DNA of 64,000 nucleotides from Prochlorococcus sp. AG-335-A05. GTDB lineage: Bacteria > Cyanobacteriota > Cyanobacteriia > PCC-6307 > Cyanobiaceae. Where the stretch lies: NCBI GenBank assembly GCA_003282425.1, contig QBZF01000001.1, positions 57,450-121,449 on the forward strand, given 5' to 3'. The notes beneath the pieces were generated by a model. The model did not search any database. It was not told where the DNA came from and worked only from the letters and a program-made list of their open reading frames with translations. Positions 1 to 64,000 of this stretch are shown one piece after another (positions within the stretch are counted from its first letter, which is position 1; the number at the start of each line of letters is the position of its first letter). Made by a program: the position numbers and the translations under genes.

Positions 1-120
1 TGCTCTAGATGAAGAGTAACTAGAAACAGCTTTGAAATTAGTTTCATTTGCTGTGACAGATAAAGGAGCTAATAAAACTAATGTCGCAGGAGCTATCAAT
101 AATCTTTTGAAAAGTTTCAT
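1..120 (-). CDS. porin-like outer membrane protein, N-terminal fragment (runs off left edge)
   Basis: Minus-strand ATG at 118-120; translation MKLFKRLLIAPATLVLLAPLSVTANETNFKAVSSYSSSRA, a signal peptide typical of Prochlorococcus porins; open to the window edge. Confidence 0.7.
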   Translation of the reverse strand, partial: MKLFKRLLIAPATLVLLAPLSVTANETNFKAVSSYSSSRA

Positions 121-326
121 TAATTTCCTCACACGAAATTTTATTGTTATCCAAATTAGCACTTATTTTTCTATTAATCTAGTCCACTCTTTTATACAGA
201 ATTTTGAAAGAAATTTGATATTTTACTCATCCGCTTTTGACATCCGACTGTTGCGTTAGTGGATAACTGGGATATAAGAAAGGGAATGGGTTTTAATCCA
301 ATTCCTGTATAGGTGCATTATTTTTA

Positions 327-372
327 CGCCCGCTCCTTAGACGTGCGCGTCTACCAATTCCGCCACGTCCGC
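327..372 (-). pseudogene. tRNA-Leu 5' half (acceptor 5' strand, D-arm, anticodon loop-like CTAAGGA); no matching 3' half found
   Basis: Minus strand reads GCGGACGTGGCGGAATTGGTAGACGCGCACGTCTAAGGA...; 5' half is class II tRNA-Leu-like, but no T-arm (GGTTCGAATCC) or CGTCCGC acceptor complement follows down to the porin start. Confidence 0.55.
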
Positions 373-677
373 AAAGGGTTTTCGAGCACAAAGGTGTTCT
401 TAAATCACTAAGTTATCATACATTAATCGCATTAATTTGCGGTAATATTTTATTAATCTGCTCGGTTTAAATTCTTAAAAGATTTATTTTATATAACTTA
501 GTTTTCAATACTTAAAATGACTGATTTTTTCTATTGCATAAATAAATAATTATCCACATATAACGTTTTAGGTTGTATTGTTAATCAATGCATTCTTGAA
601 ATTCAAAAATTTTATTGAATACTCTTTAAAGTAATTTCAATTTAAATTAATTTTTATTTCTTCAATTTAATTCTGAA

Positions 678-2027
678 ATGGTTGAAAAAGTTTTAATTGC
701 TAATCGTGGAGAAATAGCTTTACGAATTATCAGAAGTTGTAGAGAGCTTGATATTGCAACTGTTGCTGTTTATAGCACTGTAGATAAAAAGGCATTGCAT
801 GTGCAATTAGCAGATGAAGCAGTTTGCGTTGGAGACTCACTAAGTAACAAGAGTTATTTAAATATTCCTAATATCTTAGCTGCTGCTACATCAAGAGGAG
901 TTGATGCTATACATCCAGGTTATGGTTTTCTTGCTGAGAACGATAAATTTGCAGAAATGTGTAACGATCATGGCATAACTTTTATTGGTCCATCTCCCAA
1001 TGCTATTAGATCAATGGGAGACAAATCTACTGCTAAAGAGACAATGGAGAGAGTCGGAGTACCCACTGTCCCGGGAAGCAAAGGTTTATTATCGAGTGTT
1101 GAGGAGGCCTACGAAATGGCAGAAGACATTGGATATCCCGTCATAATAAAAGCCACAGCTGGAGGAGGAGGTAGAGGAATGAGATTGGTTGAAAATAAGG
1201 CTAACTTAGAAAAAATGTTTAAAGCAGCCCAAGGAGAAGCAGAAGCGGCATTTGGAAATGATGGTTTATATATGGAGAAATTTATAAAAAAGCCAAGACA
1301 TGTAGAAATTCAAATCCTTGCTGATAGGTCAGGTAATGTGGTTCATCTAGGAGAGAGAGATTGTTCTGTACAAAGGAGACACCAAAAATTATTAGAAGAG
1401 TCTCCCAGTCCAGCTATAAACCATTCTCTTAGAAAAAAAATGGGTAATGCAGCTATTGCTGCTGCAAAAAGTATTAGTTATGAAGGGGCGGGAACTGTAG
1501 AATTTTTAGTAGATGATAATAATAATTTTTACTTTATGGAGATGAATACCAGGATTCAAGTGGAACACCCAGTAACTGAAATGGTTACTGGTGTTGATCT
1601 AATCGCTGAACAAATCAAAATAGCTGGAGGTGACAATTTAGAATTTACTCAAGACGATATTCAATTAAACGGTCATGCTATTGAATGCAGAATTAATGCT
1701 GAAGACCCTTCGCATAACTTTCGCCCATCGCCTGGAAAAATAACTGGATGGTTGCCTCCAGGAGGTCCTGGAGTAAGGGTTGATAGTCATGTTTATACTG
1801 GTTATGAAATACCTCCATTTTATGATTCACTTATAGGGAAATTAATAGTCTGGGGTAAAGATCGTAATACTGCTATTAAAAGAATGAATAGAGCTTTAAA
1901 TGAATGCGCTGTAACAGGAATTCCAACAACAATTAACTTTCATTTATCTCTTCTCAATAAAAGAAAATTTATGGAAGGCAAAATTCATACAAAATACGTT
2001 GAGGAAGAATTATTACCCAACTATTAA
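678..2027 (+). CDS. accC: acetyl-CoA carboxylase, biotin carboxylase subunit
   Basis: Full-length protein with [15 protein letters not shown]-grasp loop, [21 protein letters not shown]. Confidence 0.97.
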
Positions 2028-2044
2028 TGCAATATGATACATTC

Positions 2045-2350
2045 TTAACTAATACTCTTTTGGATGGCTAATTTGATTAAACCTTGTTGACCAACTAATA
2101 TTTCTCTTAGAAAACTTATTATACCTATCCAAATTACTGGGCCAACATCGACGCCACCAATTGGAGGAATCAATTTTCTAGTAAAGTTTAAAATAGAACT
2201 TGTTGGGATTGCAATTAATAACCAAAAACCTTTATTTAAATCAACTTTTGGGTACCAAGTTAATATTAATCTTATTAAAAAGACTAGGGTTAGAAATGAT
2301 AAAAGAATTCCTAGGGTAAGATCTAAAGCATGTAAATAGTTTTGAGACAA
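2045..2350 (-). CDS. YggT family membrane protein
   Basis: 101 aa; RLILTWYPKVD...FTRKLIPPIGGVDVGPVIWI typical of YggT/Ycf19. Confidence 0.85.
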   Translation of the reverse strand: MSQNYLHALDLTLGILLSFLTLVFLIRLILTWYPKVDLNKGFWLLIAIPTSSILNFTRKLIPPIGGVDVGPVIWIGIISFLREILVGQQGLIKLAIQKSIS

Positions 2351-2440
2351 TGAAATAACAATTGTTTAATCCATCTTAATAAATATCCCATAAGTTATGA
2401 TTTAATTCGTATTATAAATTCAGAATTAAATTTTAAAAAA

Positions 2441-2629
2441 GTGATTCAAATTTCAAATCTGATATTAGCGGCTGATGTTTCTCCAGAAGTGGCTGGTAGT
2501 TCTGGTTTTAATATGATAGCGAGTTTCTTCGCAGCTGCATTACTTATAGTTATTCCAGCAGGAGCTTTTTTGATCTTTGTTAGCCAAAAAGATTCACTTG
2601 AACGTACTTCAGCTACACGTAGACGCTAG
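2441..2629 (+). CDS. psbX: photosystem II protein PsbX
   Basis: 62 aa single-TM protein, [30 protein letters not shown] start. Confidence 0.85.
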
Positions 2630-2708
2630 TTTTTATAAAAGTTTTAAGTAAACTATATATAAAGGTGTTTTATTGCACCTTTAAAAAAATAAGTTTTGGA
2701 GAAAAAAA

Positions 2709-3641
2709 GTGGTCAATGCTAGTCTAAATTGGGCGAGTATTGTAGGCATCGTACTAGCTGTATGTGGAGGTGGCCTATATTTTTTGAGGTCATTTAAACC
2801 CGCGCTGGCAAGAGATTATGATGTTTTCTTTGCGGCAATAGGTCTTTTATGCGGGGGGATATTGTTTTTTCAAGGATGGAGATTAGATCCTATTTTGCAA
2901 TTTGGGCAGTTTTTATTAGCAGGAACTACAGTTTTCTTTGCATATGAAAGTGTTCGATTAAGAGGTGTTGCTACTGACCAAGCAAGAAGATCTTCTTATT
3001 TTGAAGATGATCAGATTCCAGATATGCCTAGAAATTCTTCTAGAAATAGATTTAGTGATGATTATGATCAATTTGAAGATTCTGATAGACCTTCTAGAAG
3101 ATTCAAACCTCAAGATGATGACCTAGAAGATGATTATATGCAAGGTAGATCGCAAAGGAGAAATATATCAAGAGCTATTCCTGAGTCTGCAGTAAGCAGA
3201 AGACGTCCTTCTTTAAGAGAGTCTAATCAATTTGAGAATGACGAACCTAAGAGAAGAAGAAATCGGTCTGAAGATAATAGGATGAGTAATGAAGATAGAA
3301 GAGGAAGTTTTGGAGAAAGAAGATCATCAAGAAGTGAAATAAAAAGAGGTTCTCGGCCATTATCTAATCAAGAAGTTTCTAGAAAATCAAATACTTCCTC
3401 TTTTAAGGATTCTTCTCCCTCCTCTAACAAACCAACAAGATCATCCATAAGATCTCAGACTTCAAGAGAAAAAGTAGAAGATGCATCATTTTCTACAAAT
3501 ATAAATGAAGTAAAAAAGCCTCGTCAAACAAGAAGCACAGCAGCTAGTGCAAGATCAACCTCTAAAAATAAAACTGGAAGATATACTGTAGGAACAAAAA
3601 AAAATAAACCCAGAGATAACAGCTCTAGATTTGATGACTAA
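2709..3641 (+). CDS. Ycf66 family protein with long Arg/Ser/Asp-rich tail
   Basis: N-terminal two-TM Ycf66-like region (NWASIVGIVLAVCGGGLYFLRSFKPALARDYDVFFAAIGLLCGGILFFQGWRLDPILQ) then low-complexity charged tail. Confidence 0.85.
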   Translation: MVNASLNWASIVGIVLAVCGGGLYFLRSFKPALARDYDVFFAAIGLLCGGILFFQGWRLDPILQFGQFLLAGTTVFFAYESVRLRGVATDQARRSSYFEDDQIPDMPRNSSRNRFSDDYDQFEDSDRPSRRFKPQDDDLEDDYMQGRSQRRNISRAIPESAVSRRRPSLRESNQFENDEPKRRRNRSEDNRMSNEDRRGSFGERRSSRSEIKRGSRPLSNQEVSRKSNTSSFKDSSPSSNKPTRSSIRSQTSREKVEDASFSTNINEVKKPRQTRSTAASARSTSKNKTGRYTVGTKKNKPRDNSSRFDD

Positions 3642-3875
3642 TTAAAATATCCCAGTCCAATTTAGAAATGATTTTTGACTTATTAATTCAATTAAAATAA
3701 TTGCTAAAAATCCTAGCATTGCGAATCTTCCATTTGTTATTTCTGAATAATTGCTCCATCCAAACTTATATTTATCTTCAATTTCAATTGTTTGCTCATC
3801 AATTTGCATTTCTTCCGAATTTGTTTTATCTACATCCATAGTATCCTCATTATTTTGTTCTTGATTTGAATTCAT
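3642..3875 (-). CDS. hli: high light inducible protein (Hli/Scp)
   Basis: Chlorophyll-binding-type motif EITNGRFAMLGFLAIILIE. Confidence 0.9.
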   Translation of the reverse strand: MNSNQEQNNEDTMDVDKTNSEEMQIDEQTIEIEDKYKFGWSNYSEITNGRFAMLGFLAIILIELISQKSFLNWTGIF

Positions 3876-3884
3876 GATTGTAAT

Positions 3885-5924
3885 CTAATTTTTAAAATTA
3901 TACTTATCGGTAGTAAATAATTTCCAGTCTCCTTTCCCATTTAATTCTAAAATATTCTCATGAAAATCCTTTAAACTTGGCCTATGACCAACGCTTATCA
4001 ACGATAATTCCCTATCTCTTAAGAGATTATATAGTTTTTTTTCAGTTTTAATATCGAGTGCACTAGTTGCTTCATCTAGCACAGCAAATCTCGGAGAATT
4101 CAGTAGTAATCTAGCAAAGGCTAATCTTTGCTGTTCTCCTAATGAAAGTATTCTTGGCCAATCTTGTTTGATGTCAAGGTTAGGATATCTATCAACAATA
4201 GAATTTAAATTTACTTCATTAAGAACAGAAATTAAGTGGTCATCACTAAATTTCTCAACTTCTGTTGGATAACATAATTGTTCCCTTAAAGAACCTAATA
4301 GCATATATGGTTTTTGAGGTATAAATAGCAAATCACCTGTTTTTGGCTTTTTAATTGATCCTTGATTGGGTTCCCATAATCCACTGATCATTCTTAATAA
4401 AGATGTTTTGCCACAACCAGATGGGCCTACTACTAATAATGATTGATTTGTTTCGATACTCAGATTTAAATTTTTGATGATAGCTTTATCAGATCCAGGT
4501 GGGTAAAGATCAGCATCGTTGATAAGGATAGAAGAATAATCTAAAATTATATTTTGATTGTCTATCGGTTTGTTTTGACTGATACTTTCAACTTTTGACT
4601 GAAAACCCTCTAATCTTCCAATTCCAGCTGTGAACTTTGCTAGTTCCTCTATTTGATTAACTATAAAAAACAGCGAACCTTCTACCATTCCAAATGCAAA
4701 GCTTGCCTGAATAAATCGACCATAATCAATATCTCCTCTAAAATAAGGAATTGCCATTATTAGATATGGAAAGAAGTTGCCCGCATAATTAATAGAACGT
4801 CTCATTACATCAATAATTACCCTCCAAATTATTAGTAAGTTAAAGTTTCTTACCACTTCTCCTAATCTTCTCTCTGTTTCACTTTTTTCTGGTTTTTCAC
4901 CTGAATAAAAAGCTATGGATTCAGCATTATCTCTAATATGCACTAATCCATATCTGAAATCTGCCTCATACCTAAGTTGATCGAAATCAATTTTTACAAG
5001 ATTTTTTCCAGCAATTAAAAGGATAGCAGTAGCAAATGCTGCGTATCCAAATAATGAAAAGGTTAATGTCGTACTAATACTCCATAAAATGAGAATGTTC
5101 AGAGAAAAAGTAAGAAGTGCATCAAAAACTCCCAGAGTAAAGGATAAGCTTTGACCAGTAAAAGCTCTTGTATCATCTGTTATTCGTTGGTCAGGATTAT
5201 CTACATCAGTTTGCTCTTCATCATTAGGATTTAGTTGGTAGTATGCCTTATTCGTCATATAGTCTTTAACTAAGCTTTTTGAAAGCCAATCTCTCCAAAT
5301 TATTCCTAATTTATAGGTAAAAAATATTTGAGAAACCCTAATTGGGAGTGCTATAGCAAAGCAACAAGCATAGATTCCTAAAATTCTATAAAATCCATCT
5401 TCTTGTTTTTCTACTAAAGCATTTGTTAAGTCTCTTGCAATAAATCCTATTCCTGCATTAATTCCATTTACTGCCAAAAGCATTAATACTATGACTGCCA
5501 GAAATAACCAATGAACCCATCTGCGATTCTTGAGTTGACGCCTTAAACTAAAAAAACTTCCTGAACCAATAAGAAATAATCCTGAAAACAATAATCCCCA
5601 CCAGCCAGACCATATTGTATTAACAGTATTAACTACTCCTCCAAAGTATTTATCAAGAAAAATAGGTTGAATGCTTTCAAAAAAACTAATTATGCCTGTA
5701 AGGACTACAAGAACAATACCTCCCACACAAAATAAAAGAGAGATTAAAAGCCATATAAATTGAAAGCCATTACATTGATCAATAGGTAAAAAAAATGGTT
5801 GGGCTAACCTTCTTAACTTTTGTAATTGATAAAATATTCTAGATTTATTTTGTACTACATTATTCATATTTTTTCTATATCTTTTTATTAAATAGATTAT
5901 ATCTTTATTATGATTATTGCCCAA
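3885..5924 (-). CDS. ABC transporter, fused membrane/ATPase (SbmA/BacA-like, ABC-D type)
   Basis: SbmA-like membrane domain plus Walker A GPSGCGKTSLLR, signature LSLGEQQRLAFARLLL, Walker B FAVLDEATSALD. Confidence 0.87.
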   Translation of the reverse strand: MGNNHNKDIIYLIKRYRKNMNNVVQNKSRIFYQLQKLRRLAQPFFLPIDQCNGFQFIWLLISLLFCVGGIVLVVLTGIISFFESIQPIFLDKYFGGVVNTVNTIWSGWWGLLFSGLFLIGSGSFFSLRRQLKNRRWVHWLFLAVIVLMLLAVNGINAGIGFIARDLTNALVEKQEDGFYRILGIYACCFAIALPIRVSQIFFTYKLGIIWRDWLSKSLVKDYMTNKAYYQLNPNDEEQTDVDNPDQRITDDTRAFTGQSLSFTLGVFDALLTFSLNILILWSISTTLTFSLFGYAAFATAILLIAGKNLVKIDFDQLRYEADFRYGLVHIRDNAESIAFYSGEKPEKSETERRLGEVVRNFNLLIIWRVIIDVMRRSINYAGNFFPYLIMAIPYFRGDIDYGRFIQASFAFGMVEGSLFFIVNQIEELAKFTAGIGRLEGFQSKVESISQNKPIDNQNIILDYSSILINDADLYPPGSDKAIIKNLNLSIETNQSLLVVGPSGCGKTSLLRMISGLWEPNQGSIKKPKTGDLLFIPQKPYMLLGSLREQLCYPTEVEKFSDDHLISVLNEVNLNSIVDRYPNLDIKQDWPRILSLGEQQRLAFARLLLNSPRFAVLDEATSALDIKTEKKLYNLLRDRELSLISVGHRPSLKDFHENILELNGKGDWKLFTTDKYNFKN

Positions 5925-6192
5925 ATCCTATTAGTGAAAGTGCCCAATCAGGAAGATTTAGATACGTTAATAGTTTTAAATCAAATTCATGAACTTTTAT
6001 AATCGACACATCCATAAGCCACCATATTAGAAAAGGTAAATTAAATAAAATCTGTAGTTGCCATTTGTAAGTTAATACTTTCCAAATTTTAGTTAAAATT
6101 GACTTCTGTGATTCATCTAAACTCTCCCAATTTGTAGTTATTATTTCAAATAAATTTTTAGATTTAGTATTGAGAGATTCTGGAGAATTCAT
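5914..6192 (-). CDS. conserved hypothetical protein
   Basis: 92 aa ORF immediately upstream of and overlapping the ABC transporter, same strand. Confidence 0.55.
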   Translation of the reverse strand: MNSPESLNTKSKNLFEIITTNWESLDESQKSILTKIWKVLTYKWQLQILFNLPFLIWWLMDVSIIKVHEFDLKLLTYLNLPDWALSLIGFGQ

Positions 6193-6240
6193 GTTTAATT
6201 TTTTCTTATTTATAGCTAAAAAGAAACTCTTTTGAGAGTT

Positions 6241-6582
6241 TTAGCCAGGAGGCCAACTCATTTTTCTACCAGCTAAAAAATGTATATGCAAATGAAAAAC
6301 TGTTTGTCCAGATTCTTCACCGGTATTAATAACTGTTCTCCAATTTTTTAATTTCTTAGATTTGGCAATATTTTTTCCTATTAAAAGTAGATGTCCTAAT
6401 AAATTTTTATCTTCCTCCAAACACTCGCATAAACTAACTAATGGTTTTTTAGGAATTACTAAAAAATGAACTGGAGCTTGTGAGGCAATATCATTAAATG
6501 CTATACAAAGCTCATCTTCATGAAGTTTTTCGCAGGGAATCTCACCATTTATTATTTTGCTAAAGATTGTAGTTTCAGCCAT
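6241..6582 (-). CDS. HIT family protein
   Basis: Histidine triad GQTVFHLHIHFLAGR. Confidence 0.92.
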   Translation of the reverse strand: MAETTIFSKIINGEIPCEKLHEDELCIAFNDIASQAPVHFLVIPKKPLVSLCECLEEDKNLLGHLLLIGKNIAKSKKLKNWRTVINTGEESGQTVFHLHIHFLAGRKMSWPPG

Positions 6583-6602
6583 TGCTTTATTAAATAATTA
6601 AA

Positions 6603-7208
6603 TCAGTTGATTGGTATTACATCTTTCTGATGAAATCCTTCTTTGATGAGTTCTTTATTCAAATCTTCTTTTGAAGTAACTCTATCAACAAATAAAACCC
6701 CACTGAGATGATCCATTTCATGTTGAATGCATCTTGCTAAGAGTCCATCAGCTTTCATTTTTCTTGGCCTACCCATCTCATCTCTAAATCTTAGTTTAAT
6801 TGTTGATGGTCTTACAACGTTTAAATAAACTCCTGGGATACTTAGACACCCCTCTTCATATGAATTTAAAGTTGTTCCATAATCGGTAATTTCTGGATTT
6901 ATTAAAATTAATGGATCAGCAGCAGCATCTTCAAAATTTACATCAATTACCAGTAGCTCCTTCTTAATTCCTATTTGCGGAGCGGCAAGTCCAATTCCTT
7001 TGGCTGCATACATACTTTGAAGCATTTCTTTAGCCAAATTTCTTATGGAATTATCAACTTTACTTATTCTTTTAGCATTTTCTCTCAAAACATCATCACC
7101 AAGTTTATATATTTCTAGTGATGGAGTCCCTGTTTGTTCTTTAGAAACCTTTTCCGCAGGACTGTTTGCTTTTGACTTTCTTGCGAGTTGTGAAAAATTG
7201 TTTGCCAC
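6603..7208 (-). CDS. def: peptide deformylase
   Basis: GIGLAAPQIG, EGCLSIPG, QHEMDHLSGVLFVDR motifs. Confidence 0.97.
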   Translation of the reverse strand: MANNFSQLARKSKANSPAEKVSKEQTGTPSLEIYKLGDDVLRENAKRISKVDNSIRNLAKEMLQSMYAAKGIGLAAPQIGIKKELLVIDVNFEDAAADPLILINPEITDYGTTLNSYEEGCLSIPGVYLNVVRPSTIKLRFRDEMGRPRKMKADGLLARCIQHEMDHLSGVLFVDRVTSKEDLNKELIKEGFHQKDVIPIN

Positions 7209-7287
7209 GGTAAAAAAAAATATTTACTCAACAGTTAAGCTATAAAAATACTAGCACTTTAAATTCATCTTTAAAAAAACTTCTTAA

Positions 7288-9216
7288 ATGAGTAATGCTA
7301 AGAATTTAAAAATTAATCAAATCCATAAAAAAAATATATCTTTTAAAGAGTTATCTCTTATCAAGAATATGATTTTCTGGGTTGATATTATTCCTGATGA
7401 CCAAACTAAAAAAAATGCTATTTTTGCTGAGCCATTTAATGATAAAAATGCAATTCCACAAAAATTAACAGGCGATAATTTTTATATTAAAAGCAATTTT
7501 CATGGTTATGGTGGAAAATCATATCAATGTATAGAGGTAAATGATCAAATTTATTTGATATGGGTCGATCAGCTCTCAAAAGCAATGTGGTTACAAATTT
7601 TAAGAGTCCAAGAAAAAGTACCTAAAAATGACAATGAATATCTGCTATGCGATATGGAACCAATACAACTTACTGAGTCAATAAAAATTAATTTTGATAC
7701 TTCATTTATTATTTCTAAAAACAATCTTTTATACGGTTTATGTGAGATAAAACATAGAGATTATTTATTCTCATTAAATTTAAAAAAAACTAAACAAGAG
7801 ATTCGTATAATAAAAAGATTTGATAATTTTGCTGGGAATTTATCTTCTAATATCTCAGCTGATTTATTTTCGTGGACAGAGTGGAGTTCTGATTCCATGC
7901 CTTGGGAAAGAAATGAGCTCTTTTTTGCAATTATTGATAATGATGGAGAGATACAAAAAATAAAAAAATTTTCTAATAAATTGGTTAATGAGGAGAAAAA
8001 TGTTTCTTTCTTTCAACCTTACTGGGTGAGTGATAATATTTTAATCTGTTCTGAAGATAGTACGGGCTGGTGGAATTTATTATTTCTCGATGTAACTGAT
8101 ATTGAAAATGTTATTCTCAAAAAACGAATAATGAAACCTTTGACTGAGTATGGATCCCCTCAGTGGGTTTCTGGAATTTCATTTTTTTCTGGAAATATTA
8201 AAAATTTATTTTGTATTGCGAAAAAAGATAACAGTTGGGTACTAGAACATTATCAGAACTGTAAATGTATTAAAGAACTTAAATTACCATTTTGTTCAAT
8301 AAGTGATTTAGATGTTTGTGATCGAAAATTAGTTATTAGAGGTGGTAGTTTTGATTGTTTCGACGAATTATTTAAGTATGATTTTGAAGAGAAAAGCCAT
8401 ACTAAATTATTAAATGAGATTTCTTTCGAGTCTATAAATGAATATGCAAGACCAGAATCTTTTTGGTTTAAAGGTTTTAATAATCAACCCACACATTCTT
8501 TTATTTATAAGCCTCTTTTTGAAAGGTTTATTAAGTCGCCATTAATTGTTAAGGCACATAGTGGACCTACTGCTTGCTTTTATGGGTCTTTAAATTCGGA
8601 AGTGCAGTATTGGACTTCGAAGGGATTTACAGTTGCGGAAGTGAATTATGGTGGTTCCTCTGGTTTTGGAAGAGAGTATAGGGAGAGATTAAATTTTAAA
8701 TGGGGCATTCTAGATTCATACGATTGTAAAGCATTAGCACTTGATTTAATTAGGTTAAATTTAGTAGATAAAACCAAAGTCGCAATTTTAGGAAATAGTG
8801 CTGGTGGTTTAACCGCAATTAATGCTTTATGTGAAGGTGATTTGTTTAAAGTGGCGATTTGTAAATATCCTGTTCTCGATTTAAAAGATATGCATCAACA
8901 AACTCATAGATTTGAGAAAGGATATTTAAATTCCCTCATAGGTACATATTCAAAATTTCACAATGAGTATCATCTTCGATCACCAATTAATAAAATTAAT
9001 CAATTAAAAAAACCAGTTTTATTATTTCATGGAAAAAAAGATTTAGTTATTTCATACAAAAAAACCCTACAAATCAAAGACAAACTACTGAAAAATAATA
9101 AAAATTCAGAAGTCATAATTTTTGAAAATGAAGGGCATGGCTTTAAAAATATTAATATTAAAAAACAAGTTCTTATTAAAACTCAGGAGTTTTTAGAGAA
9201 AACTTTAAATATTTAA
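7288..9216 (+). CDS. S9 family (prolyl oligopeptidase/dipeptidyl aminopeptidase-like) peptidase
   Basis: C-terminal alpha/beta hydrolase with GNSAGG, GYGGSSGFGREYR-like region, HGKKD and GHGF motifs. Confidence 0.9.
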   Translation: MSNAKNLKINQIHKKNISFKELSLIKNMIFWVDIIPDDQTKKNAIFAEPFNDKNAIPQKLTGDNFYIKSNFHGYGGKSYQCIEVNDQIYLIWVDQLSKAMWLQILRVQEKVPKNDNEYLLCDMEPIQLTESIKINFDTSFIISKNNLLYGLCEIKHRDYLFSLNLKKTKQEIRIIKRFDNFAGNLSSNISADLFSWTEWSSDSMPWERNELFFAIIDNDGEIQKIKKFSNKLVNEEKNVSFFQPYWVSDNILICSEDSTGWWNLLFLDVTDIENVILKKRIMKPLTEYGSPQWVSGISFFSGNIKNLFCIAKKDNSWVLEHYQNCKCIKELKLPFCSISDLDVCDRKLVIRGGSFDCFDELFKYDFEEKSHTKLLNEISFESINEYARPESFWFKGFNNQPTHSFIYKPLFERFIKSPLIVKAHSGPTACFYGSLNSEVQYWTSKGFTVAEVNYGGSSGFGREYRERLNFKWGILDSYDCKALALDLIRLNLVDKTKVAILGNSAGGLTAINALCEGDLFKVAICKYPVLDLKDMHQQTHRFEKGYLNSLIGTYSKFHNEYHLRSPINKINQLKKPVLLFHGKKDLVISYKKTLQIKDKLLKNNKNSEVIIFENEGHGFKNINIKKQVLIKTQEFLEKTLNI

Positions 9217-10490
9217 GAATTTAGTTTTAAAAAACTAATAGTTTCATTAAGTTTTTCGATAAAAGTATTGATATCTTCTTTGGTAGTTGTGAAGTTCATA
9301 CTAACTCTAGCCGTTGAATTTATTCCGATATGTCTATGCAGAGGTTGACAACAGTGATGTCCACTTCTTATGCAAATACCTTTAGAATCAAGAATTTCAG
9401 CGATATCGTTTGAATGTATTTCTTTAACATAAAATGTTGCCAATGAAGCTCTGTTAGGATCTATTCTCGGTGAAGGACCTATTATTTCAAGATCTTCAAT
9501 TTGATTTAATTTTTCAAATAAATATTTTGTAATCTCTTTTTCATATTCACTAATATGATCTAACCCGATATTGTTAATGTAATTAATCGCTGCAGCTAAT
9601 CCTATTGCTTCTGCAATAGCTGGAGTACCAGCTTCAAATTTATGAGGTAGTTCAGCCCAAGTACTTTTTTCTTCAAAAACATCTTGAATCATTTCCCCAC
9701 CACCAAAAAAAGGAGGAATCTTTTCTAAAATTTCTTGTTTGGACCATAAGAAACCTATGCCTGTTGGACCACATAATTTATGTCCTGAACCGGCTAAAAA
9801 ATCTATACCTAATTCATGAATATCTAACTTTTGATGGGCTAAACTTTGACAAGCATCAAGTAGAACTAAAGAACCCTTATCCTTAGCTAATTTAGTTATT
9901 TCTTTTATTGGATTACAGCACCCTAAAGTGTTGCTTATATGTAATAAGCTAACTAGTTTTGTTTTCGTTGTTAATTTTGATTTGAAATCATTTATATCTA
10001 ATCTTCCGTCTTGATCTATGCCCACAAATTTCAGTTTACATTTGTTTTTTGCAGATATCATTTGCCAAGGAACAATATTACTATGATGCTCCATTATTGA
10101 TAGAAGAATTTCATCATTCTCTTTTAAAGTAAATTCCCCCCATGATCTGGCAACCAAATTTATAGCTTCAGTTGCATTTCTTGTAAAAATTATTTCTTTT
10201 GTTGAATTAGCATTAACGTATTTTGCAATTAAAGATCTTGAATTCTCAAATTCTTCTGTTGCTTTTGCACTTAATTGATGAGCACCTCTATGTACATTTG
10301 CATTGAAATTCTTATAGTATTCATCAATTTTTTCAAGAACTTGGATCGGTTTTTGGGTTGTTGCAGCGTGATCTAAATAAATAATTTTATTATTGCTTTT
10401 AAAATTATTTTCTAATAAAGGAAAATCTTTTTTACTTATTAGAGGAAAGTTTTTTTTATCAATTTTAGGGAAATTATTAATTGTTTCCAT
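9213..10490 (-). CDS. sufS: cysteine desulfurase SufS
   Basis: YLDHAATTQKP, SGHKLCGPTGIGFLW, GICIRSGHHCCQP. Confidence 0.97.
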   Translation of the reverse strand: METINNFPKIDKKNFPLISKKDFPLLENNFKSNNKIIYLDHAATTQKPIQVLEKIDEYYKNFNANVHRGAHQLSAKATEEFENSRSLIAKYVNANSTKEIIFTRNATEAINLVARSWGEFTLKENDEILLSIMEHHSNIVPWQMISAKNKCKLKFVGIDQDGRLDINDFKSKLTTKTKLVSLLHISNTLGCCNPIKEITKLAKDKGSLVLLDACQSLAHQKLDIHELGIDFLAGSGHKLCGPTGIGFLWSKQEILEKIPPFFGGGEMIQDVFEEKSTWAELPHKFEAGTPAIAEAIGLAAAINYINNIGLDHISEYEKEITKYLFEKLNQIEDLEIIGPSPRIDPNRASLATFYVKEIHSNDIAEILDSKGICIRSGHHCCQPLHRHIGINSTARVSMNFTTTKEDINTFIEKLNETISFLKLNS

Positions 10491-11707
10491 TAATTTTCTT
10501 TTAAAATTTTATCAAGCAAATCCCATCTATCTTTTGTAATAGGAATACTTGAAATAATTTCTTGTATATAGGAACTTAATTGTAGTTTACTGGCTTCTGT
10601 TAACGTGAGTCCTCTTGATCTCATATAGAAAAGTTCTTCTTCATTTAATTGTGAAATAGTTGCACCATGTTTGCATTTTACATCATCAGCAATTATTTCT
10701 AATTGAGGTTTAGTATCTATTTTTGCATGTCTCGATAAAAGTAGATTCCTGCTTAATTGTGACGCATCGGTCTTTTGCGCAATTTTTGGAACAATGATGG
10801 AACCTTCAAAGACTGCATGTGATTTATCATCTGCCAAGGATTTATTAATTTGATCTAAAAATCCATTAGGACCGTTAAATTGCATTGTTGTATAAGTAGC
10901 TATTTGATCGTTATTTTTTGTTATTTGTATTCCTTTTATATTTGTTTTGGCATTTCCATCTAATTGATTAATACGTATTTCAAATCTTGCATAATTAAAC
11001 TTGAAATGTAGTGATCCTAGACTATATTCACTATTGGTCTTTTGAATTACATTTAAAGAATTTAATAAATTAGATTTCCTTTCTCCATAAGAAACTACAC
11101 CATGATTAACCAAAGTATTTTCTTCTAAACACAAATAGGTTGATTGAGATAGTGAAGAATTTTTGTTTCCGAGATTAATTTGTATTAAATCGACTTTAGA
11201 ATTCTTTTCAAAGAATAAAATAAGTGTTTTAGCATTAAAAGAGTCGGGTGAAGATGCACTAAATATCTCAAGAGGAGGAATTTTATTACCAGAAATATTT
11301 AAACCTAAGATGTTTTCTTTAGAACTTAAACAATGATTTAGTAGGTCACTCCAATGATCATTCTGATCAGAATTAGATATATTTTTTTTTATATAGTCTA
11401 CTATTTCTATATCTTTTAATTTTTTTATTGAATAGTTTTCTTTTTCTAAATTGATTGAGTTATTCTCTCCGATGATCAATCTAATTATATTTTGAGAGGC
11501 TTTTTTATATGGGAGATTAACTTTAGATTCTTTATTCTTATTTGAATGGTCTAAAAAACTTGAAAATTTAGATTTATTTGAAAGTCTCCAGTATTCACTT
11601 TTGATATTTGGTAACGGATTTAATTTTAATTTATCAAGACAAATTTTTTGTATCTCAGATGGATTACTAATTAATTCATTCTTTTTGATTTCTTCAATGA
11701 TTTGCAT
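10490..11707 (-). CDS. sufD: Fe-S cluster assembly protein SufD
   Basis: Position between sufC and sufS; C-terminal KCKHGATISQLNEEELFYMRSRGL. Confidence 0.95.
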   Translation of the reverse strand: MQIIEEIKKNELISNPSEIQKICLDKLKLNPLPNIKSEYWRLSNKSKFSSFLDHSNKNKESKVNLPYKKASQNIIRLIIGENNSINLEKENYSIKKLKDIEIVDYIKKNISNSDQNDHWSDLLNHCLSSKENILGLNISGNKIPPLEIFSASSPDSFNAKTLILFFEKNSKVDLIQINLGNKNSSLSQSTYLCLEENTLVNHGVVSYGERKSNLLNSLNVIQKTNSEYSLGSLHFKFNYARFEIRINQLDGNAKTNIKGIQITKNNDQIATYTTMQFNGPNGFLDQINKSLADDKSHAVFEGSIIVPKIAQKTDASQLSRNLLLSRHAKIDTKPQLEIIADDVKCKHGATISQLNEEELFYMRSRGLTLTEASKLQLSSYIQEIISSIPITKDRWDLLDKILKEN

Positions 11708-11711
11708 TGAT

Positions 11712-12500
11712 TTATTGCTCTTTTATAAAATTATCAGTCCATTCATATCCATTTTTCTCAAGTTCTAGGGCAAGATCACTTTCTCCAGTTTTTATTATTT
11801 GACCGTCTGCCATTACATGAACATAATCGGGCTGTATTTCATCTAATAACCTTTGATAGTGTGTGATTAAGATGATTCCTGTTTGTTCATTAGATATCTT
11901 CTTTATACCTGAGGCAACTACTCTCAGTGCATCAATATCTAAACCTGAGTCGGTTTCATCCAAAATTGCAATTTTTGGTTCTAATAATGCCATTTGTAAT
12001 ATTTCATTCCTTTTCTTTTCCCCACCTGAAAATCCTTGATTAATACTCCTCGATAAAAAAGCAGAATCCATTTTGACTAAGTCAAGTTTTTCTTTTACTA
12101 AGTCTTCAAAATCAAAAGTATCAAGTTCTTCTTTATTAAGAAATTTTCTTCTTGCATTTGTAGCAACTCTAAGAAATTCTAGATTACTTACTCCAGGAAT
12201 TTCGATTGGATATTGAAAACCAAGGAAAATTCCAGATTGAGCTCTCTCCTCTGGTTCTAAAGACTGAATATCATTCCCCGTAAATTTTATTTCGCCTTTA
12301 GTTATTTTGTATGATGGATGACCCGCAATAATCTTGGAAAGAGTACTTTTGCCACATCCATTTCTTCCCATGATTGCGTGAATTTCGCCAGGATTAACTG
12401 AAATGGTTACCCCTTTTAAAATAGGAAGATTTTCGATAGATGCAAAAAGATTATTTACTTCTAATATTGGATCTAATTCTTTCGTTTTGCTTTGCATCAC
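11712..12500 (-). CDS. sufC: Fe-S cluster assembly ATPase SufC
   Basis: [55 protein letters not shown]. Confidence 0.98.
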
Positions 12501-12518
12501 ACTTTAGAAAATAATTGA

Positions 12519-13961
12519 TTATCCTACTGAACCTTCTAATTTGAGGGCAAGCAGTTTATCAGCTTCAGCCGCAAATTCCATTGGCAGTTGATTAAATACA
12601 TCTCTACAAAAGCCACTAACCATCATTGATACAGCCTCTTCAAATTCAATTCCTCTACTTTGCAAATAAAAGAGTTGATCTTCAGAAATTCTGCATGTAC
12701 TTGCTTCATGCTCAATTTCTGAATTTGGTTGTTGAGATTGAATATAAGGAAATGTATTCGCAGCAGCTTGATCACCTATTAACATTGAATCACATTGACT
12801 ATAATTTCTTGATCCAGAAGCTTTCGAACCCATTTTTACAAGACCTCTGTAACTATTAATTGAATTGCCAGCACTAATTCCTTTACTAACTATTGTTGAT
12901 TTAGTTCTAGGACCGATGTGAATCATTTTTGTACCTGTATCGGCTTGTTGAAGGTTATTAGTAAGAGCTACAGAATAAAATTCTCCTACCGATTCTTCTC
13001 CTAAAAGAATACAGCTAGGATATTTCCATGTAATCGCAGAGCCTGTTTCAACTTGGGACCAGCTTATTTTACTTCTCTTACCTAAACATTTCCCCCTTTT
13101 GGTGACAAAATTAAAGATTCCTCCAACGCCTTCTTCATTCCCAGCATACCAATTTTGCACTGTTGAATATTTAATTGAGGCGTCGTCTAAGGCAATAAGT
13201 TCAACCACCGCTGCGTGAAGAGTATTCGTATCAAACATTGGAGCTGTACATCCTTCAAGGTAGCTAACGGAGCTGGATTCTTCTGCGATAATTAAAGTTC
13301 TTTCAAACTGACCAGAATCCCCACTATTGATTCTAAAATATGATGAGAGATCCATCGGACATTTAACTCCTTTTGGAATGTAAACGAATGAACCATCACT
13401 AAAAACAGCAGAGTTTAATGCAGCAAAGTAGTTATCATTAGACGGAACAACAGAACCTAAATATTTTTCTATTAAATTCGAGTAATCTTTGACTGCTTCA
13501 CTTATAGAGCAAAATATTACTCCATGCTCCGCAAGTTCTTTTCGGAAGGTTGTTGCAATAGATACGCTGTCGAATACTGCATCAACAGCAACATTTGTAA
13601 GTTTTTTTTGTTCAGTAAGAGGAATTCCTAATTTATCAAAAGTTTCTAGTAGCTTGGGATCAACTTCATCTAAGCTAGAAATCTTTTCTTTTTGTTTGGG
13701 TGCAGAATAGTAAATTATATCTTGATAATCAATCTTTTTGTAACCTAGGTCTGCCCAGTTTGGCTCCTCCATTTTTTGCCATTTCCGAAAGGCATTAATT
13801 CTGAAATTAAGAAGATATTGAGGCTCTTCTTTTTTTTCTGAAATTAATCGAATTGTATCTTCATTTAGACCTTTGGAAATCTTTTCAGTTTCGATATCGG
13901 TAACGAAACCATATTTGTATGGTTCAGTTACGACATCTTTAACTAAATTTTCACTTACCAT
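12519..13961 (-). CDS. sufB: Fe-S cluster assembly protein SufB
   Basis: 480 aa with [23 protein letters not shown] and [21 protein letters not shown]. Confidence 0.98.
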
Positions 13962-14058
13962 AATTTCTATAAATTAATTTATTACAATTAGTTTTCTATA
14001 CTTTAGCTAAATATATGCTTAATATTGAGTTTTTATCTTTAATTAAATTAAAAAATTA

Positions 14059-14421
14059 ATGTCTAATCAAACAAATTCTTTTCCAAGTCCGTTAAGCGAT
14101 GAGATCGTTAAAAATATAGATCAACTGAATTTGCCAATAATTAAAAAGCATCATGTTAGATTGCTCGCCCATTGTCTTGAAATCTTCAAGGAAATTGGTA
14201 AAGATGAAAAATCTTTCTTTGAAGAAGATGAACTTCTTAAGAAATGGTGTGCAAAAAAATCCCAGAAGTTTAATGACAAAAATTTTAATCAACTTTTTTA
14301 TGAACAAATGTCTTCTGCTGCAAAAAAAATAAACTTTTTTTCTAAGAGTATTGAAAAAAATTTCAAAGAATTGGATCTTGAGGATTTAATCACTTTAGTT
14401 GAACAAAATCAGGAGAATTAA
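14059..14421 (+). CDS. conserved hypothetical protein divergent from suf operon
   Basis: 120 aa ORF with its own upstream AT-rich spacer, no recognised domain. Confidence 0.6.
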   Translation: MSNQTNSFPSPLSDEIVKNIDQLNLPIIKKHHVRLLAHCLEIFKEIGKDEKSFFEEDELLKKWCAKKSQKFNDKNFNQLFYEQMSSAAKKINFFSKSIEKNFKELDLEDLITLVEQNQEN

Positions 14422-14615
14422 TATGAAGCGATCCCGAAGAAAAAATATATTTTTGTTGAGTTCTTAACAATTCAAGGTAATAAAATTTAAAAAAACAGAA
14501 AATTAATTTACAAGTTATAGATTTCTAGATTTCATTAAAATACACTTATACCAGTTACTTATAAGAAAATTGTAAAATTTAAAAACTTGAAAGTAGTCAG
14601 AAGATCCTGACGACT

Positions 14616-14624
14616 GCCTATAAT
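14616..14624 (+). promoter_or_regulatory. candidate extended -10 (tgcctataat) upstream of DUF4912 gene
   Basis: TATAAT preceded by TG-like extension; a GTCAG(aagatc)CTGAC dyad lies just upstream. Confidence 0.35.
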
Positions 14625-14685
14625 GTCACCCAAACTGCAAAAAAAAAGAACATACTAATCCCATGCAATTTATGGAGTTTTAAAA

Positions 14686-15783
14686 GTGGTTGATGGGATC
14701 AGGAATAAAGAATATCTACTTAGTCTAACCCTCAGACAACTGCGTCAAGAAGCTAGTAAATTATCTGTCCCACTATACAGTAGAAAGACAAAAGCTGTAC
14801 TTATTGATCTCATTGATAAATATCAAAAAAATGCTAATCAAATCTTAACTAAAAATACTTCTCCAAAAATTTCTAAACTTATAACTCAACCAGTAAAAGA
14901 AGAAGTTAATACAAAATTAGTATTTTTGCCCAGAGATCCAGAATGGGCATATGTATTTTGGCAAATCTCAGAAAGTGATAGAGATAAAGCTCAGTCTTTA
15001 GGTGCTAATAAATTATGTCTACGTTTATATGATGCCTCAGGTATTGGTGAAGGAAATCTAAATCAGGGTACTTTAAGAGAAATTGCTGTAGATAGTTATA
15101 GTACTGAATGGTATTTGCCCATTCCTCTAGCTGATAGGGACTATAAAGTTGAATTGGGTTACAAATACGGCTTTAAATGGATGTCATTAGCTTTTTCCTC
15201 TGTAAGCCATGTACCAGGTACTCAGCCTTCAGAGCAGATTCTAGATAAATTTGTTCCTTTTAATTTAGACACTCCTGTATCATCTGAGACTCCTTCAATT
15301 ATGCAAAAAACCTCACAGGTACAAGAAAATAATGATTTGCATGAGCGCTTATACCATGCAGCAACTAGTTTTCCTACAAAAAGAAAAGTAGGTTCTGAAG
15401 AATTTATGGAAAATATGAATTCAACAAAATTTAACTCAAATCTCACCGATTCTGGTGCAGGGCAATGGTCTTCAGGCTTGAATGAATCTGGTAGTGGAGT
15501 AGTTAAAAATAAATCTTTTTGGTTAGTTGCCGATTCGGAATTAATTGTTTACGGAGCAACAGATCCATCTGCCAAATTAACTATTGGTGAAGAAGAAGTT
15601 CCTTTGGCTGCCGACGGTACTTTTAGACTTCAAGTTCCTTTTAGGGATGGTTCTCAGAAATATGAAATTAAAGCCGTTGATGCTTCTGGTGATCAAGAAA
15701 AAAGTATAACAATGAAATTTGATAGAGTTACTCCTCTTGATGATACAAATGAGAAAAATAATGCTGAGACAGAATGGTTTTGA
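14686..15783 (+). CDS. DUF4912 domain-containing protein
   Basis: N-terminal Rho/SAP-like helix region then VFLPRDPEWAYVFWQISESDRDKAQSLGANKLCLRLYDASG. Confidence 0.82.
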   Translation: MVDGIRNKEYLLSLTLRQLRQEASKLSVPLYSRKTKAVLIDLIDKYQKNANQILTKNTSPKISKLITQPVKEEVNTKLVFLPRDPEWAYVFWQISESDRDKAQSLGANKLCLRLYDASGIGEGNLNQGTLREIAVDSYSTEWYLPIPLADRDYKVELGYKYGFKWMSLAFSSVSHVPGTQPSEQILDKFVPFNLDTPVSSETPSIMQKTSQVQENNDLHERLYHAATSFPTKRKVGSEEFMENMNSTKFNSNLTDSGAGQWSSGLNESGSGVVKNKSFWLVADSELIVYGATDPSAKLTIGEEEVPLAADGTFRLQVPFRDGSQKYEIKAVDASGDQEKSITMKFDRVTPLDDTNEKNNAETEWF

Positions 15784-15795
15784 ATAAATAAATTA

Positions 15796-15966
15796 ATGCT
15801 AAAAAAAATTGTTGCTCTTACCCCTTTATTTGGAGCTTTAAGTTTCCCATTAATAGTTCCTATTACTATTTCTAAATTTGGAATCAATTATGGAATTCTA
15901 AGTGCATTAGTTATTTCCTCCTTATGGTTTATCGCTATGTTAAGAACATCCGAAATGCCGCATTAA
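15796..15966 (+). CDS. small membrane protein, conserved hypothetical (not in supplied ORF track)
   Basis: 56 codons: MLKKIVALTPLFGALSFPLIVPITISKFGINYGILSALVISSLWFIAMLRTSEMPH; fills the gap between DUF4912 gene and pgm. Confidence 0.6.
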   Translation: MLKKIVALTPLFGALSFPLIVPITISKFGINYGILSALVISSLWFIAMLRTSEMPH

Positions 15967-15999
15967 TTTAGTTAGATTTTTTTAAGCTTTATAGAAATC

Positions 16000-17637
16000 A
16001 TGTCTGAAGTTAATGTTATTAATATAAAAAATCCTTTTGTAGATCAGAAACCAGGCACTTCGGGTTTGAGAAAAAGTACTTTAAGGTTTCAAGAAGAGCA
16101 TTACTTAGAAATATTTATAGAGGCAATTTTTAAATCAATTAATAATTTGAGAGGATCAACTTTGGTTGTTGGTGGGGATGGTAGATATGGGAATATTGAA
16201 GCAATCAAGAAGATTATCCAAATATGCGTAGCTCATAAAGTTGGAAAAGTTATTATTCCAAAAAATGGTTTATTATCTACACCTGCGACATCTCACTTGA
16301 TTAGAAAAGAGGGAGCTATTGGAGGAATTATTCTTTCAGCGAGTCATAATCCTGGTGGTATTGAAGGGGATTTCGGAGTTAAATTAAATACTGCTAATGG
16401 TGGACCTGCTGCCGAGTCAATTACAAATCAAATATTTCAATGTTCTCAATCACTTAAGAGTTACAAAATTAGAAATGTTAACATTCCAGACTTAGATAAG
16501 TTAGGTATATACTCGTTTGGTGAAACTTCAATAGAAATAATTGATGGATTAAAGGATTATTCAGATTTAATGGAGAATATTTTTGATTTAGATCAAATAA
16601 GTGATTTTCTGAAAAAGGATTTCTCTTTAATTTTTGATGCAATGAATGCAGTTACTGGTCCATATGCAAAAAATATTTTTGTTGAAAAAATGGGTCTTGT
16701 AGATGACTGTGTCATGAATGGCATACCTCTAGAGGATTTTGGAGGTTTACATCCTGATCCAAATCTGACTTATGCGTCTAAATTGGCAGACTTGTTATTA
16801 GTTCAAAAAGCCTATAGTTTTGGAGCTGCATGTGATGGTGATGGCGACAGAAATATGATCTTAGGTAAGGGATGTTTTGTAAATCCGAGTGATAGTCTGG
16901 CAGTTATTACCGCTAATACAAATTGTGTACCAGGATATAAAGATGGTATTGCTGGTGTTGCACGATCCATGCCTACGAGTTCAGCAGTAGACTTTGTTGC
17001 TCGTGCTTTAAATATTTCTTGTTTTGAAACACCAACTGGATGGAAATTTTTTGGAAATCTTTTAGATTCTAATTTAATTACAATTTGTGGAGAGGAAAGT
17101 TTCGGAACTGGTAGTAATCATGTCAGAGAAAAAGATGGCTTATGGGCGGTTTTATATTGGTTACAAATTTTAGCTGTGAAAAATTGTTCAGTTAGTGAAT
17201 TAATTCAAAACCACTGGAAACAATACGGAAGAAATTATTATTCAAGGCATGATTATGAGGCTATTCCTTCGGCTATTGCAAATCAAATATTTAATAATTT
17301 ATCTTCTATGCTTCCAAGTTTAAAAGACAATAAGTTTGCTGGAAATCTTGTAAAACACGCAGATAACTTTTCATATTTAGATCCAGTAGATAATACAATT
17401 AGTAAAAATCAGGGGTTAAGAATTATACTTGAGGACAGTAGCAGAGTAATTTTACGTTTATCAGGTACTGGTACAAAAGGTTCAACTTTAAGACTATATT
17501 TTGAAAAATTTGCAAGTTCTCAACATAATTTAAGTTTAAATCCTCAAATAGCTTTGAAAGATTTAATTTATAATTTAGATCATTTATTAAACATTTCAAA
17601 ACTTACCAAAATGGAAAAACCTACTGTTATTACATAA
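16000..17637 (+). CDS. pgm: phosphoglucomutase
   Basis: SASHNPGG active-site serine loop, DGDGDRNMILG metal loop, C-terminal RLSGTGTKGSTLRLY. Confidence 0.96.
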   Translation: MSEVNVINIKNPFVDQKPGTSGLRKSTLRFQEEHYLEIFIEAIFKSINNLRGSTLVVGGDGRYGNIEAIKKIIQICVAHKVGKVIIPKNGLLSTPATSHLIRKEGAIGGIILSASHNPGGIEGDFGVKLNTANGGPAAESITNQIFQCSQSLKSYKIRNVNIPDLDKLGIYSFGETSIEIIDGLKDYSDLMENIFDLDQISDFLKKDFSLIFDAMNAVTGPYAKNIFVEKMGLVDDCVMNGIPLEDFGGLHPDPNLTYASKLADLLLVQKAYSFGAACDGDGDRNMILGKGCFVNPSDSLAVITANTNCVPGYKDGIAGVARSMPTSSAVDFVARALNISCFETPTGWKFFGNLLDSNLITICGEESFGTGSNHVREKDGLWAVLYWLQILAVKNCSVSELIQNHWKQYGRNYYSRHDYEAIPSAIANQIFNNLSSMLPSLKDNKFAGNLVKHADNFSYLDPVDNTISKNQGLRIILEDSSRVILRLSGTGTKGSTLRLYFEKFASSQHNLSLNPQIALKDLIYNLDHLLNISKLTKMEKPTVIT

Positions 17638-17671
17638 TTTTCAAAAATGATTTATTCGTTAGATTAAAAAA

Positions 17672-18961
17672 ATGGAGTCAGATAATTTATTTAGCAATAC
17701 TTATCGAATACAAAGTAACGCTCCATTAGCGGATATATTAAGACCAAAAACTTTAGATGATTTTTTCGGTCAAGAATCCATCTTAGGACATAATTCTTTA
17801 TTAAGAAATGCAATTTTGAATGATAAGTTAGGGAATATAATTTTTTCTGGGCCGCCTGGTGTAGGTAAAACAACTTTAATTGAGATTATATCTTCTAATA
17901 CTCGTTCCTCATTAATAAAGTTGAATGCTGTTTTGTCTAATATCAAGGAGTTAAGAACTGAGATTATTAATGCGAAGGAAAGGTTACTTAGTTCAAATAG
18001 GAAAACAATTTTATTTATTGATGAGGTACATAGATTCACCTCAGTCCAACAAGATGCTTTATTGCCCTCAATTGAAAATGGCACCATTACTTTTATTGGT
18101 GCTACAACAGAAAATCCTTTCTTTGCCGTTAATAAAGCTCTAATTAGTAGAGCTCGTATTTTCTCATTACTTCCTTTAAATAAAAATGATTTGAGGAAAA
18201 TAATTGATAAAGTAATAAAGTATTACTCGTGCCTTAAAGATTCCAGAGTTATTGAAATAAAAGAAGAGGCAATAAATCATTTAATAAAATTTTCTGGAGG
18301 GGATGCGAGGAATCTTATAAACGCTTTAGAGTTGAGTATAAGTATTACAAAAGAAAATAAAGAAAACATAGTTGTTATTGATCTTCCAATTGCTGAAGAT
18401 TCAATCCAAAAGAAAAATATTGTATATGACAAAAATGGACAAAACCATTTTGATGTTATTAGTGCATTTATAAAATCTATTAGAGGTTCAAACCCAGATG
18501 CGACTTTATATTGGCTTGCCTATATGGTTGAGGCTGGTGAAGATCCAAATTTTATCTTTCGAAGACTTTTAATTTCTGCTTCTGAGGATATAGGTCTTGC
18601 AGACCCCAATGCAATAGTTGTAGTGCAGTCTTGTTGTGATGCTTTTGATCGAGTTGGTTTCCCTGAAGGATTATTTTTTCTTTCTCAAGCTTCTTTATAC
18701 TTAGCAATTTCTCAAAAGAGTAATAGCACTAAATCAATTTTTAAAGCCGTAGAAGCCATCAAGGCTACTAATGTATCGTTAGTTCCCAATCACCTGAAAA
18801 ATAATGCTAGTAATTACTTAAATCCACATAATTATCAAGGGAACTGGTTGCAACAAGAATATCTGCCAAAAGATTTAAAAGGAATGAAGTTTTGGAAACC
18901 AAAAAATTCTGGATGGGAAAAAAATAGATATGAAGATTTACATAAAAAACAAAAAAGTTAG
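17672..18961 (+). CDS. rarA: replication-associated recombination ATPase RarA/MgsA
   Basis: PLADILRPKTLDDFFGQESILG, Walker A GPPGVGKTTL, DEVHRFTSVQQDALLPSIE. Confidence 0.93.
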   Translation: MESDNLFSNTYRIQSNAPLADILRPKTLDDFFGQESILGHNSLLRNAILNDKLGNIIFSGPPGVGKTTLIEIISSNTRSSLIKLNAVLSNIKELRTEIINAKERLLSSNRKTILFIDEVHRFTSVQQDALLPSIENGTITFIGATTENPFFAVNKALISRARIFSLLPLNKNDLRKIIDKVIKYYSCLKDSRVIEIKEEAINHLIKFSGGDARNLINALELSISITKENKENIVVIDLPIAEDSIQKKNIVYDKNGQNHFDVISAFIKSIRGSNPDATLYWLAYMVEAGEDPNFIFRRLLISASEDIGLADPNAIVVVQSCCDAFDRVGFPEGLFFLSQASLYLAISQKSNSTKSIFKAVEAIKATNVSLVPNHLKNNASNYLNPHNYQGNWLQQEYLPKDLKGMKFWKPKNSGWEKNRYEDLHKKQKS

Positions 18962-19614
18962 ACCATTTTTGAGCTGCAAATAATCTTAGGTATAAAGCGA
19001 GAGGTATCTTTATAAGCTAAAGAGATAGTCCATTTATATAAATTAATTTGAGTAAATTTTAACTTCAGTTTCTTCTTTTTATGAAGTAAGATTTTGTCAT
19101 TTTCAGAATATTGCCATTCCTTTATGTCTTCAGCTAACTTGCCATTATCCCATTTTATGGCGGCCTCAACTGCACACCATTGATTCAAAATGGTGTTTTT
19201 ACATGCTTCGCTAGTAGTATTTGAAATATTTGATTTGAAGAAATATTTTTTCGCTAATTTTGCATAATTGAAATCTCTATCAAGCCTCTCAATATCAATC
19301 CCAATTTTTTTTTCATGCCAAACTAATATAATTGCATCCTTGCAATGACTTAAACTACAATACCCCATCCCTTTTGGTAATTCAGGAGGTTCTCCTGGAT
19401 TTGCAATTAAGGGCACCTCTAATGGATTTAAATTGAAAAGATTTCCCAAACATTGTCTTGTATAAGCTCTGCTTTCTAAAAAAATATTTGCTCTAGGTCT
19501 AGAAAGCTTTTTTGCGATTTCAAGTTCTTTCTTAGTTGCGACATCTTGTACACCTTTTATCTCATGAAACCAAATTTTTGGTATTTTATATTCATAGTTA
19601 TTTAATAATGTCAA
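18958..19614 (-). CDS. 4'-phosphopantetheinyl transferase (Sfp/HetI family)
   Basis: FSLSH-like YCSLSHCKDAIILVW, IGIDIERLDRDFNYAKLAKKYFF, WCAVEAAIKW; TTG start. Confidence 0.87.
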   Translation of the reverse strand: MTLLNNYEYKIPKIWFHEIKGVQDVATKKELEIAKKLSRPRANIFLESRAYTRQCLGNLFNLNPLEVPLIANPGEPPELPKGMGYCSLSHCKDAIILVWHEKKIGIDIERLDRDFNYAKLAKKYFFKSNISNTTSEACKNTILNQWCAVEAAIKWDNGKLAEDIKEWQYSENDKILLHKKKKLKLKFTQINLYKWTISLAYKDTSRFIPKIICSSKMV

Positions 19615-20081
19615 TGGCTCTTAAGGTTGGCGATAAAGCACCAGAATTTATTTTAAAAGACTCTTTTGAAAAAGATGTATCTTTAAAAGATTTTAAAGGT
19701 AAAAGAATAATACTATATTTTTATCCAAAAGATAATACTCCAGGATGTACTAAAGAGGCTTGCAATTTTAAAGAAAATTGGGATTTACTTAAGAAAAATA
19801 ACTTTGTAGTTCTTGGAATTAGTAAAGATAGTGCTTCTTCACATCAGAAATTCATAGAAAAATTTAACTTACCTTTTGTTCTCTTGACTGACCCTGAACC
19901 TTATAAAACCTCTTCTGATTATGATAGTTATGGCCTTAAAAAATTTATGGGAAAGGAATATATGGGAATGATGAGAAATACTTTTTTAATTGATGTTGAT
20001 GGTAAAGTTGAAAAAATCTACTTTAAGGTTAAAGCAGCTATTATGGCAGACCATATTATTTCAGATTTAGGATTAAGGTAA
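19608..20081 (+). CDS. bcp: thioredoxin-dependent peroxiredoxin (BCP/PrxQ)
   Basis: MSMALKVGDKAPEFILKD...YFYPKDNTPGCTKEACNF; ORF-track start 19536 appears too far upstream, ATG at 19608 or 19614 preferred. Confidence 0.93.
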   Translation: MSMALKVGDKAPEFILKDSFEKDVSLKDFKGKRIILYFYPKDNTPGCTKEACNFKENWDLLKKNNFVVLGISKDSASSHQKFIEKFNLPFVLLTDPEPYKTSSDYDSYGLKKFMGKEYMGMMRNTFLIDVDGKVEKIYFKVKAAIMADHIISDLGLR

Positions 20082-20086
20082 ATATT

Positions 20087-20767
20087 CTAATGATTGTAGT
20101 GTGTGATCATACCTTGCATAACTAAATTTGGGGCTATAATTATTTCTTCTTTCTTTTGCTTTAATAGACTACCAATTAATTCAGAGTCGCCTCCGCACAT
20201 AATCAAAATATCCTTAGTAGGGTTAAATGATAAATTAATAACACCCATTAGAGAGTTAGATACGCCTTTTAGCATTGAATCTTCTGTATTAATTAAAAAA
20301 TCTTGAAGAGGAATAACATACTTTTTAGGAGCTTTGAGATTCTTGGTGTATTTCTCCATAGATCTTAGCTGTGTCAGAAAACCAGGTGTTATTTGCCCAC
20401 CGATAATAGAGCCTTGTGCAGTTAACTTCGTCAGAGACAAAGTTGTTCCGCAATCTGCTATTAATAGTTCTTTTCTGAATGGGTTCTCTATTATTTTTAA
20501 AGCTTCCAAGCAACCAAGAGCTCTATCAACCCCAAAATGATTCGGAAGGTTTTTTAATTTAATATCTTCAGTTGAGATTCTATTTTCTTGCTTAAGAGAC
20601 AAATTTGGTAATTTCCCTACTGATGCCCAAATTAAATTATTTAAATTGATATTTTGAGGCACATTATTATTTTTTTGTGTGTGAAAAAACTTATACTTTG
20701 TTTGTAAATTTTCTGCCCAGTGAAGCCTGCTATTGCCAACTAAAAGGAAATTAATATCAGCGATCAT
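20087..20767 (-). CDS. coaX: type III pantothenate kinase
   Basis: FGVDRALGCLEALKI, LIADCGTTLSLTKL, GGQITPGFLTQLRSM. Confidence 0.9.
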   Translation of the reverse strand: MIADINFLLVGNSRLHWAENLQTKYKFFHTQKNNNVPQNINLNNLIWASVGKLPNLSLKQENRISTEDIKLKNLPNHFGVDRALGCLEALKIIENPFRKELLIADCGTTLSLTKLTAQGSIIGGQITPGFLTQLRSMEKYTKNLKAPKKYVIPLQDFLINTEDSMLKGVSNSLMGVINLSFNPTKDILIMCGGDSELIGSLLKQKKEEIIIAPNLVMQGMITHYNH

Positions 20768-20784
20768 AGTCCTGAAAGAAAAAT

Positions 20785-21507
20785 TTAATTTTCAGTATGA
20801 ATTCCACATTCTTGCTTCATTCCGCCAAATCTTGTTGTCCTGCCTTCGTTATCAATACTTTCAGGAGAACTGGAATGCCAATCTCCAACAGTTGAATAAC
20901 CTTTTGAGAAAAGTGGATGTGACGGTAATTGATTTTCTTTCATGTAATAAAAAATATCTTTGTTTTTCCAGTTGAGTAAGGGCCTTAAAGCAAGTCGTTT
21001 GCGTATTACGTCAACAAAATTCATTTTATTCCTATTATTCGTTTGCTCCGATCTCACACCGCTAGCCCAGCAGATTATGTCGTGTTTATCTAAAGCATTT
21101 TCTAAAGGTTTAATTTTTCTTATGTCATGGTATTTATCTAAATCACTAGATTCATTAGTTTCCCAAAGTTTTCCATAAAGGGATTCCATTCTTGCTGGAG
21201 ATAGTTCACTTTGTAAAACCTCTACTTCTAAAGAAAAATCATTAATTAGTCTCTCTGCATACTTATATGTCTCTGAGGGTAAGTAACCTGTATCTATCCA
21301 AAAAATTTTAATTTTTTTTTCTAGTGAGTATTGATGCACCATATGTAAAATAACTGATGACTGTATCCCAAAGCTTGTTGTAATAGCAAAGTGGTTATCA
21401 AAATTTTTATAACCCCATAATATTATTTCTTTGGGAGTCATATCTTTCAATTTTTTATTATGTCCTTCTAAATTAAGTTGAATACTTTCTAGCGATTTCT
21501 TAATCAT
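20785..21507 (-). CDS. cysH: phosphoadenylyl-sulfate (PAPS) reductase
   Basis: TTSFGIQSSVILHMV, IFWIDTGYLPSETY, C-terminal ECGIHTEN. Confidence 0.95.
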   Translation of the reverse strand: MIKKSLESIQLNLEGHNKKLKDMTPKEIILWGYKNFDNHFAITTSFGIQSSVILHMVHQYSLEKKIKIFWIDTGYLPSETYKYAERLINDFSLEVEVLQSELSPARMESLYGKLWETNESSDLDKYHDIRKIKPLENALDKHDIICWASGVRSEQTNNRNKMNFVDVIRKRLALRPLLNWKNKDIFYYMKENQLPSHPLFSKGYSTVGDWHSSSPESIDNEGRTTRFGGMKQECGIHTEN

Positions 21508-21602
21508 TATAAAAGGTAGTTAGGGATTAGAGGTTATTTCGCTCAGTTTGAATATTATTCGTTTAATTTAATAATACATTTAGGTTTAACAATATATCCT
21601 TC

Positions 21603-22787
21603 ATGAAATCAATAAAAAAACCAATAGTAATAGTTGGCGCAGGTTTTGGAGGTATGACTGTCGCTTCAAACTTAAAAAGACTTAATCCTTCTTTGCCAAT
21701 CTTAGTCGTTGATTCTGAAGCAAAGTTTATCTTTAAACCTTTAATGTATGAAGTTTTAAGCGAAGAATTATCAATGTGGGAGACTGCTCCTGAATTTTTA
21801 AATATATTTTCAAATTTAGGTATTACTTTTCTAAGAAATTGTTTAACTAAAATTAGATTTGATGAAAAGATTCTCGAATTTAGCGATGATTTAAATATAG
21901 GTTATGAATGTTTGATTATTTGTACCGGATCCTTATCTAATAATTTTTCAGTTAAAGGTGTGGATGAAAATTGTTATTTTTTTAATAATTTAAATGACCT
22001 TAAAAAATTAAAGTCGTTTTTACAAAAATTTCAGAATGATAAAATAAAGAAAAACCTATTTGTAATTGGAGCTGGTCCCTCTGGTGTAGAGATCGCATGC
22101 AAAATTAATGATATATATAAAAATAAATTTGATATAAGTATTGTTGAAAGGTCTAATGAAATTTTAGGTCGAAATAAGATTTTTAATCGAGAAGAAGCGG
22201 AGAAAGCTTTAGAAAGAAGAAAAATAAATGTTCTTTTAAATTCAACTGTGCAAGAAATTTCTGATCAAAAAATTAGTATTTTGGATGATTCTGAGATTAA
22301 AGACTTAGATCAAGATGTTGTGATCTGGACTGCTGGGGTTAAACCTAACCTTCCATACATTGACGAACAAGTCATACAAAAAGACGGAAGAATTCTCGTA
22401 AATGAAAATTTTCAGATAGATAATTGTGTAAACTCTTTTGCTATTGGAGATATTTCAATCATTAAAGGTATGGAGGATTTGCCTTTGACCGCTCAAGTTG
22501 CAATGCAACAAGGAAATCATCTTGCTAAAAATATCGAATTACTCTTTCAAGAAAAAGAGCTTTTACCTTTTAATTTTGAGGACAATGGTGAAATGATTAG
22601 TTTAGGAATTGGCGAAGCATCCATATCTGCTTTAGGTGTAACTTTATCGGGTAAATTAGCATTTGATGTAAGAAGATTGATTTATGCTTCAAAAATGCCT
22701 GATACTAGTAAACGCTTAAAATCTACGGCTTCTTGGTTATTTCAAAAAAAATCTACTATAAATAACTTTATTAATAAAAAACCATAA
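21603..22787 (+). CDS. type II NAD(P)H dehydrogenase (NDH-2)
   Basis: FAD-binding IVIVGAGFGGMTVA, NAD site FVIGAGPSGVEIA, FAIGDIS. Confidence 0.9.
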   Translation: MKSIKKPIVIVGAGFGGMTVASNLKRLNPSLPILVVDSEAKFIFKPLMYEVLSEELSMWETAPEFLNIFSNLGITFLRNCLTKIRFDEKILEFSDDLNIGYECLIICTGSLSNNFSVKGVDENCYFFNNLNDLKKLKSFLQKFQNDKIKKNLFVIGAGPSGVEIACKINDIYKNKFDISIVERSNEILGRNKIFNREEAEKALERRKINVLLNSTVQEISDQKISILDDSEIKDLDQDVVIWTAGVKPNLPYIDEQVIQKDGRILVNENFQIDNCVNSFAIGDISIIKGMEDLPLTAQVAMQQGNHLAKNIELLFQEKELLPFNFEDNGEMISLGIGEASISALGVTLSGKLAFDVRRLIYASKMPDTSKRLKSTASWLFQKKSTINNFINKKP

Positions 22788-22801
22788 ACAAGTTTAAACT
22801 T

Positions 22802-24655
22802 TTGTGGCCTTTTGTTTATAGGTATATTGAGTTAAATAAGTTTGATATGAATCTGATTTCTTTTTTTAGTAATAATTTAGATGCACTAATTACAGTATTA
22901 GTTTTATTTCTGTCATTGATTTTATTTATAAGAAATACTATAGCCCCTGAATTAACTGGTATATTATGCGTTGGAATATTTATTGTCACTGGAGTTCTAA
23001 CCCCTGAAAAAGCCTTATCTGGATTTGGAAGCCCATCTTTAATCACTTTGATGGGTTTATTTGCAGTCTCATCTGCATTATTTAAAAGTGGTGCGTTAGA
23101 CAGAGTAAGGGAACTTATATCTTCTGAAAATATTAAAACGCCTAGAAAATTAATTTTACTTATAACTTTTTTAATAGCTCCAATATCAGGAATAGTTCCT
23201 AATACGCCAGTTGTAGCATCCCTTTTGCCTTTAATTGAAGGCTGGTGTGAACGACGAAATATTTCACCTTCCAAAGTCCTTTTACCTTTATCTTTTGCAA
23301 CTCTATTAGGAGGAACACTTACATTATTAGGTAGCTCAGTAAATCTGCTAGTAAGTGATATTAGTCAGCAATTAGGCTATGGATCTCTTGAATTATTTAG
23401 CTTGACTTCAATAGGGATTCCAGTTTGGTTAATAGGCACAACATATATGATCTTAGTCTCTGACGTTCTTTTGCCTGATAGAGGAAGAAATAAAGATTTT
23501 ATTAAAAATGGTAATATGAACATCTATTTTACAGAAGTTACGATTCCTTCTTCCTCTGAATTAGTTGGCCAATCAGTAAGAAATAGTAGATTGCAAAGAA
23601 GATTTGATGTTGATGTTCTTGAGTTGCAAAGAAACGGAAAAGTAATATTACCTCCTCTTGCAGATCGCAAATTTGAGCCTGAAGATAGATTGATAGTACG
23701 TGTTACGAGGGCGGATTTATTGCGATTACAACAAGAACATACAATTTTGTTAGCTGAAAATAAGAGATCTATTGTCGGCACAAATCTTCTATCCACTGAA
23801 GAAGGTACCAAAACTTTCGAGGCTTTGCTCCCTTCAGGATCAACTTTAGCAGGAGCAAGCTTGAGAGAACTTAGATTTAGGCAACGCCATAATGCGACAG
23901 TTTTAGCCCTTAGAAGAGGACAACAAACTGTTCAGGAAAGATTAGGTCAAGCCGTTTTAAGAGCAGGAGATGTTTTGTTACTTCAGGCACCTTTAGACTC
24001 AATAAGAGGTCTTCAAGCAAGTAATGACTTATTAATTTTGGATCAATTTGAAGATGATTTACCATTTTTAATTAGAAAACCAATTGCAATTGCAATTGCA
24101 ATTGGTATGGTTATCTTGCCTTCTCTAACTAATATTCCATTAGTAGGGTCAGTTCTTTTAGCAGTTATAGCGATGGTAGCTTTTGGATGTTTGCGTCCTG
24201 CAGAAATACAAAGGTCAATTAGGTTAGATATTATTTTATTATTAGGTTCACTATCAAGCTTCAGTGTGGCTATGCAAGTCACTGGATTGGCAGATCTAAT
24301 AGCCATAAATTTGGATTTTGTCCTAAGTGGAATGCCACTCTATTTTGCTTTAATAGTAATTTTTATATCTACTGTAATACTTACTCAATTTATAAGTAAC
24401 GCTGCTTCTGTCGCGCTGATATTGCCCGTAGCTATTCAGTTTTCAAGCGTTCTAGGGATCTCGCCAAATGCCCTGATAATGCTTGTATTGTTCGGTGCAA
24501 GTCAATCATTCTTAACTCCAATGGGTTATCAAACAAATTTAATGGTTTATGGACCTGGAAGATATAGATTTTTTGATATTGCAAAATATGGAGCGGGTTT
24601 AACATTTATAATGTCTTTGATTGTTCCAGCTTTGATAATTTTAAATTTTAAATAA
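22802..24655 (+). CDS. SLC13/DASS family Na+/anion symporter with two TrkA-C domains
   Basis: ArsB/NhaD-like membrane halves flanking two TrkA-C-like repeats (SELVGQSVRNSRLQRRF...; STLAGASLRELRFRQRH...). Start may be the ATG at about 22850. Confidence 0.9.
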   Translation: MWPFVYRYIELNKFDMNLISFFSNNLDALITVLVLFLSLILFIRNTIAPELTGILCVGIFIVTGVLTPEKALSGFGSPSLITLMGLFAVSSALFKSGALDRVRELISSENIKTPRKLILLITFLIAPISGIVPNTPVVASLLPLIEGWCERRNISPSKVLLPLSFATLLGGTLTLLGSSVNLLVSDISQQLGYGSLELFSLTSIGIPVWLIGTTYMILVSDVLLPDRGRNKDFIKNGNMNIYFTEVTIPSSSELVGQSVRNSRLQRRFDVDVLELQRNGKVILPPLADRKFEPEDRLIVRVTRADLLRLQQEHTILLAENKRSIVGTNLLSTEEGTKTFEALLPSGSTLAGASLRELRFRQRHNATVLALRRGQQTVQERLGQAVLRAGDVLLLQAPLDSIRGLQASNDLLILDQFEDDLPFLIRKPIAIAIAIGMVILPSLTNIPLVGSVLLAVIAMVAFGCLRPAEIQRSIRLDIILLLGSLSSFSVAMQVTGLADLIAINLDFVLSGMPLYFALIVIFISTVILTQFISNAASVALILPVAIQFSSVLGISPNALIMLVLFGASQSFLTPMGYQTNLMVYGPGRYRFFDIAKYGAGLTFIMSLIVPALIILNFK

Positions 24656-24664
24656 ATAAATAAA

Positions 24665-26068
24665 GTGAAAATAAAGAACGTTGTCTATAAATTAAAAGAA
24701 ATATACAGAAAGTTATCTGTACCTCAATTCACAATTGTCACAGGTTTAATTATTATTATTTTTGGAACCTTTATTTTAAGTTCCCCATTATGTTCTTCAT
24801 CGGATGTGGGTCTTTGGGAGGCATTCTTTACGTCTACTTCTGCAATAACCGTTACTGGATTAACTATCATTGATGTAGGGGTTGATTTGAATATTTTTGG
24901 GCAAATTTTCTTGGCTTTAATGCTTTTATCAGGTGGTTTAGGCTTAATGGCTATTACAACTTTCTTACAGGGATTTGTTGTGAAAGGGACTCAGCTTAGA
25001 ACTAGATTGGATAAAGGCAAGACTCTTGACGAATTTGGGGTTGGTGGAATTGGTAGAACTTTTCAAAGCATCGCTATTACTGCCACTTCTATTATTTCTT
25101 TTGGAGCGATAGTATTATATTTTTTCGGGTTTTTAGAAATTCAAAATAATTGGCAAAGATTATGGTCTGCAATTTTTCATAGCATCTCTGCATATAACAA
25201 TGCAGGTTTTTCTTTATGGTCTAACAGCCTCCAAGATTATCGATCTAATTTTGTTGTTAATGTTGTATTTATTTTTTTAATTGTGATGGGAGGACTTGGT
25301 TGGAGAGTTATTGACGATATATGGAGTAATAGAAAAAATCTTTCATATAAAAAATTAAGTCTTCATTCTAGATTAGTAATTAGGACAAGTTTTTCCTTAA
25401 TAATTTTTGGATCATTAGGTTTTTTCGTAACAGAGACATTATTAAATAGTCAATTTTTTAGTGATCTAAATTTCTTTGAGAAAATTTTATCATCTATTTT
25501 CGAGACTGTGAGTGCAAGAACAGCGGGATTTACAAATTTTCCAATATCTTTAAACTCAATATCAGATACTGGTCTCTTACTATTAATGACTTTGATGTTT
25601 ATTGGAGCTAGCACCGGTGGTACTGGTGGGGGAATCAAAACTACAACATTTATTGCCTTAATGGCAGCAACTAGATCAACGTTAAGGGGACAAAAAGATG
25701 TAATTATTAGTAATAGATTAATTTCAGATAAGGTTATTTTGAAAGCAGTTGGAATAACTGTTGGCTCTTTACTTTTTGTTCTCTTGATGGCTATGTTATT
25801 AAGTACTACGAATACTTTTATTAAAAAAGAATCATTTACATTTCTAGAAATTCTTTTCACATGTATTTCTGCATTTGCAACTGTAGGTTTTGATATCGGT
25901 TTAACAGCAAAATTAAATCATTTTGGTCAATTTATTTTAGTTATTGGTATGTTTGTGGGAAGACTTGGGATTCTTTTGCTTTTAAGTGCTCTGTGGCAGG
26001 CTCTATATAAGAGTAGAATAGAAAAACAAAAAAGAATTGGCTATCCAAAAGCTGATCTTTATGTTTAG
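24665..26068 (+). CDS. TrkH/KtrB family K+ transporter subunit
   Basis: ITVTGLTIIDVG, YNNAGFSLW, SARTAGFTNFP, SAFATVGFDIGLT: four P-loop-like repeats. Confidence 0.93.
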   Translation: MKIKNVVYKLKEIYRKLSVPQFTIVTGLIIIIFGTFILSSPLCSSSDVGLWEAFFTSTSAITVTGLTIIDVGVDLNIFGQIFLALMLLSGGLGLMAITTFLQGFVVKGTQLRTRLDKGKTLDEFGVGGIGRTFQSIAITATSIISFGAIVLYFFGFLEIQNNWQRLWSAIFHSISAYNNAGFSLWSNSLQDYRSNFVVNVVFIFLIVMGGLGWRVIDDIWSNRKNLSYKKLSLHSRLVIRTSFSLIIFGSLGFFVTETLLNSQFFSDLNFFEKILSSIFETVSARTAGFTNFPISLNSISDTGLLLLMTLMFIGASTGGTGGGIKTTTFIALMAATRSTLRGQKDVIISNRLISDKVILKAVGITVGSLLFVLLMAMLLSTTNTFIKKESFTFLEILFTCISAFATVGFDIGLTAKLNHFGQFILVIGMFVGRLGILLLLSALWQALYKSRIEKQKRIGYPKADLYV

Positions 26069-26086
26069 CCTTTACTAATATTTATT

Positions 26087-26791
26087 ATGGCTGATTGGTG
26101 GCAATGGTCTCAACAAAAAGAAGAGCAAGCTCTAACTTTCGCAGTTGTAGGAGTTGGTAGATTTGGAACAGCTGTTTGTAGAGAACTTATAAGTAATGGC
26201 GTAGATGTTTTAGCTGCAGACGCTTCTGAGAAGGCAATTGATGATTTAAGACAATTAGAACCTTCTATTGAAGCGAGAGTAATAGATTGTACTGATGAGG
26301 AATCAATGAAGGAATCAGGTATCTTAGAGATGAATACAGTTGTGGTAGGTATTAGTGAGCCTATTGAAGCAAGTATTACCACTACTCTTATTGCTAAGGA
26401 TAGTGAAGGAACAAAAGTAAAAAGAGTAATTGCAAGAGCCACGAGTGATTTGCATGAAAAAATGTTAAAAAGAGTAGGTGCTGATAAGGTCGTTTTCCCT
26501 TCTAGAATGCAAGGTGAAAGGTTAGGTTTAGAACTTGTTAGACCAAATCTAATTGAAAGATTGGAATTGGATAATCAAACTGGAATAGATGAATTAACAG
26601 TTCCAGAAGAATTTATTGGTAGATCTTTGAGGGATTTAAATTTAAGAAAAAACTATTTAGTTAATGTTCTTGCTGCTGGTCCTCCAGAACAATTAACAGT
26701 AAATCCTCCTGCAAAATATATTCTTGAGAGAGGAAATATTTTGGTAGTTATGGGGAAAACTTTAGATTTACAAAAATTACCTCAAAATTAA
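26087..26791 (+). CDS. KtrA/TrkA family K+ channel regulatory (RCK) protein
   Basis: FAVVGVGRFGTAVCREL Rossmann motif, C-terminal TrkA-C domain, adjacent to ktrB-like gene. Confidence 0.95.
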   Translation: MADWWQWSQQKEEQALTFAVVGVGRFGTAVCRELISNGVDVLAADASEKAIDDLRQLEPSIEARVIDCTDEESMKESGILEMNTVVVGISEPIEASITTTLIAKDSEGTKVKRVIARATSDLHEKMLKRVGADKVVFPSRMQGERLGLELVRPNLIERLELDNQTGIDELTVPEEFIGRSLRDLNLRKNYLVNVLAAGPPEQLTVNPPAKYILERGNILVVMGKTLDLQKLPQN

Positions 26792-27100
26792 TTATTTATT
26801 CTCGGATTTTTTGGTATATCTAATCCTTTGAGGAGCCCCTTTTAATCTTTTTATACTTTGTCTTTCTAATGTATCCCGGAAATTCTCGGTATTAATTGTA
26901 GTATCTGATGTTTGTGATTTTGATTCTCTTTTGAGATGATTTTTAATTCCTTGCTGAATTAATACCTTGGCCATATTGCTGACAGTTCTTGATTCGTTCT
27001 CAGCTAAAATATTTAGTTGTTCACAAATCAATTCTGGAAGAACTACTTGTATTCTAGGGGATTTTGGCTTTCCATTAGTTGAGTTTTGGCGGGTTGCCAT
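26792..27100 (-). CDS. ribbon-helix-helix/CopG-like DNA-binding protein
   Basis: PRIQVVLPELICEQLNILAENESRTVSNMAKVLIQQGIKNHL fits an RHH fold. Confidence 0.65.
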   Translation of the reverse strand: MATRQNSTNGKPKSPRIQVVLPELICEQLNILAENESRTVSNMAKVLIQQGIKNHLKRESKSQTSDTTINTENFRDTLERQSIKRLKGAPQRIRYTKKSENK

Positions 27101-27120
27101 TAGTCAAACTGAATAACTGT

Positions 27121-27132
27121 TACTTATAAGTA
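27121..27132. promoter_or_regulatory. 12-bp perfect palindrome TACTTATAAGTA upstream of RHH gene
   Basis: Located 21 bp from the RHH start codon. Confidence 0.4.
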
Positions 27133-27216
27133 TACACAGTTAGTCAAGGGTAGTATCTTTGTGTATATTAATAGAAAGGATATAAGCCTTTGATTAATTT
27201 GTTCCTTGTGTAAATT

Positions 27217-27555
27217 ATGAAAAATTCAAGAAATCTTGATTCTTCTCAAAGATCAACAATTGATAAAAAGAAAAAAAAATTAATACAGTCTGAGTCTTTA
27301 AGTAACGAGAATTGTGATGTATTAGTATCAGCAGTGATCAGTCCGTATTTGTTGACACATCTGCATCAAATTTTGCAACGTTCTGAATATTATGCTCAGA
27401 AAGATGGAAGGATATCTCATGCTGCTAATTTTGCAAAGCTTAGGAAAGTTCTATGTTTAGATGCAAGAAGTATGGCAGATGCCTCAGCCAAAGAAATAAA
27501 AGATACTGATCATGATTTTTCTATAAATAAAAATAATGAACAAAATGTAGCTTAA
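27217..27555 (+). CDS. conserved hypothetical protein
   Basis: 112 aa ORF, basic N-terminus, core VLVSAVISPYLLTHLHQILQRSEYYAQKDGRISHAANFAKLRKVLCL. Confidence 0.6.
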   Translation: MKNSRNLDSSQRSTIDKKKKKLIQSESLSNENCDVLVSAVISPYLLTHLHQILQRSEYYAQKDGRISHAANFAKLRKVLCLDARSMADASAKEIKDTDHDFSINKNNEQNVA

Positions 27556-27590
27556 GGGAATAGTCTATAGATATCAATTAATAGAAACTG

Positions 27591-27821
27591 ATGACTAGTA
27601 ATGTTGAAAAACTCTACAATTTAATAGCTGATGATTCAAGAAAAAAACAAAATTTATTTTTGATGGCTCTTAACAATCCAAAATCAGCTCTTGAAAAAAT
27701 TTGCGAGATTGGTAGAGAAGTAGATATTCAGGTTACTAAAGAAGAGGTAATAGAGTATTTGTCGACTGTTGATGACGAAGCAACTAAATTATGGTTGATC
27801 AAGGCTCGAGGAGGTCTTTAG
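27591..27821 (+). CDS. Nif11-like domain small protein
   Basis: 76 aa; pattern LMALNNPKSALEKICEIGREVDIQVTKEEVIEYL resembles Nif11/NHLP leader-like domains; ends KARGGL. Confidence 0.6.
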   Translation: MTSNVEKLYNLIADDSRKKQNLFLMALNNPKSALEKICEIGREVDIQVTKEEVIEYLSTVDDEATKLWLIKARGGL

Positions 27822-27971
27822 CAAAAGATTTTGCGTAGTTTCTTCTTTTAATGTTGGAGTTTTTCTTCTGTTATAACCTCCACCACCAGCCAATGTCCAA
27901 AAAAACCAGTAACTTGGAATTGCCAATGCTGCAGCTATGAAAATTACCACGATTTGTTCTATTCTTTTCAT
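27789..27971 (-). CDS. small membrane protein
   Basis: 60 aa; N-terminal TM (IVVIFIAAALAIPSYWFFWTLAGGGGYNRRK). Confidence 0.5.
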   Translation of the reverse strand: MKRIEQIVVIFIAAALAIPSYWFFWTLAGGGGYNRRKTPTLKEETTQNLLLKTSSSLDQP

Positions 27972-28041
27972 ATAACAATTTTATTCCACAAAAATTTTTT
28001 TAGTAAAAAGTCTCTAGGTTTGTAAATTCAATTTTTTTAAA

Positions 28042-29664
28042 GTGATTAGATTTGATAATGTAAGTAAAATTTACTCTACTGATGTTGTTCTAAAAAATAT
28101 TAATTGGGAAATTAAAAAGGGAGAAAAGATTGGCTTAGTTGGTTCTAATGGAGCAGGTAAATCTACTCAGTTTAAGATCTTAATTGGAGAGGAGGATCAA
28201 ACAAGTGGACTTGTTCTTAAAGAAGGAAGTCCCAAAATTTCTCACTTAAAACAGGAATTAGATTGTAATTTAAATCAAACAGTCAGAGAAGAATTAGAAA
28301 GTTCTTTTAAAGATATTCAAGTAGTTTCAAATAAACTTCTAGAGATTGAAAATGAAATGAAATTTTTAGAAACTAGTAAAGACTCTGAAAAACTTGATCA
28401 TCTTGTAAATCAACTAGCCAAATTTCAAGAAAAGTTTGAAGTTTTAGGTGGCTACCAAATGAAGGCAGAAGTAGAGAAGATACTGCCAAAACTAGGTTTT
28501 TCTCAGGATGATGCAAACAAATTGGTAGGTAATTTTTCTGGGGGTTGGCAAATGAAAGTTGCTCTTGGAAAAATTATTTTGCAAAAACCTGATTTACTTT
28601 TACTCGATGAGCCAACTAATCATTTAGATTTGGAAACAATTTTTTGGCTAGAAGAATATTTAATATCTCTAAAAATATCAATCATATTAATTAGTCATGA
28701 TCGATATTTTTTAGATAAACTATGTAAAAAGATTATTTTTATTGAAAGAGGAATTTCTGAAACATATAATGGTAATTATTCTTTTTTTATTGAACAAAAG
28801 TCTTTAAATGAAGCAACTCAAAGTAAAGCTTTTGAGTTGCAGCAAAAAGAGATCGAAACACAAAAAAAGTATATTGAAAGATTTCGAGCTAGTGCGACAA
28901 GGAGTACACAGGCTAAAAGTAGGGAGAAGCAATTAAAAAAGATTGTAAAAATTGATGCACCTATTTCAAGACTAAAAGGTCCTTCTTTTAATTTTCCTGA
29001 ATGTCCGCGTTCTGGTAAATTAGTTCTTCAAATTAAGAATTTATCTCATAGTTTTGAAGAAAAAATACTATTATTTGATGTCAATTTAAAGGTTTCTGCG
29101 GGAGAAAAAATAGCAATTTTAGGTCCTAATGGATGTGGTAAATCTACTTTGTTAAAGTTGATTATGAAAAAAATAGAACCTGAAATAGGAGAAGTTAATT
29201 TAGGTAAACATAATATAATTACAAGTTATTATGAGCAAAATCAGGCTGCAGCACTTGCTATTGACAAACAGGTTATTGATTTAATATATTCAAAAGCACC
29301 AGATTGGTCTCAACAAAAAGTAAGGACATTCTTAGGAAGTTTTGGCTTTCATAATGATGCTGTTTTTAAACATGTTCAACAACTTAGTGGTGGCGAAAAA
29401 GCTAGATTAGCATTTGCTTTGATGATAATGAATCCAAGCAATTTTTTACTACTTGATGAACCTACAAATCATTTAGATTTACAATCGAAGGAGAATTTGG
29501 AACTAGCAATAAATAATTATAAGGGAACAGTATTTATTATTTCGCATGATAGATATTTTATTTCTAAAGTTGCGAATAGAATTATTGAAATTAAAGACTC
29601 TAAATTATTATCTTTTAATGGCAATTATGAATATTTTTTAGAGAAGAAAAGAAGTACAAAATAA
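28042..29664 (+). CDS. ABC-F family ATPase
   Basis: Two ABC domains ([24 protein letters not shown]), LSGGEKARLAFALMIMNPSNFLLLDEPTNHLD, no TM domain. Confidence 0.95.
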   Translation: MIRFDNVSKIYSTDVVLKNINWEIKKGEKIGLVGSNGAGKSTQFKILIGEEDQTSGLVLKEGSPKISHLKQELDCNLNQTVREELESSFKDIQVVSNKLLEIENEMKFLETSKDSEKLDHLVNQLAKFQEKFEVLGGYQMKAEVEKILPKLGFSQDDANKLVGNFSGGWQMKVALGKIILQKPDLLLLDEPTNHLDLETIFWLEEYLISLKISIILISHDRYFLDKLCKKIIFIERGISETYNGNYSFFIEQKSLNEATQSKAFELQQKEIETQKKYIERFRASATRSTQAKSREKQLKKIVKIDAPISRLKGPSFNFPECPRSGKLVLQIKNLSHSFEEKILLFDVNLKVSAGEKIAILGPNGCGKSTLLKLIMKKIEPEIGEVNLGKHNIITSYYEQNQAAALAIDKQVIDLIYSKAPDWSQQKVRTFLGSFGFHNDAVFKHVQQLSGGEKARLAFALMIMNPSNFLLLDEPTNHLDLQSKENLELAINNYKGTVFIISHDRYFISKVANRIIEIKDSKLLSFNGNYEYFLEKKRSTK

Positions 29665-29830
29665 CTGTTTATGTTTATCTTTTTAATATTTTATTCTTGT
29701 TTTTTTTTGTTTTGAGGATTAGCTTTTAGAAAACTTTACAATCCTATAGGCAAGATCACTTATTTTTCTTTACAGACTTCATAACTTTGATTAATGTAAT
29801 AATTACGAATTTGTTTTATTGAGAATACTT

Positions 29831-29974
29831 ATGAAAAAGTATGATTTAAAAGAAAGTAAATATGTTACTTCTGATCCGGTGGAAAGTTATTTTGAGTGTA
29901 TTTCTAGTTGTGATATTTCTGATGGTATTTGTATTTCTCAATGTGTAGAAATACTCAGAGACGATAAAAGTTAA
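29831..29974 (+). CDS. cysteine-rich miniprotein (not in supplied ORF track)
   Basis: 47 codons: MKKYDLKESKYVTSDPVESYFECISSCDISDGICISQCVEILRDDKS, twin CX3C. Confidence 0.55.
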   Translation: MKKYDLKESKYVTSDPVESYFECISSCDISDGICISQCVEILRDDKS

Positions 29975-29981
29975 AAAATTT

Positions 29982-31130
29982 TTATTTTGTTAAATTAGTA
30001 ATATCTATAGGTTTAACTTTTAATTTAATAATTTTATTTTTTCTTTTTAAGGTTATATTTATAAATTTATTAATTCCGTTGTTACTTATTTCATTGATAA
30101 CATCTGAAGAATTATTAATATTTGTTTTTCCCACTTTTAGGATTATGTCATTAATAAAGATTCCGCTCTTCGCAGCAGGGCTATTTGGGACAACGTATCC
30201 TACTTTCACAATACTGTCATTCGTCTCAAAATAATTTTCGTCTATTAAGTTTATTCCAATCATGGGATGTATTACTTTTCCATTTTTTATTAGTTGCGAA
30301 GCGATATCTTTAGCTTTATTTATGGGGATCGCAAAACTTAAGCCTGCCCCAGGGCCTGATCTTATAAGAGTATTAATTCCAATCACTTCTCCCTTACTAT
30401 TTAATAATGGACCCCCAGAATTGCCAGGGTTTATTGCTGCATCTGTCTGAATTAATTCAAACTTTTTATCATATATTCCTAGTTGTGAGACATTTCTATT
30501 TAAATTACTAATTATTCCTAGGGTTACTGTATTTTCTAGTCCAAAAGGATTACCAACAGCTATTGCCCAATCACCAACTTCAATTTTTGTTGAATCACCT
30601 AATTTTGCTTTTGGCCAGGGTCCTTTCCCTTCAAGCTTGATAACAGCTAAATCAGTAAGTAAATCTTGTCCTATTAACTTCCCTTTATATTTTTTTCCAT
30701 TTGATAAACCAACTATTAACTTTTGTGATCTATTAATAACATGTGCATTAGTCATTACGAGACCATCTCCGAATATAAAGCCGCTTCCTTGGCTCTGTTC
30801 TATCCGTGGTTGATTTTCAGGAGGTAATTGTAAGCCGAAGAATCTTTCAAAATATGGATCTAAGAATATTCTTGAATCTCTAGAAAATTGTCTATTTTCA
30901 ACAAATCGTTGAGTGTCAATAGTTACTACTGAAGCCCCTGTTTTCTTTACTGCTTCTGTTATGAAAGATATATTTGAAATTTTAGATTCTTCATTAAGAT
31001 TTTGATTTACTATGGGCTGAGATATTACATTTGATTTATTAATTAGGCCAAGTGTTAAACAGGATAGGAAGAATAGTTTTTTAAAAGAGAATTTTATAAA
31101 TTTTCCTTTTGTGATTGTCTTTGAAAACAT
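29982..31130 (-). CDS. HtrA/DegP-type serine protease with PDZ domain
   Basis: TNAHVI, DLAVIKLE, TDAAINPGNSGGPLLN catalytic motifs, C-terminal PDZ. Confidence 0.95.
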   Translation of the reverse strand: MFSKTITKGKFIKFSFKKLFFLSCLTLGLINKSNVISQPIVNQNLNEESKISNISFITEAVKKTGASVVTIDTQRFVENRQFSRDSRIFLDPYFERFFGLQLPPENQPRIEQSQGSGFIFGDGLVMTNAHVINRSQKLIVGLSNGKKYKGKLIGQDLLTDLAVIKLEGKGPWPKAKLGDSTKIEVGDWAIAVGNPFGLENTVTLGIISNLNRNVSQLGIYDKKFELIQTDAAINPGNSGGPLLNSKGEVIGINTLIRSGPGAGLSFAIPINKAKDIASQLIKNGKVIHPMIGINLIDENYFETNDSIVKVGYVVPNSPAAKSGIFINDIILKVGKTNINNSSDVINEISNNGINKFINITLKRKNKIIKLKVKPIDITNLTK

Positions 31131-31278
31131 TCGTTTATAATTTATTATTTATGTTAGTGATAATTACATAAATCGCTAAAATTATTTGGCAAATAGAAAA
31201 ATATGTTTCTTTAAATTAGCTAAATTTATTTTTTTCGAGCTATTATAGAACATAAGTAATAATAGATTAATACACTAA

Positions 31279-31542
31279 ATGTCTTTCTTATTTCCAATAG
31301 TTTATTCAGCTGCTCTAACCTATTTAGTTTGGAAAGCCTTTAAAGTTATGTCAAATGGTTGGGGGGCACTTGATAAACAACCAAATAGATCTTACAAAAC
31401 AAATATCAAACAAAAGAAATATACTATACATCCTGAACTTCTTGATAAATCTGGAAATATAACTCAAGAAGAATTACTTACAGTAAGGTTTTCTAATGAT
31501 ACAGATTCAACTCTGGAAGAAAAGGGAACTACAACTGATTAA
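31279..31542 (+). CDS. DUF2973 family protein
   Basis: N-terminal TM then WKAFKVMSNGWG...YTIHPELLDKSGNITQEELLTVRF. Confidence 0.78.
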   Translation: MSFLFPIVYSAALTYLVWKAFKVMSNGWGALDKQPNRSYKTNIKQKKYTIHPELLDKSGNITQEELLTVRFSNDTDSTLEEKGTTTD

Positions 31543-31573
31543 ATTCATTTAGAACATTTATAAGGATAAAAAT

Positions 31574-31957
31574 TTGGAATTAAGAACAAAGATTGTCGCT
31601 GGAGTTATTAGATCACTTAAGTTACCGCCTAGGTTCCGTCTTAAAATGGTTAAAGAAGATCCTGTCCGACTTGAATTGAGTCTAACTCCTTCTTATGGAA
31701 AAAATCCTGTAATAGTCGGAATAGTGGAGTCTTTGGATTTAGTTGCTAGGCGAGATAGAGAGGGAAAAATGCCAAGAGATCTACAAGGAACTTGGGATTG
31801 GACTGTTAGACATGGAAAAGTAAGCACTGGAGGTTGGAACCCAATGCTTAAAGAAGCGCTCCAAACTATGTTTGAAACAGGTTTGCCATCGATAATATAT
31901 GAAGAATTAACTGGAGATGAGTACAAGCCAGTTGATGGAATAAGACATGTTAGATAA
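31574..31957 (+). CDS. conserved cyanobacterial hypothetical protein
   Basis: 127 aa ORF; well-formed soluble protein, TTG start. Confidence 0.7.
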   Translation: MELRTKIVAGVIRSLKLPPRFRLKMVKEDPVRLELSLTPSYGKNPVIVGIVESLDLVARRDREGKMPRDLQGTWDWTVRHGKVSTGGWNPMLKEALQTMFETGLPSIIYEELTGDEYKPVDGIRHVR

Positions 31958-32025
31958 ATCATGAATTTTTACATAAATTCAACCTTCAAACGCTAAAATG
32001 TAATTACTTTCTCGAATAAATCATT

Positions 32026-32172
32026 ATGAATGAGAATAATCAACCAAGATTTGGTTTTGTTAACTTTGCAGAAACTTGGAACGGAAGGATGGCAATGATG
32101 GGAATATTGATAGGTTTAGGTACAGAATTGATTACAGGTCAAAGTATTCTAAGACAAATTGGAATTGGTTAA
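32026..32172 (+). CDS. hli: high light inducible protein, short form (not in supplied ORF track)
   Basis: 48 aa MNENNQPRFGFVNFAETWNGRMAMMGILIGLGTELITGQSILRQIGIG with WNGRMAMMG motif. Confidence 0.88.
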   Translation: MNENNQPRFGFVNFAETWNGRMAMMGILIGLGTELITGQSILRQIGIG

Positions 32173-32199
32173 ATTTTTTCAAGAAATATTTAAGGACAA

Positions 32200-32526
32200 T
32201 CATTTGATTTCTTCTGCCTTTACTTCAATTGTAGTTTCGCTGGGTTTTTTCAAAATTTCAGAGCTTTTTGAATTTGTATTTTCTAAATCTGCCCCACAAT
32301 TCATGCAGGTATTATCAATTCCTAAAGTCACAGTACCACATTGATTACAAGTATTTACTTTTGACTTTAAGGAATTAAAACTTATCAAGAAAACAGCAAG
32401 TATTAAAAGAGGAATTAAAAATATAAGAAATAAAAGATTTCCGATAAGATTTAAAAAAAAGTTAAATCCAAAAAGGGAAGTTAATATTAAAAAAATTAAA
32501 GAGTAGGTGAATAAACTTTTGTTCAT
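32200..32526 (-). CDS. small membrane protein with zinc-ribbon (CxxC...CxxC)
   Basis: TM segments then CNQCGTVTLGIDNTCMNCGADLE. Confidence 0.75.
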   Translation of the reverse strand: MNKSLFTYSLIFLILTSLFGFNFFLNLIGNLLFLIFLIPLLILAVFLISFNSLKSKVNTCNQCGTVTLGIDNTCMNCGADLENTNSKSSEILKKPSETTIEVKAEEIK

Positions 32527-32558
32527 TTTAGAAAAGGTAACATGTGATTCTTTTAGAA

Positions 32559-33518
32559 TTAATTTTTTCTTCTCCTGCTTGTTAAAGACATACTAGCTAT
32601 AACCACACTCCAACATTGTCCAAAATATAAAACAACGCCTAATAGCCAAACCCATAAAGTTAGTACTAAAAAACCTCCAATAAAACCATATGCTTGAAAC
32701 CTTGTCCCAAGGGAAAGAATACTTTTACTAACTGCTAGATTAAGAGTAGTTAGCCCAATTCCAATCAGAATTGAACCAGGGATTAGTGGTTTTAAAGGAA
32801 CTTTTCTACTTGGCAATAGTGCTTGAAGTAATAAAGCCATTAATGAAAATCCTACCAGTGGCAAAGCAAATTGACCAACTTGTAAGAGTGGTAATTTTAT
32901 AATGAATTCAGATATGAAATTACTAGAATTTGATATTTTTTCTAAAACAGTAGTTGGAATCATTCTAAGGTTTGCACTGATTTGATCTAATACCATTAAA
33001 AACCCTATAAAAAATACTACTAAGAAAGCTTCAATTCTGTTCCTAAGAAATCTTGATGCTTGCTCTTTCCAGGCAGAGTTTATTCTTCTTGAAGGCAGCT
33101 CGTCTTCCCAAAGCCTATCTGAACCTCTTTGAAGTGATAAGTAAGCGTTGCCAGCAGTAAATAGTAAAAACATAGCTCCTAAAATACCTGCTCCAAAGCC
33201 TTGGTCAATTAATTTAAATAATGTTGTTTCAACTAATTCAACAACCGATGGAGGTAAAATTTGAGCGGCAACAGATATTATTTGTTGATCTAAACCATCT
33301 TGTTTACCTAGAAACCAAGAAGCTATTGAAAGAGAAATAAGGAGTATTGGAAAGAATGACTGAAGGGTGTAATAAGCAAAAGCAGCGCTTAAATCAATGC
33401 AATCCGATTTACTCCATCTTTCACAAGCTCCCCATAAACTTTTAATAATCCATGTTGTACTGCGCTGCATATTAATTCTCTTCAAATACTTATCCCAAAT
33501 CTTTTTTATTGTATCCAA
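32559..33518 (-). CDS. YihY/virulence factor BrkB family membrane protein
   Basis: DLSAAFAYYTLQSFFPILLISLSI; multi-TM. Confidence 0.9.
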   Translation of the reverse strand: MDTIKKIWDKYLKRINMQRSTTWIIKSLWGACERWSKSDCIDLSAAFAYYTLQSFFPILLISLSIASWFLGKQDGLDQQIISVAAQILPPSVVELVETTLFKLIDQGFGAGILGAMFLLFTAGNAYLSLQRGSDRLWEDELPSRRINSAWKEQASRFLRNRIEAFLVVFFIGFLMVLDQISANLRMIPTTVLEKISNSSNFISEFIIKLPLLQVGQFALPLVGFSLMALLLQALLPSRKVPLKPLIPGSILIGIGLTTLNLAVSKSILSLGTRFQAYGFIGGFLVLTLWVWLLGVVLYFGQCWSVVIASMSLTSRRRKN

Positions 33519-33558
33519 TAGGGATATTTTTCAAGTCTTTTATATATTTATGATGCAA

Positions 33559-34356
33559 CTAATTTTCCAATAATAAATTACCCCATGGTCTTAATACTTT
33601 CATTTTTTCTTTTGTTCTTGAGGCAATTAAGGGAAAATTAGTATCTTGTAAATCTTGTTTTGCAGTTAAATGCATAGGGTTTATTTCTAACCACTCAATT
33701 GAACAATTTAGCTCCTCAAGTAATAGCCATGCTGCTGCAATGTCCCATATTTTAGGAGTTGATTCTATTGCTCCAAAAGTTTGTCCCATTGCAACGCTTG
33801 TTAAATTTAAACTGGATACACCAAGAAGTCTTATTTTTCCAGGAAATATAGAACTAGGATTTTTTTGTAAAATTTTAATAGATCTACTGCATAAAGATAC
33901 GCATTCACTTTTTTGATTATTATTAACCTCAATTTTCTTGTTGTTAAGCCAAACACCTTCTCCTTTGATTGCTACAAATGTTTTCTTTAGTGTAGGAATG
34001 ATTAAAAAAGAAGATTGAGGGGCGCCATCCACAAATCTTGCTACCGAAATAGACCAATAAGGAATTCCTGCAGCAAAATTTGTCGTCCCATCAAGAGGAT
34101 CTACTATCCAATAAGCATTTGTATTAGGAACTAACTTTCCTCCCTCTTCACTTAGAACCCCTTCATTTGGAGCAATTTTAGATAGAGCCTCTACTATCGT
34201 TTTATCGCTCCATAAATCACAACTTGTGATTAAGGAACCATCTGACTTGTTGCTAGCACTGATGTTTCCAAAATCTTTTAATTGGCGATCACTAACCAAT
34301 TCAAATAAAGACTCTAAATCTTTTAACTGTTGACTGGTTAAAATATTTTTATTCAT
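33559..34356 (-). CDS. inositol monophosphatase family protein
   Basis: EEGG, WIVDPLDGTTNFAAGIPYW, WDIAAAWLLLEE. Confidence 0.93.
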   Translation of the reverse strand: MNKNILTSQQLKDLESLFELVSDRQLKDFGNISASNKSDGSLITSCDLWSDKTIVEALSKIAPNEGVLSEEGGKLVPNTNAYWIVDPLDGTTNFAAGIPYWSISVARFVDGAPQSSFLIIPTLKKTFVAIKGEGVWLNNKKIEVNNNQKSECVSLCSRSIKILQKNPSSIFPGKIRLLGVSSLNLTSVAMGQTFGAIESTPKIWDIAAAWLLLEELNCSIEWLEINPMHLTAKQDLQDTNFPLIASRTKEKMKVLRPWGNLLLEN

Positions 34357-34358
34357 GT

Positions 34359-35789
34359 TCAGATATTACAAATAGATTGAATTTCATTTTTGATAGGTTT
34401 GTTTTCCTCGTTACAAATATTACTTATTTCAAGGAAAGTCAATCTTACTAATTTATCTAAATTTAAATTGTAATTATAAATTGAATCAATTTTTTTTGAA
34501 TTAGCATTACTTAACTCTTTTTGTCTTACAAGAACATCTTTTAGTGTAGATATTCCTACGTCATATCTTAATCTTGCTAATCTTAAAGATTCTTCTGTAG
34601 AAGAGATTTCTTTTAGAGATGAAAGAATTTTTTCTTCATTTAATTTTAAATTCAAATAGGCTTTACTAATATTTGTCTTTAAAACATTTTCAAGATTTTT
34701 ATATGAGTAATCTTCCGATTTTGCATCAGCTTTGCTTGATTTATATAAATTTTTATTTTGCCCGCCGTCAAAAATATTCCAACCAAAGTTTAAGCTTACA
34801 GTATTTGTATATGAAGATCCAGATTTTTCAGGGTCTATTTTGACTGACAAAGAATCACCCTTAGAAAACGAACTACTAAACGTATTACTTATGTAAACAT
34901 TTGGCTTGTAAACATTCAAATAATTCTTAGCTTGATTTTCTTTGATTGATTTTTTTAGATTAATATTTTTGAGTGAGAGGCTATTTACTAAACCCTCAGT
35001 AATATTCTTGTTTAATTTATGGTTCCAGAAACCTATTAATTTTTGCTTTTGATTAATCTTGAAGTCCCCATTTATATTTAAGATTTCTTTTAGTGCAATT
35101 TTATTAATCTGATTCTGAATTTTTTTCTCATTCAGTGATTGCCTATCTCTAGATAATTGTGCTTCAGCTTCAAGAACCTCAAATTTTGTTCCTATTCCTG
35201 CATCAAATTTTGACTGAGCATCTTTCAAGCTAGTAATTGATAAATCAAGAGATAATTTTTTGTTTTTAATATCCTGATAAGACTTTTGTAATTTGTGATA
35301 TCTAGATTTTGCCTCTTTTATGAGATCTTTCTTTTTAATCTCATAATTATTTTTAGCTATTGCGTAATTATTTCTAGCGATTTTAATTTCAGATCCCCTT
35401 AGAGGGTCTATTAAGTCTAATTTAATATTAAGGGATGGATTTGCTGAAAATTGCGAAGTTTTTGTAGTTGATGAGCTACTGTTATAATTTTTGCCCGAAA
35501 CATATTTAGGTAATCCACTGGCCTGCAAATCTAATGAGGGATATCTTTTAGCGATTTTGCTCGAAAGAGTAAATGTTGTTGAATTGACTAAACTTTCTAA
35601 TGCTTTAAGTTCTTGATTATTCTTTAGAGTAATATTATCTATTTCTGAATAATTAAGGAATATTTGGTTTTCGTTTTCATGAAGGATTTCTTCAATATTA
35701 TTATTGGCCTTACTTAAAAGTGCTTCTTGAGAATTAATATACAAACAAAAAGGCAAAACTAACATTGGATGTATAAGTTTTCTAAGCAT
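34359..35789 (-). CDS. TolC-like outer membrane efflux protein
   Basis: Two OEP-type coiled-coil repeats, e.g. LARLRYDVGISTLKDVLVRQKEL and DAQSKFDAGIGTKFEVLEAEAQLSRDRQ. Confidence 0.9.
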   Translation of the reverse strand: MLRKLIHPMLVLPFCLYINSQEALLSKANNNIEEILHENENQIFLNYSEIDNITLKNNQELKALESLVNSTTFTLSSKIAKRYPSLDLQASGLPKYVSGKNYNSSSSTTKTSQFSANPSLNIKLDLIDPLRGSEIKIARNNYAIAKNNYEIKKKDLIKEAKSRYHKLQKSYQDIKNKKLSLDLSITSLKDAQSKFDAGIGTKFEVLEAEAQLSRDRQSLNEKKIQNQINKIALKEILNINGDFKINQKQKLIGFWNHKLNKNITEGLVNSLSLKNINLKKSIKENQAKNYLNVYKPNVYISNTFSSSFSKGDSLSVKIDPEKSGSSYTNTVSLNFGWNIFDGGQNKNLYKSSKADAKSEDYSYKNLENVLKTNISKAYLNLKLNEEKILSSLKEISSTEESLRLARLRYDVGISTLKDVLVRQKELSNANSKKIDSIYNYNLNLDKLVRLTFLEISNICNEENKPIKNEIQSICNI

Positions 35790-37242
35790 AATTAGGTATT
35801 TCTTTTGTTTTAGATAAACCGATTAGATTACTAATAATATCATTTGTATCATCAAGAACGTGAATATTAGTTTTCAGTTTATCTGAAACTTCAGTTAAAT
35901 TTTTGTCATCCAAAAACAAATCACTATTAAGCTTTAACATTATTGATGGTATAAATATACTTTCTCCAAGATCCTTATTTTGTAGTCCAGCAATTAAATC
36001 TTCACCAGTTAAAAGCCCTGTTACAACTTGATCTTGCCCCCAGTAAACACTTGGCAAACCATATAGATTAATTCTGAGGCCATCAATTTTATTAAGTTTT
36101 TTCACTGTTGGAAGCAGTGCTTCGTAAACTAATTTCCCAACAATCCAACTGACTTTTCTTTGTTTATCTATTTTTTCAGGAAGAGATTTTGTTTTAGTCT
36201 CCAATGTTTTAAGAAAACTTCGTATTGAACCAACTCCATTAGATTCTTGGGGCATATTTTCATATGTTTTATAGCTTGGTAATTTGAGACCAGCTATTAA
36301 GTACCATTCGTCGGCAAGCCAACAAAAGCGAGTTCCAATACTTTTTTGTAGAGAGGTTTGAATTTTTTCCACTTGTTGAATAATTTTTCTTGCATATTCT
36401 TTGCTTATCGCTATTAAGCCATCGTTTTCAGGCCTAAACTTTGTTAGGCCTACTGGAACTATGGCTGTTGAAAGTACAGTTTTAAAACTTTTTTTATGAA
36501 ATTTTGCAAGATCGTAAATAGATTTTTCTAAGATTTTACCATCATTAATTTCGGGACATACAACTATTTGCGCGTGTATTTGGATTGAATTTTGTTCTAA
36601 CCATTCAATTTGTTCAAGAATTTGACTTGCTTTTTTATTTTTTAATAATTTTTCTCGGGTTTTTGGGTCAGTGGCATGTACTGAAATAAAAAGCGGTGAG
36701 AGTTTTTGAGTAGATATTCTATTCCAGTCATCTTTATTTAAATTGGTTAGGGTTAGATATGAACCATATAGAAAACTTAATCTATAGTCATCATCTTTTA
36801 CGTAAAGACTTTTTCTTTTGCCATTTGGTTGTTGATCTATAAAGCAAAAAGGGCACTTATTATTACATTGTTTGATTGAGTCAAATAATGCATCTTTAAA
36901 ATTAATTCCTAAATTGTCATCTTGATCTTTTTCAATACTAATGTTGTGAATCTTCTTGTTTTTATCCAATACCGATATATCTAAAATTTCTTCACTAATA
37001 AGGATCTGATAATCAATTAAGTCTCTAGGTTTCTTACCATTAATACTAATAATTGAATCACCTGATTCAAAGCCTATTTCTTCAGCAATAGATTTATTTT
37101 CAATACTTTCAATTTCTGCTGGATTAATTTGGTAGTTAATATTCGGAATCAAAAGATCATTAGAATCCTCTTTATAATTAATTTCTTTCCACACAATTAA
37201 AGACCAATCTTTTATCTTTATATTTATTGTAAACTCATACAA
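35782..37242 (-). CDS. DUF512/PDZ-containing radical-SAM-like Fe-S protein
   Basis: PDZ-like N-terminus, CNNKCPFCFIDQQPNGKRKSLYVKDDDYRLSFLYGSYLTLTN. Confidence 0.9.
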   Translation of the reverse strand: MYEFTINIKIKDWSLIVWKEINYKEDSNDLLIPNINYQINPAEIESIENKSIAEEIGFESGDSIISINGKKPRDLIDYQILISEEILDISVLDKNKKIHNISIEKDQDDNLGINFKDALFDSIKQCNNKCPFCFIDQQPNGKRKSLYVKDDDYRLSFLYGSYLTLTNLNKDDWNRISTQKLSPLFISVHATDPKTREKLLKNKKASQILEQIEWLEQNSIQIHAQIVVCPEINDGKILEKSIYDLAKFHKKSFKTVLSTAIVPVGLTKFRPENDGLIAISKEYARKIIQQVEKIQTSLQKSIGTRFCWLADEWYLIAGLKLPSYKTYENMPQESNGVGSIRSFLKTLETKTKSLPEKIDKQRKVSWIVGKLVYEALLPTVKKLNKIDGLRINLYGLPSVYWGQDQVVTGLLTGEDLIAGLQNKDLGESIFIPSIMLKLNSDLFLDDKNLTEVSDKLKTNIHVLDDTNDIISNLIGLSKTKEIPNYA

Positions 37243-37380
37243 GACTCAAAGTATAATAAATACTCTTAAAATACTAAATATGATTAATTTATTTCAACTA
37301 TTAAATTAATAAAATATGTGATCTGCATTTTTATTAAACTAGATCTAAATTAATTCATAAATTTTTAAAGCCTTAATGCA

Positions 37381-38148
37381 TTGGAAGAATTAATTACTAA
37401 AAAATTAGAAGTGAATGATAATTTGAAACCTAGATTTCATAATGGATTCGATATTGTTAATACTACTTTTTTAGCTAGACCAATTGCTTTACGACTATGG
37501 TCCTCTTTTTTTGTAATTTTGCCAATTTTTGTACAGGCACCATGGGTTAGATTTGCTCCTATTAGTGCTCTTTGCGCAACTTTTTTTATCCTTGCGGCTG
37601 CTTTTTTATTGTCTAGAGAAGAGGGGGATAAATGGTTTATTGTAGGCTCGTTATTATTAGGAGTCTCGGGAAGTTGGCTTGGAGGTTGTTTATTTTGGGG
37701 CTGGTTAAGTGCTTATCCTATTCTCCATATCCCAGTTGAAGCAGTTGCATTGCCTCTTGCGATTGTAGGACTTGGAACAAAATGGAAAATCGGCTCAAGT
37801 TTTTATATTTCGTCTTTATTTGGAACGGCGATTACAGATTTGACAATATTTTTGACAGGAATAATGGATCAATGGAAGGAGGTTATTATTGCGGATTCTG
37901 ATAATGCTCCATTAATACTTCAGAAAACTTCCGAAAATCTTATTCAGTTTAAATCTTTGTCTATTATTATTTTTGCGGCATTAGTACTCTGGTTCATATC
38001 AAAAGAAATTTTTAATTATGCTGTATCTAATTCGATAAATGGGAAGGCTCTTTTAGTATCAAGTTATGTAATTCAAACTACCTTAATTGTTGATGGTATT
38101 TTTATTGTGTTAGCAATTATTCAACCAACACTAAGTGGTTTGGTTTAA
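37381..38148 (+). CDS. DUF3120 membrane protein
   Basis: Multi-TM; GWLSAYPILHIPVEAVALPLAIVGL. Confidence 0.78.
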   Translation: MEELITKKLEVNDNLKPRFHNGFDIVNTTFLARPIALRLWSSFFVILPIFVQAPWVRFAPISALCATFFILAAAFLLSREEGDKWFIVGSLLLGVSGSWLGGCLFWGWLSAYPILHIPVEAVALPLAIVGLGTKWKIGSSFYISSLFGTAITDLTIFLTGIMDQWKEVIIADSDNAPLILQKTSENLIQFKSLSIIIFAALVLWFISKEIFNYAVSNSINGKALLVSSYVIQTTLIVDGIFIVLAIIQPTLSGLV

Positions 38149-39815
38149 TGCTAAGACCGCCATTTTCGCAAGAATCAATATCTATTGATAAATGGGATGT
38201 GATTGTCATTGGTGCAGGAGCAGCTGGTTTAATGACTTGTTTGGAATTGCCAGAAAATTTAAATGTCCTTCTTTTAAATAGGAATACAAGTAAAAGATCA
38301 TCTAGCAGATGGGCCCAAGGAGGGATTGCATCAGTAGTTAGACCTGAAGATTCTTTTGCTCTTCATGTTGAAGATACCTTAAAAGCTGGAGATGATTTGT
38401 GTGACTTATCTGCTGTTGAAATGCTTGTGAAAGAGGCTCCTGGTTGCGTTGATAGGTTACAAAATTTAGGTATGATTTTTGATCAGAGCTCTGATCAACT
38501 ATCAACAACTTTAGAAGCGGCCCATTCTTGTAGAAGAGTTTTGCATGTTAAAGATAGAACAGGTAGGGCACTTGTAGAAGTTTTAGAGGATCATATCGAA
38601 AACAAGGAGAATATTTTGCATTGTAGAGGTGTGAGAGTAACAGAATTGCTTATTGAAAAGGAAGTATGTAGGGGGGTTCAGGTATTAGATGGATCTAATT
38701 TATATTGGATTACTTCTAAAGCTGTTGTTTTAGCCACAGGCGGAGGGGGACACTTATTTACTAATACTACAAATCCTGCCCAATCTTCTGGGGAAGGAAT
38801 TGCTCTTTCATGGAAAGCTGGAGCTGCAATAGAGGATTTAGAATTTATTCAATTTCATCCTACAGCATTAAAGTTTTATGGTTCTCCCTGCTTTCTAATC
38901 TCTGAAGCCCTTCGAGGTGAGGGAGCAGTTCTTGTTGATAAGAACGGTGAGAGCCCAGTAAAGCATTTGGAAAATGGTGATCTAGCTACAAGAGATCAAG
39001 TTAGTAGAGCAATTATGAATAATATGCAAGAAAACGATGTTGATCATGTTGGTCTGGATTTAAGATTTATTGATCCAGAAAAAATTGTAGAAAGATTTCC
39101 TACAATTATAAGTAGATGTCAAGATTATGGAGTTAATCCTTTAAATGAGGTGATTCCTGTTGCGCCAGCTGCTCACTATTGGATGGGAGGTGTTCATACC
39201 GATTTAAATGCATCTTCTACAATGAAAGGATTATATGCCGTGGGAGAAGTAGCCTCTACAGGAGTGCATGGTGCAAATAGACTAGCTAGTAATTCGCTTA
39301 TGGAATGCCTTGTATTTGCGAGAAAAATGTCTTGTATCGAGTTGAATGCTCCTTCCAAAATAAGAAGGTTAGATAGATATACTACGGAAATTTTTATGGA
39401 TAATCCAAAGGAAGATTTTATCTTAGGTGTTTCAGATAAGATTGATTGTTTAAGAAAATTATGTTGGTCTAATTTAGGTGTCTCTCGTAATAAAAAAAAT
39501 ATGACTGAACTTTTAAAAACTCTTCAAGATGAGATAGATAAACTACAAAAAAATCCTTTACTTGAATGTCTTAATAAAATAGAAATTGATCAAAAATTGA
39601 AACTAAGTGAGCCAAATAGGAGAGGACTTAATTTATTGCTTGATTTGCATAATAGACAAATTACAACATTGCTATTGTTAAAAGCTTGTCTTTTTCGAGA
39701 GGAAAGTAGAGGAGGCCATTATAGGGATGATTTTCCAATTAAAGAAACAACTTGGAAATGCCATACAAGGCAGCAACTAAATCATGAAATAATTAAAAGG
39801 TTCATTAAAAATTAG
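38148..39815 (+). CDS. nadB: L-aspartate oxidase
   Basis: VIVIGAGAAGLMTCLEL, RWAQGGIASVV, EFIQFHPTAL, MGGVHTDLNASS. Confidence 0.95.
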   Translation: MLRPPFSQESISIDKWDVIVIGAGAAGLMTCLELPENLNVLLLNRNTSKRSSSRWAQGGIASVVRPEDSFALHVEDTLKAGDDLCDLSAVEMLVKEAPGCVDRLQNLGMIFDQSSDQLSTTLEAAHSCRRVLHVKDRTGRALVEVLEDHIENKENILHCRGVRVTELLIEKEVCRGVQVLDGSNLYWITSKAVVLATGGGGHLFTNTTNPAQSSGEGIALSWKAGAAIEDLEFIQFHPTALKFYGSPCFLISEALRGEGAVLVDKNGESPVKHLENGDLATRDQVSRAIMNNMQENDVDHVGLDLRFIDPEKIVERFPTIISRCQDYGVNPLNEVIPVAPAAHYWMGGVHTDLNASSTMKGLYAVGEVASTGVHGANRLASNSLMECLVFARKMSCIELNAPSKIRRLDRYTTEIFMDNPKEDFILGVSDKIDCLRKLCWSNLGVSRNKKNMTELLKTLQDEIDKLQKNPLLECLNKIEIDQKLKLSEPNRRGLNLLLDLHNRQITTLLLLKACLFREESRGGHYRDDFPIKETTWKCHTRQQLNHEIIKRFIKN

Positions 39816-40740
39816 AATCGCCATCATATTCAGTCATTATTGCTAAATCATTTAAATCTTTGACTCCACTATATATTTCACCATTAATTTCCCATGATGG
39901 AAACCCTTCAATCTGTTTTTCTTTGCAAAGTTTATATTGATTATCTTTACCGTCTTGTGCGCATTCTATAATCGATAACTCTTTAACTGCTTTTTTGCCA
40001 AATAGTTGTTTTTGATCATGGCAGTGTGGGCACCAGTATGCGCTAAACATTTTAATATTATTATCACTTAAAAATTTTGCAAACTTAATTTTCTGGGGTG
40101 AGCTAGTTGTAGTGATTGCAGGAGATACTTTTTCTGTACTTTTAGAAATATCAATTGCATTAGAAGGGTCAACACTATTTGACCATATTAATCCCCCAAC
40201 AAGAACTGTTAAAACAACAATGAATCCTCTATAAAACATAGGCTCTCTACTTTCAAACTTTGCACCAATCATAGAGATAATAAAGATAGAAATAGATAAA
40301 ATTGCCGAAAGAATACAAAAAAAACAATAAGCCTTGATTTTAAAGAACATAATATTTAGCAAAAGGATGCTAAACACAGAAGAAGCACAAGAGATTAAAA
40401 ATATTGCCCACCATATAATCTTATTTAATTTTTCTTTAGGAGAAACTAAATTCAATAATAAAAATATTGAAAATCCTAGTATTGAACCATAAGTAATAAC
40501 TCCTGCTAATGAGAGAGGAATATTGAATTGACTATTCTCGAATAATGTACCCCAAGGGCTATTTAAAACTGTTTCGCAACCATTTTTGATTCCAGGACAT
40601 GAAAGAGAGTTAAATAATCCCCAATTTTTTAAGGTAATAGAGCCCGTATCAACTAATCCAATGGTGCTCAGAATAGCAATTATAATTTTTGGCCATTTCA
40701 GATCTTTGTTATTTTTACTTTTCAAAGTCTTAAGAGCCAT
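39805..40740 (-). CDS. vitamin K epoxide reductase-thioredoxin-like fusion
   Basis: VKOR membrane domain (CPGIKNGCETVLNSPWG; CFFCILSA) plus C-terminal MFSAYWCPHCHDQKQLF; ORF opens to 40887 but internal Met at 40740 preferred because upstream part overlaps rimO. Confidence 0.9.
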   Translation of the reverse strand: MALKTLKSKNNKDLKWPKIIIAILSTIGLVDTGSITLKNWGLFNSLSCPGIKNGCETVLNSPWGTLFENSQFNIPLSLAGVITYGSILGFSIFLLLNLVSPKEKLNKIIWWAIFLISCASSVFSILLLNIMFFKIKAYCFFCILSAILSISIFIISMIGAKFESREPMFYRGFIVVLTVLVGGLIWSNSVDPSNAIDISKSTEKVSPAITTTSSPQKIKFAKFLSDNNIKMFSAYWCPHCHDQKQLFGKKAVKELSIIECAQDGKDNQYKLCKEKQIEGFPSWEINGEIYSGVKDLNDLAIMTEYDGDSNF

Positions 40741-40844
40741 AGATCTTTTATCTTTGTAATTTGCATAATCTATCCTAATATTATCTTTGAATGACTTATT
40801 AAAAGTTTCTTTGTAAATTATTTTTTTTATAATATCTAAATTAC

Positions 40845-42209
40845 GTGAAGCAAAATAATCAAAATGTAAAGGATAAAAAAATTTCAAAGGTTGCTTTTAG
40901 TCATGTTGGTTGTGAGAAAAATCTTGTTGATACTGAACATATGCAAGGGTTATTAGATAAGGAGGGATATGAAGTAGGAAATGATATAGAAGATGCAAAT
41001 GTGGTTGTAGTCAATACTTGTAGTTTTATAGAAACAGCTAGAGAAGAATCTATAAGGAAGATAATTGAGTTTACTGATCAAGGTAAAGAGGTAATAGTTG
41101 CCGGTTGTATGGCTCAGCATTTTAAAGAAGAACTTTTAAAAGAAATGCCTGAAATAAAAGGTTTAGTAGGAACGGGTGATTATCAAAAAATAGCTAAGGT
41201 TATCAATCGAGTAGAGAAAGGGGAAATTGTTAATGAAGTTTCAAAAATACCTGAATTTATTGCAGATGAAAAAATTCCACGCTTTGTAGATAAAAATAAA
41301 TTTGTCGCTTATCTTCGTATCGCTGAAGGGTGTGATTATAAGTGTGCATTTTGTATTATTCCTAAGTTAAGAGGTCCTCAACGTAGTAGGGATATAGAAT
41401 CTATAGTTTCAGAAGCAAAAAATCATGCAGCTCAAGGGATTCAAGAAATAATACTAATTAGTCAAATTACAACAAATTATGGTCAAGATATTTATGGTAA
41501 ACCTTCTTTAGCAAGACTCTTGAAAGCACTGTCTAAAGTTTCAGTTCCTTGGATACGAATTCATTATGCCTATCCAACTGGTTTAACTGATGAAGTTATT
41601 AAAGTTTTTAAAGATTCAAATAATATAGTTCCCTATTTTGATTTGCCTTTGCAACACAGTCATCCAGATGTTCTAAAGAGTATGAATAGACCTTGGCAGG
41701 CTTCTTTAAATGAATCAATTTTGAGTCAAATAAAGGAGCAAATACCATCTGCTGTATTAAGAACAAGCTTAATTGTTGGGTTTCCTGGAGAAAATCAAAA
41801 ACATTTTCAACATCTTTTAGATTTTTTGTATAGGCATGAGTTTGATCATGTTGGTATTTTTATCTTTTCTCCGGAGGAAGGAACAAGTGCTTTCGATTTG
41901 CCAAATAGGGTACCCTCAGAAGTAGCTGATGCGAGAAAAGATAATATAATATCCATTCAACAAAATATTTCTAAGAAAAAAAATCAGTTATATGTTGGTA
42001 CTACGGTTAAAGTATTAGTAGAAAAAATATCAGAAAATAAAGAACTGATAGGACGTTCTTATAACTTCGCTCCTGAAATAGACGGCAATGTCATCTTATC
42101 TATTAAAAATAATGAAGATGAAAAAAATTATATCGGTAAATTTGTTGAAGCAAAAATTTGTTTTGCGGATGAATATGATTTATATGGAGAGGTTATAAAA
42201 ACCTTATGA
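40845..42209 (+). CDS. rimO: ribosomal protein S12 methylthiotransferase
   Basis: [41 protein letters not shown]-terminal TRAM. Confidence 0.95.
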
Positions 42210-42215
42210 ATTTTT

Positions 42216-42308
42216 TTAAATTAATTTAACTGCTCTTAAAAGTTTATCTAATAAGAAAGCAGCTCCAAAACCAAAACCTAGAAATGCAAAATAGAAAATG
42301 ATGTTCAT
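42216..42308 (-). CDS. possible cytochrome b6f small subunit PetL-like (not in supplied ORF track)
   Basis: 30 aa single TM MNIIFYFAFLGFGFGAAFLLDKLLRAVKLI; C-terminal LRAVKLI resembles PetL ends. Confidence 0.45.
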   Translation of the reverse strand: MNIIFYFAFLGFGFGAAFLLDKLLRAVKLI

Positions 42309-42378
42309 TTATCTTTTATATTTTTATTTAATTTAATTTAGCATCTCAATAAGAATTAGAATTCTTTCGTTTAATTTC

Positions 42379-42765
42379 TTAATCTTGAATGTAGGGTAAT
42401 TTTTTGTATAAGCATTCTTCTGCTTTTTGTAACTCTCGTCCTAAATATAAGGCATGATCAAATCTAGATATTAGATCATTACGCTTTTCTGTTATTGCTA
42501 TTCCAATCTCTTTAGCGCTAATTCCTGTGAAGGTCTCATTACAAGTTTTTATTTCTTTTGAGTCACATTTAATAGGCTCATTAGTTTTTGGATCTATTGC
42601 ATATCCTTCTTTATTGATAGTATTTAAATAATGTTCTAAAATAATTTTTTTTGTCTCCAAATCTATCTTTATAATAAAATATCCATTTGGGTCTAGATCA
42701 ATATATCTATTAGATAAATCATTATCTATATCTATTTTTTTTTCAAATATTTTAATAAAATCCAT
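42379..42765 (-). CDS. DUF4346-like protein
   Basis: YIDLDPNGYFIIKIDLETKKIILEHYLN...; CNETFTGISAKEIGIAI. Confidence 0.65.
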   Translation of the reverse strand: MDFIKIFEKKIDIDNDLSNRYIDLDPNGYFIIKIDLETKKIILEHYLNTINKEGYAIDPKTNEPIKCDSKEIKTCNETFTGISAKEIGIAITEKRNDLISRFDHALYLGRELQKAEECLYKKLPYIQD

Positions 42766-42829
42766 CTTCGAATTTTTAATAAAATTATATTATTAATATA
42801 AACAATTATTAGATCAATTAATTTCAATT

Positions 42830-43984
42830 TTATTTAAAAGGAATAGAATTATTTTCTAACTCAATTTCTTTCAAAGTTTGAAAATTTACTTCATTTAACC
42901 AAGGGGTAATTATATTTTCCATGTTTTTGTTAAACCATTTGTGAAAACTTTTAGCACCTTTTGCATAAAACCCTCTTCTTCTTTTATGTTTACCTCCTGC
43001 TCCAGGATCAAAACTTTCAATGTTATTTTTTATTGCCCACTCAATAGGTTGGTAATAGCATAATTCAAAATGTAAGTTAAGTACTTCTTCTTGACTACCC
43101 CAATATCTACCCCATATATATTTTTCATTTTTTATACACATTGACATTGCAATCGTTCTTTCAGAATCATTTCTTGATGCACTAAAAAACAATAGATTTC
43201 TTTTATTTTCAAGAATGTTTTCAAAAAATTCAGAGGTAAGATATTTGCTACCCCATACTCCCCATCTCAAACAATGCTGCTCGTAGAAATTATGCATTTT
43301 TTGAACCATTTCTAGATTTATATCCTCTTCTGTATGAATTTTGATCTCGAGATTTTGTTTTGAAATTGATTTTCTTTCTTTTTTAATGTTTTTTCTTTGA
43401 TTAGAGTTGAATCTGGATAAAAAATCATCAAATGTCTTTTCCCCATTATTCTTCCATTCACTACTTGTATTTATCCATTCCTGATATCCTAGGGATTTTA
43501 GATGTTTCCCCCAATCTTCGTTTACATATAAGAAATTGCAACTCAAGATATTATTTTTCAAAGCAAAGTCATCAATATGTTTTATTAATAAATTTGTAAT
43601 TTCTATTTTATTTTTATTTTCTTTATATAAAAATTCGTATCCATTAATAGGGCTGTAAGGGCTCATCCCAATGAGCTTAGGATAATAATTTAAATTTAAA
43701 TCTTGAGCTAATTTTGCAAAGGATTGATCAAAAATAAATTCTCCATAACTATGATTTTTAAGAAAAAGTGGAGCTATTCCGCATATTTCTTCATTTTCAT
43801 AAGCAATAAAATATAAAGGTTGCCATCCGGTTTTTCTTGAGACACTTTTCGATAATTCAAGGTTATAGAGCCATTCCCATTCATAAAATGGATTGTTGAT
43901 TTCTTTTCTTAATTCATTCCATGTTTCTTTATTTATTTCTTGAATTGATAGTTTAATTTCAATTTTGTGCTCAATATGATTCAT
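42830..43984 (-). CDS. FemAB-like/GNAT peptidoglycan-biosynthesis family protein (COG3146-like)
   Basis: NPFYEWEWLYNLE, FNSNQRKNIKKERK, ELCYYQPIEWAIKNNIESFDPGAGGKHKRRRGF. Confidence 0.87.
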   Translation of the reverse strand: MNHIEHKIEIKLSIQEINKETWNELRKEINNPFYEWEWLYNLELSKSVSRKTGWQPLYFIAYENEEICGIAPLFLKNHSYGEFIFDQSFAKLAQDLNLNYYPKLIGMSPYSPINGYEFLYKENKNKIEITNLLIKHIDDFALKNNILSCNFLYVNEDWGKHLKSLGYQEWINTSSEWKNNGEKTFDDFLSRFNSNQRKNIKKERKSISKQNLEIKIHTEEDINLEMVQKMHNFYEQHCLRWGVWGSKYLTSEFFENILENKRNLLFFSASRNDSERTIAMSMCIKNEKYIWGRYWGSQEEVLNLHFELCYYQPIEWAIKNNIESFDPGAGGKHKRRRGFYAKGAKSFHKWFNKNMENIITPWLNEVNFQTLKEIELENNSIPFK

Positions 43985-43996
43985 GTTTTTTTTACT

Positions 43997-44659
43997 TTAA
44001 TCATCTTTAGTTTTTCTTATGTAATGAATATATATTTCATTTCTATCTAATTCTTGAATCGATTTTATATTCCAAAATTGCTTTAAATTAAAAATTTTAT
44101 TTGTTTGTTCAGCAGGTATCCATGTAAATTTCCCTCCAATAATTCTTGGGGCTATTGTAATTTTGATTTCATCAATCAAATCTTCTTTTATAAAAGAATT
44201 TATAAGATTTGCTCCACCAAGAAGTGCTAGACGATTGATTCCAGCTTTTTTAATACTTAACAAGGTTTTACTCCAGGAATTTTTGTAGGAAATTTCTTTA
44301 TCAAAATCTATACTCTCTATTGCATCTTTTTTATTAGAGCTGATTAACCATCTTTTAATTGGTTGATTGAAATAATTCCAATCTTTTTTAAATTTTTTGC
44401 TATCGGAGGCGACTATAGAAATAGGTTGATTTTTTGAAATTTTTATTTCGCCATTTCTACAATGATTTTTTACTAAATATGTACTTTGATGAGCTTTTAG
44501 AGTTCCCAATCCAAAGATGGTAGCGTCAACTATTGATAAGTTTTCATCTAGCATTCTCCTATCTTCCTTACTACCAAGATGAGATTCACCTCCACTTGGG
44601 AAGGCAATCCTTCCATCTAAACTAGAAGCGATAATGATCGCTATGCTCGGAGTATTCAA
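43997..44659 (-). CDS. RibD C-terminal/dihydrofolate reductase-like protein
   Basis: SIAIIIASSLDGRIAFPSGGESHLGSKEDRRML, LLGGANLINSFIKEDLIDEIKITIAP. Confidence 0.85.
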   Translation of the reverse strand: MNTPSIAIIIASSLDGRIAFPSGGESHLGSKEDRRMLDENLSIVDATIFGLGTLKAHQSTYLVKNHCRNGEIKISKNQPISIVASDSKKFKKDWNYFNQPIKRWLISSNKKDAIESIDFDKEISYKNSWSKTLLSIKKAGINRLALLGGANLINSFIKEDLIDEIKITIAPRIIGGKFTWIPAEQTNKIFNLKQFWNIKSIQELDRNEIYIHYIRKTKDD

Positions 44660-45582
44660 GCTTGAGCAACTAAAGAGTTAGTAAGATTTCTTTGCAAAGA
44701 ATTTGGTACGCTTTGTTCAACATAAATTTCCGCAGCATTATTTGGGCTCTCTTGAAGTTTTATCTTGTGCAGATTTGCTCCAATTTTTTTAATCGGAGAT
44801 GAGAGAATATCAGCAATGTGTAGTGCAATATTTTCACATGTTGGGACGCAAGTTTTAAAATATTCGATATCTTTGTTCAAGAAAGTATGATCAAACGGTT
44901 CAACTATAAGATTATCAATAATTGCTTGTAAAGAAGGTAAATCACATATCATCCCAGTTCTTGGATCAATTTTTCCTCGGACAGTTACATCGAGAAAATA
45001 ATTATGTCCATGTCCATTTACTCTGGCACATTTCCCATAAATCTTCTTGTTTTCATCAAGAGAAATCTCATCTTTTGCTAATCGGTGAGCAGCATTAAAA
45101 TGACTTTGAATTGTTAATAAAGCTTCCATGTTTTTTCCATAGTAATCTGCCCATAAAGTTGGGCTTTCATAAAGTCTTAAACTTGTAAGAGGTAGTTCAT
45201 CTTTTAAACGATTCCAGATAACTTTAACTAGAGCCTCAGTCGTTGGAAGAATGCCTTCTTGACTATGAATATTAAATTCAGGCCATACGTCATTTAAAAA
45301 ACGAAAATCTAATTGTCCAGTGACCTTACTCTTAATAGAATGTTTTACATCAGAAAGATTAAGGACCATTCCATCCGAGTCAAGTTTGCCCCCCATTGAT
45401 ACGATAAGTTCGTAATTATGGCCATGTCCTGGAGCTAAACTACATTTCCCAAAAAGAGAGAAATTATCTTCTGAGCTTTTTTCAGGAAGCCAATAACGAT
45501 GACTCGAACTAAAACAGGCACGTCGAGTTATGACGCATTCACGTCCCTGGCCATGTAATGGTTTGGTATGTGTGAAAGTCAT
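44656..45582 (-). CDS. tandem-domain 6-pyruvoyl tetrahydropterin synthase/QueD family protein
   Basis: Two PTPS modules: GKCSLAPGHGHNYELIV and GKCARVNGHGHNYFLDVTVRG...FDHTFLN...PTCENIA. Confidence 0.92.
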   Translation of the reverse strand: MTFTHTKPLHGQGRECVITRRACFSSSHRYWLPEKSSEDNFSLFGKCSLAPGHGHNYELIVSMGGKLDSDGMVLNLSDVKHSIKSKVTGQLDFRFLNDVWPEFNIHSQEGILPTTEALVKVIWNRLKDELPLTSLRLYESPTLWADYYGKNMEALLTIQSHFNAAHRLAKDEISLDENKKIYGKCARVNGHGHNYFLDVTVRGKIDPRTGMICDLPSLQAIIDNLIVEPFDHTFLNKDIEYFKTCVPTCENIALHIADILSSPIKKIGANLHKIKLQESPNNAAEIYVEQSVPNSLQRNLTNSLVAQA

Positions 45583-45632
45583 AAATGTCTGTAATAATAC
45601 TATCTTAAGGTTTTATATACTCTTTTGTCTGT

Positions 45633-46190
45633 ATGGAAAAATCTATTATTGAGAAAACAAACAAAATAATTAAAGGAAGAAGTATATATTTGATAGGTAT
45701 GATGGCTAGTGGTAAATCTAAAACTGGTCCAGTATTAGCCGAGTTATTGAGCTATAAGTATATTGATCTGGATAAATTAATAGAGAATATAGCAAAAAAA
45801 ACAATTAATGAAATGTTCCGGGAAGATGGAGAAAAAGCATTCCGAGAACTAGAAACAAATTGCTTAAAAGAAACAATTAAAATCCCTTCTTTAATCGTTT
45901 CTACTGGTGGAGGAATTATTTCTAAACCAGAAAACTGGGGTGTTTTAAGGCAAGGAATTATTATTTGGATTGACACAAAGCAAGAGATTGCTCTTGAGAG
46001 GTTGAAAAAAGATATTGAAAATAGACCTCTATTACAGGGAAAAGATTTAAGTGATTTATATAACCAAATTTTTCAATCTAGAAAAAATTTATATTCTCAG
46101 GCTGATTTAAGAGTTGAGGTTAATAACGAAGATGTTGAAGAAGTTGCAAAACAAATAGTTTATGGAATTTACAAAAAAATTATAAATTAA
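45633..46190 (+). CDS. aroK: shikimate kinase
   Basis: IYLIGMMASGKSKTGPVLAELL, DLDKLIE, FRELETNCLKE, VSTGGGII. Confidence 0.94.
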   Translation: MEKSIIEKTNKIIKGRSIYLIGMMASGKSKTGPVLAELLSYKYIDLDKLIENIAKKTINEMFREDGEKAFRELETNCLKETIKIPSLIVSTGGGIISKPENWGVLRQGIIIWIDTKQEIALERLKKDIENRPLLQGKDLSDLYNQIFQSRKNLYSQADLRVEVNNEDVEEVAKQIVYGIYKKIIN

Positions 46191-46444
46191 TCAGGTTCCA
46201 CTCTCACAGCAAACCATTTAATAACGAATCCAAATTTTATTTCTAATTCATAAGTACTTTCTAATAATTCTTCGAGAAATTCCTCATTGGAATAATCTTT
46301 TTTTTGATATATAGTTGATGAATCAACCTTATGAAGCCAATTTCTTAACCATAATATTGCTTCTTTTTTAGTTACTATTTTTTCTTTTGAATCTGGCTCT
46401 AATAATACAAAATGGTCTTCAGATCTTATTAATGGATTAGACAT
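46187..46444 (-). CDS. CRR7-like (chlororespiratory reduction 7) protein
   Basis: 85 aa; DHFVLLEPDSKEKIVTKKEAILWLRNWL...STYELEIKFGFVIKWFAVRVEPD matches CRR7 pattern as recalled. Confidence 0.7.
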   Translation of the reverse strand: MSNPLIRSEDHFVLLEPDSKEKIVTKKEAILWLRNWLHKVDSSTIYQKKDYSNEEFLEELLESTYELEIKFGFVIKWFAVRVEPD

Positions 46445-47153
46445 GATTAAAAACTTTTTAGGATTAATTATTTTTCTAATTATTCAAGTAATTTCTTTGG
46501 ATAATTCATTTGCTTTAAATGATCATAATGTAAGAGAATTTTTAGATGAAAGAGAAAATTTATGGCCAGAACTATACTTACCAAATTTTAAATTTTCAAA
46601 TACTTCAAGAGATTTAATTTATCCTAATTGGTTTGAGGGTAATTGGCTTGTTACTTCTCAAGATTTAGAAGATGAGTCTCAAGCACCAGTGATTTACAAA
46701 GTAAATTTTTTCAAAAATAATTTAAATGAAGTTATTGGTAATCGATCGAAAAATTCTGAGTCAATTGGTAAAGCGATATTTGGTGATACTTTGATTAAAG
46801 TTGTAAATGATCCTAAATCAATTAACAAACAAATTACTTATTTAAAAGATGATCTATATATTGATTCAAGGATCACAGGAAGAAATCAAATTGAAGATGA
46901 TGATATGTTTTTTGCTGACGAATTAGTTATTCAAACTCTTCATAAACCAGGAGCATCTAGGGTTAATCAGGTCGAGACAATTAGTAAATTTCAAAAATGT
47001 AATCGTCATAATTCCAATACAGAGAATACTTTAAAACCTGACATCTGCGGTTTTCAATATATTGCTGCATACGGTTCTAAAGTAGGAGATCCCACAGTTC
47101 ATGCAATTAAAACTGGTAAATATAAATTATCGTTTAGATTTATTGAGAGTTAG
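46443..47153 (+). CDS. DUF6816-like lumenal/exported protein
   Basis: Signal peptide; LWPELYLPNFKF...LIYPNWFEGNWLVTSQ. Confidence 0.65.
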   Translation: MIKNFLGLIIFLIIQVISLDNSFALNDHNVREFLDERENLWPELYLPNFKFSNTSRDLIYPNWFEGNWLVTSQDLEDESQAPVIYKVNFFKNNLNEVIGNRSKNSESIGKAIFGDTLIKVVNDPKSINKQITYLKDDLYIDSRITGRNQIEDDDMFFADELVIQTLHKPGASRVNQVETISKFQKCNRHNSNTENTLKPDICGFQYIAAYGSKVGDPTVHAIKTGKYKLSFRFIES

Positions 47154-47865
47154 CACTAAAGAGATATTCTTCTATGTTGTTTCTCCAGATAAATATATTT
47201 TCTAAATAAGGATTATTTATGTATTCTTGACAACCTTCCCCAGAGAGAATTGGTCCCGATGATTTTGGAAATTTAAGAAGAGATAATTGCGCAGCAATTG
47301 CAATATCTGCTATTGATAAATTATCACCTATTAAATAATTTTTATTAATTAGGGCTTTTGATAAAGCCTCTAATATTTTTTGCAGTTCTAAATTATCTTT
47401 GGAAGATAAAACTACATTAGAAATTTTACTAAGATTTTTAAAAGGTAATTTATCAACTAATCCTTTTACTGAAGATGGTATTTCGTCTGGAAGTAAAGCA
47501 GTACGTAGTTGTGGATTCTCTATCGCAGATTTAATAAGAGCTTTTCTACAAGTTGAGGCCATAGTAGTGTCAGCCCAATCCTCTATTAATTTGCATTGTG
47601 CAAACAACAAAGGATCTTCTGGAAAAAGTGGATTATTATCATTTTTTTTATTTATATATTCGCAAATAATTGTAGAATCACTAATAATTTGATCATTATC
47701 ATCAACGATTATTGGGACTTGTTTTTGACCTGATATCTTAAAGATTTCAAATTGACCTAAGCCTGGTGTAACTTCTTCAACTCTATACTGCAATTTCTTA
47801 GCGTGAAGAGCCATTCTTGTCTTTAAGCAAAAAGCGCTATGTCTAAATTGATATAATGTAATCAT
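47140..47865 (-). CDS. glutathione S-transferase family protein
   Basis: ITLYQFRHSAFCLKTRMALHAK; GST C-terminal helix IGDNLSIADIAIAAQL. Confidence 0.9.
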   Translation of the reverse strand: MITLYQFRHSAFCLKTRMALHAKKLQYRVEEVTPGLGQFEIFKISGQKQVPIIVDDNDQIISDSTIICEYINKKNDNNPLFPEDPLLFAQCKLIEDWADTTMASTCRKALIKSAIENPQLRTALLPDEIPSSVKGLVDKLPFKNLSKISNVVLSSKDNLELQKILEALSKALINKNYLIGDNLSIADIAIAAQLSLLKFPKSSGPILSGEGCQEYINNPYLENIFIWRNNIEEYLFSANSQ

Positions 47866-47910
47866 GCTGTTAAATGTTTGTTAAAACTTAGCTAAAAAAG
47901 TAATCAAATT

Positions 47911-48129
47911 GTGGAGCTAATGGGCCAATTTTTCTCTAATGTTGCAAGATATCCTAAGTATTTAATTTCTATTATTGCTGGAGGATTAGTTGCATTACTA
48001 GAACCTTTATTTAAAAATAGATCAAATCCATTAACTTTGGTCGGTTTAATTTCTTCAGTAATAAGTGCCTTTATAACATTTTATTTCGTACTAAAAGCAA
48101 TGACTAATCCAATCAACCTATTACTATAA
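47911..48129 (+). CDS. DUF751/Ycf33-like small membrane protein
   Basis: 72 aa; FFSNVARYPKYLISIIAGGLVALLEPL. Confidence 0.75.
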   Translation: MELMGQFFSNVARYPKYLISIIAGGLVALLEPLFKNRSNPLTLVGLISSVISAFITFYFVLKAMTNPINLLL

Positions 48130-48527
48130 TGCCTAATAATTATCGGATTGCAAAAGTTTCTTCTTTGTTGAAAAAGGAGATAACTCTTATTTTGCAGAAT
48201 GATTTGGATAATGATCTATTAAAGAGTAATTTCATTAATATTTCAAAAATAGATTTAACAGGAGATTTGCAATTTTGCAAGATTTATATAACTTCAACTG
48301 CTGAAGAAGCAATAAGAAAAGAAATTGTTGAAGAATTAAATCTTGCTAAGAGCTATATCAGGCATACTTTAGGTCAAAGAATAGAGATGAGAAGATTACC
48401 CGAAATGACTTTTAAAGACGATAAAGTATTAGAAAAAGGATTGTCAGTACTCAAGCTCCTTGAGGAATTAAAAAATCAAAATCACAATCAAGATTCAAAA
48501 GTTGAGGGAAATAATAACAATGGCTGA
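48129..48527 (+). CDS. rbfA: 30S ribosome-binding factor A
   Basis: YRIAKVSSLLKKEITLILQND; IRHTLGQRIEMRRLPEMTFKDD. Confidence 0.94.
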   Translation: MPNNYRIAKVSSLLKKEITLILQNDLDNDLLKSNFINISKIDLTGDLQFCKIYITSTAEEAIRKEIVEELNLAKSYIRHTLGQRIEMRRLPEMTFKDDKVLEKGLSVLKLLEELKNQNHNQDSKVEGNNNNG

Positions 48528-48531
48528 GGTC

Positions 48532-49311
48532 TCTTTGAATCAAAAAAATATAATTATAACTCGATCAAAAGATAAGATATCTGATATAAAAAAGTTATTC
48601 ACTAATAAAGGTGCTCAAATATTTGATTTTCCAGCAATTGATGTTGGATATCCCGATGATTTAAATCCTCTTGATGATGCCTTAAGCGAAATTAATGATT
48701 TTCACTGGATTATTTTTACCAGTAGTAATGGAATACAATTTGTAGATGAGAGATTAAGAAATTTAAATACTTCATTAAAAGAATGTTCAAAGAAAATAAA
48801 AATTGCTGTAGTAGGGGAGAAAACTTCTTTAACTCTAAGCGATTTAGGTATTGAGGCTGATTTCGTCCCCCCAGAATTTGTAGCAGAAAGTTTAATTGAA
48901 AATTTTCCGGTATCAGGATATGGACTCAGAGTTTTTTTGCCAAGAGTTCAAACAGGAGGAAGGAATTTCATAGCTAATGAATTCAGGAATTCTGGTTCAC
49001 GTGTTGTAGAGGTTCCTGCCTATGAAACAAGATGTCCAAATTCAATTCCTATAGAAACAATAAATGCTATCTCTAAAAGAAAAATTGATGCAATGGTTTT
49101 TTCAAGTGGTAAAACAGTATCAAACTCTTCTTTCTTGCTTGAAAAAGAATTTGGAGAAGAATGGTTAACATATCTAGAAAATGCAAAATTATTAACTATT
49201 GGACCTCAAACTTCAAAAATATGTGAGAAAACTTTTGGCAGAGTTGATAGAGAGGCGGTTAAGTACACTTTTGAAGGATTATTAGATGCTGCAATTGATA
49301 TTTTTAATTAG
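48532..49311 (+). CDS. hemD: uroporphyrinogen-III synthase
   Basis: IIITRSKDKISDIKKLF, WIIFTSSNGIQFV, FSSGKTVSNSS; ORF track starts at 48502, internal ATG (MAEVSLNQKN) considered. Confidence 0.88.
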   Translation, partial: SLNQKNIIITRSKDKISDIKKLFTNKGAQIFDFPAIDVGYPDDLNPLDDALSEINDFHWIIFTSSNGIQFVDERLRNLNTSLKECSKKIKIAVVGEKTSLTLSDLGIEADFVPPEFVAESLIENFPVSGYGLRVFLPRVQTGGRNFIANEFRNSGSRVVEVPAYETRCPNSIPIETINAISKRKIDAMVFSSGKTVSNSSFLLEKEFGEEWLTYLENAKLLTIGPQTSKICEKTFGRVDREAVKYTFEGLLDAAIDIFN

Positions 49312-49774
49312 TTAATTCATTTTTGTAATTTTTTTCTACTAAATCTCGAAATCTATCAATATTTGCTTGTAATTCATTAGTTACCATTTTACCCAAAATT
49401 TTTTCTTCCATAAATCGAGCAATCATTTTAGGTAATTCATAAGTAACAGCTAAGTTTACTGATGTTAATTGGTCTCCTTTTGATTCAAAAATAACAGAGC
49501 CTTGAGTTGGTAATCCTCCTATAGATTTCCATTTTAATTTATTTTTTTCAATCCTTTCTGTTATTTGTGCCTTCCATTTAAATTTGAATCCATTAGCAGC
49601 TAAAGTCCATTCAGTCAGATCAGGTAAAGTTGATGTCTCTTGATCAATTGTTTTTACGGATTCAATCCAGCTCATCCACAGAGACATGGAATCCAAATCA
49701 CTCCAGGTGCTCCAAACGTTATCTAATGGCGCATTCACAATTGTAATTACGTCATGTTTAAGCCAAGTACCCAT
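49304..49774 (-). CDS. SRPBCC/polyketide cyclase-like protein
   Basis: VNAPLDNVWSTWSDLDSMSLWMSWIESV; adjacent to crtQ. Confidence 0.83.
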   Translation of the reverse strand: MGTWLKHDVITIVNAPLDNVWSTWSDLDSMSLWMSWIESVKTIDQETSTLPDLTEWTLAANGFKFKWKAQITERIEKNKLKWKSIGGLPTQGSVIFESKGDQLTSVNLAVTYELPKMIARFMEEKILGKMVTNELQANIDRFRDLVEKNYKNELTN

Positions 49775-49776
49775 AG

Positions 49777-51258
49777 TTAGCTGACCGCAAGATTCTTTGC
49801 TAATTTGGCTTTCTTATCTAAAATTGCTGCTGCTGCTAGATGACCGCTCATTGTAGCCCCCTCCATTGAATCTATATAGTCTTGTTTTGTATAACTACCA
49901 GCCATAAAGAAATTTGATATTGAAGTCTTTTGATCAGGTCTATATGGGTCCATACCTGGCGATTCTCTATAAAGTGATTGTGGAACTTGTACAACATTAC
50001 TCCAAAGTAATTTTAGATTTTTTGAAGAAGGAAATAGACGACGCACTTCAGAGTCAATTTCTTTAGTGATTCTTTCTGTTGATCTACCCATCCAACGATC
50101 TCCAGGAGTCAAAACACATTGGAGTAAAGATCCCATTCCTTCCTTTCTATAATCAACGGGACTTGCTAAAGCTAAATCTGCGAAACAACTGAAAGATGCA
50201 TCTGCTGAATATAAAAGATTATCTAAACCTGTAGGGTTTTGGCTTTTGTTATCATTATTTAATTCAGTAACCCATCCATCATATCTTAATTGAATTGTTG
50301 CTACTGCAACAGCTCTGAGTTTTTTTAAACCCTCAAACTCCTTAAATTGATACCATTCTTTAGGAACTATTTTTTTAATTCCAGGAACATCACAAGCAGC
50401 AAGAAATGTATCAGCAAATATAGCCTTAGGGCCTTCAGGAGTGGATATTTTTAGTTGTGTGACCGAGTAGGAGGAAGATTCTTTTTCAAAAATAATTTCG
50501 TCCACCTTATGATTTAAGTGGATTTTGCATCCTTTTTTTGTAATGTAATCAACGATAGGTTTTGTTAGCCATTTATGAGGGGATCCTTTTAAAAGATTAA
50601 GTTTAGAGGCTTCAGTCTTAGATGCAAACATCATAAAAATAGTTAACATGCATCTTGCTGATATATCTTGACAATTTATGAAACCTAATGCGTATGCAAT
50701 TGGATCCCACATCTTTTCAAGACTTCTTAAGCTTCCGCCATGATTTAAAAACCATTCTTTAAAGCTTATTATATCTAATTCTCTTATTATCTTCATTGCA
50801 CCTTCGTAATCTACTAACCCTCTAACTATTGGACTGGTTCCCAAAGCTAATGCATTTCTTAGCTTATCTACCCAAGTCAATTGGTCTGTGGTGAAAAAGG
50901 CCTTTAGACCGTTAAAAGGAGCTCCTAAGGCAAACCTAAAATCCAAGGATTTTAAATCACCACCGTTATTTACAAATAAATGAGTATGTTCTTTCGGAAG
51001 CAAATTATCTAATGCTCCAACTTTTTTCATGAGTTTAAAAAGATTTGCATAGTTATAAAAAAATACATGTAAACCCATCTCGATGTGGTTACCATCTTTA
51101 TCTTCCCAACTTCCAACTTTTCCGCCCCAGAATGATCTGCTCTCGTAAATCTCTATTTCATGGCCTTCATCAACTAGATTAACTGCTGCTGTTAAACCCG
51201 CTAACCCGGAACCAACTATTGCTATTTTCACTTTTTTTATTAAATTATAACAAATCAA
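49777..51258 (-). CDS. crtQ: 9,9'-di-cis-zeta-carotene desaturase
   Basis: [41 protein letters not shown]-terminal [27 protein letters not shown]. Confidence 0.95.
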
Positions 51259-51319
51259 CTTTGTATATCGTTTGAAATATGCATGATGTGTCTATATTTT
51301 TTATAGTGTAGTTATACGT

Positions 51320-51724
51320 TTGTTTGTATTTATGGAAAATGTAAAAATAGAAGAAAAAATAAAAACCTCAGATGACGGTAAGGGAATCTTAATAACCAAT
51401 GATGCCATAGAGCAAATATCTGCTTTATTGAAGAATCAGACTGATAAGAAAGCTCTGAGAGTTGGGGTAAGATCTGGAGGATGCAGTGGTATGAGTTATA
51501 CGATGGATTTTATTGGTGGAGATGAAATAAATTCAGATGATAAAGTATATGATTATTCATTAAGTTCCGAACAAACTTTTAAAGTAATATGTGACCCGAA
51601 AAGTCTTCTGTATATTTACGGCATGCAACTAGATTTCAGTAAAGATCTAATTGGTGGAGGTTTTAATTTCGTTAATCCTAATGCTTCACAAACTTGTGGC
51701 TGCGGAAGCTCCTTTGCAGTTTAG
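51320..51724 (+). CDS. HesB/IscA/SufA family Fe-S carrier
   Basis: LRVGVRSGGCSGMSYTMDF and C-terminal QTCGCGSSF. Confidence 0.94.
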   Translation: MFVFMENVKIEEKIKTSDDGKGILITNDAIEQISALLKNQTDKKALRVGVRSGGCSGMSYTMDFIGGDEINSDDKVYDYSLSSEQTFKVICDPKSLLYIYGMQLDFSKDLIGGGFNFVNPNASQTCGCGSSFAV

Positions 51725-51735
51725 AAAAAAAATAT

Positions 51736-52164
51736 ATGACAGATGACATTAATCCAATTGAATCCGATTTCAATGCTGCCTTATCTAGATATCAAGATGG
51801 CCAAGAGTTAATACCAATTGCACAAGATTTTCAAAAAATAATTCAACAAATACCCAACCACTTTGCTGCTTGGACTTGTCTATCTTGGTTGCAGCTTCTA
51901 TTGAAGAATAATCAAGAAGCATTAGCTGCGGCTAGACAGGCGGTTCGCTTAAATCAGCAAGACCCGCAAGCAAGAATGAATTTGTCCTTAGCTCTTTTGG
52001 CTACAAATAATAAAGGTGTTAGAGAACATGTTGAATTAATTAAAAAAATGGCAATGATGATGCCTGATGTAAAGACAGAGTTAAAAGAGTCAGTTGAAGA
52101 CGGATTTAATAGATATCCAAACTGGCCAGAATTAACCAAAATCAATAAATGGTTAAAATTTTAA
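51736..52164 (+). CDS. TPR repeat protein
   Basis: AAWTCLSWLQLLLKNNQEALAAARQAVRLNQQDPQARMNLSLALLATN; ATG at 51736 preferred over ORF-track TTG 51694. Confidence 0.8.
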   Translation: MTDDINPIESDFNAALSRYQDGQELIPIAQDFQKIIQQIPNHFAAWTCLSWLQLLLKNNQEALAAARQAVRLNQQDPQARMNLSLALLATNNKGVREHVELIKKMAMMMPDVKTELKESVEDGFNRYPNWPELTKINKWLKF

Positions 52165-52165
52165 A

Positions 52166-53365
52166 TTGTCCAGAATTTTATTATTAAGTAACGGACATGG
52201 AGAAGATTTATCTGGAAGTTTATTAGCCAAATATTTTGTAAAGAAAGGTGATCTTGTAGATGCCTTACCTATTGTAGGTGATGGTGAAAATTATAAAAAA
52301 GTAAATATAAGAATTATTGGTAAAACCAAAAAATTTAGAACTGGTGGTATTGGTTATAATTCTTTTCGTGGAAGAATATTTGAAATATTTGGAGGACAAA
52401 TAATTTACTTTTTTAAAAAATTATATTTGTCTTATAAATTAAGAAATAAATATGATTTTTATTTAGTAATTGGAGATATAGTTCCTATTTTTTTTGCATG
52501 GTTTGCAAAAAAAGACTTTTTTACATATTTAGTAGCATATTCTAGTCACTATGAGGGAAATTTAAAATTACCTTGGCCCTGTAAGGTTTTTTTAATCTCA
52601 AAATATGCAAAAAAAATATATGCTAGGGATTTTCTAACAGCAGATGATTTAACTCAACAATTAAGAAAAAAAGTATCTTTTCTAGGTAATCCATTTATGG
52701 ATAAATTTTCTTTTTTTGAAAATAAATCGAAAACTGTTCCTTTTAATATTGGGTTATTTCCTGGAAGTAGATTTCCTGAACTTTTAGATAATTTGAAATT
52801 GATTTTAGACGTACTAGAGACAATGTCTAAGTTAAAATATTTTGAGAATATCGCATTCAAGTTTGCCATAGTAAAAGCTCTTTCTATGGAAAAAATTAGG
52901 CAGATACTTAATCAAAGAAAATGGATTTATATAGAAAAAAAAGAAAAAAATGATGGTCTAGAATTTACATATGGATTTATTACGATTAATTTGAACTGGA
53001 ATTTGTTTGAAGAAATATTATTTAAAAGTAATTTCGTAATAAGTATGGCTGGAACTGCATCAGAGCAGGCAATTGGTTTAGCAAAGCCAGTTATTCAAAT
53101 TGAAGGGAACGGTCCGCAATTTACAAAATCTTTTGCAGAAGCTCAAAGACGATTACTTGGTAGATATGTTTTTTGTTCTACTAATTATATAAATAAGAAA
53201 GATCAAATAAATCAGACAATAAATCTAATCCTTAAAGTCATTTATTTGATAAAGCTAGACAAAAATTTTTTGATTTCTTGTCTTGATAATGCAAATCTAA
53301 GAATCGGAGAGAGTAATTCATGCCTTAACATAATTAATGATATAAAAGGTTTTCATGAAAAATGA
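52166..53365 (+). CDS. lipid-A-disaccharide synthase-related (LpxB-like) protein
   Basis: ILLLSNGHGEDLSGSLLAKYF; GLFPGSRFPELLDNL; SMAGTASEQAIGLAKPVIQIEGNGPQFTKSFAEAQRRLLG. Confidence 0.86.
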   Translation: MSRILLLSNGHGEDLSGSLLAKYFVKKGDLVDALPIVGDGENYKKVNIRIIGKTKKFRTGGIGYNSFRGRIFEIFGGQIIYFFKKLYLSYKLRNKYDFYLVIGDIVPIFFAWFAKKDFFTYLVAYSSHYEGNLKLPWPCKVFLISKYAKKIYARDFLTADDLTQQLRKKVSFLGNPFMDKFSFFENKSKTVPFNIGLFPGSRFPELLDNLKLILDVLETMSKLKYFENIAFKFAIVKALSMEKIRQILNQRKWIYIEKKEKNDGLEFTYGFITINLNWNLFEEILFKSNFVISMAGTASEQAIGLAKPVIQIEGNGPQFTKSFAEAQRRLLGRYVFCSTNYINKKDQINQTINLILKVIYLIKLDKNFLISCLDNANLRIGESNSCLNIINDIKGFHEK

Positions 53366-53631
53366 CTAAGCAGAAATCTGGATCAAACTTGAAAGTGATT
53401 ATTGATAATTTTTTATTGATAAATTTATTCGTTGTTATTTTTTTTGCAATATTTTTTATTTTTGCAGTAATTATGCAAATTAATGGAGTATTTGTTTTCT
53501 TAAATATTTTTCAGAATCTTTGGAATCCGCTCATCACCCCTTTAATCACAATTTTAATTGTAAGTGCGGTGGTTAATGGAATTAATTCTTGGTGGAAGCG
53601 TAAATGGCTTTCTCAAGAAGAGGATATTTAA
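53362..53631 (+). CDS. hypothetical membrane protein
   Basis: 89 aa, two TM segments, 4-nt overlap with upstream gene. Confidence 0.6.
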   Translation: MTKQKSGSNLKVIIDNFLLINLFVVIFFAIFFIFAVIMQINGVFVFLNIFQNLWNPLITPLITILIVSAVVNGINSWWKRKWLSQEEDI

Positions 53632-54514
53632 ATTTATATTTTTTTTCTTGTAATTTAATACTGATTACTTTTTGGCCCTCTAGTACTAATTTTGCTCCAT
53701 CACCTAATAATAATTTCAGTATTGTGCCTGGCACTGGGAGTAGATCTGGCCTTTTGAGGCATCTACCTAAAGTTTTGGAAAAATACTTCATTAATACTGG
53801 CTCCGGTGCAACAGCGTTATATACACCAGAAAATTGTTTATCTACTAATGATTTAATTATTAATCCACATAAATCACTTCTATGAATCCAACTCATCCAT
53901 TGATTACCATCTCCGATTGGACCTCCCAGTCCAATTTTAAATACTGGAAGCATTTTTCCTAGTGCTCCGCCTTCTGCTTCTAAGACTATTCCGATTCTGA
54001 AAATTACTAATCTTGAGAAAAATGGTTTTTCGTTCGCAACTTCCTCCCATTTATTACAAAGGTTAGCTAAAAAATCTGAACCACACTGACTATTTTCATT
54101 GAACTCTTGAGTTAAACTTGTTCCATAAAAACCTATTGCCGAACCATTTACTATGACTTTTGGATTAATTCTGGATTTTTTCAGGGTTTCCATCAAAAAC
54201 TTAGTTGAATTAATCCTGCTTTTTTCAATCTCTTCTTTTTGAATATCAGTCCATTTTTTATCTGCTATTGGTTCACCTATTAAATTAATTATCCCATCAG
54301 AATCTTTTAAATTATTTAATAGATTTTCATTGCTCCAATTATGTTTTTTTGAAAGATCTAATTTAAAAAATTTAAATTTATCTAGCGGAATATTTATCTT
54401 CAAATTATTAATATTTTTTCTACTGATAATGCAGAGTTCGTGGCCTTCTTTGAGTAAAGCTGGGACTAACTCTTTCCCCACAAAACCAGTACATCCAAGG
54501 AGTAGCAGACGCAT
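53582..54514 (-). CDS. TIGR01777-type NAD-dependent epimerase (SulA-homolog family)
   Basis: LLLGCTGFVGKELVPALL, NGSAIGFYGTS, GDGNQWMSWIHRSDLCGLI, N-A-V-A-P-E-P. Confidence 0.92.
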   Translation of the reverse strand: MRLLLLGCTGFVGKELVPALLKEGHELCIISRKNINNLKINIPLDKFKFFKLDLSKKHNWSNENLLNNLKDSDGIINLIGEPIADKKWTDIQKEEIEKSRINSTKFLMETLKKSRINPKVIVNGSAIGFYGTSLTQEFNENSQCGSDFLANLCNKWEEVANEKPFFSRLVIFRIGIVLEAEGGALGKMLPVFKIGLGGPIGDGNQWMSWIHRSDLCGLIIKSLVDKQFSGVYNAVAPEPVLMKYFSKTLGRCLKRPDLLPVPGTILKLLLGDGAKLVLEGQKVISIKLQEKKYKFKYPLLEKAIYASTKN

Positions 54515-54654
54515 ATTTTTAATTATGTAATAGATCTAGACTATTTAAATTTTGTATCGATTGAAATTATTATGGTGTAATCAATTTAAAAAAATTAATG
54601 AAAAAAGTTTTTGTATGATAAATTTAGAATCTAAATAAATTAATAAATCACATC

Positions 54655-54897
54655 ATGACTGAGTCGATACCCAAGAAGCCCCTTAAGAAAGGAAGCTTAG
54701 TCTTTATAGATAAAAGTATTTATGATGAAAGTGTAGAAGCATTAGCTAGTGATCAAGATTTACCTAGTTATATATTTGAAGGCCCTGGGGAAATTCTAAG
54801 TATTAAAGAAGAATATGCTCAAGTAAGGTGGTGTCGTCCAGTACCAGATGTTTGGTTTAAATTAGACCAAGTTAAAGAATACATAGTTTCAGAATAG
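54655..54897 (+). CDS. ndhO: NAD(P)H-quinone oxidoreductase subunit O
   Basis: LKKGSLVFIDKSIYDESVEALASD...YIFEGPGEILSIKEEYAQVRWCRPVPDVWFKLDQ. Confidence 0.93.
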   Translation: MTESIPKKPLKKGSLVFIDKSIYDESVEALASDQDLPSYIFEGPGEILSIKEEYAQVRWCRPVPDVWFKLDQVKEYIVSE

Positions 54898-54901
54898 TTA
54901 T

Positions 54902-55579
54902 TCAGGAAATTATAGATTTTTTATCATAAGCCATTTTTGTTTGGATTCTTTTTGCCTCTTTCATCATTTCTTTTCCATCAAATAAATAATCATCTACATA
55001 TCCTTGTGTGTACTTATCCAGTTCCGATAAAGCATCTTTAACTTGAGAAAAACAATGATAAAGATCTAAACCTAAAGAGGATATTGAATTGGGCACAGAT
55101 ATTGACTTATAAAGCTTATCAACTTTTTCAATTTTTCTTTGGGAAACAGAAATGTAACTGCAAAAATTATCCATCAATTCTTCATCATATGGATCAGCAG
55201 ATAGTTCTTTAATTTCTTTACTCAAAGGTTTGATTATTTGGGTAATAAATCTATTGGTAGGATTATAAATATTTTTAATCCAATTTTTAACTTCATTATC
55301 TTTTATTGTAGAACTATATTTTGTTGTATTAATTTTCTCTTCCCAATTTTCATTTCTGAAATTAGATGATTGTTTTAATGAAAATAGGGTTTTATCATAT
55401 TGTTCTTTTTTAAAAGGATCATTAAGAGTCTCCCATGCATCTTGTATTGCAAGAAACCTATCTTTTTCACCTCCTGCATCGGGGTGATGTTGTTTAACTA
55501 AGCGACGATAAGAAGATTTAATTTCACCTTGAGTTGCATTTTCCTTAACCTCTAATTCTTTATAAAGATTTTTGATCAT
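54902..55579 (-). CDS. J-domain protein
   Basis: KSSYRRLVKQHHPDAGG (HPD motif). Confidence 0.9.
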   Translation of the reverse strand: MIKNLYKELEVKENATQGEIKSSYRRLVKQHHPDAGGEKDRFLAIQDAWETLNDPFKKEQYDKTLFSLKQSSNFRNENWEEKINTTKYSSTIKDNEVKNWIKNIYNPTNRFITQIIKPLSKEIKELSADPYDEELMDNFCSYISVSQRKIEKVDKLYKSISVPNSISSLGLDLYHCFSQVKDALSELDKYTQGYVDDYLFDGKEMMKEAKRIQTKMAYDKKSIIS

Positions 55580-55595
55580 ATCTAAATACCCTTGC

Positions 55596-56564
55596 CTATA
55601 GATAACCGTCTTCTCTAGCTGTAATCACAGTGTTTGATTCAAACATTGCTGTAGATAAGTATCTTTCACCAAAACTCGGAAGAATCACTATTAATCTTTG
55701 ATTAATAAGCTCTTCCCTTTGACCTATTTTGATTGTTGCTGCCAAGGCAGCTCCGCTACTAATTCCTGATAAAAGGCCCTCTAATCGAGCTAATAACCTC
55801 CCATAATAAAATGCTTCGTCATCATCTATCTTGAAAATTTCATCTATTAATTGAGTATCAAGTACCTTAGGAACGAAGCCTGCACCGATCCCCTGGATAG
55901 AATGAGAACCAGCTTTTTCTCCTGAAATTACAGCGCTTTTTGCGGGTTCTACTGCATATATTTTGCAATTTGGATTAACTTTTTTTAGAAATCGAGAACA
56001 TCCAGTTATGGTGCCTCCAGTACCAACTCCGGTAACTAATCCATCAATATTTTGATTAGATTGGTCCCAAATTTCTTTAGCTGTGGTTCTTTCATGAATT
56101 TCTGGATTTGCAAGATTTTCAAACTGATTAAACTGAAAGCTATTTGGAATACTTGAAGATAATTCACTTGCTAAATCTAGAGCACCTTTCATTCCCTCTT
56201 TGCCTGGAGTGAGTTGTAATTCTGCCCCATATGCTCTTAGCATTGCCCTTCTCTCAATACTCATAGTATCTGGCATAGTTAATATCAATCTATAACCTTT
56301 TGCTGCTGCAACCATTGCTAAAGCAATTCCAGTATTTCCACTTGTTGCCTCAATTAATGTTGTTTTCCCCGGTAAAATTAAACCATCTTTTTCGGCTGAA
56401 TTTAACATTGAATATGCAATACGATCTTTGACAGATGCTGATGGATTAAAACTTTCAAGTTTCGCTATTATTTCTGGATGACAATTACAGTATTTTTTTA
56501 TGCGATCTAATTTTACTAATGGTGTGTTGCCAACTAAAGAAGTAATATCACCTGCTATTTCCAT
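55596..56564 (-). CDS. cysK: cysteine synthase A
   Basis: SFNPSASVKDRIAYSML, EATSGNTGIALAMVAA, GVGTGGTITG. Confidence 0.96.
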   Translation of the reverse strand: MEIAGDITSLVGNTPLVKLDRIKKYCNCHPEIIAKLESFNPSASVKDRIAYSMLNSAEKDGLILPGKTTLIEATSGNTGIALAMVAAAKGYRLILTMPDTMSIERRAMLRAYGAELQLTPGKEGMKGALDLASELSSSIPNSFQFNQFENLANPEIHERTTAKEIWDQSNQNIDGLVTGVGTGGTITGCSRFLKKVNPNCKIYAVEPAKSAVISGEKAGSHSIQGIGAGFVPKVLDTQLIDEIFKIDDDEAFYYGRLLARLEGLLSGISSGAALAATIKIGQREELINQRLIVILPSFGERYLSTAMFESNTVITAREDGYL

Positions 56565-56721
56565 GGAAAAGTTTTTACAAAATTAAATTTGTTCACTATT
56601 AGTTTAAATGTATTTATATGTCTTTTATAAAAAAATTTTAAATTGAACTTAATTTCAAAACAACTTCTTAGAAAAGATTGTTCTATAGTTTGTTTATAAT
56701 ATAAAATTTTACAATTCTTTT

Positions 56722-56991
56722 ATGTATTCTCTTGAAATAAGTCTAAGATATTCCCCCTTTCCCCTTTCAATTCAGAAGAAAGAGTACGAGGAAGTTAAAA
56801 GAATCTATGATGAAATAAAAGATTCTATGAATAGTGATAACCAAAACTCCTCTTTAATCGAATTAAGTTGTGAAAAAGTTCAGGATAAATTGATAACTGT
56901 TCTTGCTAAAGAAGTTATTTCTGTTCAGATATATGAAAAGTCAGCAGTTGCTGGTGGATCAAAAAGACCTGGATTTTCCTTAGATATTTAA
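56722..56991 (+). CDS. conserved hypothetical protein
   Basis: 89 aa, compact ORF; overlaps nothing, directly upstream of ABC ATPase. Confidence 0.65.
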   Translation: MYSLEISLRYSPFPLSIQKKEYEEVKRIYDEIKDSMNSDNQNSSLIELSCEKVQDKLITVLAKEVISVQIYEKSAVAGGSKRPGFSLDI

Positions 56992-56992
56992 A

Positions 56993-57676
56993 ATGATCGA
57001 GATCGAGGATACTTTGCAAAATGGAGTACCTAATGTAACTTTCAAAAATGTGAGTTTTTCATGGCCAGGAAAAAATGAGTATGTAATAAATAATTGTAAT
57101 TTTTCTATTAATAAAACTGGGTTATGGATGATTGTTGGTAAAAATGGAAGCGGAAAGAGTACTTTGCTCAAGTTAATTAATGGAATTCTAAAACCAAGCA
57201 ATGGAGTCATAAATAAATTAGCAAATATTGGCATGGTTTTTCAGAATCCTGATCATCAAATATTAATGCCAAACTGTAGGAGTGAACTTCTTCTGAATAT
57301 TAATCAAAATTTAAGTAGAAAAGATATTTCTAATAAAATTGACATTGCTCTAAAGAAGGTTGGATTAGCTGGATTTGACAAAAGGTCGATTCATACATTA
57401 AGTGGCGGTCAAAAACAGCGTTTAACTATTGCATCTTCATTGATAAGTGATAAGAATTTCATTCTTATGGATGAGCCCACAGCGCTATTAGATAGTTCTA
57501 GTCAATTAGCAGTTTTAGAAATAATTAAGGGCCTTACAAAGAATAAAAGAAACCCATTCACTGCTTTATGGATTACTCATCGTTTAGAGGAATTAAGTTA
57601 TGCAGATGCAGTTGCAGAGATGAAGAATGGAAATTTATCAGATTGGCAGAAACCATTTAACTTTCAATATAATTAA
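56993..57676 (+). CDS. ABC transporter ATP-binding protein (CbiO/EcfA-like)
   Basis: VGKNGSGKSTLLKLINGILKPSNG, LSGGQKQRLTIASSL, ILMDEPTALLD. Confidence 0.9.
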   Translation: MIEIEDTLQNGVPNVTFKNVSFSWPGKNEYVINNCNFSINKTGLWMIVGKNGSGKSTLLKLINGILKPSNGVINKLANIGMVFQNPDHQILMPNCRSELLLNINQNLSRKDISNKIDIALKKVGLAGFDKRSIHTLSGGQKQRLTIASSLISDKNFILMDEPTALLDSSSQLAVLEIIKGLTKNKRNPFTALWITHRLEELSYADAVAEMKNGNLSDWQKPFNFQYN

Positions 57677-57725
57677 GATTTACCCCTTGTCATAAGGTAC
57701 ATGTAAGAGTTAAATTTTTATATGT

Positions 57726-57797
<72 letters not shown>

Positions 57798-57822
57798 TTT
57801 AAAAGTCAAGAAAAGTCATACT

Positions 57823-57847
57823 AAGTCACCCTTAGGTGACTTTTTTT
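57823..57847 (+). terminator. intrinsic terminator downstream of tRNA-Asn
   Basis: AAGTCACC-CTTA-GGTGACTT followed by T-run. Confidence 0.8.
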
Positions 57848-57882
57848 ATGTCTGTGAAACAGTTATGAGAGAAAAATATCTA

Positions 57883-57960
57883 GACGAACAATGACACTTT
57901 AATCTAATTGTGTTCGTCTATTATTCGTCTTTTTATTCATCTTTTGAAATCCTATTCGTC
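57883..57960. repeat. left cluster of T(A/G)TTCGTC boxes (inverted 57883-57890; direct 57911, 57922, 57953)
   Basis: GACGAACA, TGTTCGTC, TATTCGTC, TATTCGTC read directly; 57881-57890/57911-57920 form a 10-bp perfect inverted repeat. Confidence 0.75.
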
Positions 57961-57982
57961 CATTATTTTTATCACTTATAAG

Positions 57983-58083
57983 ACATAAAAAAAAGACCAC
58001 TATTTCTAGAGGTCTTTTCTAATTTTACCGAATCAAGTGTTTCCTTGTTTCCACTGTTTCAGTAAAAACTTTCCTTCACACAC
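57983..58083 (-). ncRNA. Yfr2-family-like small RNA
   Basis: Minus strand: TTTTACTGAA (58067-58058) pairs with TTCGGTAAAA (58032-58023), inner stem CAGTG/CACTTG, loop GGAAACAAGGAAACA; ends in GACC...GGTC + T8 terminator; -10 CATAAT at 58095-58090 and -35-like TTCCAC 17 nt upstream. Confidence 0.65.
57984..58018 (-). terminator. intrinsic terminator (strong on minus strand)
   Basis: AAAAGACC (57991-57998)/GGTCTTTT (58011-58018) stem followed on minus strand by T8. Confidence 0.8.
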
Positions 58084-58138
58084 ATAAACATTATGCCTTA
58101 TATTTCTTTTTCGTGGAAGGGACAAAAGGAATGTTACT

Positions 58139-58160
58139 AAACTGTCACATGTGACAGTTT
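58139..58160. promoter_or_regulatory. 22-bp perfect palindrome AAACTGTCACATGTGACAGTTT
   Basis: Directly visible; between the two candidate sRNAs. Confidence 0.5.
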
Positions 58161-58183
58161 CCTTTTTCTGGATATATGGCAAT

Positions 58184-58217
58184 AAAAAAACATCCTAATT
58201 TAAAGAAAAGGATGTTT
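58184..58217 (-). terminator. intrinsic terminator
   Basis: Minus-strand AAACATCC-TTTTCTTTAAATTA-GGATGTTT TTTT. Confidence 0.75.
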
Positions 58218-58252
58218 ACTTATCAGAAATATGTGTGTGAGGAGTTTCTGAT
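58184..58252 (-). ncRNA. candidate small RNA with Yfr1-like ACTCCTCACAC loop motif
   Basis: Minus strand ATCAGAAA-CTCCTCACACACATA-TTTCTGAT hairpin then AAACATCC...GGATGTTT terminator with T-run; -10-like TATATA just upstream. Confidence 0.5.
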
Positions 58253-58300
58253 GTATATAACCTACTGGATAAAGGGAACAAATATCTACAGTATTAATTC

Positions 58301-58519
58301 CTATTTCTTTTTCCAAAATAAGTAAAGATTTGAAAATTGGTTTTTAGTGTCCACAATTGCGGTGCTTGTTGAGATCAATTTCCATCCAGAAGCATTCCTT
58401 TTATTGATAATTGATGCAATTTCATTCTCTTGTCTTTGAGTATTTGCATTTCCTGCTGCGTAATAGATATCAAGATCATTTTTTACATTTGACATATTTA
58501 AATGTGTTGGTTTATTCAA
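58301..58519 (-). CDS. small hypothetical protein (DUF4177-like pattern)
   Basis: 72 aa; DIYYAAGNANTQRQENEIASIINKRNASGWKLISTSTAIVDTKNQFSNLYLFWKKK. Confidence 0.5.
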   Translation of the reverse strand: MNKPTHLNMSNVKNDLDIYYAAGNANTQRQENEIASIINKRNASGWKLISTSTAIVDTKNQFSNLYLFWKKK

Positions 58520-58588
58520 AGTTAATATTACTCAATCTTTCATCGATACTTGAGTGAATTCGATAAGGTTATTGGAAATAAGTATTGT

Positions 58589-58693
58589 ATGGTTTTACCT
58601 TCACCTCAAATTACAATTGGATTATTGCTTATAAGTATTGGAATAGTCGTAACTTTTGATATCAAAATTGATTTATTTAAAGGTAAAGAGTAA
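58589..58693 (+). CDS. 34-aa single-TM protein (not in supplied ORF track)
   Basis: MVLPSPQITIGLLLISIGIVVTFDIKIDLFKGKE. Confidence 0.35.
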   Translation: MVLPSPQITIGLLLISIGIVVTFDIKIDLFKGKE

Positions 58694-58710
58694 AAGATTT
58701 CTAATGCTTT

Positions 58711-58833
58711 ATGGAAAAGGAACCTAATTACGACAATGATGGATTAGATCCATCCGAAGAATATTTTAAAGGAAAAGGTAATGATGATGATACCTATTCC
58801 CCTCCAGAAGAATCAGAACCACCACACTATTGA
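58711..58833 (+). CDS. 40-aa acidic miniprotein (not in supplied ORF track)
   Basis: MEKEPNYDNDGLDPSEEYFKGKGNDDDTYSPPEESEPPHY; followed 35 bp later by a strong terminator. Confidence 0.4.
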   Translation: MEKEPNYDNDGLDPSEEYFKGKGNDDDTYSPPEESEPPHY

Positions 58834-58867
58834 GCAAAAGGAAATTTATTGACAGTCAATTTACATT

Positions 58868-58893
58868 AGAGGGTATAACTACCCTCTTTTTTT
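58868..58893 (+). terminator. intrinsic terminator
   Basis: AGAGGGTA-TAAC-TACCCTCT followed by T-run. Confidence 0.85.
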
Positions 58894-58980
58894 AATGTCC
58901 ATTAATACATTTCTTTTGCTGTTATTTGTAATTGCGAATTACATAAACTTATTTTTAAATATAAAAAATAAAAAAAATGA

Positions 58981-59008
58981 TTGGAAGGGTTTTGTTTTGG
59001 GGTATAAT
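58981..59008 (+). promoter_or_regulatory. candidate sigma70-type promoter TTGGAA-N16-TATAAT
   Basis: Upstream of ORF 59079-59396. Confidence 0.5.
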
Positions 59009-59078
59009 CAAGAATTTTCATAAAAAATAAACTATCATTTATAGAATCAATGAAAATAAAAATAATACCAAATATTTA

Positions 59079-59396
59079 ATGTTGCGACTTCTTCCACTAC
59101 CGATTTTTATTTGCATTTATCTATTCTCTTGGTGGAGATGTAAAAAAAATATTATCGCTAGTGATAAGCAACTAAAACCATGCATTGATTGGGCATATGT
59201 AAAAAATTTACCTCTCCCACCAAAACCTTCATTTATCGAGTTTTATATTGTTTATGTTTCTTCTTTTTTTAAATTTCCCTTTGGGATAATTGTTCAACAA
59301 CTACCTTTCTCAAAGAAAGTAAGATATTACGAAAGAGAAATGAAATTAATATTTGATAAATGGAATTTAGAAAAAATTAAAAAAATAAAAAACTAA
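59079..59396 (+). CDS. hypothetical protein, N-terminal TM
   Basis: 105 aa ORF with candidate promoter upstream. Confidence 0.45.
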   Translation: MLRLLPLPIFICIYLFSWWRCKKNIIASDKQLKPCIDWAYVKNLPLPPKPSFIEFYIVYVSSFFKFPFGIIVQQLPFSKKVRYYEREMKLIFDKWNLEKIKKIKN

Positions 59397-59398
59397 TT

Positions 59399-59418
59399 TA
59401 TTCGTCAAAATATTCGTC
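59399..59418. repeat. right cluster of TATTCGTC boxes (59399-59406, 59411-59418)
   Basis: Identical octamers to those at 57922 and 57953. Confidence 0.75.
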
Positions 59419-59484
59419 CATTTTCTTATTTCTTTCATATTTGTGATGACATATCGCTTCATATCAAGACATATTTTATTAAGT

Positions 59485-59506
59485 GCTCGAACGCCCGGGG
59501 AGTTTA
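59485..59506. repeat. att-like partial copy of tRNA-Asn 3' end
   Basis: GCTCGAACGCCCGGGGAGTTTA versus tRNA GTTCGAATCCCGCCCGGGGAGTTTA. Confidence 0.75.
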
Positions 59507-59528
59507 TTTCTCCTAAATAAGAGGTATT

Positions 59529-59551
59529 GAGATCTTCGGGTCTCTTTTTTA
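59529..59551 (+). terminator. intrinsic terminator with TTCG tetraloop
   Basis: GAGATC-TTCG-GGTCTC followed by T-run; probable ancestral tRNA-Asn terminator. Confidence 0.75.
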
Positions 59552-59614
59552 TTTAAAATACAACTAACCAAAAGGAAAAACTTAAAAAGCGCCTCATAAC
59601 CTACTTCTAAAGAG

Positions 59615-59974
59615 TTAATCATCCCACATGTCTTGTTTACTCTGTTCGATATTATTTTTTTCAAGCAATTCTAATCTATGCTCTTTTGAATCTTCTTCAA
59701 AATTTTGTAAGTTTTCTTTGTTTGCAAATTTTTGTTGAATCTCCAAAATTATAATCTCAAATTGATCGCCATAAAATTTAGACATTTCCATCCATGCTTC
59801 CATTTCCTCCTCTTTTCCAATTGTGTCATTTATCTGATGGCTAATTATTTCCAAAACAAATTCTTTTAACTCTTTATGGCTCATGCTTTCAACTTTTTTT
59901 TGAATATAAAATTCTTTTAGATGTTGTAACTGCTTTTTAGATAAATCGGTGTAAGTGATAGATTTCTTTTTCAT
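59615..59974 (-). CDS. hypothetical protein, highly charged
   Basis: 119 aa: MKKKSITYTDLSKKQLQHLKEFYIQKKVESMSHKELKEFVLEIISHQINDTIGKEEEMEAWMEMSKF...; well-formed ORF. Confidence 0.55.
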   Translation of the reverse strand: MKKKSITYTDLSKKQLQHLKEFYIQKKVESMSHKELKEFVLEIISHQINDTIGKEEEMEAWMEMSKFYGDQFEIIILEIQQKFANKENLQNFEEDSKEHRLELLEKNNIEQSKQDMWDD

Positions 59975-60399
59975 TAATATTCAGTTTATTTTTATAATAG
60001 AGTTAACCATTAGCATCTAAAAAAGATTTTCAATTACTAACAACTTACATTTTATTCTACGAAAAAACTTTAGTTTAAAAACAAAAGATTTAAATTTGTA
60101 TGATAACAATCACCTGAATTTATTACTTTCATAGATATTAATATTCATGTTTTGATTAAAATTTAACTGTCGTTACTTGCCGATTTATATTGAATTATTA
60201 AGTAATTATTAAGCAAATCGAAAGAATTTATAAAATTTATATTTTATTTTTAGTTGATATTTCCGTCTAATCCATTGAAGTAATTAGTTTTTTTATTGTA
60301 ATAACTTATATAAGTCTTTAAATTAGGTCTGCAATAAATGCAAAATGTTGAGAGAATCGTTATACAAAATCTTAATCTAAGTTTAATAATCGGTCAGAT

Positions 60400-61155
60400 A
60401 TGAAAATTTCAATCCTATTAATAGAAGACGATCGTGATATGCGTGAATTAGTATCTGGTCATCTTGAGCATTCTGGTTTTGATGTTCAAAAAGCAGAAGA
60501 TGGTATTAAAGGTCAAGCTTTAGCCCTTCAATATTCTCCTGACTTAATTCTTCTAGATTTAATGTTACCTAGCGTTGATGGTTTGACATTATGCCAAAGA
60601 CTGCGTAGAGATGAAAGGACTTCAAATATTCCCATCTTAATGATCACAGCTTTGGGTGGACTTAAAGATAAAGTTACTGGATTTAATTCAGGTGCTGATG
60701 ATTACATCACAAAACCATTTGATTTAGAAGAATTATACGTTCGTATTAAAGCTTTATTAAGAAGAACTAATAGAGCACAATTGAATTCAACTAATCAACA
60801 AGAAATTTTAAATTATGGACCTCTTACTCTTGTTCCGGAAAGATTTGAAGCTATTTGGTTCGAATCTGCCGTGAGACTTACCCATTTAGAATTTGAGCTA
60901 CTTCACTGTTTACTGCAAAGACATGGTCAAACAGTCTCTCCAGCATTGATATTAAAGGAAGTATGGGGTTATGAACCTGACGATGATATTGAGACTATTA
61001 GAGTTCATGTAAGACACTTAAGAACAAAATTAGAACCTGACCCTCGCAAGCCAAAATATATAAAAACTGTTTATGGAGCGGGATATTGTCTTGAGTTACC
61101 TGCGGTAGCTAAGGTTGATAATGGTATGCAAGAGTTTGCCGAATCTACAAATTAA
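60400..61155 (+). CDS. rpaB: OmpR-family response regulator RpaB
   Basis: [31 protein letters not shown]...; winged-helix [35 protein letters not shown]. Confidence 0.92.
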
Positions 61156-61185
61156 AAACTTAATCATATGAGTAATTAAGTAACT

Positions 61186-62145
61186 TTACAAATCTTCAAT
61201 TGCTATTTTTAATAAAGTTACTTCCCATGCTAGTCGTGGTTGTATAAAACTTTTAAGATGTGCCTTCAAATCTTCTAGTTTTTTGACGATATTTTTATTT
61301 CTAGTTTTTGCCCAACATTTTTGTTGTACAAAATTTATTAAAAACATTTGTTGATCAATATCTAGTTCTTCAGATATTAATTTTGTTATTTTTAGTATTT
61401 CTAAATTATCACTTAATGGAAAGTCCAAGTTTTCTTTAATTGCATTTGGTAATTGGTTCCAAATTTTTATATCTTTCAGTATTTTTCCTGGAGAGCCATT
61501 TGCTGAATTAATAAAATATTCTAAATCTATTTCTTTATAAATATCAAAAACTGTAGAATCTAAATTATTTCTTATGAAAATCTCAATCTTTTTATATGAA
61601 AAAGCTTTAAATCTTATCAGTTGACATCTTGAGATAATAGTATCCAAAAGTAAATTTAACCTAGAAGTTAAAAGAATAAATATACCGTTAGAGGGCTCTT
61701 CTAGTGTTTTTAAAAGACAATTAGATGCTGCTTCATTCATAAGATGTGCATCATCAATTAATACAATTTTTCCACCTGATTCAATGGATTTTTGACCTAG
61801 AAAAGTCTTTAAATTTCTAATTTGCTCTATTCTTATTGTTTCTTTATTATTTTTTGAAGGTTCAGCTTCTGAAAGATTTATAAGATTACCTTTAAAAAAA
61901 TAGGTAGGCTCAATAAATAAGAAATCAGGGTGGTTTTTATCTAAGATTTTTTTTTCAATGTTTGAATTAGACGAATATTTATTAAAAATTTCCATAATAA
62001 ATTTCATGGCGGTTTGTTTTTTTCCTATACCTTCCGGACCATAAAATATATAACCGTTGGAAAATGCTTTTCTCTTGAGTATGTTTTCTAGATTTTCATT
62101 AGCTTCTTTATTAATTAAAAGATTCTCAGTTTTAAGATCAATCAT
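61186..62145 (-). CDS. holB: DNA polymerase III delta' subunit
   Basis: [52 protein letters not shown]; next to tmk. Confidence 0.92.
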
Positions 62146-62782
62146 TGTTTACTTGAGAAAACTTTTTGAGTATGGTTTCTTTTATTTCATTAGTGATAGT
62201 ATTTATATCTTGTACAGCAGATATTGTTGTCCAATTTTTTTCTTTTGCAATCAACTTAAAACCTTCATTAACTTTTTCTAGGAATTTTATCCCTTCAGAT
62301 TCTATCCTATCTGGAATAAAATTTGCCCTTCGTAATACACTTTCTTCTGCTGAAATTTCTAGAAAAATAGTCAGGTCTGGGTATTCTTCTTGACAAACAA
62401 TAGATTCGATATTTTTGATAATCTCAAGATTTATATTTCTACCATAACCTTGATAAGCAAGTGTAGAGTCACAAAATCTATCGCTAAGTACCCAGTCTTG
62501 ATTTTCTAAAGCAGGTGATATGGTTTTGGAAATATGTTCTGCTCTATCAGCAGAATAAAGCAATAATTCAGCCAGAGAAGAAGGTTTATTATCTTCATGA
62601 TTTTCAAGTATTAAATTTCTAATTTTTTTACCTAATAAGCTTCCTCCAGGTTCTCTAGTTTTTACTAATTTTTGCTTTCCTCTTAAAAGACCACTAGTTG
62701 GGATCCATCTAGAAATTTCATCAATTTGGGTTGTTTTACCGCAACCATCAATTCCTTCAATAACAATAAATTTACCCCTCAT
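62138..62782 (-). CDS. tmk: thymidylate kinase
   Basis: [47 protein letters not shown]. Confidence 0.96.
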
Positions 62783-64000
62783 TTATTCTAAAGATAAAGC
62801 ATTTATTACAACGGTTATTGAACTAGTTGCCATCAATAATGCTGCGATTGATGGTGTAAGAAGAATGCCATATTTTGGAAATAGAATACCTCCCGCTATG
62901 GGAATTGCAATCAAGTTGTATCCAAAAGCCCAGAATAGATTTTGTTTAATTTTTCCTATTGTTCTTTTTGCAAGATTAAGTGAATAAGGTAATCCAGATA
63001 ACTGATCTCCCATTAAAACAACATCTGCATTCGCTTTCGCAATCTGGGTACCTGAACCAACTGCTATTCCTAAATTTGAAGCTGCCAAAGCAGGTGCATC
63101 ATTTATTCCATCTCCAATCATTGCAACTTTATTGCTCTTCTTTAAATTTTCAATTATTTTTAATTTCATTTCTGGAAGAAGATCCCATTTTATTTCTGTT
63201 TCTGGACTATCCAATTTTTTTGCCAACTCGACTACAGTTTCTTTTCTATCTCCGCTTAAAATTTTTATATTATAATTATCATTTCTTAATTTTTGAACGG
63301 AACTAATAGAATCCTCTCTTAATAAATCACCTAATAAAATAAATCCTAGTAACTTTTTGTTTATACATACTCCAATCACAGAATGGGATTTGTTTTCTTC
63401 AGTTTCTAATTTTTCTTTTGATTTGCTGTCAATTATTACTCCTTTACTAGTCAACCATTCAACACTCCCAATATTGATTTCCCCATCAATTGAATCAAGT
63501 TCTCCTGATATACCTCTACCAGATTCTGTATGGATTTTTTTAATTGTCAACAAGCCAAGGTTTTGTTTTTTGGCTTCATTAACTAATGCACTAGCTATGG
63601 GATGTCGGCTTTGACTTTCTAAACTTGCAGATATTTTTAATAGAAACAATTTATCAGCAGTATTTAAATAATCGATTATGAAAGGTTTACCTTTGGTCAA
63701 TGTTCCTGTTTTATCAAAAATAATATAATTAATTTTTGATGCCATTTCTATTTTATCTCCTCCTTTAAATAAAACCCCTTTTTTTGCAGCTTTACCTGAA
63801 GCAACTGTTATTACAGTGGGAGTAGCAAGTCCTAAAGCGCAAGGACAAGCTATTACTAAAACAGCAATTGAGAGTTGAATGGCTAAAGTTAAAAAATTTT
63901 CAGCATTACTACCTAATGAATTATGTAAGGTATGGTTGGAGGTGGTTATCAAGTCATGATGATTTTTTATTAACAAATCGGGCCAAATTTGTTTTGCACC
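62783..64000 (-). CDS. heavy-metal (Cu-type) P-type ATPase, C-terminal part (runs off right edge)
   Basis: IACPCALGLATPTV, FDKTGTLTKGKP, MIGDGINDAPALAASNLGIAVGSG; frame remains open to 64000. Confidence 0.95.
   Translation of the reverse strand, partial: GAKQIWPDLLIKNHHDLITTSNHTLHNSLGSNAENFLTLAIQLSIAVLVIACPCALGLATPTVITVASGKAAKKGVLFKGGDKIEMASKINYIIFDKTGTLTKGKPFIIDYLNTADKLFLLKISASLESQSRHPIASALVNEAKKQNLGLLTIKKIHTESGRGISGELDSIDGEINIGSVEWLTSKGVIIDSKSKEKLETEENKSHSVIGVCINKKLLGFILLGDLLREDSISSVQKLRNDNYNIKILSGDRKETVVELAKKLDSPETEIKWDLLPEMKLKIIENLKKSNKVAMIGDGINDAPALAASNLGIAVGSGTQIAKANADVVLMGDQLSGLPYSLNLAKRTIGKIKQNLFWAFGYNLIAIPIAGGILFPKYGILLTPSIAALLMATSSITVVINALSLE

What the first reader, a model, noticed from the sequence alone, without database searches (positions are those of the whole stretch)
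57881..59418. Repeated T(A/G)TTCGTC boxes clustered just inside both ends of the tRNA-Asn islet
TATTCGTC occurs at 57922, 57953, 59399 and 59411; TGTTCGTC at 57911; inverted GACGAACA at 57883. None of the ORFs explains them. Multiple short direct/inverted repeats flanking a core att repeat look like arm-type binding sites of a tyrosine recombinase, or iteron-like sites recognised by a trans-acting protein.
Basis: partly seen in the sequence, partly recalled or inferred. Interest (0 to 1): 0.75.

Follow-up and report, generated by a model that had tools for sequence, protein, structure and literature searches.

The report
Integrase arm sites on tRNA-Asn mini-element
The repeated TATTCGTC boxes are very probably the docking sites ("arm sites") of an integrase at both ends of a small, integrase-less mobile element inserted in a Prochlorococcus tRNA gene, and many other elements in that tRNA gene carry such sites in the same positions but with different sequences, which suggests that each is addressed to its own helper enzyme.

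Summary
Six TRTTCGTC boxes lie in 1.5 kb against 26 in the whole 858-kb assembly. Closely paired boxes occur in 18 of 266 Prochlorococcus genomes, at tRNA-Asn wherever the locus was read. The islet is a 1,705-bp element between two copies of the tRNA 3' end. Its boxes sit at fixed distances from these cores: left +83 (inverted), +111, +122, +134, +153; right -92, -80. Other elements in the same tRNA gene have this geometry with different box sequences (at least 12 types). In a survey, 37 of 45 distal cores carry such a pair, against 22 of 689 control windows. About 20 of 23 related tyrosine recombinases have a pair upstream of their gene, and box sequence tracks the integrase N-terminal region, not the catalytic one. 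These are therefore most likely arm-type sites. The TATTCGTC elements encode no integrase, so mobilisation would be in trans (inferred); no helper was found. The closest integrase-bearing relative has the same geometry with TAYTAGTCC boxes. The right half is 95-97% identical in DNA to that of clades with much more diverged flanks. New variant of a known kind; iterons are not supported.

The parts
57725..57798 (+). tRNA-Asn(GTT), the target gene; its 3' end holds the left core copy
   Evidence: ARAGORN, Rfam RF00005
57786..57800 (+). left core (att) copy CCGCCCGGGGAGTTT at the tRNA 3' end
   Evidence: sequence; second copy at 59491
57823..57847 (+). terminator-like hairpin AAGTCACCCTTAGGTGACTTTTTTT at the left end; conserved in the TATTCGTC family
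   Evidence: sequence, left-end alignment of 17 elements
57883..57890 (-). inverted arm box TGTTCGTC, +83 from the core
57911..57918 (+). arm box TGTTCGTC, +111
57922..57929 (+). arm box TATTCGTC, +122
57934..57941 (+). degenerate arm box TATTCATC, +134 (a perfect box in several relatives)
57953..57960 (+). arm box TATTCGTC, +153
58016..58085 (-). cargo: Cyano-1 sRNA (RF01701), just inside the left arm
   Evidence: also in elements of L039, L044, L046
58175..58252 (-). cargo: Yfr10 sRNA (RF02362)
   Evidence: also in elements of L039, L044, L046
59079..59396 (+). cargo ORF of 105 aa, no family match; carried by many TATTCGTC elements, ends 2 bp before the right boxes
59399..59406 (+). right arm box TATTCGTC, -92 from the core
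59411..59418 (+). right arm box TATTCGTC, -80 from the core
59436..59478 (.). conserved spacer between right arm and core; several relatives carry the perfect palindrome ATATGTCATGACATAT here (candidate site for an accessory protein, unproven)
   Evidence: sequences of right ends
59491..59505 (+). right core (att) copy ACGCCCGGGGAGTTT; the chromosome resumes after it (95% identical to the same-clade genome G033)

Best explanation
The islet is a non-autonomous integrative element, 1,705 bp from core to core, inserted at the 3' end of tRNA-Asn. The TATTCGTC boxes are arm-type binding sites for the N-terminal domain of a tyrosine integrase, with the tRNA-derived cores as strand-exchange sites. 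One inverted and four direct boxes form the left arm; a tandem pair forms the right arm. The integrase would bridge arm and core as lambda Int does and move the element in trans. Shown here: duplicated core, fixed arm geometry, the same architecture with other box sequences on integrase-bearing relatives, covariation of box and integrase N-terminus, absence of an integrase in the element, and horizontal spread of the right half. Inferred: protein binding, and mobilisation in trans by a helper that recognises TATTCGTC.
For: Geometry is the same in nearly every intact element examined: right pair near -92/-80, left direct boxes at about +111, +122, +134 and +154. 37 of 45 distal cores have a pair against 22/689 controls, and three more are decayed TATTCGTC pairs. 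The G127 integrase element has boxes at +82 (inverted), +111, +122, +134, +154, -92 and -80 with TAYTAGTCC, matching the islet, and G236 has the same box on an element without integrase. Perfect or near-perfect pairs lie upstream of about 20 of 23 related integrases, at this and at other att types. Box similarity correlates with the integrase N-terminus after controlling for the catalytic region (partial r 0.54, none of 5000 permutations reached it) and not the reverse (-0.31). No integrase lies in any TATTCGTC element. Right-half DNA is 95-97% identical to that of clades whose rpaB, where compared, is about 83% identical, but only 92% identical to same-clade G053. Left boxes are more conserved than the spacers between them (p = 0.007).
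Against: No integrase with TATTCGTC arms was found in 266 genus genomes, in a sample of the family, in the species-genome collection or in IMG/VR, so the helper is hypothetical. No known arm-binding Pfam domain was detected in the N-termini, and no structure was predicted. No exact empty site exists in the window's own clade, although empty sites are the rule in other genomes of the genus. Some elements have lost boxes, so part of the family is decaying. The covariation test does not model phylogeny beyond the partial correlation.
Confidence: 0.87

Rival explanations
1. Dead remnant: the boxes were arm sites of a complete element that lost its integrase, and the islet is now immobile and decaying.
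For: No integrase in any TATTCGTC element. Only one of the 18 box-bearing genomes has a relative of the integrase anywhere. Some copies have degenerate boxes, e.g. G053 and G112. Ends-only elements of 169-257 bp look like internal deletions.
Against: Boxes are more conserved than spacers; the right half is 95-97% identical between clades with much more diverged flanks; intact arms and cores occur in about ten genomes with different cargo; tandem arrays show repeated insertion.
Confidence: 0.25
2. Sites for an element-encoded or host regulator (transcription factor or excisionase), not for the integrase itself.
For: Arm regions of integrative elements usually also hold accessory-protein sites; a palindrome is conserved between right arm and core.
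Against: The two arms share one box; geometry is fixed relative to the cores while sequence differs between elements; box sequence follows the integrase N-terminus. No candidate regulator gene was seen to be shared by all elements.
Confidence: 0.07
3. Iteron-like replication or partition sites.
For: Short direct repeats with 11-12 bp spacing resemble iterons.
Against: No replication initiator in the islet; the boxes are split between the two ends at fixed distances from the att cores; elements of about 220 bp keep only the ends.
Confidence: 0.02
4. Chance enrichment of an octamer in AT-rich intergenic DNA.
For: None found.
Against: Shuffles, the reversed control pattern and genus-wide positions all exclude it.
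Confidence: 0.001

Closest known systems
Lambda-type attP/attL/attR with arm-type sites and a heterobivalent integrase (PMC4880445; arm-binding recombinase class in PMC8138268)
   Same: Core sites plus distant short repeats on both arms; N-terminal domain reads the arms, the other domains read the core; paired sites on one arm.
   Different: No integrase in the element; a near-constant arm geometry is shared by many elements with at least 12 different arm sequences at one target; host bending-protein sites not identified.
Tycheposons of Prochlorococcus (as described second-hand in PMC10872708 and PMC11389934; the original paper was not found in the library)
   Same: Genus, tRNA target with a partial tRNA repeat at the far end, cargo; related integrase-bearing elements of 7-10 kb sit in the same tRNA gene.
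   Different: This element is 1.7 kb and has no recombinase (PMC10872708 gives 4-200 kb). Whether the original paper describes arm sites or such mini-elements could not be checked.
Cis-mobilisable elements and tandem genomic islands, e.g. Dehalococcoides ssrA islands (PMC3146451)
   Same: Elements with functional-looking att sites but no integrase, in tandem behind one RNA gene.
   Different: Dehalococcoides islands use a putative serine-type integrase; arms that predict a helper specificity are not described there in the passages read.
MITEs and integrase-less integron cassette arrays (CALIN), as summarised in PMC11389934
   Same: Non-autonomous units reduced to recognition ends plus small cargo, moved in trans.
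   Different: Tyrosine integrase att sites with arms, at a tRNA target; no transposase ends and no attC sites.

Membership tests
lambda-type arm-site-bearing att sites | duplicated core at both ends of the element | tested here: met
   cores at 57786 and 59491
lambda-type arm-site-bearing att sites | one short motif repeated on both arms at fixed distances from the core | tested here: met
lambda-type arm-site-bearing att sites | an N-terminal integrase domain that determines arm recognition | tested here: inconclusive
   covariation supports it; the PHROG_1 integrase profile covers the N-terminal region as well; no Pfam arm-binding domain hit
lambda-type arm-site-bearing att sites | integrase encoded by the element | tested here: not met
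   none in the islet or in any TATTCGTC element; present in relatives with other boxes
lambda-type arm-site-bearing att sites | integrase binds the boxes and needs them for recombination | not testable with these tools
   needs a binding or recombination assay
tycheposon | integration at a tRNA gene with a partial tRNA repeat at the far end, in Prochlorococcus | tested here: met
tycheposon | encodes a tyrosine recombinase | tested here: not met
tycheposon | size 4-200 kb (PMC10872708) | tested here: not met
   1,705 bp
non-autonomous (cis-mobilisable) integrative element | attL and attR retained, no integrase, evidence of past movement | tested here: met
non-autonomous (cis-mobilisable) integrative element | demonstrated mobilisation by a helper | not testable with these tools
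   no helper found; needs experiment
iteron origin | replication initiator gene and one repeat cluster | tested here: not met
   no such gene; two clusters tied to att cores

The most novel reading that the evidence does not exclude
The tRNA-Asn locus hosts an arm-addressed cassette system: elements from about 0.2 to 10 kb share one core and one geometry, but each carries one of many arm sequences that act as addresses, so that an incoming integrase moves only the matching resident cassettes. Integrase N-terminal domains and arms would then diversify like interchangeable keys and locks while catalytic domain and target stay the same.
Probability: 0.45. Interest if true: 0.8.

Novelty: new variant of a known kind. 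Interest (0 to 1): 0.63.

Why it matters
Much of the variable gene content of Prochlorococcus sits in tRNA-linked islands whose movement is poorly understood. A simple rule, a direct-repeat pair at -92/-80 of a tRNA core copy, makes such elements findable without an integrase gene, predicts which integrase moves which cassette, and gives a natural series of arm sequences paired with integrase N-termini for working out how arm specificity evolves. TATTCGTC elements also carry known regulatory sRNAs (Yfr10, Cyano-1).

Tried and rejected
Search for an integrase with TATTCGTC arms: none in the genus, in a 400-genome family sample, in the species-genome collection, or in IMG/VR, where 82 contigs match the bare pair pattern but none shows this core at the right distance. 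Relatives of the integrase profile or of the 105-aa ORF in IMG/VR: none. The ORF in phage records: none. Solved structures related to the integrase by sequence: none. Exclusive link of Yfr10 to these elements: rejected, because Yfr10 occurs in 218 of 265 genomes, mostly elsewhere. Exact empty site in the window's clade: not found; G033 has another element there. A first extraction of integrases missed seven of 16 because of a bad filter and was repeated. The right-end part of the conservation script failed, so box conservation was measured on the left end only.

Full report
OBSERVATION. The window holds nine TRTTCGTC against 1.3 expected, and no shuffle in 100 reaches nine. In the whole assembly (858 kb, 53 contigs, 54% complete) there are 26, six of them in this 1.5 kb; the two pairs found by the spaced pattern are both here, and the reversed control pattern gives none. 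A seventh, degenerate copy, TATTCATC, lies at 57934.

GENUS-WIDE. Closely spaced pairs occur in 18 of 266 Prochlorococcus genomes. A tRNA-Asn gene is found in 14 of the 17 fetched 3-kb loci from other genomes; in the other three (L003, L006, L012) the boxes lie behind further copies of the tRNA-derived core, i.e. in tandem arrays.

ANATOMY. The islet runs between two copies of the tRNA 3' end: CCGCCCGGGGAGTTT at 57786 and ACGCCCGGGGAGTTT at 59491. After the right copy the sequence is ordinary chromosome, 95% identical to the same-clade genome G033. Distances from the cores are: left +83 (inverted), +111, +122, +134 and +153; right -92 and -80. Relatives keep these positions to within a base or two, apart from a few with a small insertion near the left core such as L043. 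Between the arms lie the sRNAs Cyano-1 and Yfr10 and a 105-aa ORF without family match.

OTHER ELEMENTS IN THE SAME tRNA. Printing the core copies of other genomes showed, about 80-90 bp before nearly every distal core, a tandem direct repeat of a different sequence. Scanning 21 elements with their own box confirmed right boxes near -92/-80 throughout, and left boxes at about +111/+122/+134/+154 in most. Box types include TATTCGTC, TAYTAGTCC, CGTTCTGGT, ATGGTCGGG, ATGTTCGGG, ATGCAGGTG, ATGGTGGGG, GTTAGTGTA, TATGTGTGCC, TATGGGTTTT, ATGGTGGCG and TGTTCGCTA.

SURVEY. 120 regions around tRNA-Asn were fetched; 102 loci, the window included, passed the tRNA filter. Of the 93 complete ones, 62 have no second core (mostly about 340 bp from tRNA to the next gene, i.e. 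empty) and 31 are filled. Of 45 distal cores, 37 have a direct-repeat pair (at least 8 of 9 matches, period 10-13) in -108 to -60, against 22 of 689 control windows; three of the remaining eight are visibly decayed TATTCGTC pairs. An integrase of the family lies in only four of the 45 intervals, and in none of those with TATTCGTC boxes. The pair detector was written after the pattern had been seen in about a third of these loci, so the survey confirms it on an enlarged set and is not fully blind.

INTEGRASE LINK. Three elements (G127, G200, G043) carry a tyrosine recombinase of 414-439 aa near the right end, reading towards the tRNA. A profile of the three finds relatives in 25 of 265 genomes, 23 of the matches being long. 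Upstream of about 20 of these 23 genes there is a perfect or near-perfect tandem pair, mostly 350-500 bp from the gene start and some 70-90 bp before a core copy, also at another att type (CTCCCTCTCCG) (the G127 pair, 8 of 9). Integrase-bearing and integrase-less elements share boxes: TAYTAGTCC (G127 with; G236 first element without), CGTTCTGGT (G200 with; G215 without), ATGGTCGGG (G043 with; G006 first element without) and ATGGTGGGG (G182 with; G236 second element without). Among 16 integrases, box similarity follows the N-terminal region after controlling for the catalytic region (partial r 0.54; none of 5000 permutations reached it) and not the reverse (-0.31). For example, the G077 integrase is closest to G124 in the catalytic region (0.82) but slightly closer to G182 and G043 in the N-terminus, and its box is that of G043.

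MECHANISM (inferred). By analogy with lambda Int, whose small N-terminal domain binds arm-type sites and whose other domains bind the core (PMC4880445), and with the class of arm-binding tyrosine recombinases (PMC8138268), the boxes are most likely arm-type sites. Because the TATTCGTC elements lack an integrase and 17 of the 18 box-bearing genomes have no relative of this family at all (the exception is G189; several of these genomes are incomplete), movement would need a helper, probably one that arrives from outside. The nearest candidate type is the G127 integrase: same geometry, same 12-bp spacing, box differing by one or two bases; TATTAGTC variants occur within TATTCGTC arrays.

EVIDENCE OF MOVEMENT. 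The right half (ORF plus arm) is 95-97% identical in DNA to that of G008, G020, G029, G058, G122 and G174, while rpaB, where it was compared (G020, G029), is 83% and the other flanks 68-79% identical. Same-clade G053 (flanks 96-98%) is only 92% identical in the right half. The left end, by contrast, is 92% identical to G053 and 75-80% to those others. The element is thus a mosaic with a recently acquired right half. Tandem units are seen in L006/L046. Ends-only elements of 169-257 bp, with cores and arms but no cargo, occur for several box types; the 220-bp one in G060 fits a deletion between a left box and the right pair.

LIMITS. No binding or recombination was tested. The helper for TATTCGTC is missing. 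The N-terminal region of the integrases has no Pfam arm-binding match, and no structure was predicted. The original tycheposon paper was not found in the library, so whether it describes these arms is unknown.

VERDICT. The more general finding is a fixed arm geometry with many interchangeable arm sequences in one tRNA target, most of it on integrase-less elements.

Noticed in passing
58016-58085 and 58175-58252 (-): Known sRNAs Cyano-1 and Yfr10 are cargo of TATTCGTC elements here and in G012, G006 and G020 (L039, L044, L046). Yfr10 is widespread and often multicopy in the genus, mostly elsewhere.
   Followed up: partly
L237 421-655, L036 6984-7224, L057 313-552, L068 252-434, L251 531-791, L276 269-470, L286 443-713 (oriented with the tRNA on +): Ends-only elements of 169-257 bp at tRNA-Asn, with cores and arm boxes and no cargo.
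   Followed up: partly
59436-59478; right ends of L004, L006, L009, L013: Palindrome ATATGTCATGACATAT conserved between right arm and core in relatives (degenerate in the window); possible excisionase or accessory-protein site.
   Followed up: no
L032 4838-5416, L033 7009-7557 (both oriented with the tRNA on +), L034 1589-2206: Each of the three integrase-bearing tRNA-Asn elements also encodes an approximately 190-aa protein that looks like a small serine recombinase (judged by eye).
   Followed up: no
L035 678-5508, L038 907-6861, L036 1621-6492 (oriented with the tRNA on +): Large restriction-modification-like genes are cargo of integrase-less tRNA-Asn elements (judged from sequence by eye).
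   Followed up: no
L062 around 340-460 (G033): The same-clade genome has a different element at this site, with a right pair ATGTGTTTT...ATGTGTTTT.
   Followed up: no
L003 537-840 (G006): Three tandem copies of an approximately 120-bp repeat inside another tRNA-Asn element.
   Followed up: no
L125 4268-4287 (IMG/VR contig): TATTCGTCAAAATATTCGTC beside a reading frame whose reverse strand looks like an integrase C-terminus; may be coincidence, not checked.
   Followed up: no

Follow-up and report, generated by a model that had tools for sequence, protein, structure and literature searches.

In Prochlorococcus MED4, the genes yfr10, yfr12 and yfr18 adjoin yfr2, yfr4 and yfr5, respectively (Steglich 2008, PMC2518516). 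The same study suggested pairing between a 13-nt motif, aCUCCUcACACAC, and the Yfr2-type 5' end, GUGUGUAGGAG, and reported a 270-nt species representing a Yfr10+Yfr2 precursor (PMC2518516, Table 1 footnote e). The published start of MED4 yfr2, mapped by 5' RACE, is position 346828 (PMC1242208). Later work on MED4 demonstrated the reciprocal pull-down of Yfr2 and Yfr1/Yfr10, found that Yfr2 lifts the repression exerted by Yfr1 in an E. coli GFP assay, and showed that RNase E no longer cleaves Yfr2 once Yfr1 or Yfr10 is bound; it was also pointed out that, in high-light strains, yfr10 is located upstream of yfr2, and that this closeness may favour the interaction (Lambrecht 2019, PMC6778093).

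The 64,000-nt stretch of Prochlorococcus sp. AG-335-A05 DNA analysed in the present study (hereafter, the window) contains a locus that is, with a probability of about 0.92, a copy of this known Prochlorococcus yfr10-yfr2 tandem, with Yfr2 as the anti-sRNA of Yfr10/Yfr1. By analogy, the binding, the competition, the effect on RNase E cleavage and the precursor described for MED4 would also hold in the window strain, for which the anatomy of the locus, the families of the two RNAs, the conservation of their contact and the lack of cognate-specific pairing are established here. The value of the analysis is mainly corrective: the strand is fixed, the RNAs are named and the figure of 11 complementary nucleotides given in the initial annotation proves to overstate a shorter, already published contact.

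Identity and architecture of the sRNA genes

The initial annotation had placed a Yfr2-like RNA on the plus strand, which is at odds with the Rfam models: both sRNAs are encoded on the minus strand, in the order Yfr10 and then, downstream, Yfr2. The first RNA (58175–58252, minus strand, 5' end at 58252) matches the Yfr10 family (RF02362) over its full length, positions 1–78 of 78, with 92.8 bits against a gathering score of 43, and its 78 nt equal the length of MED4 Yfr10 mapped by 5' RACE and Northern analysis. The Yfr1/Yfr10 motif ACUCCUCACACAC lies in a hairpin loop (58233–58245, minus strand), where the predicted unpaired probability is at least 0.98, and the loop containing ACUCCUCACAC is followed by an intrinsic terminator, a hairpin with a T-run (58182–58223, minus strand), seen both as an inverted repeat (I25) and in the fold.

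This RNA had been labelled Yfr1-like, but it is Yfr10, which constitutes a separate Rfam family (RF02362). Yfr1 (RF01116) has the motif ACUCCUCACAC in common with the window Yfr10; however, the motif of Yfr1 sits between two hairpins and its gene between guaB and trxA, whereas the motif of the window Yfr10 is in a hairpin loop. The loop RNA is therefore not identified as Yfr1, since the covariance model search with RF01116 yielded zero matches in the window or in the 54%-complete genome, and the locus does not lie between guaB and trxA; its neighbours are an ABC transporter gene and tRNA-Asn on one side and a response regulator gene on the other.

The second RNA, Yfr2 (Cyano-1), occupies 57985–58083 on the minus strand, with a predicted 5' end at 58081 or 58083, and ends in a terminator T-run. 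The Cyano-1 model (RF01701) matches 58016–58085 (minus strand) over positions 1–69 of 69 with 58.6 bits, the gathering score being 41. The loop of the first hairpin contains the GGAAACA repeat, GGAAACAAGGAAACA; the 5' segment GUGUGAAGGAA is one letter off the unpaired consensus GUGUGNAGGAG. Written in coding-strand orientation, the sequences are ACUCCUCACACACAUA for the loop of Yfr10 and UAUGUGUGUGAAGGA for the 5' region of Yfr2.

The 11-nt complementarity and the start of Yfr2

The word TCACACACATA was found twice in the 64-kb window, at 58076–58086 (plus strand) and 58230–58240 (minus strand), and nowhere else in it, the chance expectation for this word being 0.02; the perfect 11-nt reverse complementarity reported between the two segments is therefore real. 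At the RNA level, the segments correspond to UAUGUGUGUGA, which covers the Yfr2 5' end and the letters immediately before it, and, within the loop of Yfr10, to UCACACACAUA. The earlier statement that both are unpaired is consistent with the predictions, which leave the Yfr10 loop without any pairing and the 5' end of Yfr2 approximately 82–98% unpaired. On the other hand, the whole segment TATGTGTGTGA (58076–58086, minus strand) had been assigned to the 5' end of Yfr2; between roughly one third and one half of it is probably absent from the primary Yfr2 transcript.

The position of the start follows from a comparison with MED4. One genome (G033) is taken to be that of MED4, because its Yfr10 match at 346661–346738 reproduces the published coordinates exactly; in it, the first G of GTGTGTAGGAG falls on position 346828. 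Homology with this G would place the start of the window Yfr2 at 58081, and spacing from the putative -10 box CATAAT (58090–58095, minus strand), recognised by alignment to the MED4 yfr2 promoter GGCATATT, would place it at 58083. With a start at 58081–58083, only 6–8 of the 11 nt would come from yfr2's own promoter, and the other 3–5 nt (58086–58084 or 58086–58082) would be located between the -10 box and +1; at least 58086–58084 are thus predicted to be upstream of the transcript. A start downstream of the segment's edge had been named in advance as an outcome that would remove the complementarity, and the predicted start would largely have this effect on the extension to 11 nt, while leaving the shorter conserved contact in place.

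Cofolding of the window RNAs, which had been recommended as a check, gives the anticipated duplex between the loop and the 5' end: the unpaired 5' segment of Yfr2, GUGUGUGAAGGA (58072–58083, minus strand), part of which would be transcribed from yfr2's own promoter, is predicted to pair with the Yfr10 loop. The binding energies, computed with a nearest-neighbour model that leaves out kinetics and proteins, are -11.4 kcal/mol for a start at 58081 and -15.7 kcal/mol for a start at 58083, where the MED4 pair has -12.9 kcal/mol. Combined with MED4 Yfr2, the window Yfr10 gives -15.2 kcal/mol, about the same as with its own partner.

A read-through yfr10-yfr2 precursor would be the sole setting in which all 11 nt are present, and its 268-nt sequence has a predicted minimum-energy fold (-76.9 kcal/mol) that pairs the full complementary stretch. 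The full match might act in cis, the Yfr10 loop pairing with the stretch before Yfr2 in the precursor of ~268 nt, and such pairing could affect processing into both RNAs or hold the pair silent until it is cut; the precursor documented in MED4, at 270 nt (PMC2518516), agrees with this reading. Nevertheless, the terminator at the end of Yfr10 is strong, so read-through is probably minor, and the upstream 3–5 nt show no conservation among the other pairs, which would leave the conserved core alone to carry any cis role. A function of the whole match in cis is thus considered improbable.

The preferred reading, in which Yfr2 antagonises Yfr10, can be outlined as follows. Yfr10 would offer the Yfr1-type motif ACUCCUCACACAC in its hairpin loop and bind target mRNAs with this motif, and the unpaired 5' end of Yfr2, bearing the complementary GUGUG-N-AGGA(G), would compete for the same loop. 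Yfr2 would thereby act as a sponge (anti-sRNA) for Yfr10/Yfr1, and the binding of Yfr10/Yfr1 would also protect Yfr2 from RNase E. The first 6–8 transcribed nucleotides of the 11-nt match would join the loop contact, and the other 3–5 nt, in the promoter spacer, would pair only within the read-through yfr10-yfr2 precursor. Sponge behaviour through loop-to-5'-end pairing, as previously proposed, is correct in kind, having been shown for MED4 Yfr10/Yfr1 and Yfr2, but not in detail.

Conservation of the contact in tandem pairs

The comparison covered at least 137 unique Prochlorococcus tandem pairs taken from loci matching either family, a sample chosen by family matches and not a census. In the 137 pairs among the matches listed, Yfr2 positions -6 to -1 are variable (commonest base 45–69%), conservation sets in sharply at +1, which equals the mapped MED4 start, and the commonest base accounts for 96–100% at positions +1 to +11, the bulged N excepted. 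Of these 137 listed pairs, 125 have a Yfr2 5' segment that conforms to GTGTGNAGGAG, and the motif ACUCCUCACACAC is identical in 109. It is the contact of GUGUG-N-AGGAG with CUCCUCACAC that is conserved, rather than the 11-nt run. The window Yfr2 is the only one among the 137 listed pairs (1/137) in which the contact ends in A in place of G (AGGAA); this substitution makes the conserved portion of the duplex weaker and speaks against the preferred reading.

The CACACA/TGTGTG stretches are simple repeats and the extension of the match past the core is within background, both of which would fit two low-complexity (TG/AC) stretches that match by coincidence and do not interact; but the core is nearly invariant in the 137 pairs among the matches listed, and experiments in MED4 have demonstrated that it interacts, making such a coincidence extremely unlikely for the match as a whole.

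Among the matches listed, cognate partners share a longest Watson-Crick run of 6 in the median and of 11 at most, the latter in the window pair, which is the sole cognate combination of 129 with a run of 11; runs of at least 11 (11 or 12) are present in 35 of the 3651 non-cognate combinations (1.0%). The run could be regarded as a selected, strain-specific lock, that is, a co-evolved private pairing insulating the islet pair from the chromosomal Yfr1/Yfr2 network. Besides the length of the run, this agrees with the Yfr10 loop, ACACACATA in the window versus ACACACTAA in most island-type relatives, and with the energies obtained if a start at 58086 is assumed, -18.6 kcal/mol for the window pair versus -9.5 kcal/mol with the genome's other Yfr2. 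However, the additional nucleotides precede the homologous start and belong to a stretch that is freely variable among relatives, the 35 mismatched combinations do equally well, and cognate pairing brings no gain in stability over shuffled partners, either overall, with 0, 2, 5 or 12 nt upstream of the start included, or within the island-type and core-type groups, where 514/1000 and 608/1000 shuffles, respectively, were at least as stable as the cognate pairing. A private lock of this kind therefore seems very unlikely.

Co-variation of the contact, proposed earlier as a further check, was looked for in the tandem pairs and is absent; cognate co-variation was rejected, as the duplex energies never beat those of shuffled partners. 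The mean Watson-Crick run at 0 nt upstream is 5.95 for cognate and 5.83 for shuffled partners, a value that 0/1000 shuffles reach, and this excess can be explained by sequence relatedness. On average, cognate and shuffled partners form duplexes of equal energy; the contact is therefore conserved without covarying, and past the core the match does not exceed background. The 11-nt match is for the most part a chance extension, some of which probably falls outside the RNA. A near-invariant, non-covarying contact fits a shared motif serving many partners, not private pairs.

The tRNA-Asn islet

The yfr10-yfr2 pair sits in an islet of ~1.7 kb between exact 15-nt repeats of the 3' end of tRNA-Asn(GTT), the integration site (57725–57798, plus strand; ARAGORN). 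The attL-like copy of CGCCCGGGGAGTTTA lies in the tRNA-Asn 3' end (57787–57801, plus strand) and the attR-like copy at 59492–59506 (plus strand), ~1.7 kb away. The flanks of the islet are 95–99.5% identical to MED4 on both sides, and MED4 has an islet of 1.49 kb with the same repeats and without the pair; another relative (G072), with flanks 93–99% identical, has a different islet of 1.03 kb at the same site. A related pair is present in an islet between two repeats in G012, and G053 has a related islet, in which the second repeat was not found; in the G001 and G180 loci, the repeats are just 0.45 and 0.26 kb apart. These arrangements suggest that copies of the pair have been swapped among close relatives at tRNA-Asn. 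The description of the pair as mobile thus gains support from the tRNA-Asn 3'-end repeats bounding the islet, whose movement we infer from them. Inside the islet there is no recombinase, and the PF00589 matches in the genome are only on other contigs (C18 and C2).

A cluster of GACGAA/TTCGTC repeats is located just inside the left islet end (57883–57960), and TATTCGTC from this cluster recurs inside the right end (59399–59418); the clusters at both ends are possibly recombinase arm sites. Among the matches listed, 11 of 90 island-type pairs and 0 core-type pairs have at least two GACGAA/TTCGTC copies downstream of Yfr2. As a finding, the pairing of the two sRNAs is ordinary; the tRNA-Asn islet merits a further look and is of modest interest.

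Spacer palindrome, viral sequences and other copies

The spacer between yfr10 and yfr2 contains a perfect palindrome, AACTGTCACATGTGACAGTT (58140–58159), a candidate regulator site. The sequence CACATGTG is present in the spacer of 42 of 91 island-type versus 0 of 46 core-type pairs among the matches listed. The palindrome is possibly the published GntR site CGRE1. With its flanks, it recurs in Synechococcus phage S-CAM9 (L265:3001-3035; 91–92% over 33–37 nt), where the copy is intergenic and close to high-light-inducible genes; to judge from the sequences, a regulator site shared by the island-type pairs and S-CAM9 is possible.

A phage-borne pair was also considered and rejected. The Yfr10 word is absent from the viral contigs searched, and the two viral matches of the Yfr2 word (L144, L145) are in a common protein-coding stretch without an Rfam match and are thus due to chance.

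Upstream of the genome's second Yfr2 (L002, G000:C2:40298-40365), there is merely a degenerate Yfr10-like sequence, ACTACTTACACTC, which suggests that the Yfr10 partner decayed at this locus and Yfr2 was retained. Some genomes (G052, G066 and G024) have 5–6 Yfr10 copies each, the first two in assemblies just 51–65% complete; in G024, two pairs lie <1 kb apart near tRNA-Asn (L102).

Comparison with known systems

Tycheposons are tRNA-targeted islets of Prochlorococcus, with insertion at the tRNA 3' end, a direct repeat and cargo differing between close relatives. The window islet has in common with them the insertion at the tRNA 3' end, the direct repeat at the far boundary and the cargo that varies between close relatives; it differs in its size, 1.7 kb versus the 4–200 kb described for tycheposons (PMC10872708), and in having no tyrosine recombinase of its own. 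It may tentatively be viewed as a small tRNA-Asn-targeted islet (~1.7 kb) without its own recombinase, carrying a regulatory sRNA and its antagonist as cargo, whose gain or loss would shift the dosage of the core Yfr1/Yfr10/Yfr2 system between close relatives, although this view is more doubtful than not.

MED4 Yfr10-Yfr2 has the same order, strand, families and loop-to-5'-end contact as the window pair and is also island-borne (genomic island 1), and the MED4 pairs Yfr12-Yfr4 and Yfr18-Yfr5, recovered here as L075 and L142, are two more tandem pairs of the same design (PMC2518516). The differences are in the details: the Yfr2 5' end is GUGUGAAGGAA in the window and GUGUGUAGGAG in MED4, the Yfr10 loop ends in CACATA in the window and in CACTAA in MED4, and the window pair is at tRNA-Asn, where MED4 has its different 1.49-kb islet; MED4 Yfr12 carries a mutated motif, CAUAUAC, and Yfr18-Yfr5 is of the core type, with a shorter spacer. 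The window pair is the already known Yfr10-Yfr2 system, the pairing of which was put forward as a prediction in 2008 and demonstrated experimentally in 2019.

Follow-up and report, generated by a model that had tools for sequence, protein, structure and literature searches.

The minus-strand hairpin RNA encoded at 58252→58184 of the window, the 64,000-nt stretch of Prochlorococcus sp. AG-335-A05 DNA analyzed here, is, judged from its sequence, Yfr10, an already described marine-cyanobacterial sRNA, and the locus that contains it is almost certainly, function by orthology included, the yfr10–yfr2 sRNA pair of high-light-type Prochlorococcus. The gene pair is already known, and this copy of it is new but ordinary. 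Scanning of the window with cmscan gave a full-length match (model positions 1-78 of 78) to the Rfam family RF02362 (Yfr10) at 58175-58252 on the minus strand, and 30 aligned homologues agree with this assignment. The match, at 92.8 bits (gathering cut-off, 43 bits) and E = 1.5e-13, decided the identity of the RNA gene. A minus-strand sRNA had been claimed in the preliminary description of this DNA, and the claim is borne out both by this match and by the predicted fold, which has an energy of -14.8 kcal/mol compared with -5.8 ± 2.2 kcal/mol for shuffled sequences (z = -4.2; none of 200 shuffles was equal).

The minus strand from 58252 to 58184 reads ATCAGAAA CTCCTCACACACATA TTTCTGAT AAGTAAACATCCTTTTCTTTAAATTAGGATGTTTTTTTATTG. 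Its predicted structure opens with a 5' hairpin (58222-58252) having a perfect 8-bp stem, the arms of which (58245-58252 and 58222-58229) close a 15-nt loop. As the preliminary description had it, this stem presents the Yfr1 11-mer: the 11-nt motif of Yfr1 and Yfr10, ACTCCTCACAC, was located by sequence match inside the loop at 58245→58235, with its first A closing the stem. The hairpin is followed by an intrinsic terminator at 58184-58217 on the same strand, with the stem AACATCCT/AGGATGTT and then a U-run, so that the clean terminator noted earlier is also confirmed. Among 30 relatives, four of the seven counted terminator pairs exhibit two-sided compensatory changes, a level reached by none of 500 shuffles. 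The 5' stem is 98.3% paired across the same relatives and is left untouched by the covariation test because it is almost without variation. Over the 30 loci, conservation was 98% for the hairpin (loop and stem), 93% for the terminator and 58% for the start of the spacer. The motif is the sole copy within the window at ≤1 mismatch; since 0.23 such matches are expected in a shuffled window, it is not decisive alone. That expectation would favor coincidence, with both the 11-mer and the hairpin arisen by chance and no RNA gene behind them, but the full-length covariance-model match, the near-invariance across 30 genomes while the background has diverged, the compensatory terminator changes and the conserved synteny leave this explanation with a vanishingly small probability.

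Yfr10 was described in 2008 in Prochlorococcus MED4 as a 78-nt transcript at 346661..346738, adjoining Yfr2, on the evidence of Northern/5'RACE; the same report lists it within a genomic island, finds the 11-nt motif common to Yfr1, Yfr10 and Yfr18, and describes the ACUCCUCACAC motif of Yfr10 as exposed in a hairpin loop and complementary to the Yfr2 5' end (PMC2518516). The best Yfr10 match in one of the genomes that we searched, G015, has exactly these coordinates, with Cyano-1 following at 87 nt; G015 is evidently MED4, since its Yfr10 coordinates are identical to the published ones. The window RNA resembles MED4 Yfr10 in its length, its ACUCCUCACAC-loop hairpin, its terminator and its same-strand place ~90 nt upstream of Yfr2. 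It differs in the loop tail, which is ACACATAT in the window and ACACTAAT in MED4, and in the upstream neighbor, which is a same-strand 64-aa ORF in the window and a divergent annotated one in the MED4 table. G015 has further RF02362 matches near 383217 and 972241, which agree with the published positions of Yfr12 and Yfr18, Yfr10-like RNAs that lie upstream of other Yfr2-family copies (Yfr4, Yfr5); RF02362 therefore collects all three sister RNAs. However, Yfr12 and Yfr18 occupy other loci, and by both score and synteny the window copy goes with Yfr10 proper.

The suggestion that this is an islet-borne Yfr1-like RNA or mimic did not hold, as the RNA belongs to Yfr10 (RF02362), a distinct family that was already named and described in 2008. 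The preliminary description was right that this is not the guaB–trxA locus of Yfr1, the neighbors being tRNA-Asn, Cyano-1 and the 64-aa ORF. Yfr1 (RF01116) has the same 11-nt motif as the window RNA, and the targets of Yfr1 and Yfr10 are therefore probably overlapping. In Yfr1 of the guaB–trxA locus, however, the motif sits single-stranded between two stem-loops (PMC6778093), whereas in the window RNA it lies in a hairpin loop. A relocated or duplicated true Yfr1, or an islet-borne mimic of it, would account for the identical 11-mer, and RF01116 had no match in the assembly. Nevertheless, we regard this origin as highly unlikely, given the full-length RF02362 match in a window where RF01116 had no match at gathering, the different placement of the motif, and the separate canonical Yfr1 in 22 of 23 near-complete genomes of the genus and class, with G015 carrying both Yfr1 and Yfr10. 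Moreover, a guaB–trxA query, which matched all four relatives tested, had no match in this assembly, and a search of the assembly for IMP dehydrogenase returned just a single partial match, weak and under the cut-off; most likely, the assembly does not include the guaB–trxA region. The missing Yfr1 thus says nothing about true absence, because the entire guaB–trxA region is likewise missing from an assembly that is 54% complete, and we rejected it as an argument for a mimic. The candidate "Yfr1 mimic" can be struck off the list, the RNA being named, in Rfam and already studied.

The sRNA with which the RNA had been said to stand in tandem is Cyano-1 (RF01701), matched at 58085→58016 with 58.6 bits (gathering cut-off, 41 bits) and supported by its predicted fold; it lies on the same strand as Yfr10, 89 nt downstream of it, and its own minus-strand terminator is at about 58017-57987. 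Cyano-1 is taken here as the Yfr2 family, an assignment that we infer from position, sequence core and, in part, the literature. The likeness of the window neighbor to this family is one of covariance-model membership; in addition, the Cyano-1 core loop GUGGAAACAAGGAAACAC is present letter for letter in the window copy, and the Cyano-1 of G015 occupies the published MED4 Yfr2 position. The 5' segment of the window Yfr2, AUGUGUGUGAAGGA (58072-58085, minus strand), is complementary to the Yfr10 loop with one bulged A, and an 11-nt perfect complement joins 58076-58086 of Yfr2 to 58230-58240 of Yfr10. The computed duplex between the Yfr10 loop and Yfr2 has a predicted energy of -20.5 kcal/mol, and none of 200 loop shuffles was as good. 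Most other loci have a similar predicted Yfr10–Yfr2 pairing, with several, among them L007, L020 and L030, pairing only weakly. After the GU-run, the Yfr2 family usually reads GGAGAGG or GGAGTGG, whereas the window copy reads GGAAAGT, and its predicted pairing with Yfr10 is therefore shifted toward the GU end.

By orthology, Yfr10 would be a trans-acting antisense RNA of ~70-78 nt, the ACUCCUCACAC loop of which would pair with complementary mRNA sites. Yfr2, which follows ~90 nt further along that strand and carries a near-complement of the Yfr10 loop at its 5' end, could bind Yfr10 (and Yfr1) and titrate Yfr10 off its mRNA targets, and the binding of Yfr10 would protect Yfr2 from RNase E. Published work describes the motif common to Yfr1 and Yfr10 and places Yfr10 upstream of Yfr2 in the HL strains; it further reports that Yfr2 pulls down Yfr10, that Yfr2 pairs with Yfr10 and Yfr1 and relieves their action on targets, ppa being a target that it releases, and that binding of Yfr10 or Yfr1 blocks RNase E cleavage of Yfr2 (PMC6778093). 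For the MED4 RNAs, others demonstrated binding, titration and the RNase E step by pull-down and by assays in vitro and in E. coli, and mutation of UCCU in the loop of the MED4 RNA was reported to have an effect in the case of the target ppa. The evidence from the window is sequence, structure, synteny and complementarity, and the function of its pair would be that of the orthologous MED4 RNAs.

Alternatively, the pair could be mainly one processed dicistronic RNA of ~263 nt, with the ratio of the two RNAs set by processing and not by two promoters. An RNA that begins at 58252 and ends with the Yfr2 terminator (~57990) would indeed measure about 263 nt, and the MED4 table includes a 270-nt "precursor of Yfr10 and Yfr2" (PMC2518516). 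We consider this arrangement improbable, since Yfr10 has a good terminator of its own, a conserved palindrome lies just before Yfr2, each of the Yfr2 homologues of MED4 is served by a separate promoter to which GntR binds, and Yfr10 differs from Yfr2 in the conditions to which it responds (PMC6778093). This palindrome, the perfect 22-bp AAACTGTCACATGTGACAGTTT at 58139-58160 between Yfr10 and Yfr2, has a mean column identity of 0.84 versus 0.58 for the neighboring spacer and is kept by relatives mostly as AACTGGCACATGTGACAGTT. From its sequence, it is a candidate regulator site or operator of a yfr2 promoter and may correspond to CGRE1, a published GntR element.

The yfr10–yfr2 pair is widespread in the genus. 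The Yfr10 model matched in 123 of 151 same-genus genomes and in 49 of the 51 near-complete ones, counts that include the sister RNAs Yfr12 and Yfr18. In 27 of 29 same-genus loci scanned, a same-strand Cyano-1 comes after Yfr10 at a distance of 80-90 nt; at the cut-off, Cyano-1 was not found after Yfr10 in the other two (L026 and L030). An exact 18-mer of the Yfr10 hairpin occurs, among GTDB genomes, almost exclusively in Prochlorococcus records, and we take two non-cyanobacterial matches (L045 and L083) as chance or misbinning. As to the tRNA-linked island mentioned earlier, MED4 Yfr10 is listed in a genomic island, but a same-scoring tRNA lies close downstream in only 2 of 29 same-genus loci, and a general tRNA linkage of yfr10, lacking in most of them, was rejected. 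Carriage of the locus by phage was likewise rejected. The 321-bp locus had no match in the phage collection, and CAGAAACTCCTCACAC, which is present in ten viral contigs, looks like a set of chance 16-mers there, since none of the ten matches Yfr10 by Rfam.

The comparative value of the locus is modest: some 30 aligned yfr10–yfr2 loci reveal a conserved element upstream of yfr10, and one lineage has apparent matching changes in both partner RNAs. The loop tail ACACATAT of Yfr10 occurs in this genome only, the other 29 loci differing (e.g. ACACTAAT), and the window Yfr2 reads ATGTGTGTGAAGGAAAG where most loci read ...AAGGAGAGG or ...AAGGAGTGG. Predicted energies are -20.5 kcal/mol for the window's own Yfr10–Yfr2 pair versus -16.9 kcal/mol for consensus Yfr10 with the window Yfr2; the window Yfr10 gives -16.6 kcal/mol with MED4 Yfr2 and -17.3 kcal/mol with the Yfr2 of another locus (L008). 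These predictions raise the rather doubtful idea of a joint change in the Yfr10 loop (ACACACAUAU) and its neighbor Yfr2 (AUGUGUGUGAAGGAAAG) that displaced the contact between them and made it stronger. If true, the pair would partly be a private, locally co-evolving sponge, beyond the universal Yfr1-type contact. As a single lineage is concerned, there is one possible co-change event, which is a lead, not a demonstration.

The conserved element is the block GAATTAATACTGTAGATATTT at 58280-58300 (minus strand), about 28-48 nt ahead of the 5' end of Yfr10; most related loci likewise have the block (T)AATTAATACTNTAGATATTT, placed 28-48 nt before Yfr10. Its mean column identity is 0.91 versus 0.63 further upstream. 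Four of five genomes searched (G000, G015, G002 and G105) hold a single copy of the block at 0-1 mismatch, which in every one of them precedes yfr10, with other matches at the level of the reversed control; the fifth, G022, had no match at 0-1 mismatch. The block is a candidate promoter or regulator element, e.g. the site of a light/dark regulator of yfr10, the regulator of which was stated to be unknown in a 2019 study. The 64-aa ORF, at 58301-58495 on the same strand as Yfr10, ends 48 nt upstream of it and is 65-91% identical in many relatives, usually at the same place. It had no Pfam family above the cut-off, with DUF4177 at E 0.011.

Three of the related loci exhibit peculiarities of their own. 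The L022 Yfr10 (1501-1578, minus strand) has a mutated motif (ACGCCTCACAC), the upstream conserved block is gone, and a sequence resembling the end of the 64-aa ORF stands directly in front of Yfr10; it is possibly a decaying or 3'-end-fused copy. On the minus strand of L003 (G000:C2:38798-41865), at about 1731-1661, a Yfr10-like sequence with the motif region ACTACTTACACTC lies upstream of a second Cyano-1/Yfr2 copy. Its best local alignment score was 49, compared with a maximum of 44 in 500 shuffles, and it has the appearance of a Yfr10-like gene that has decayed, recalling the way Yfr12 precedes Yfr4 in MED4. Finally, in L009 a Glutamine-II riboswitch match (RF01704; 1319-1378) precedes a same-strand Yfr10 by about 120 nt.
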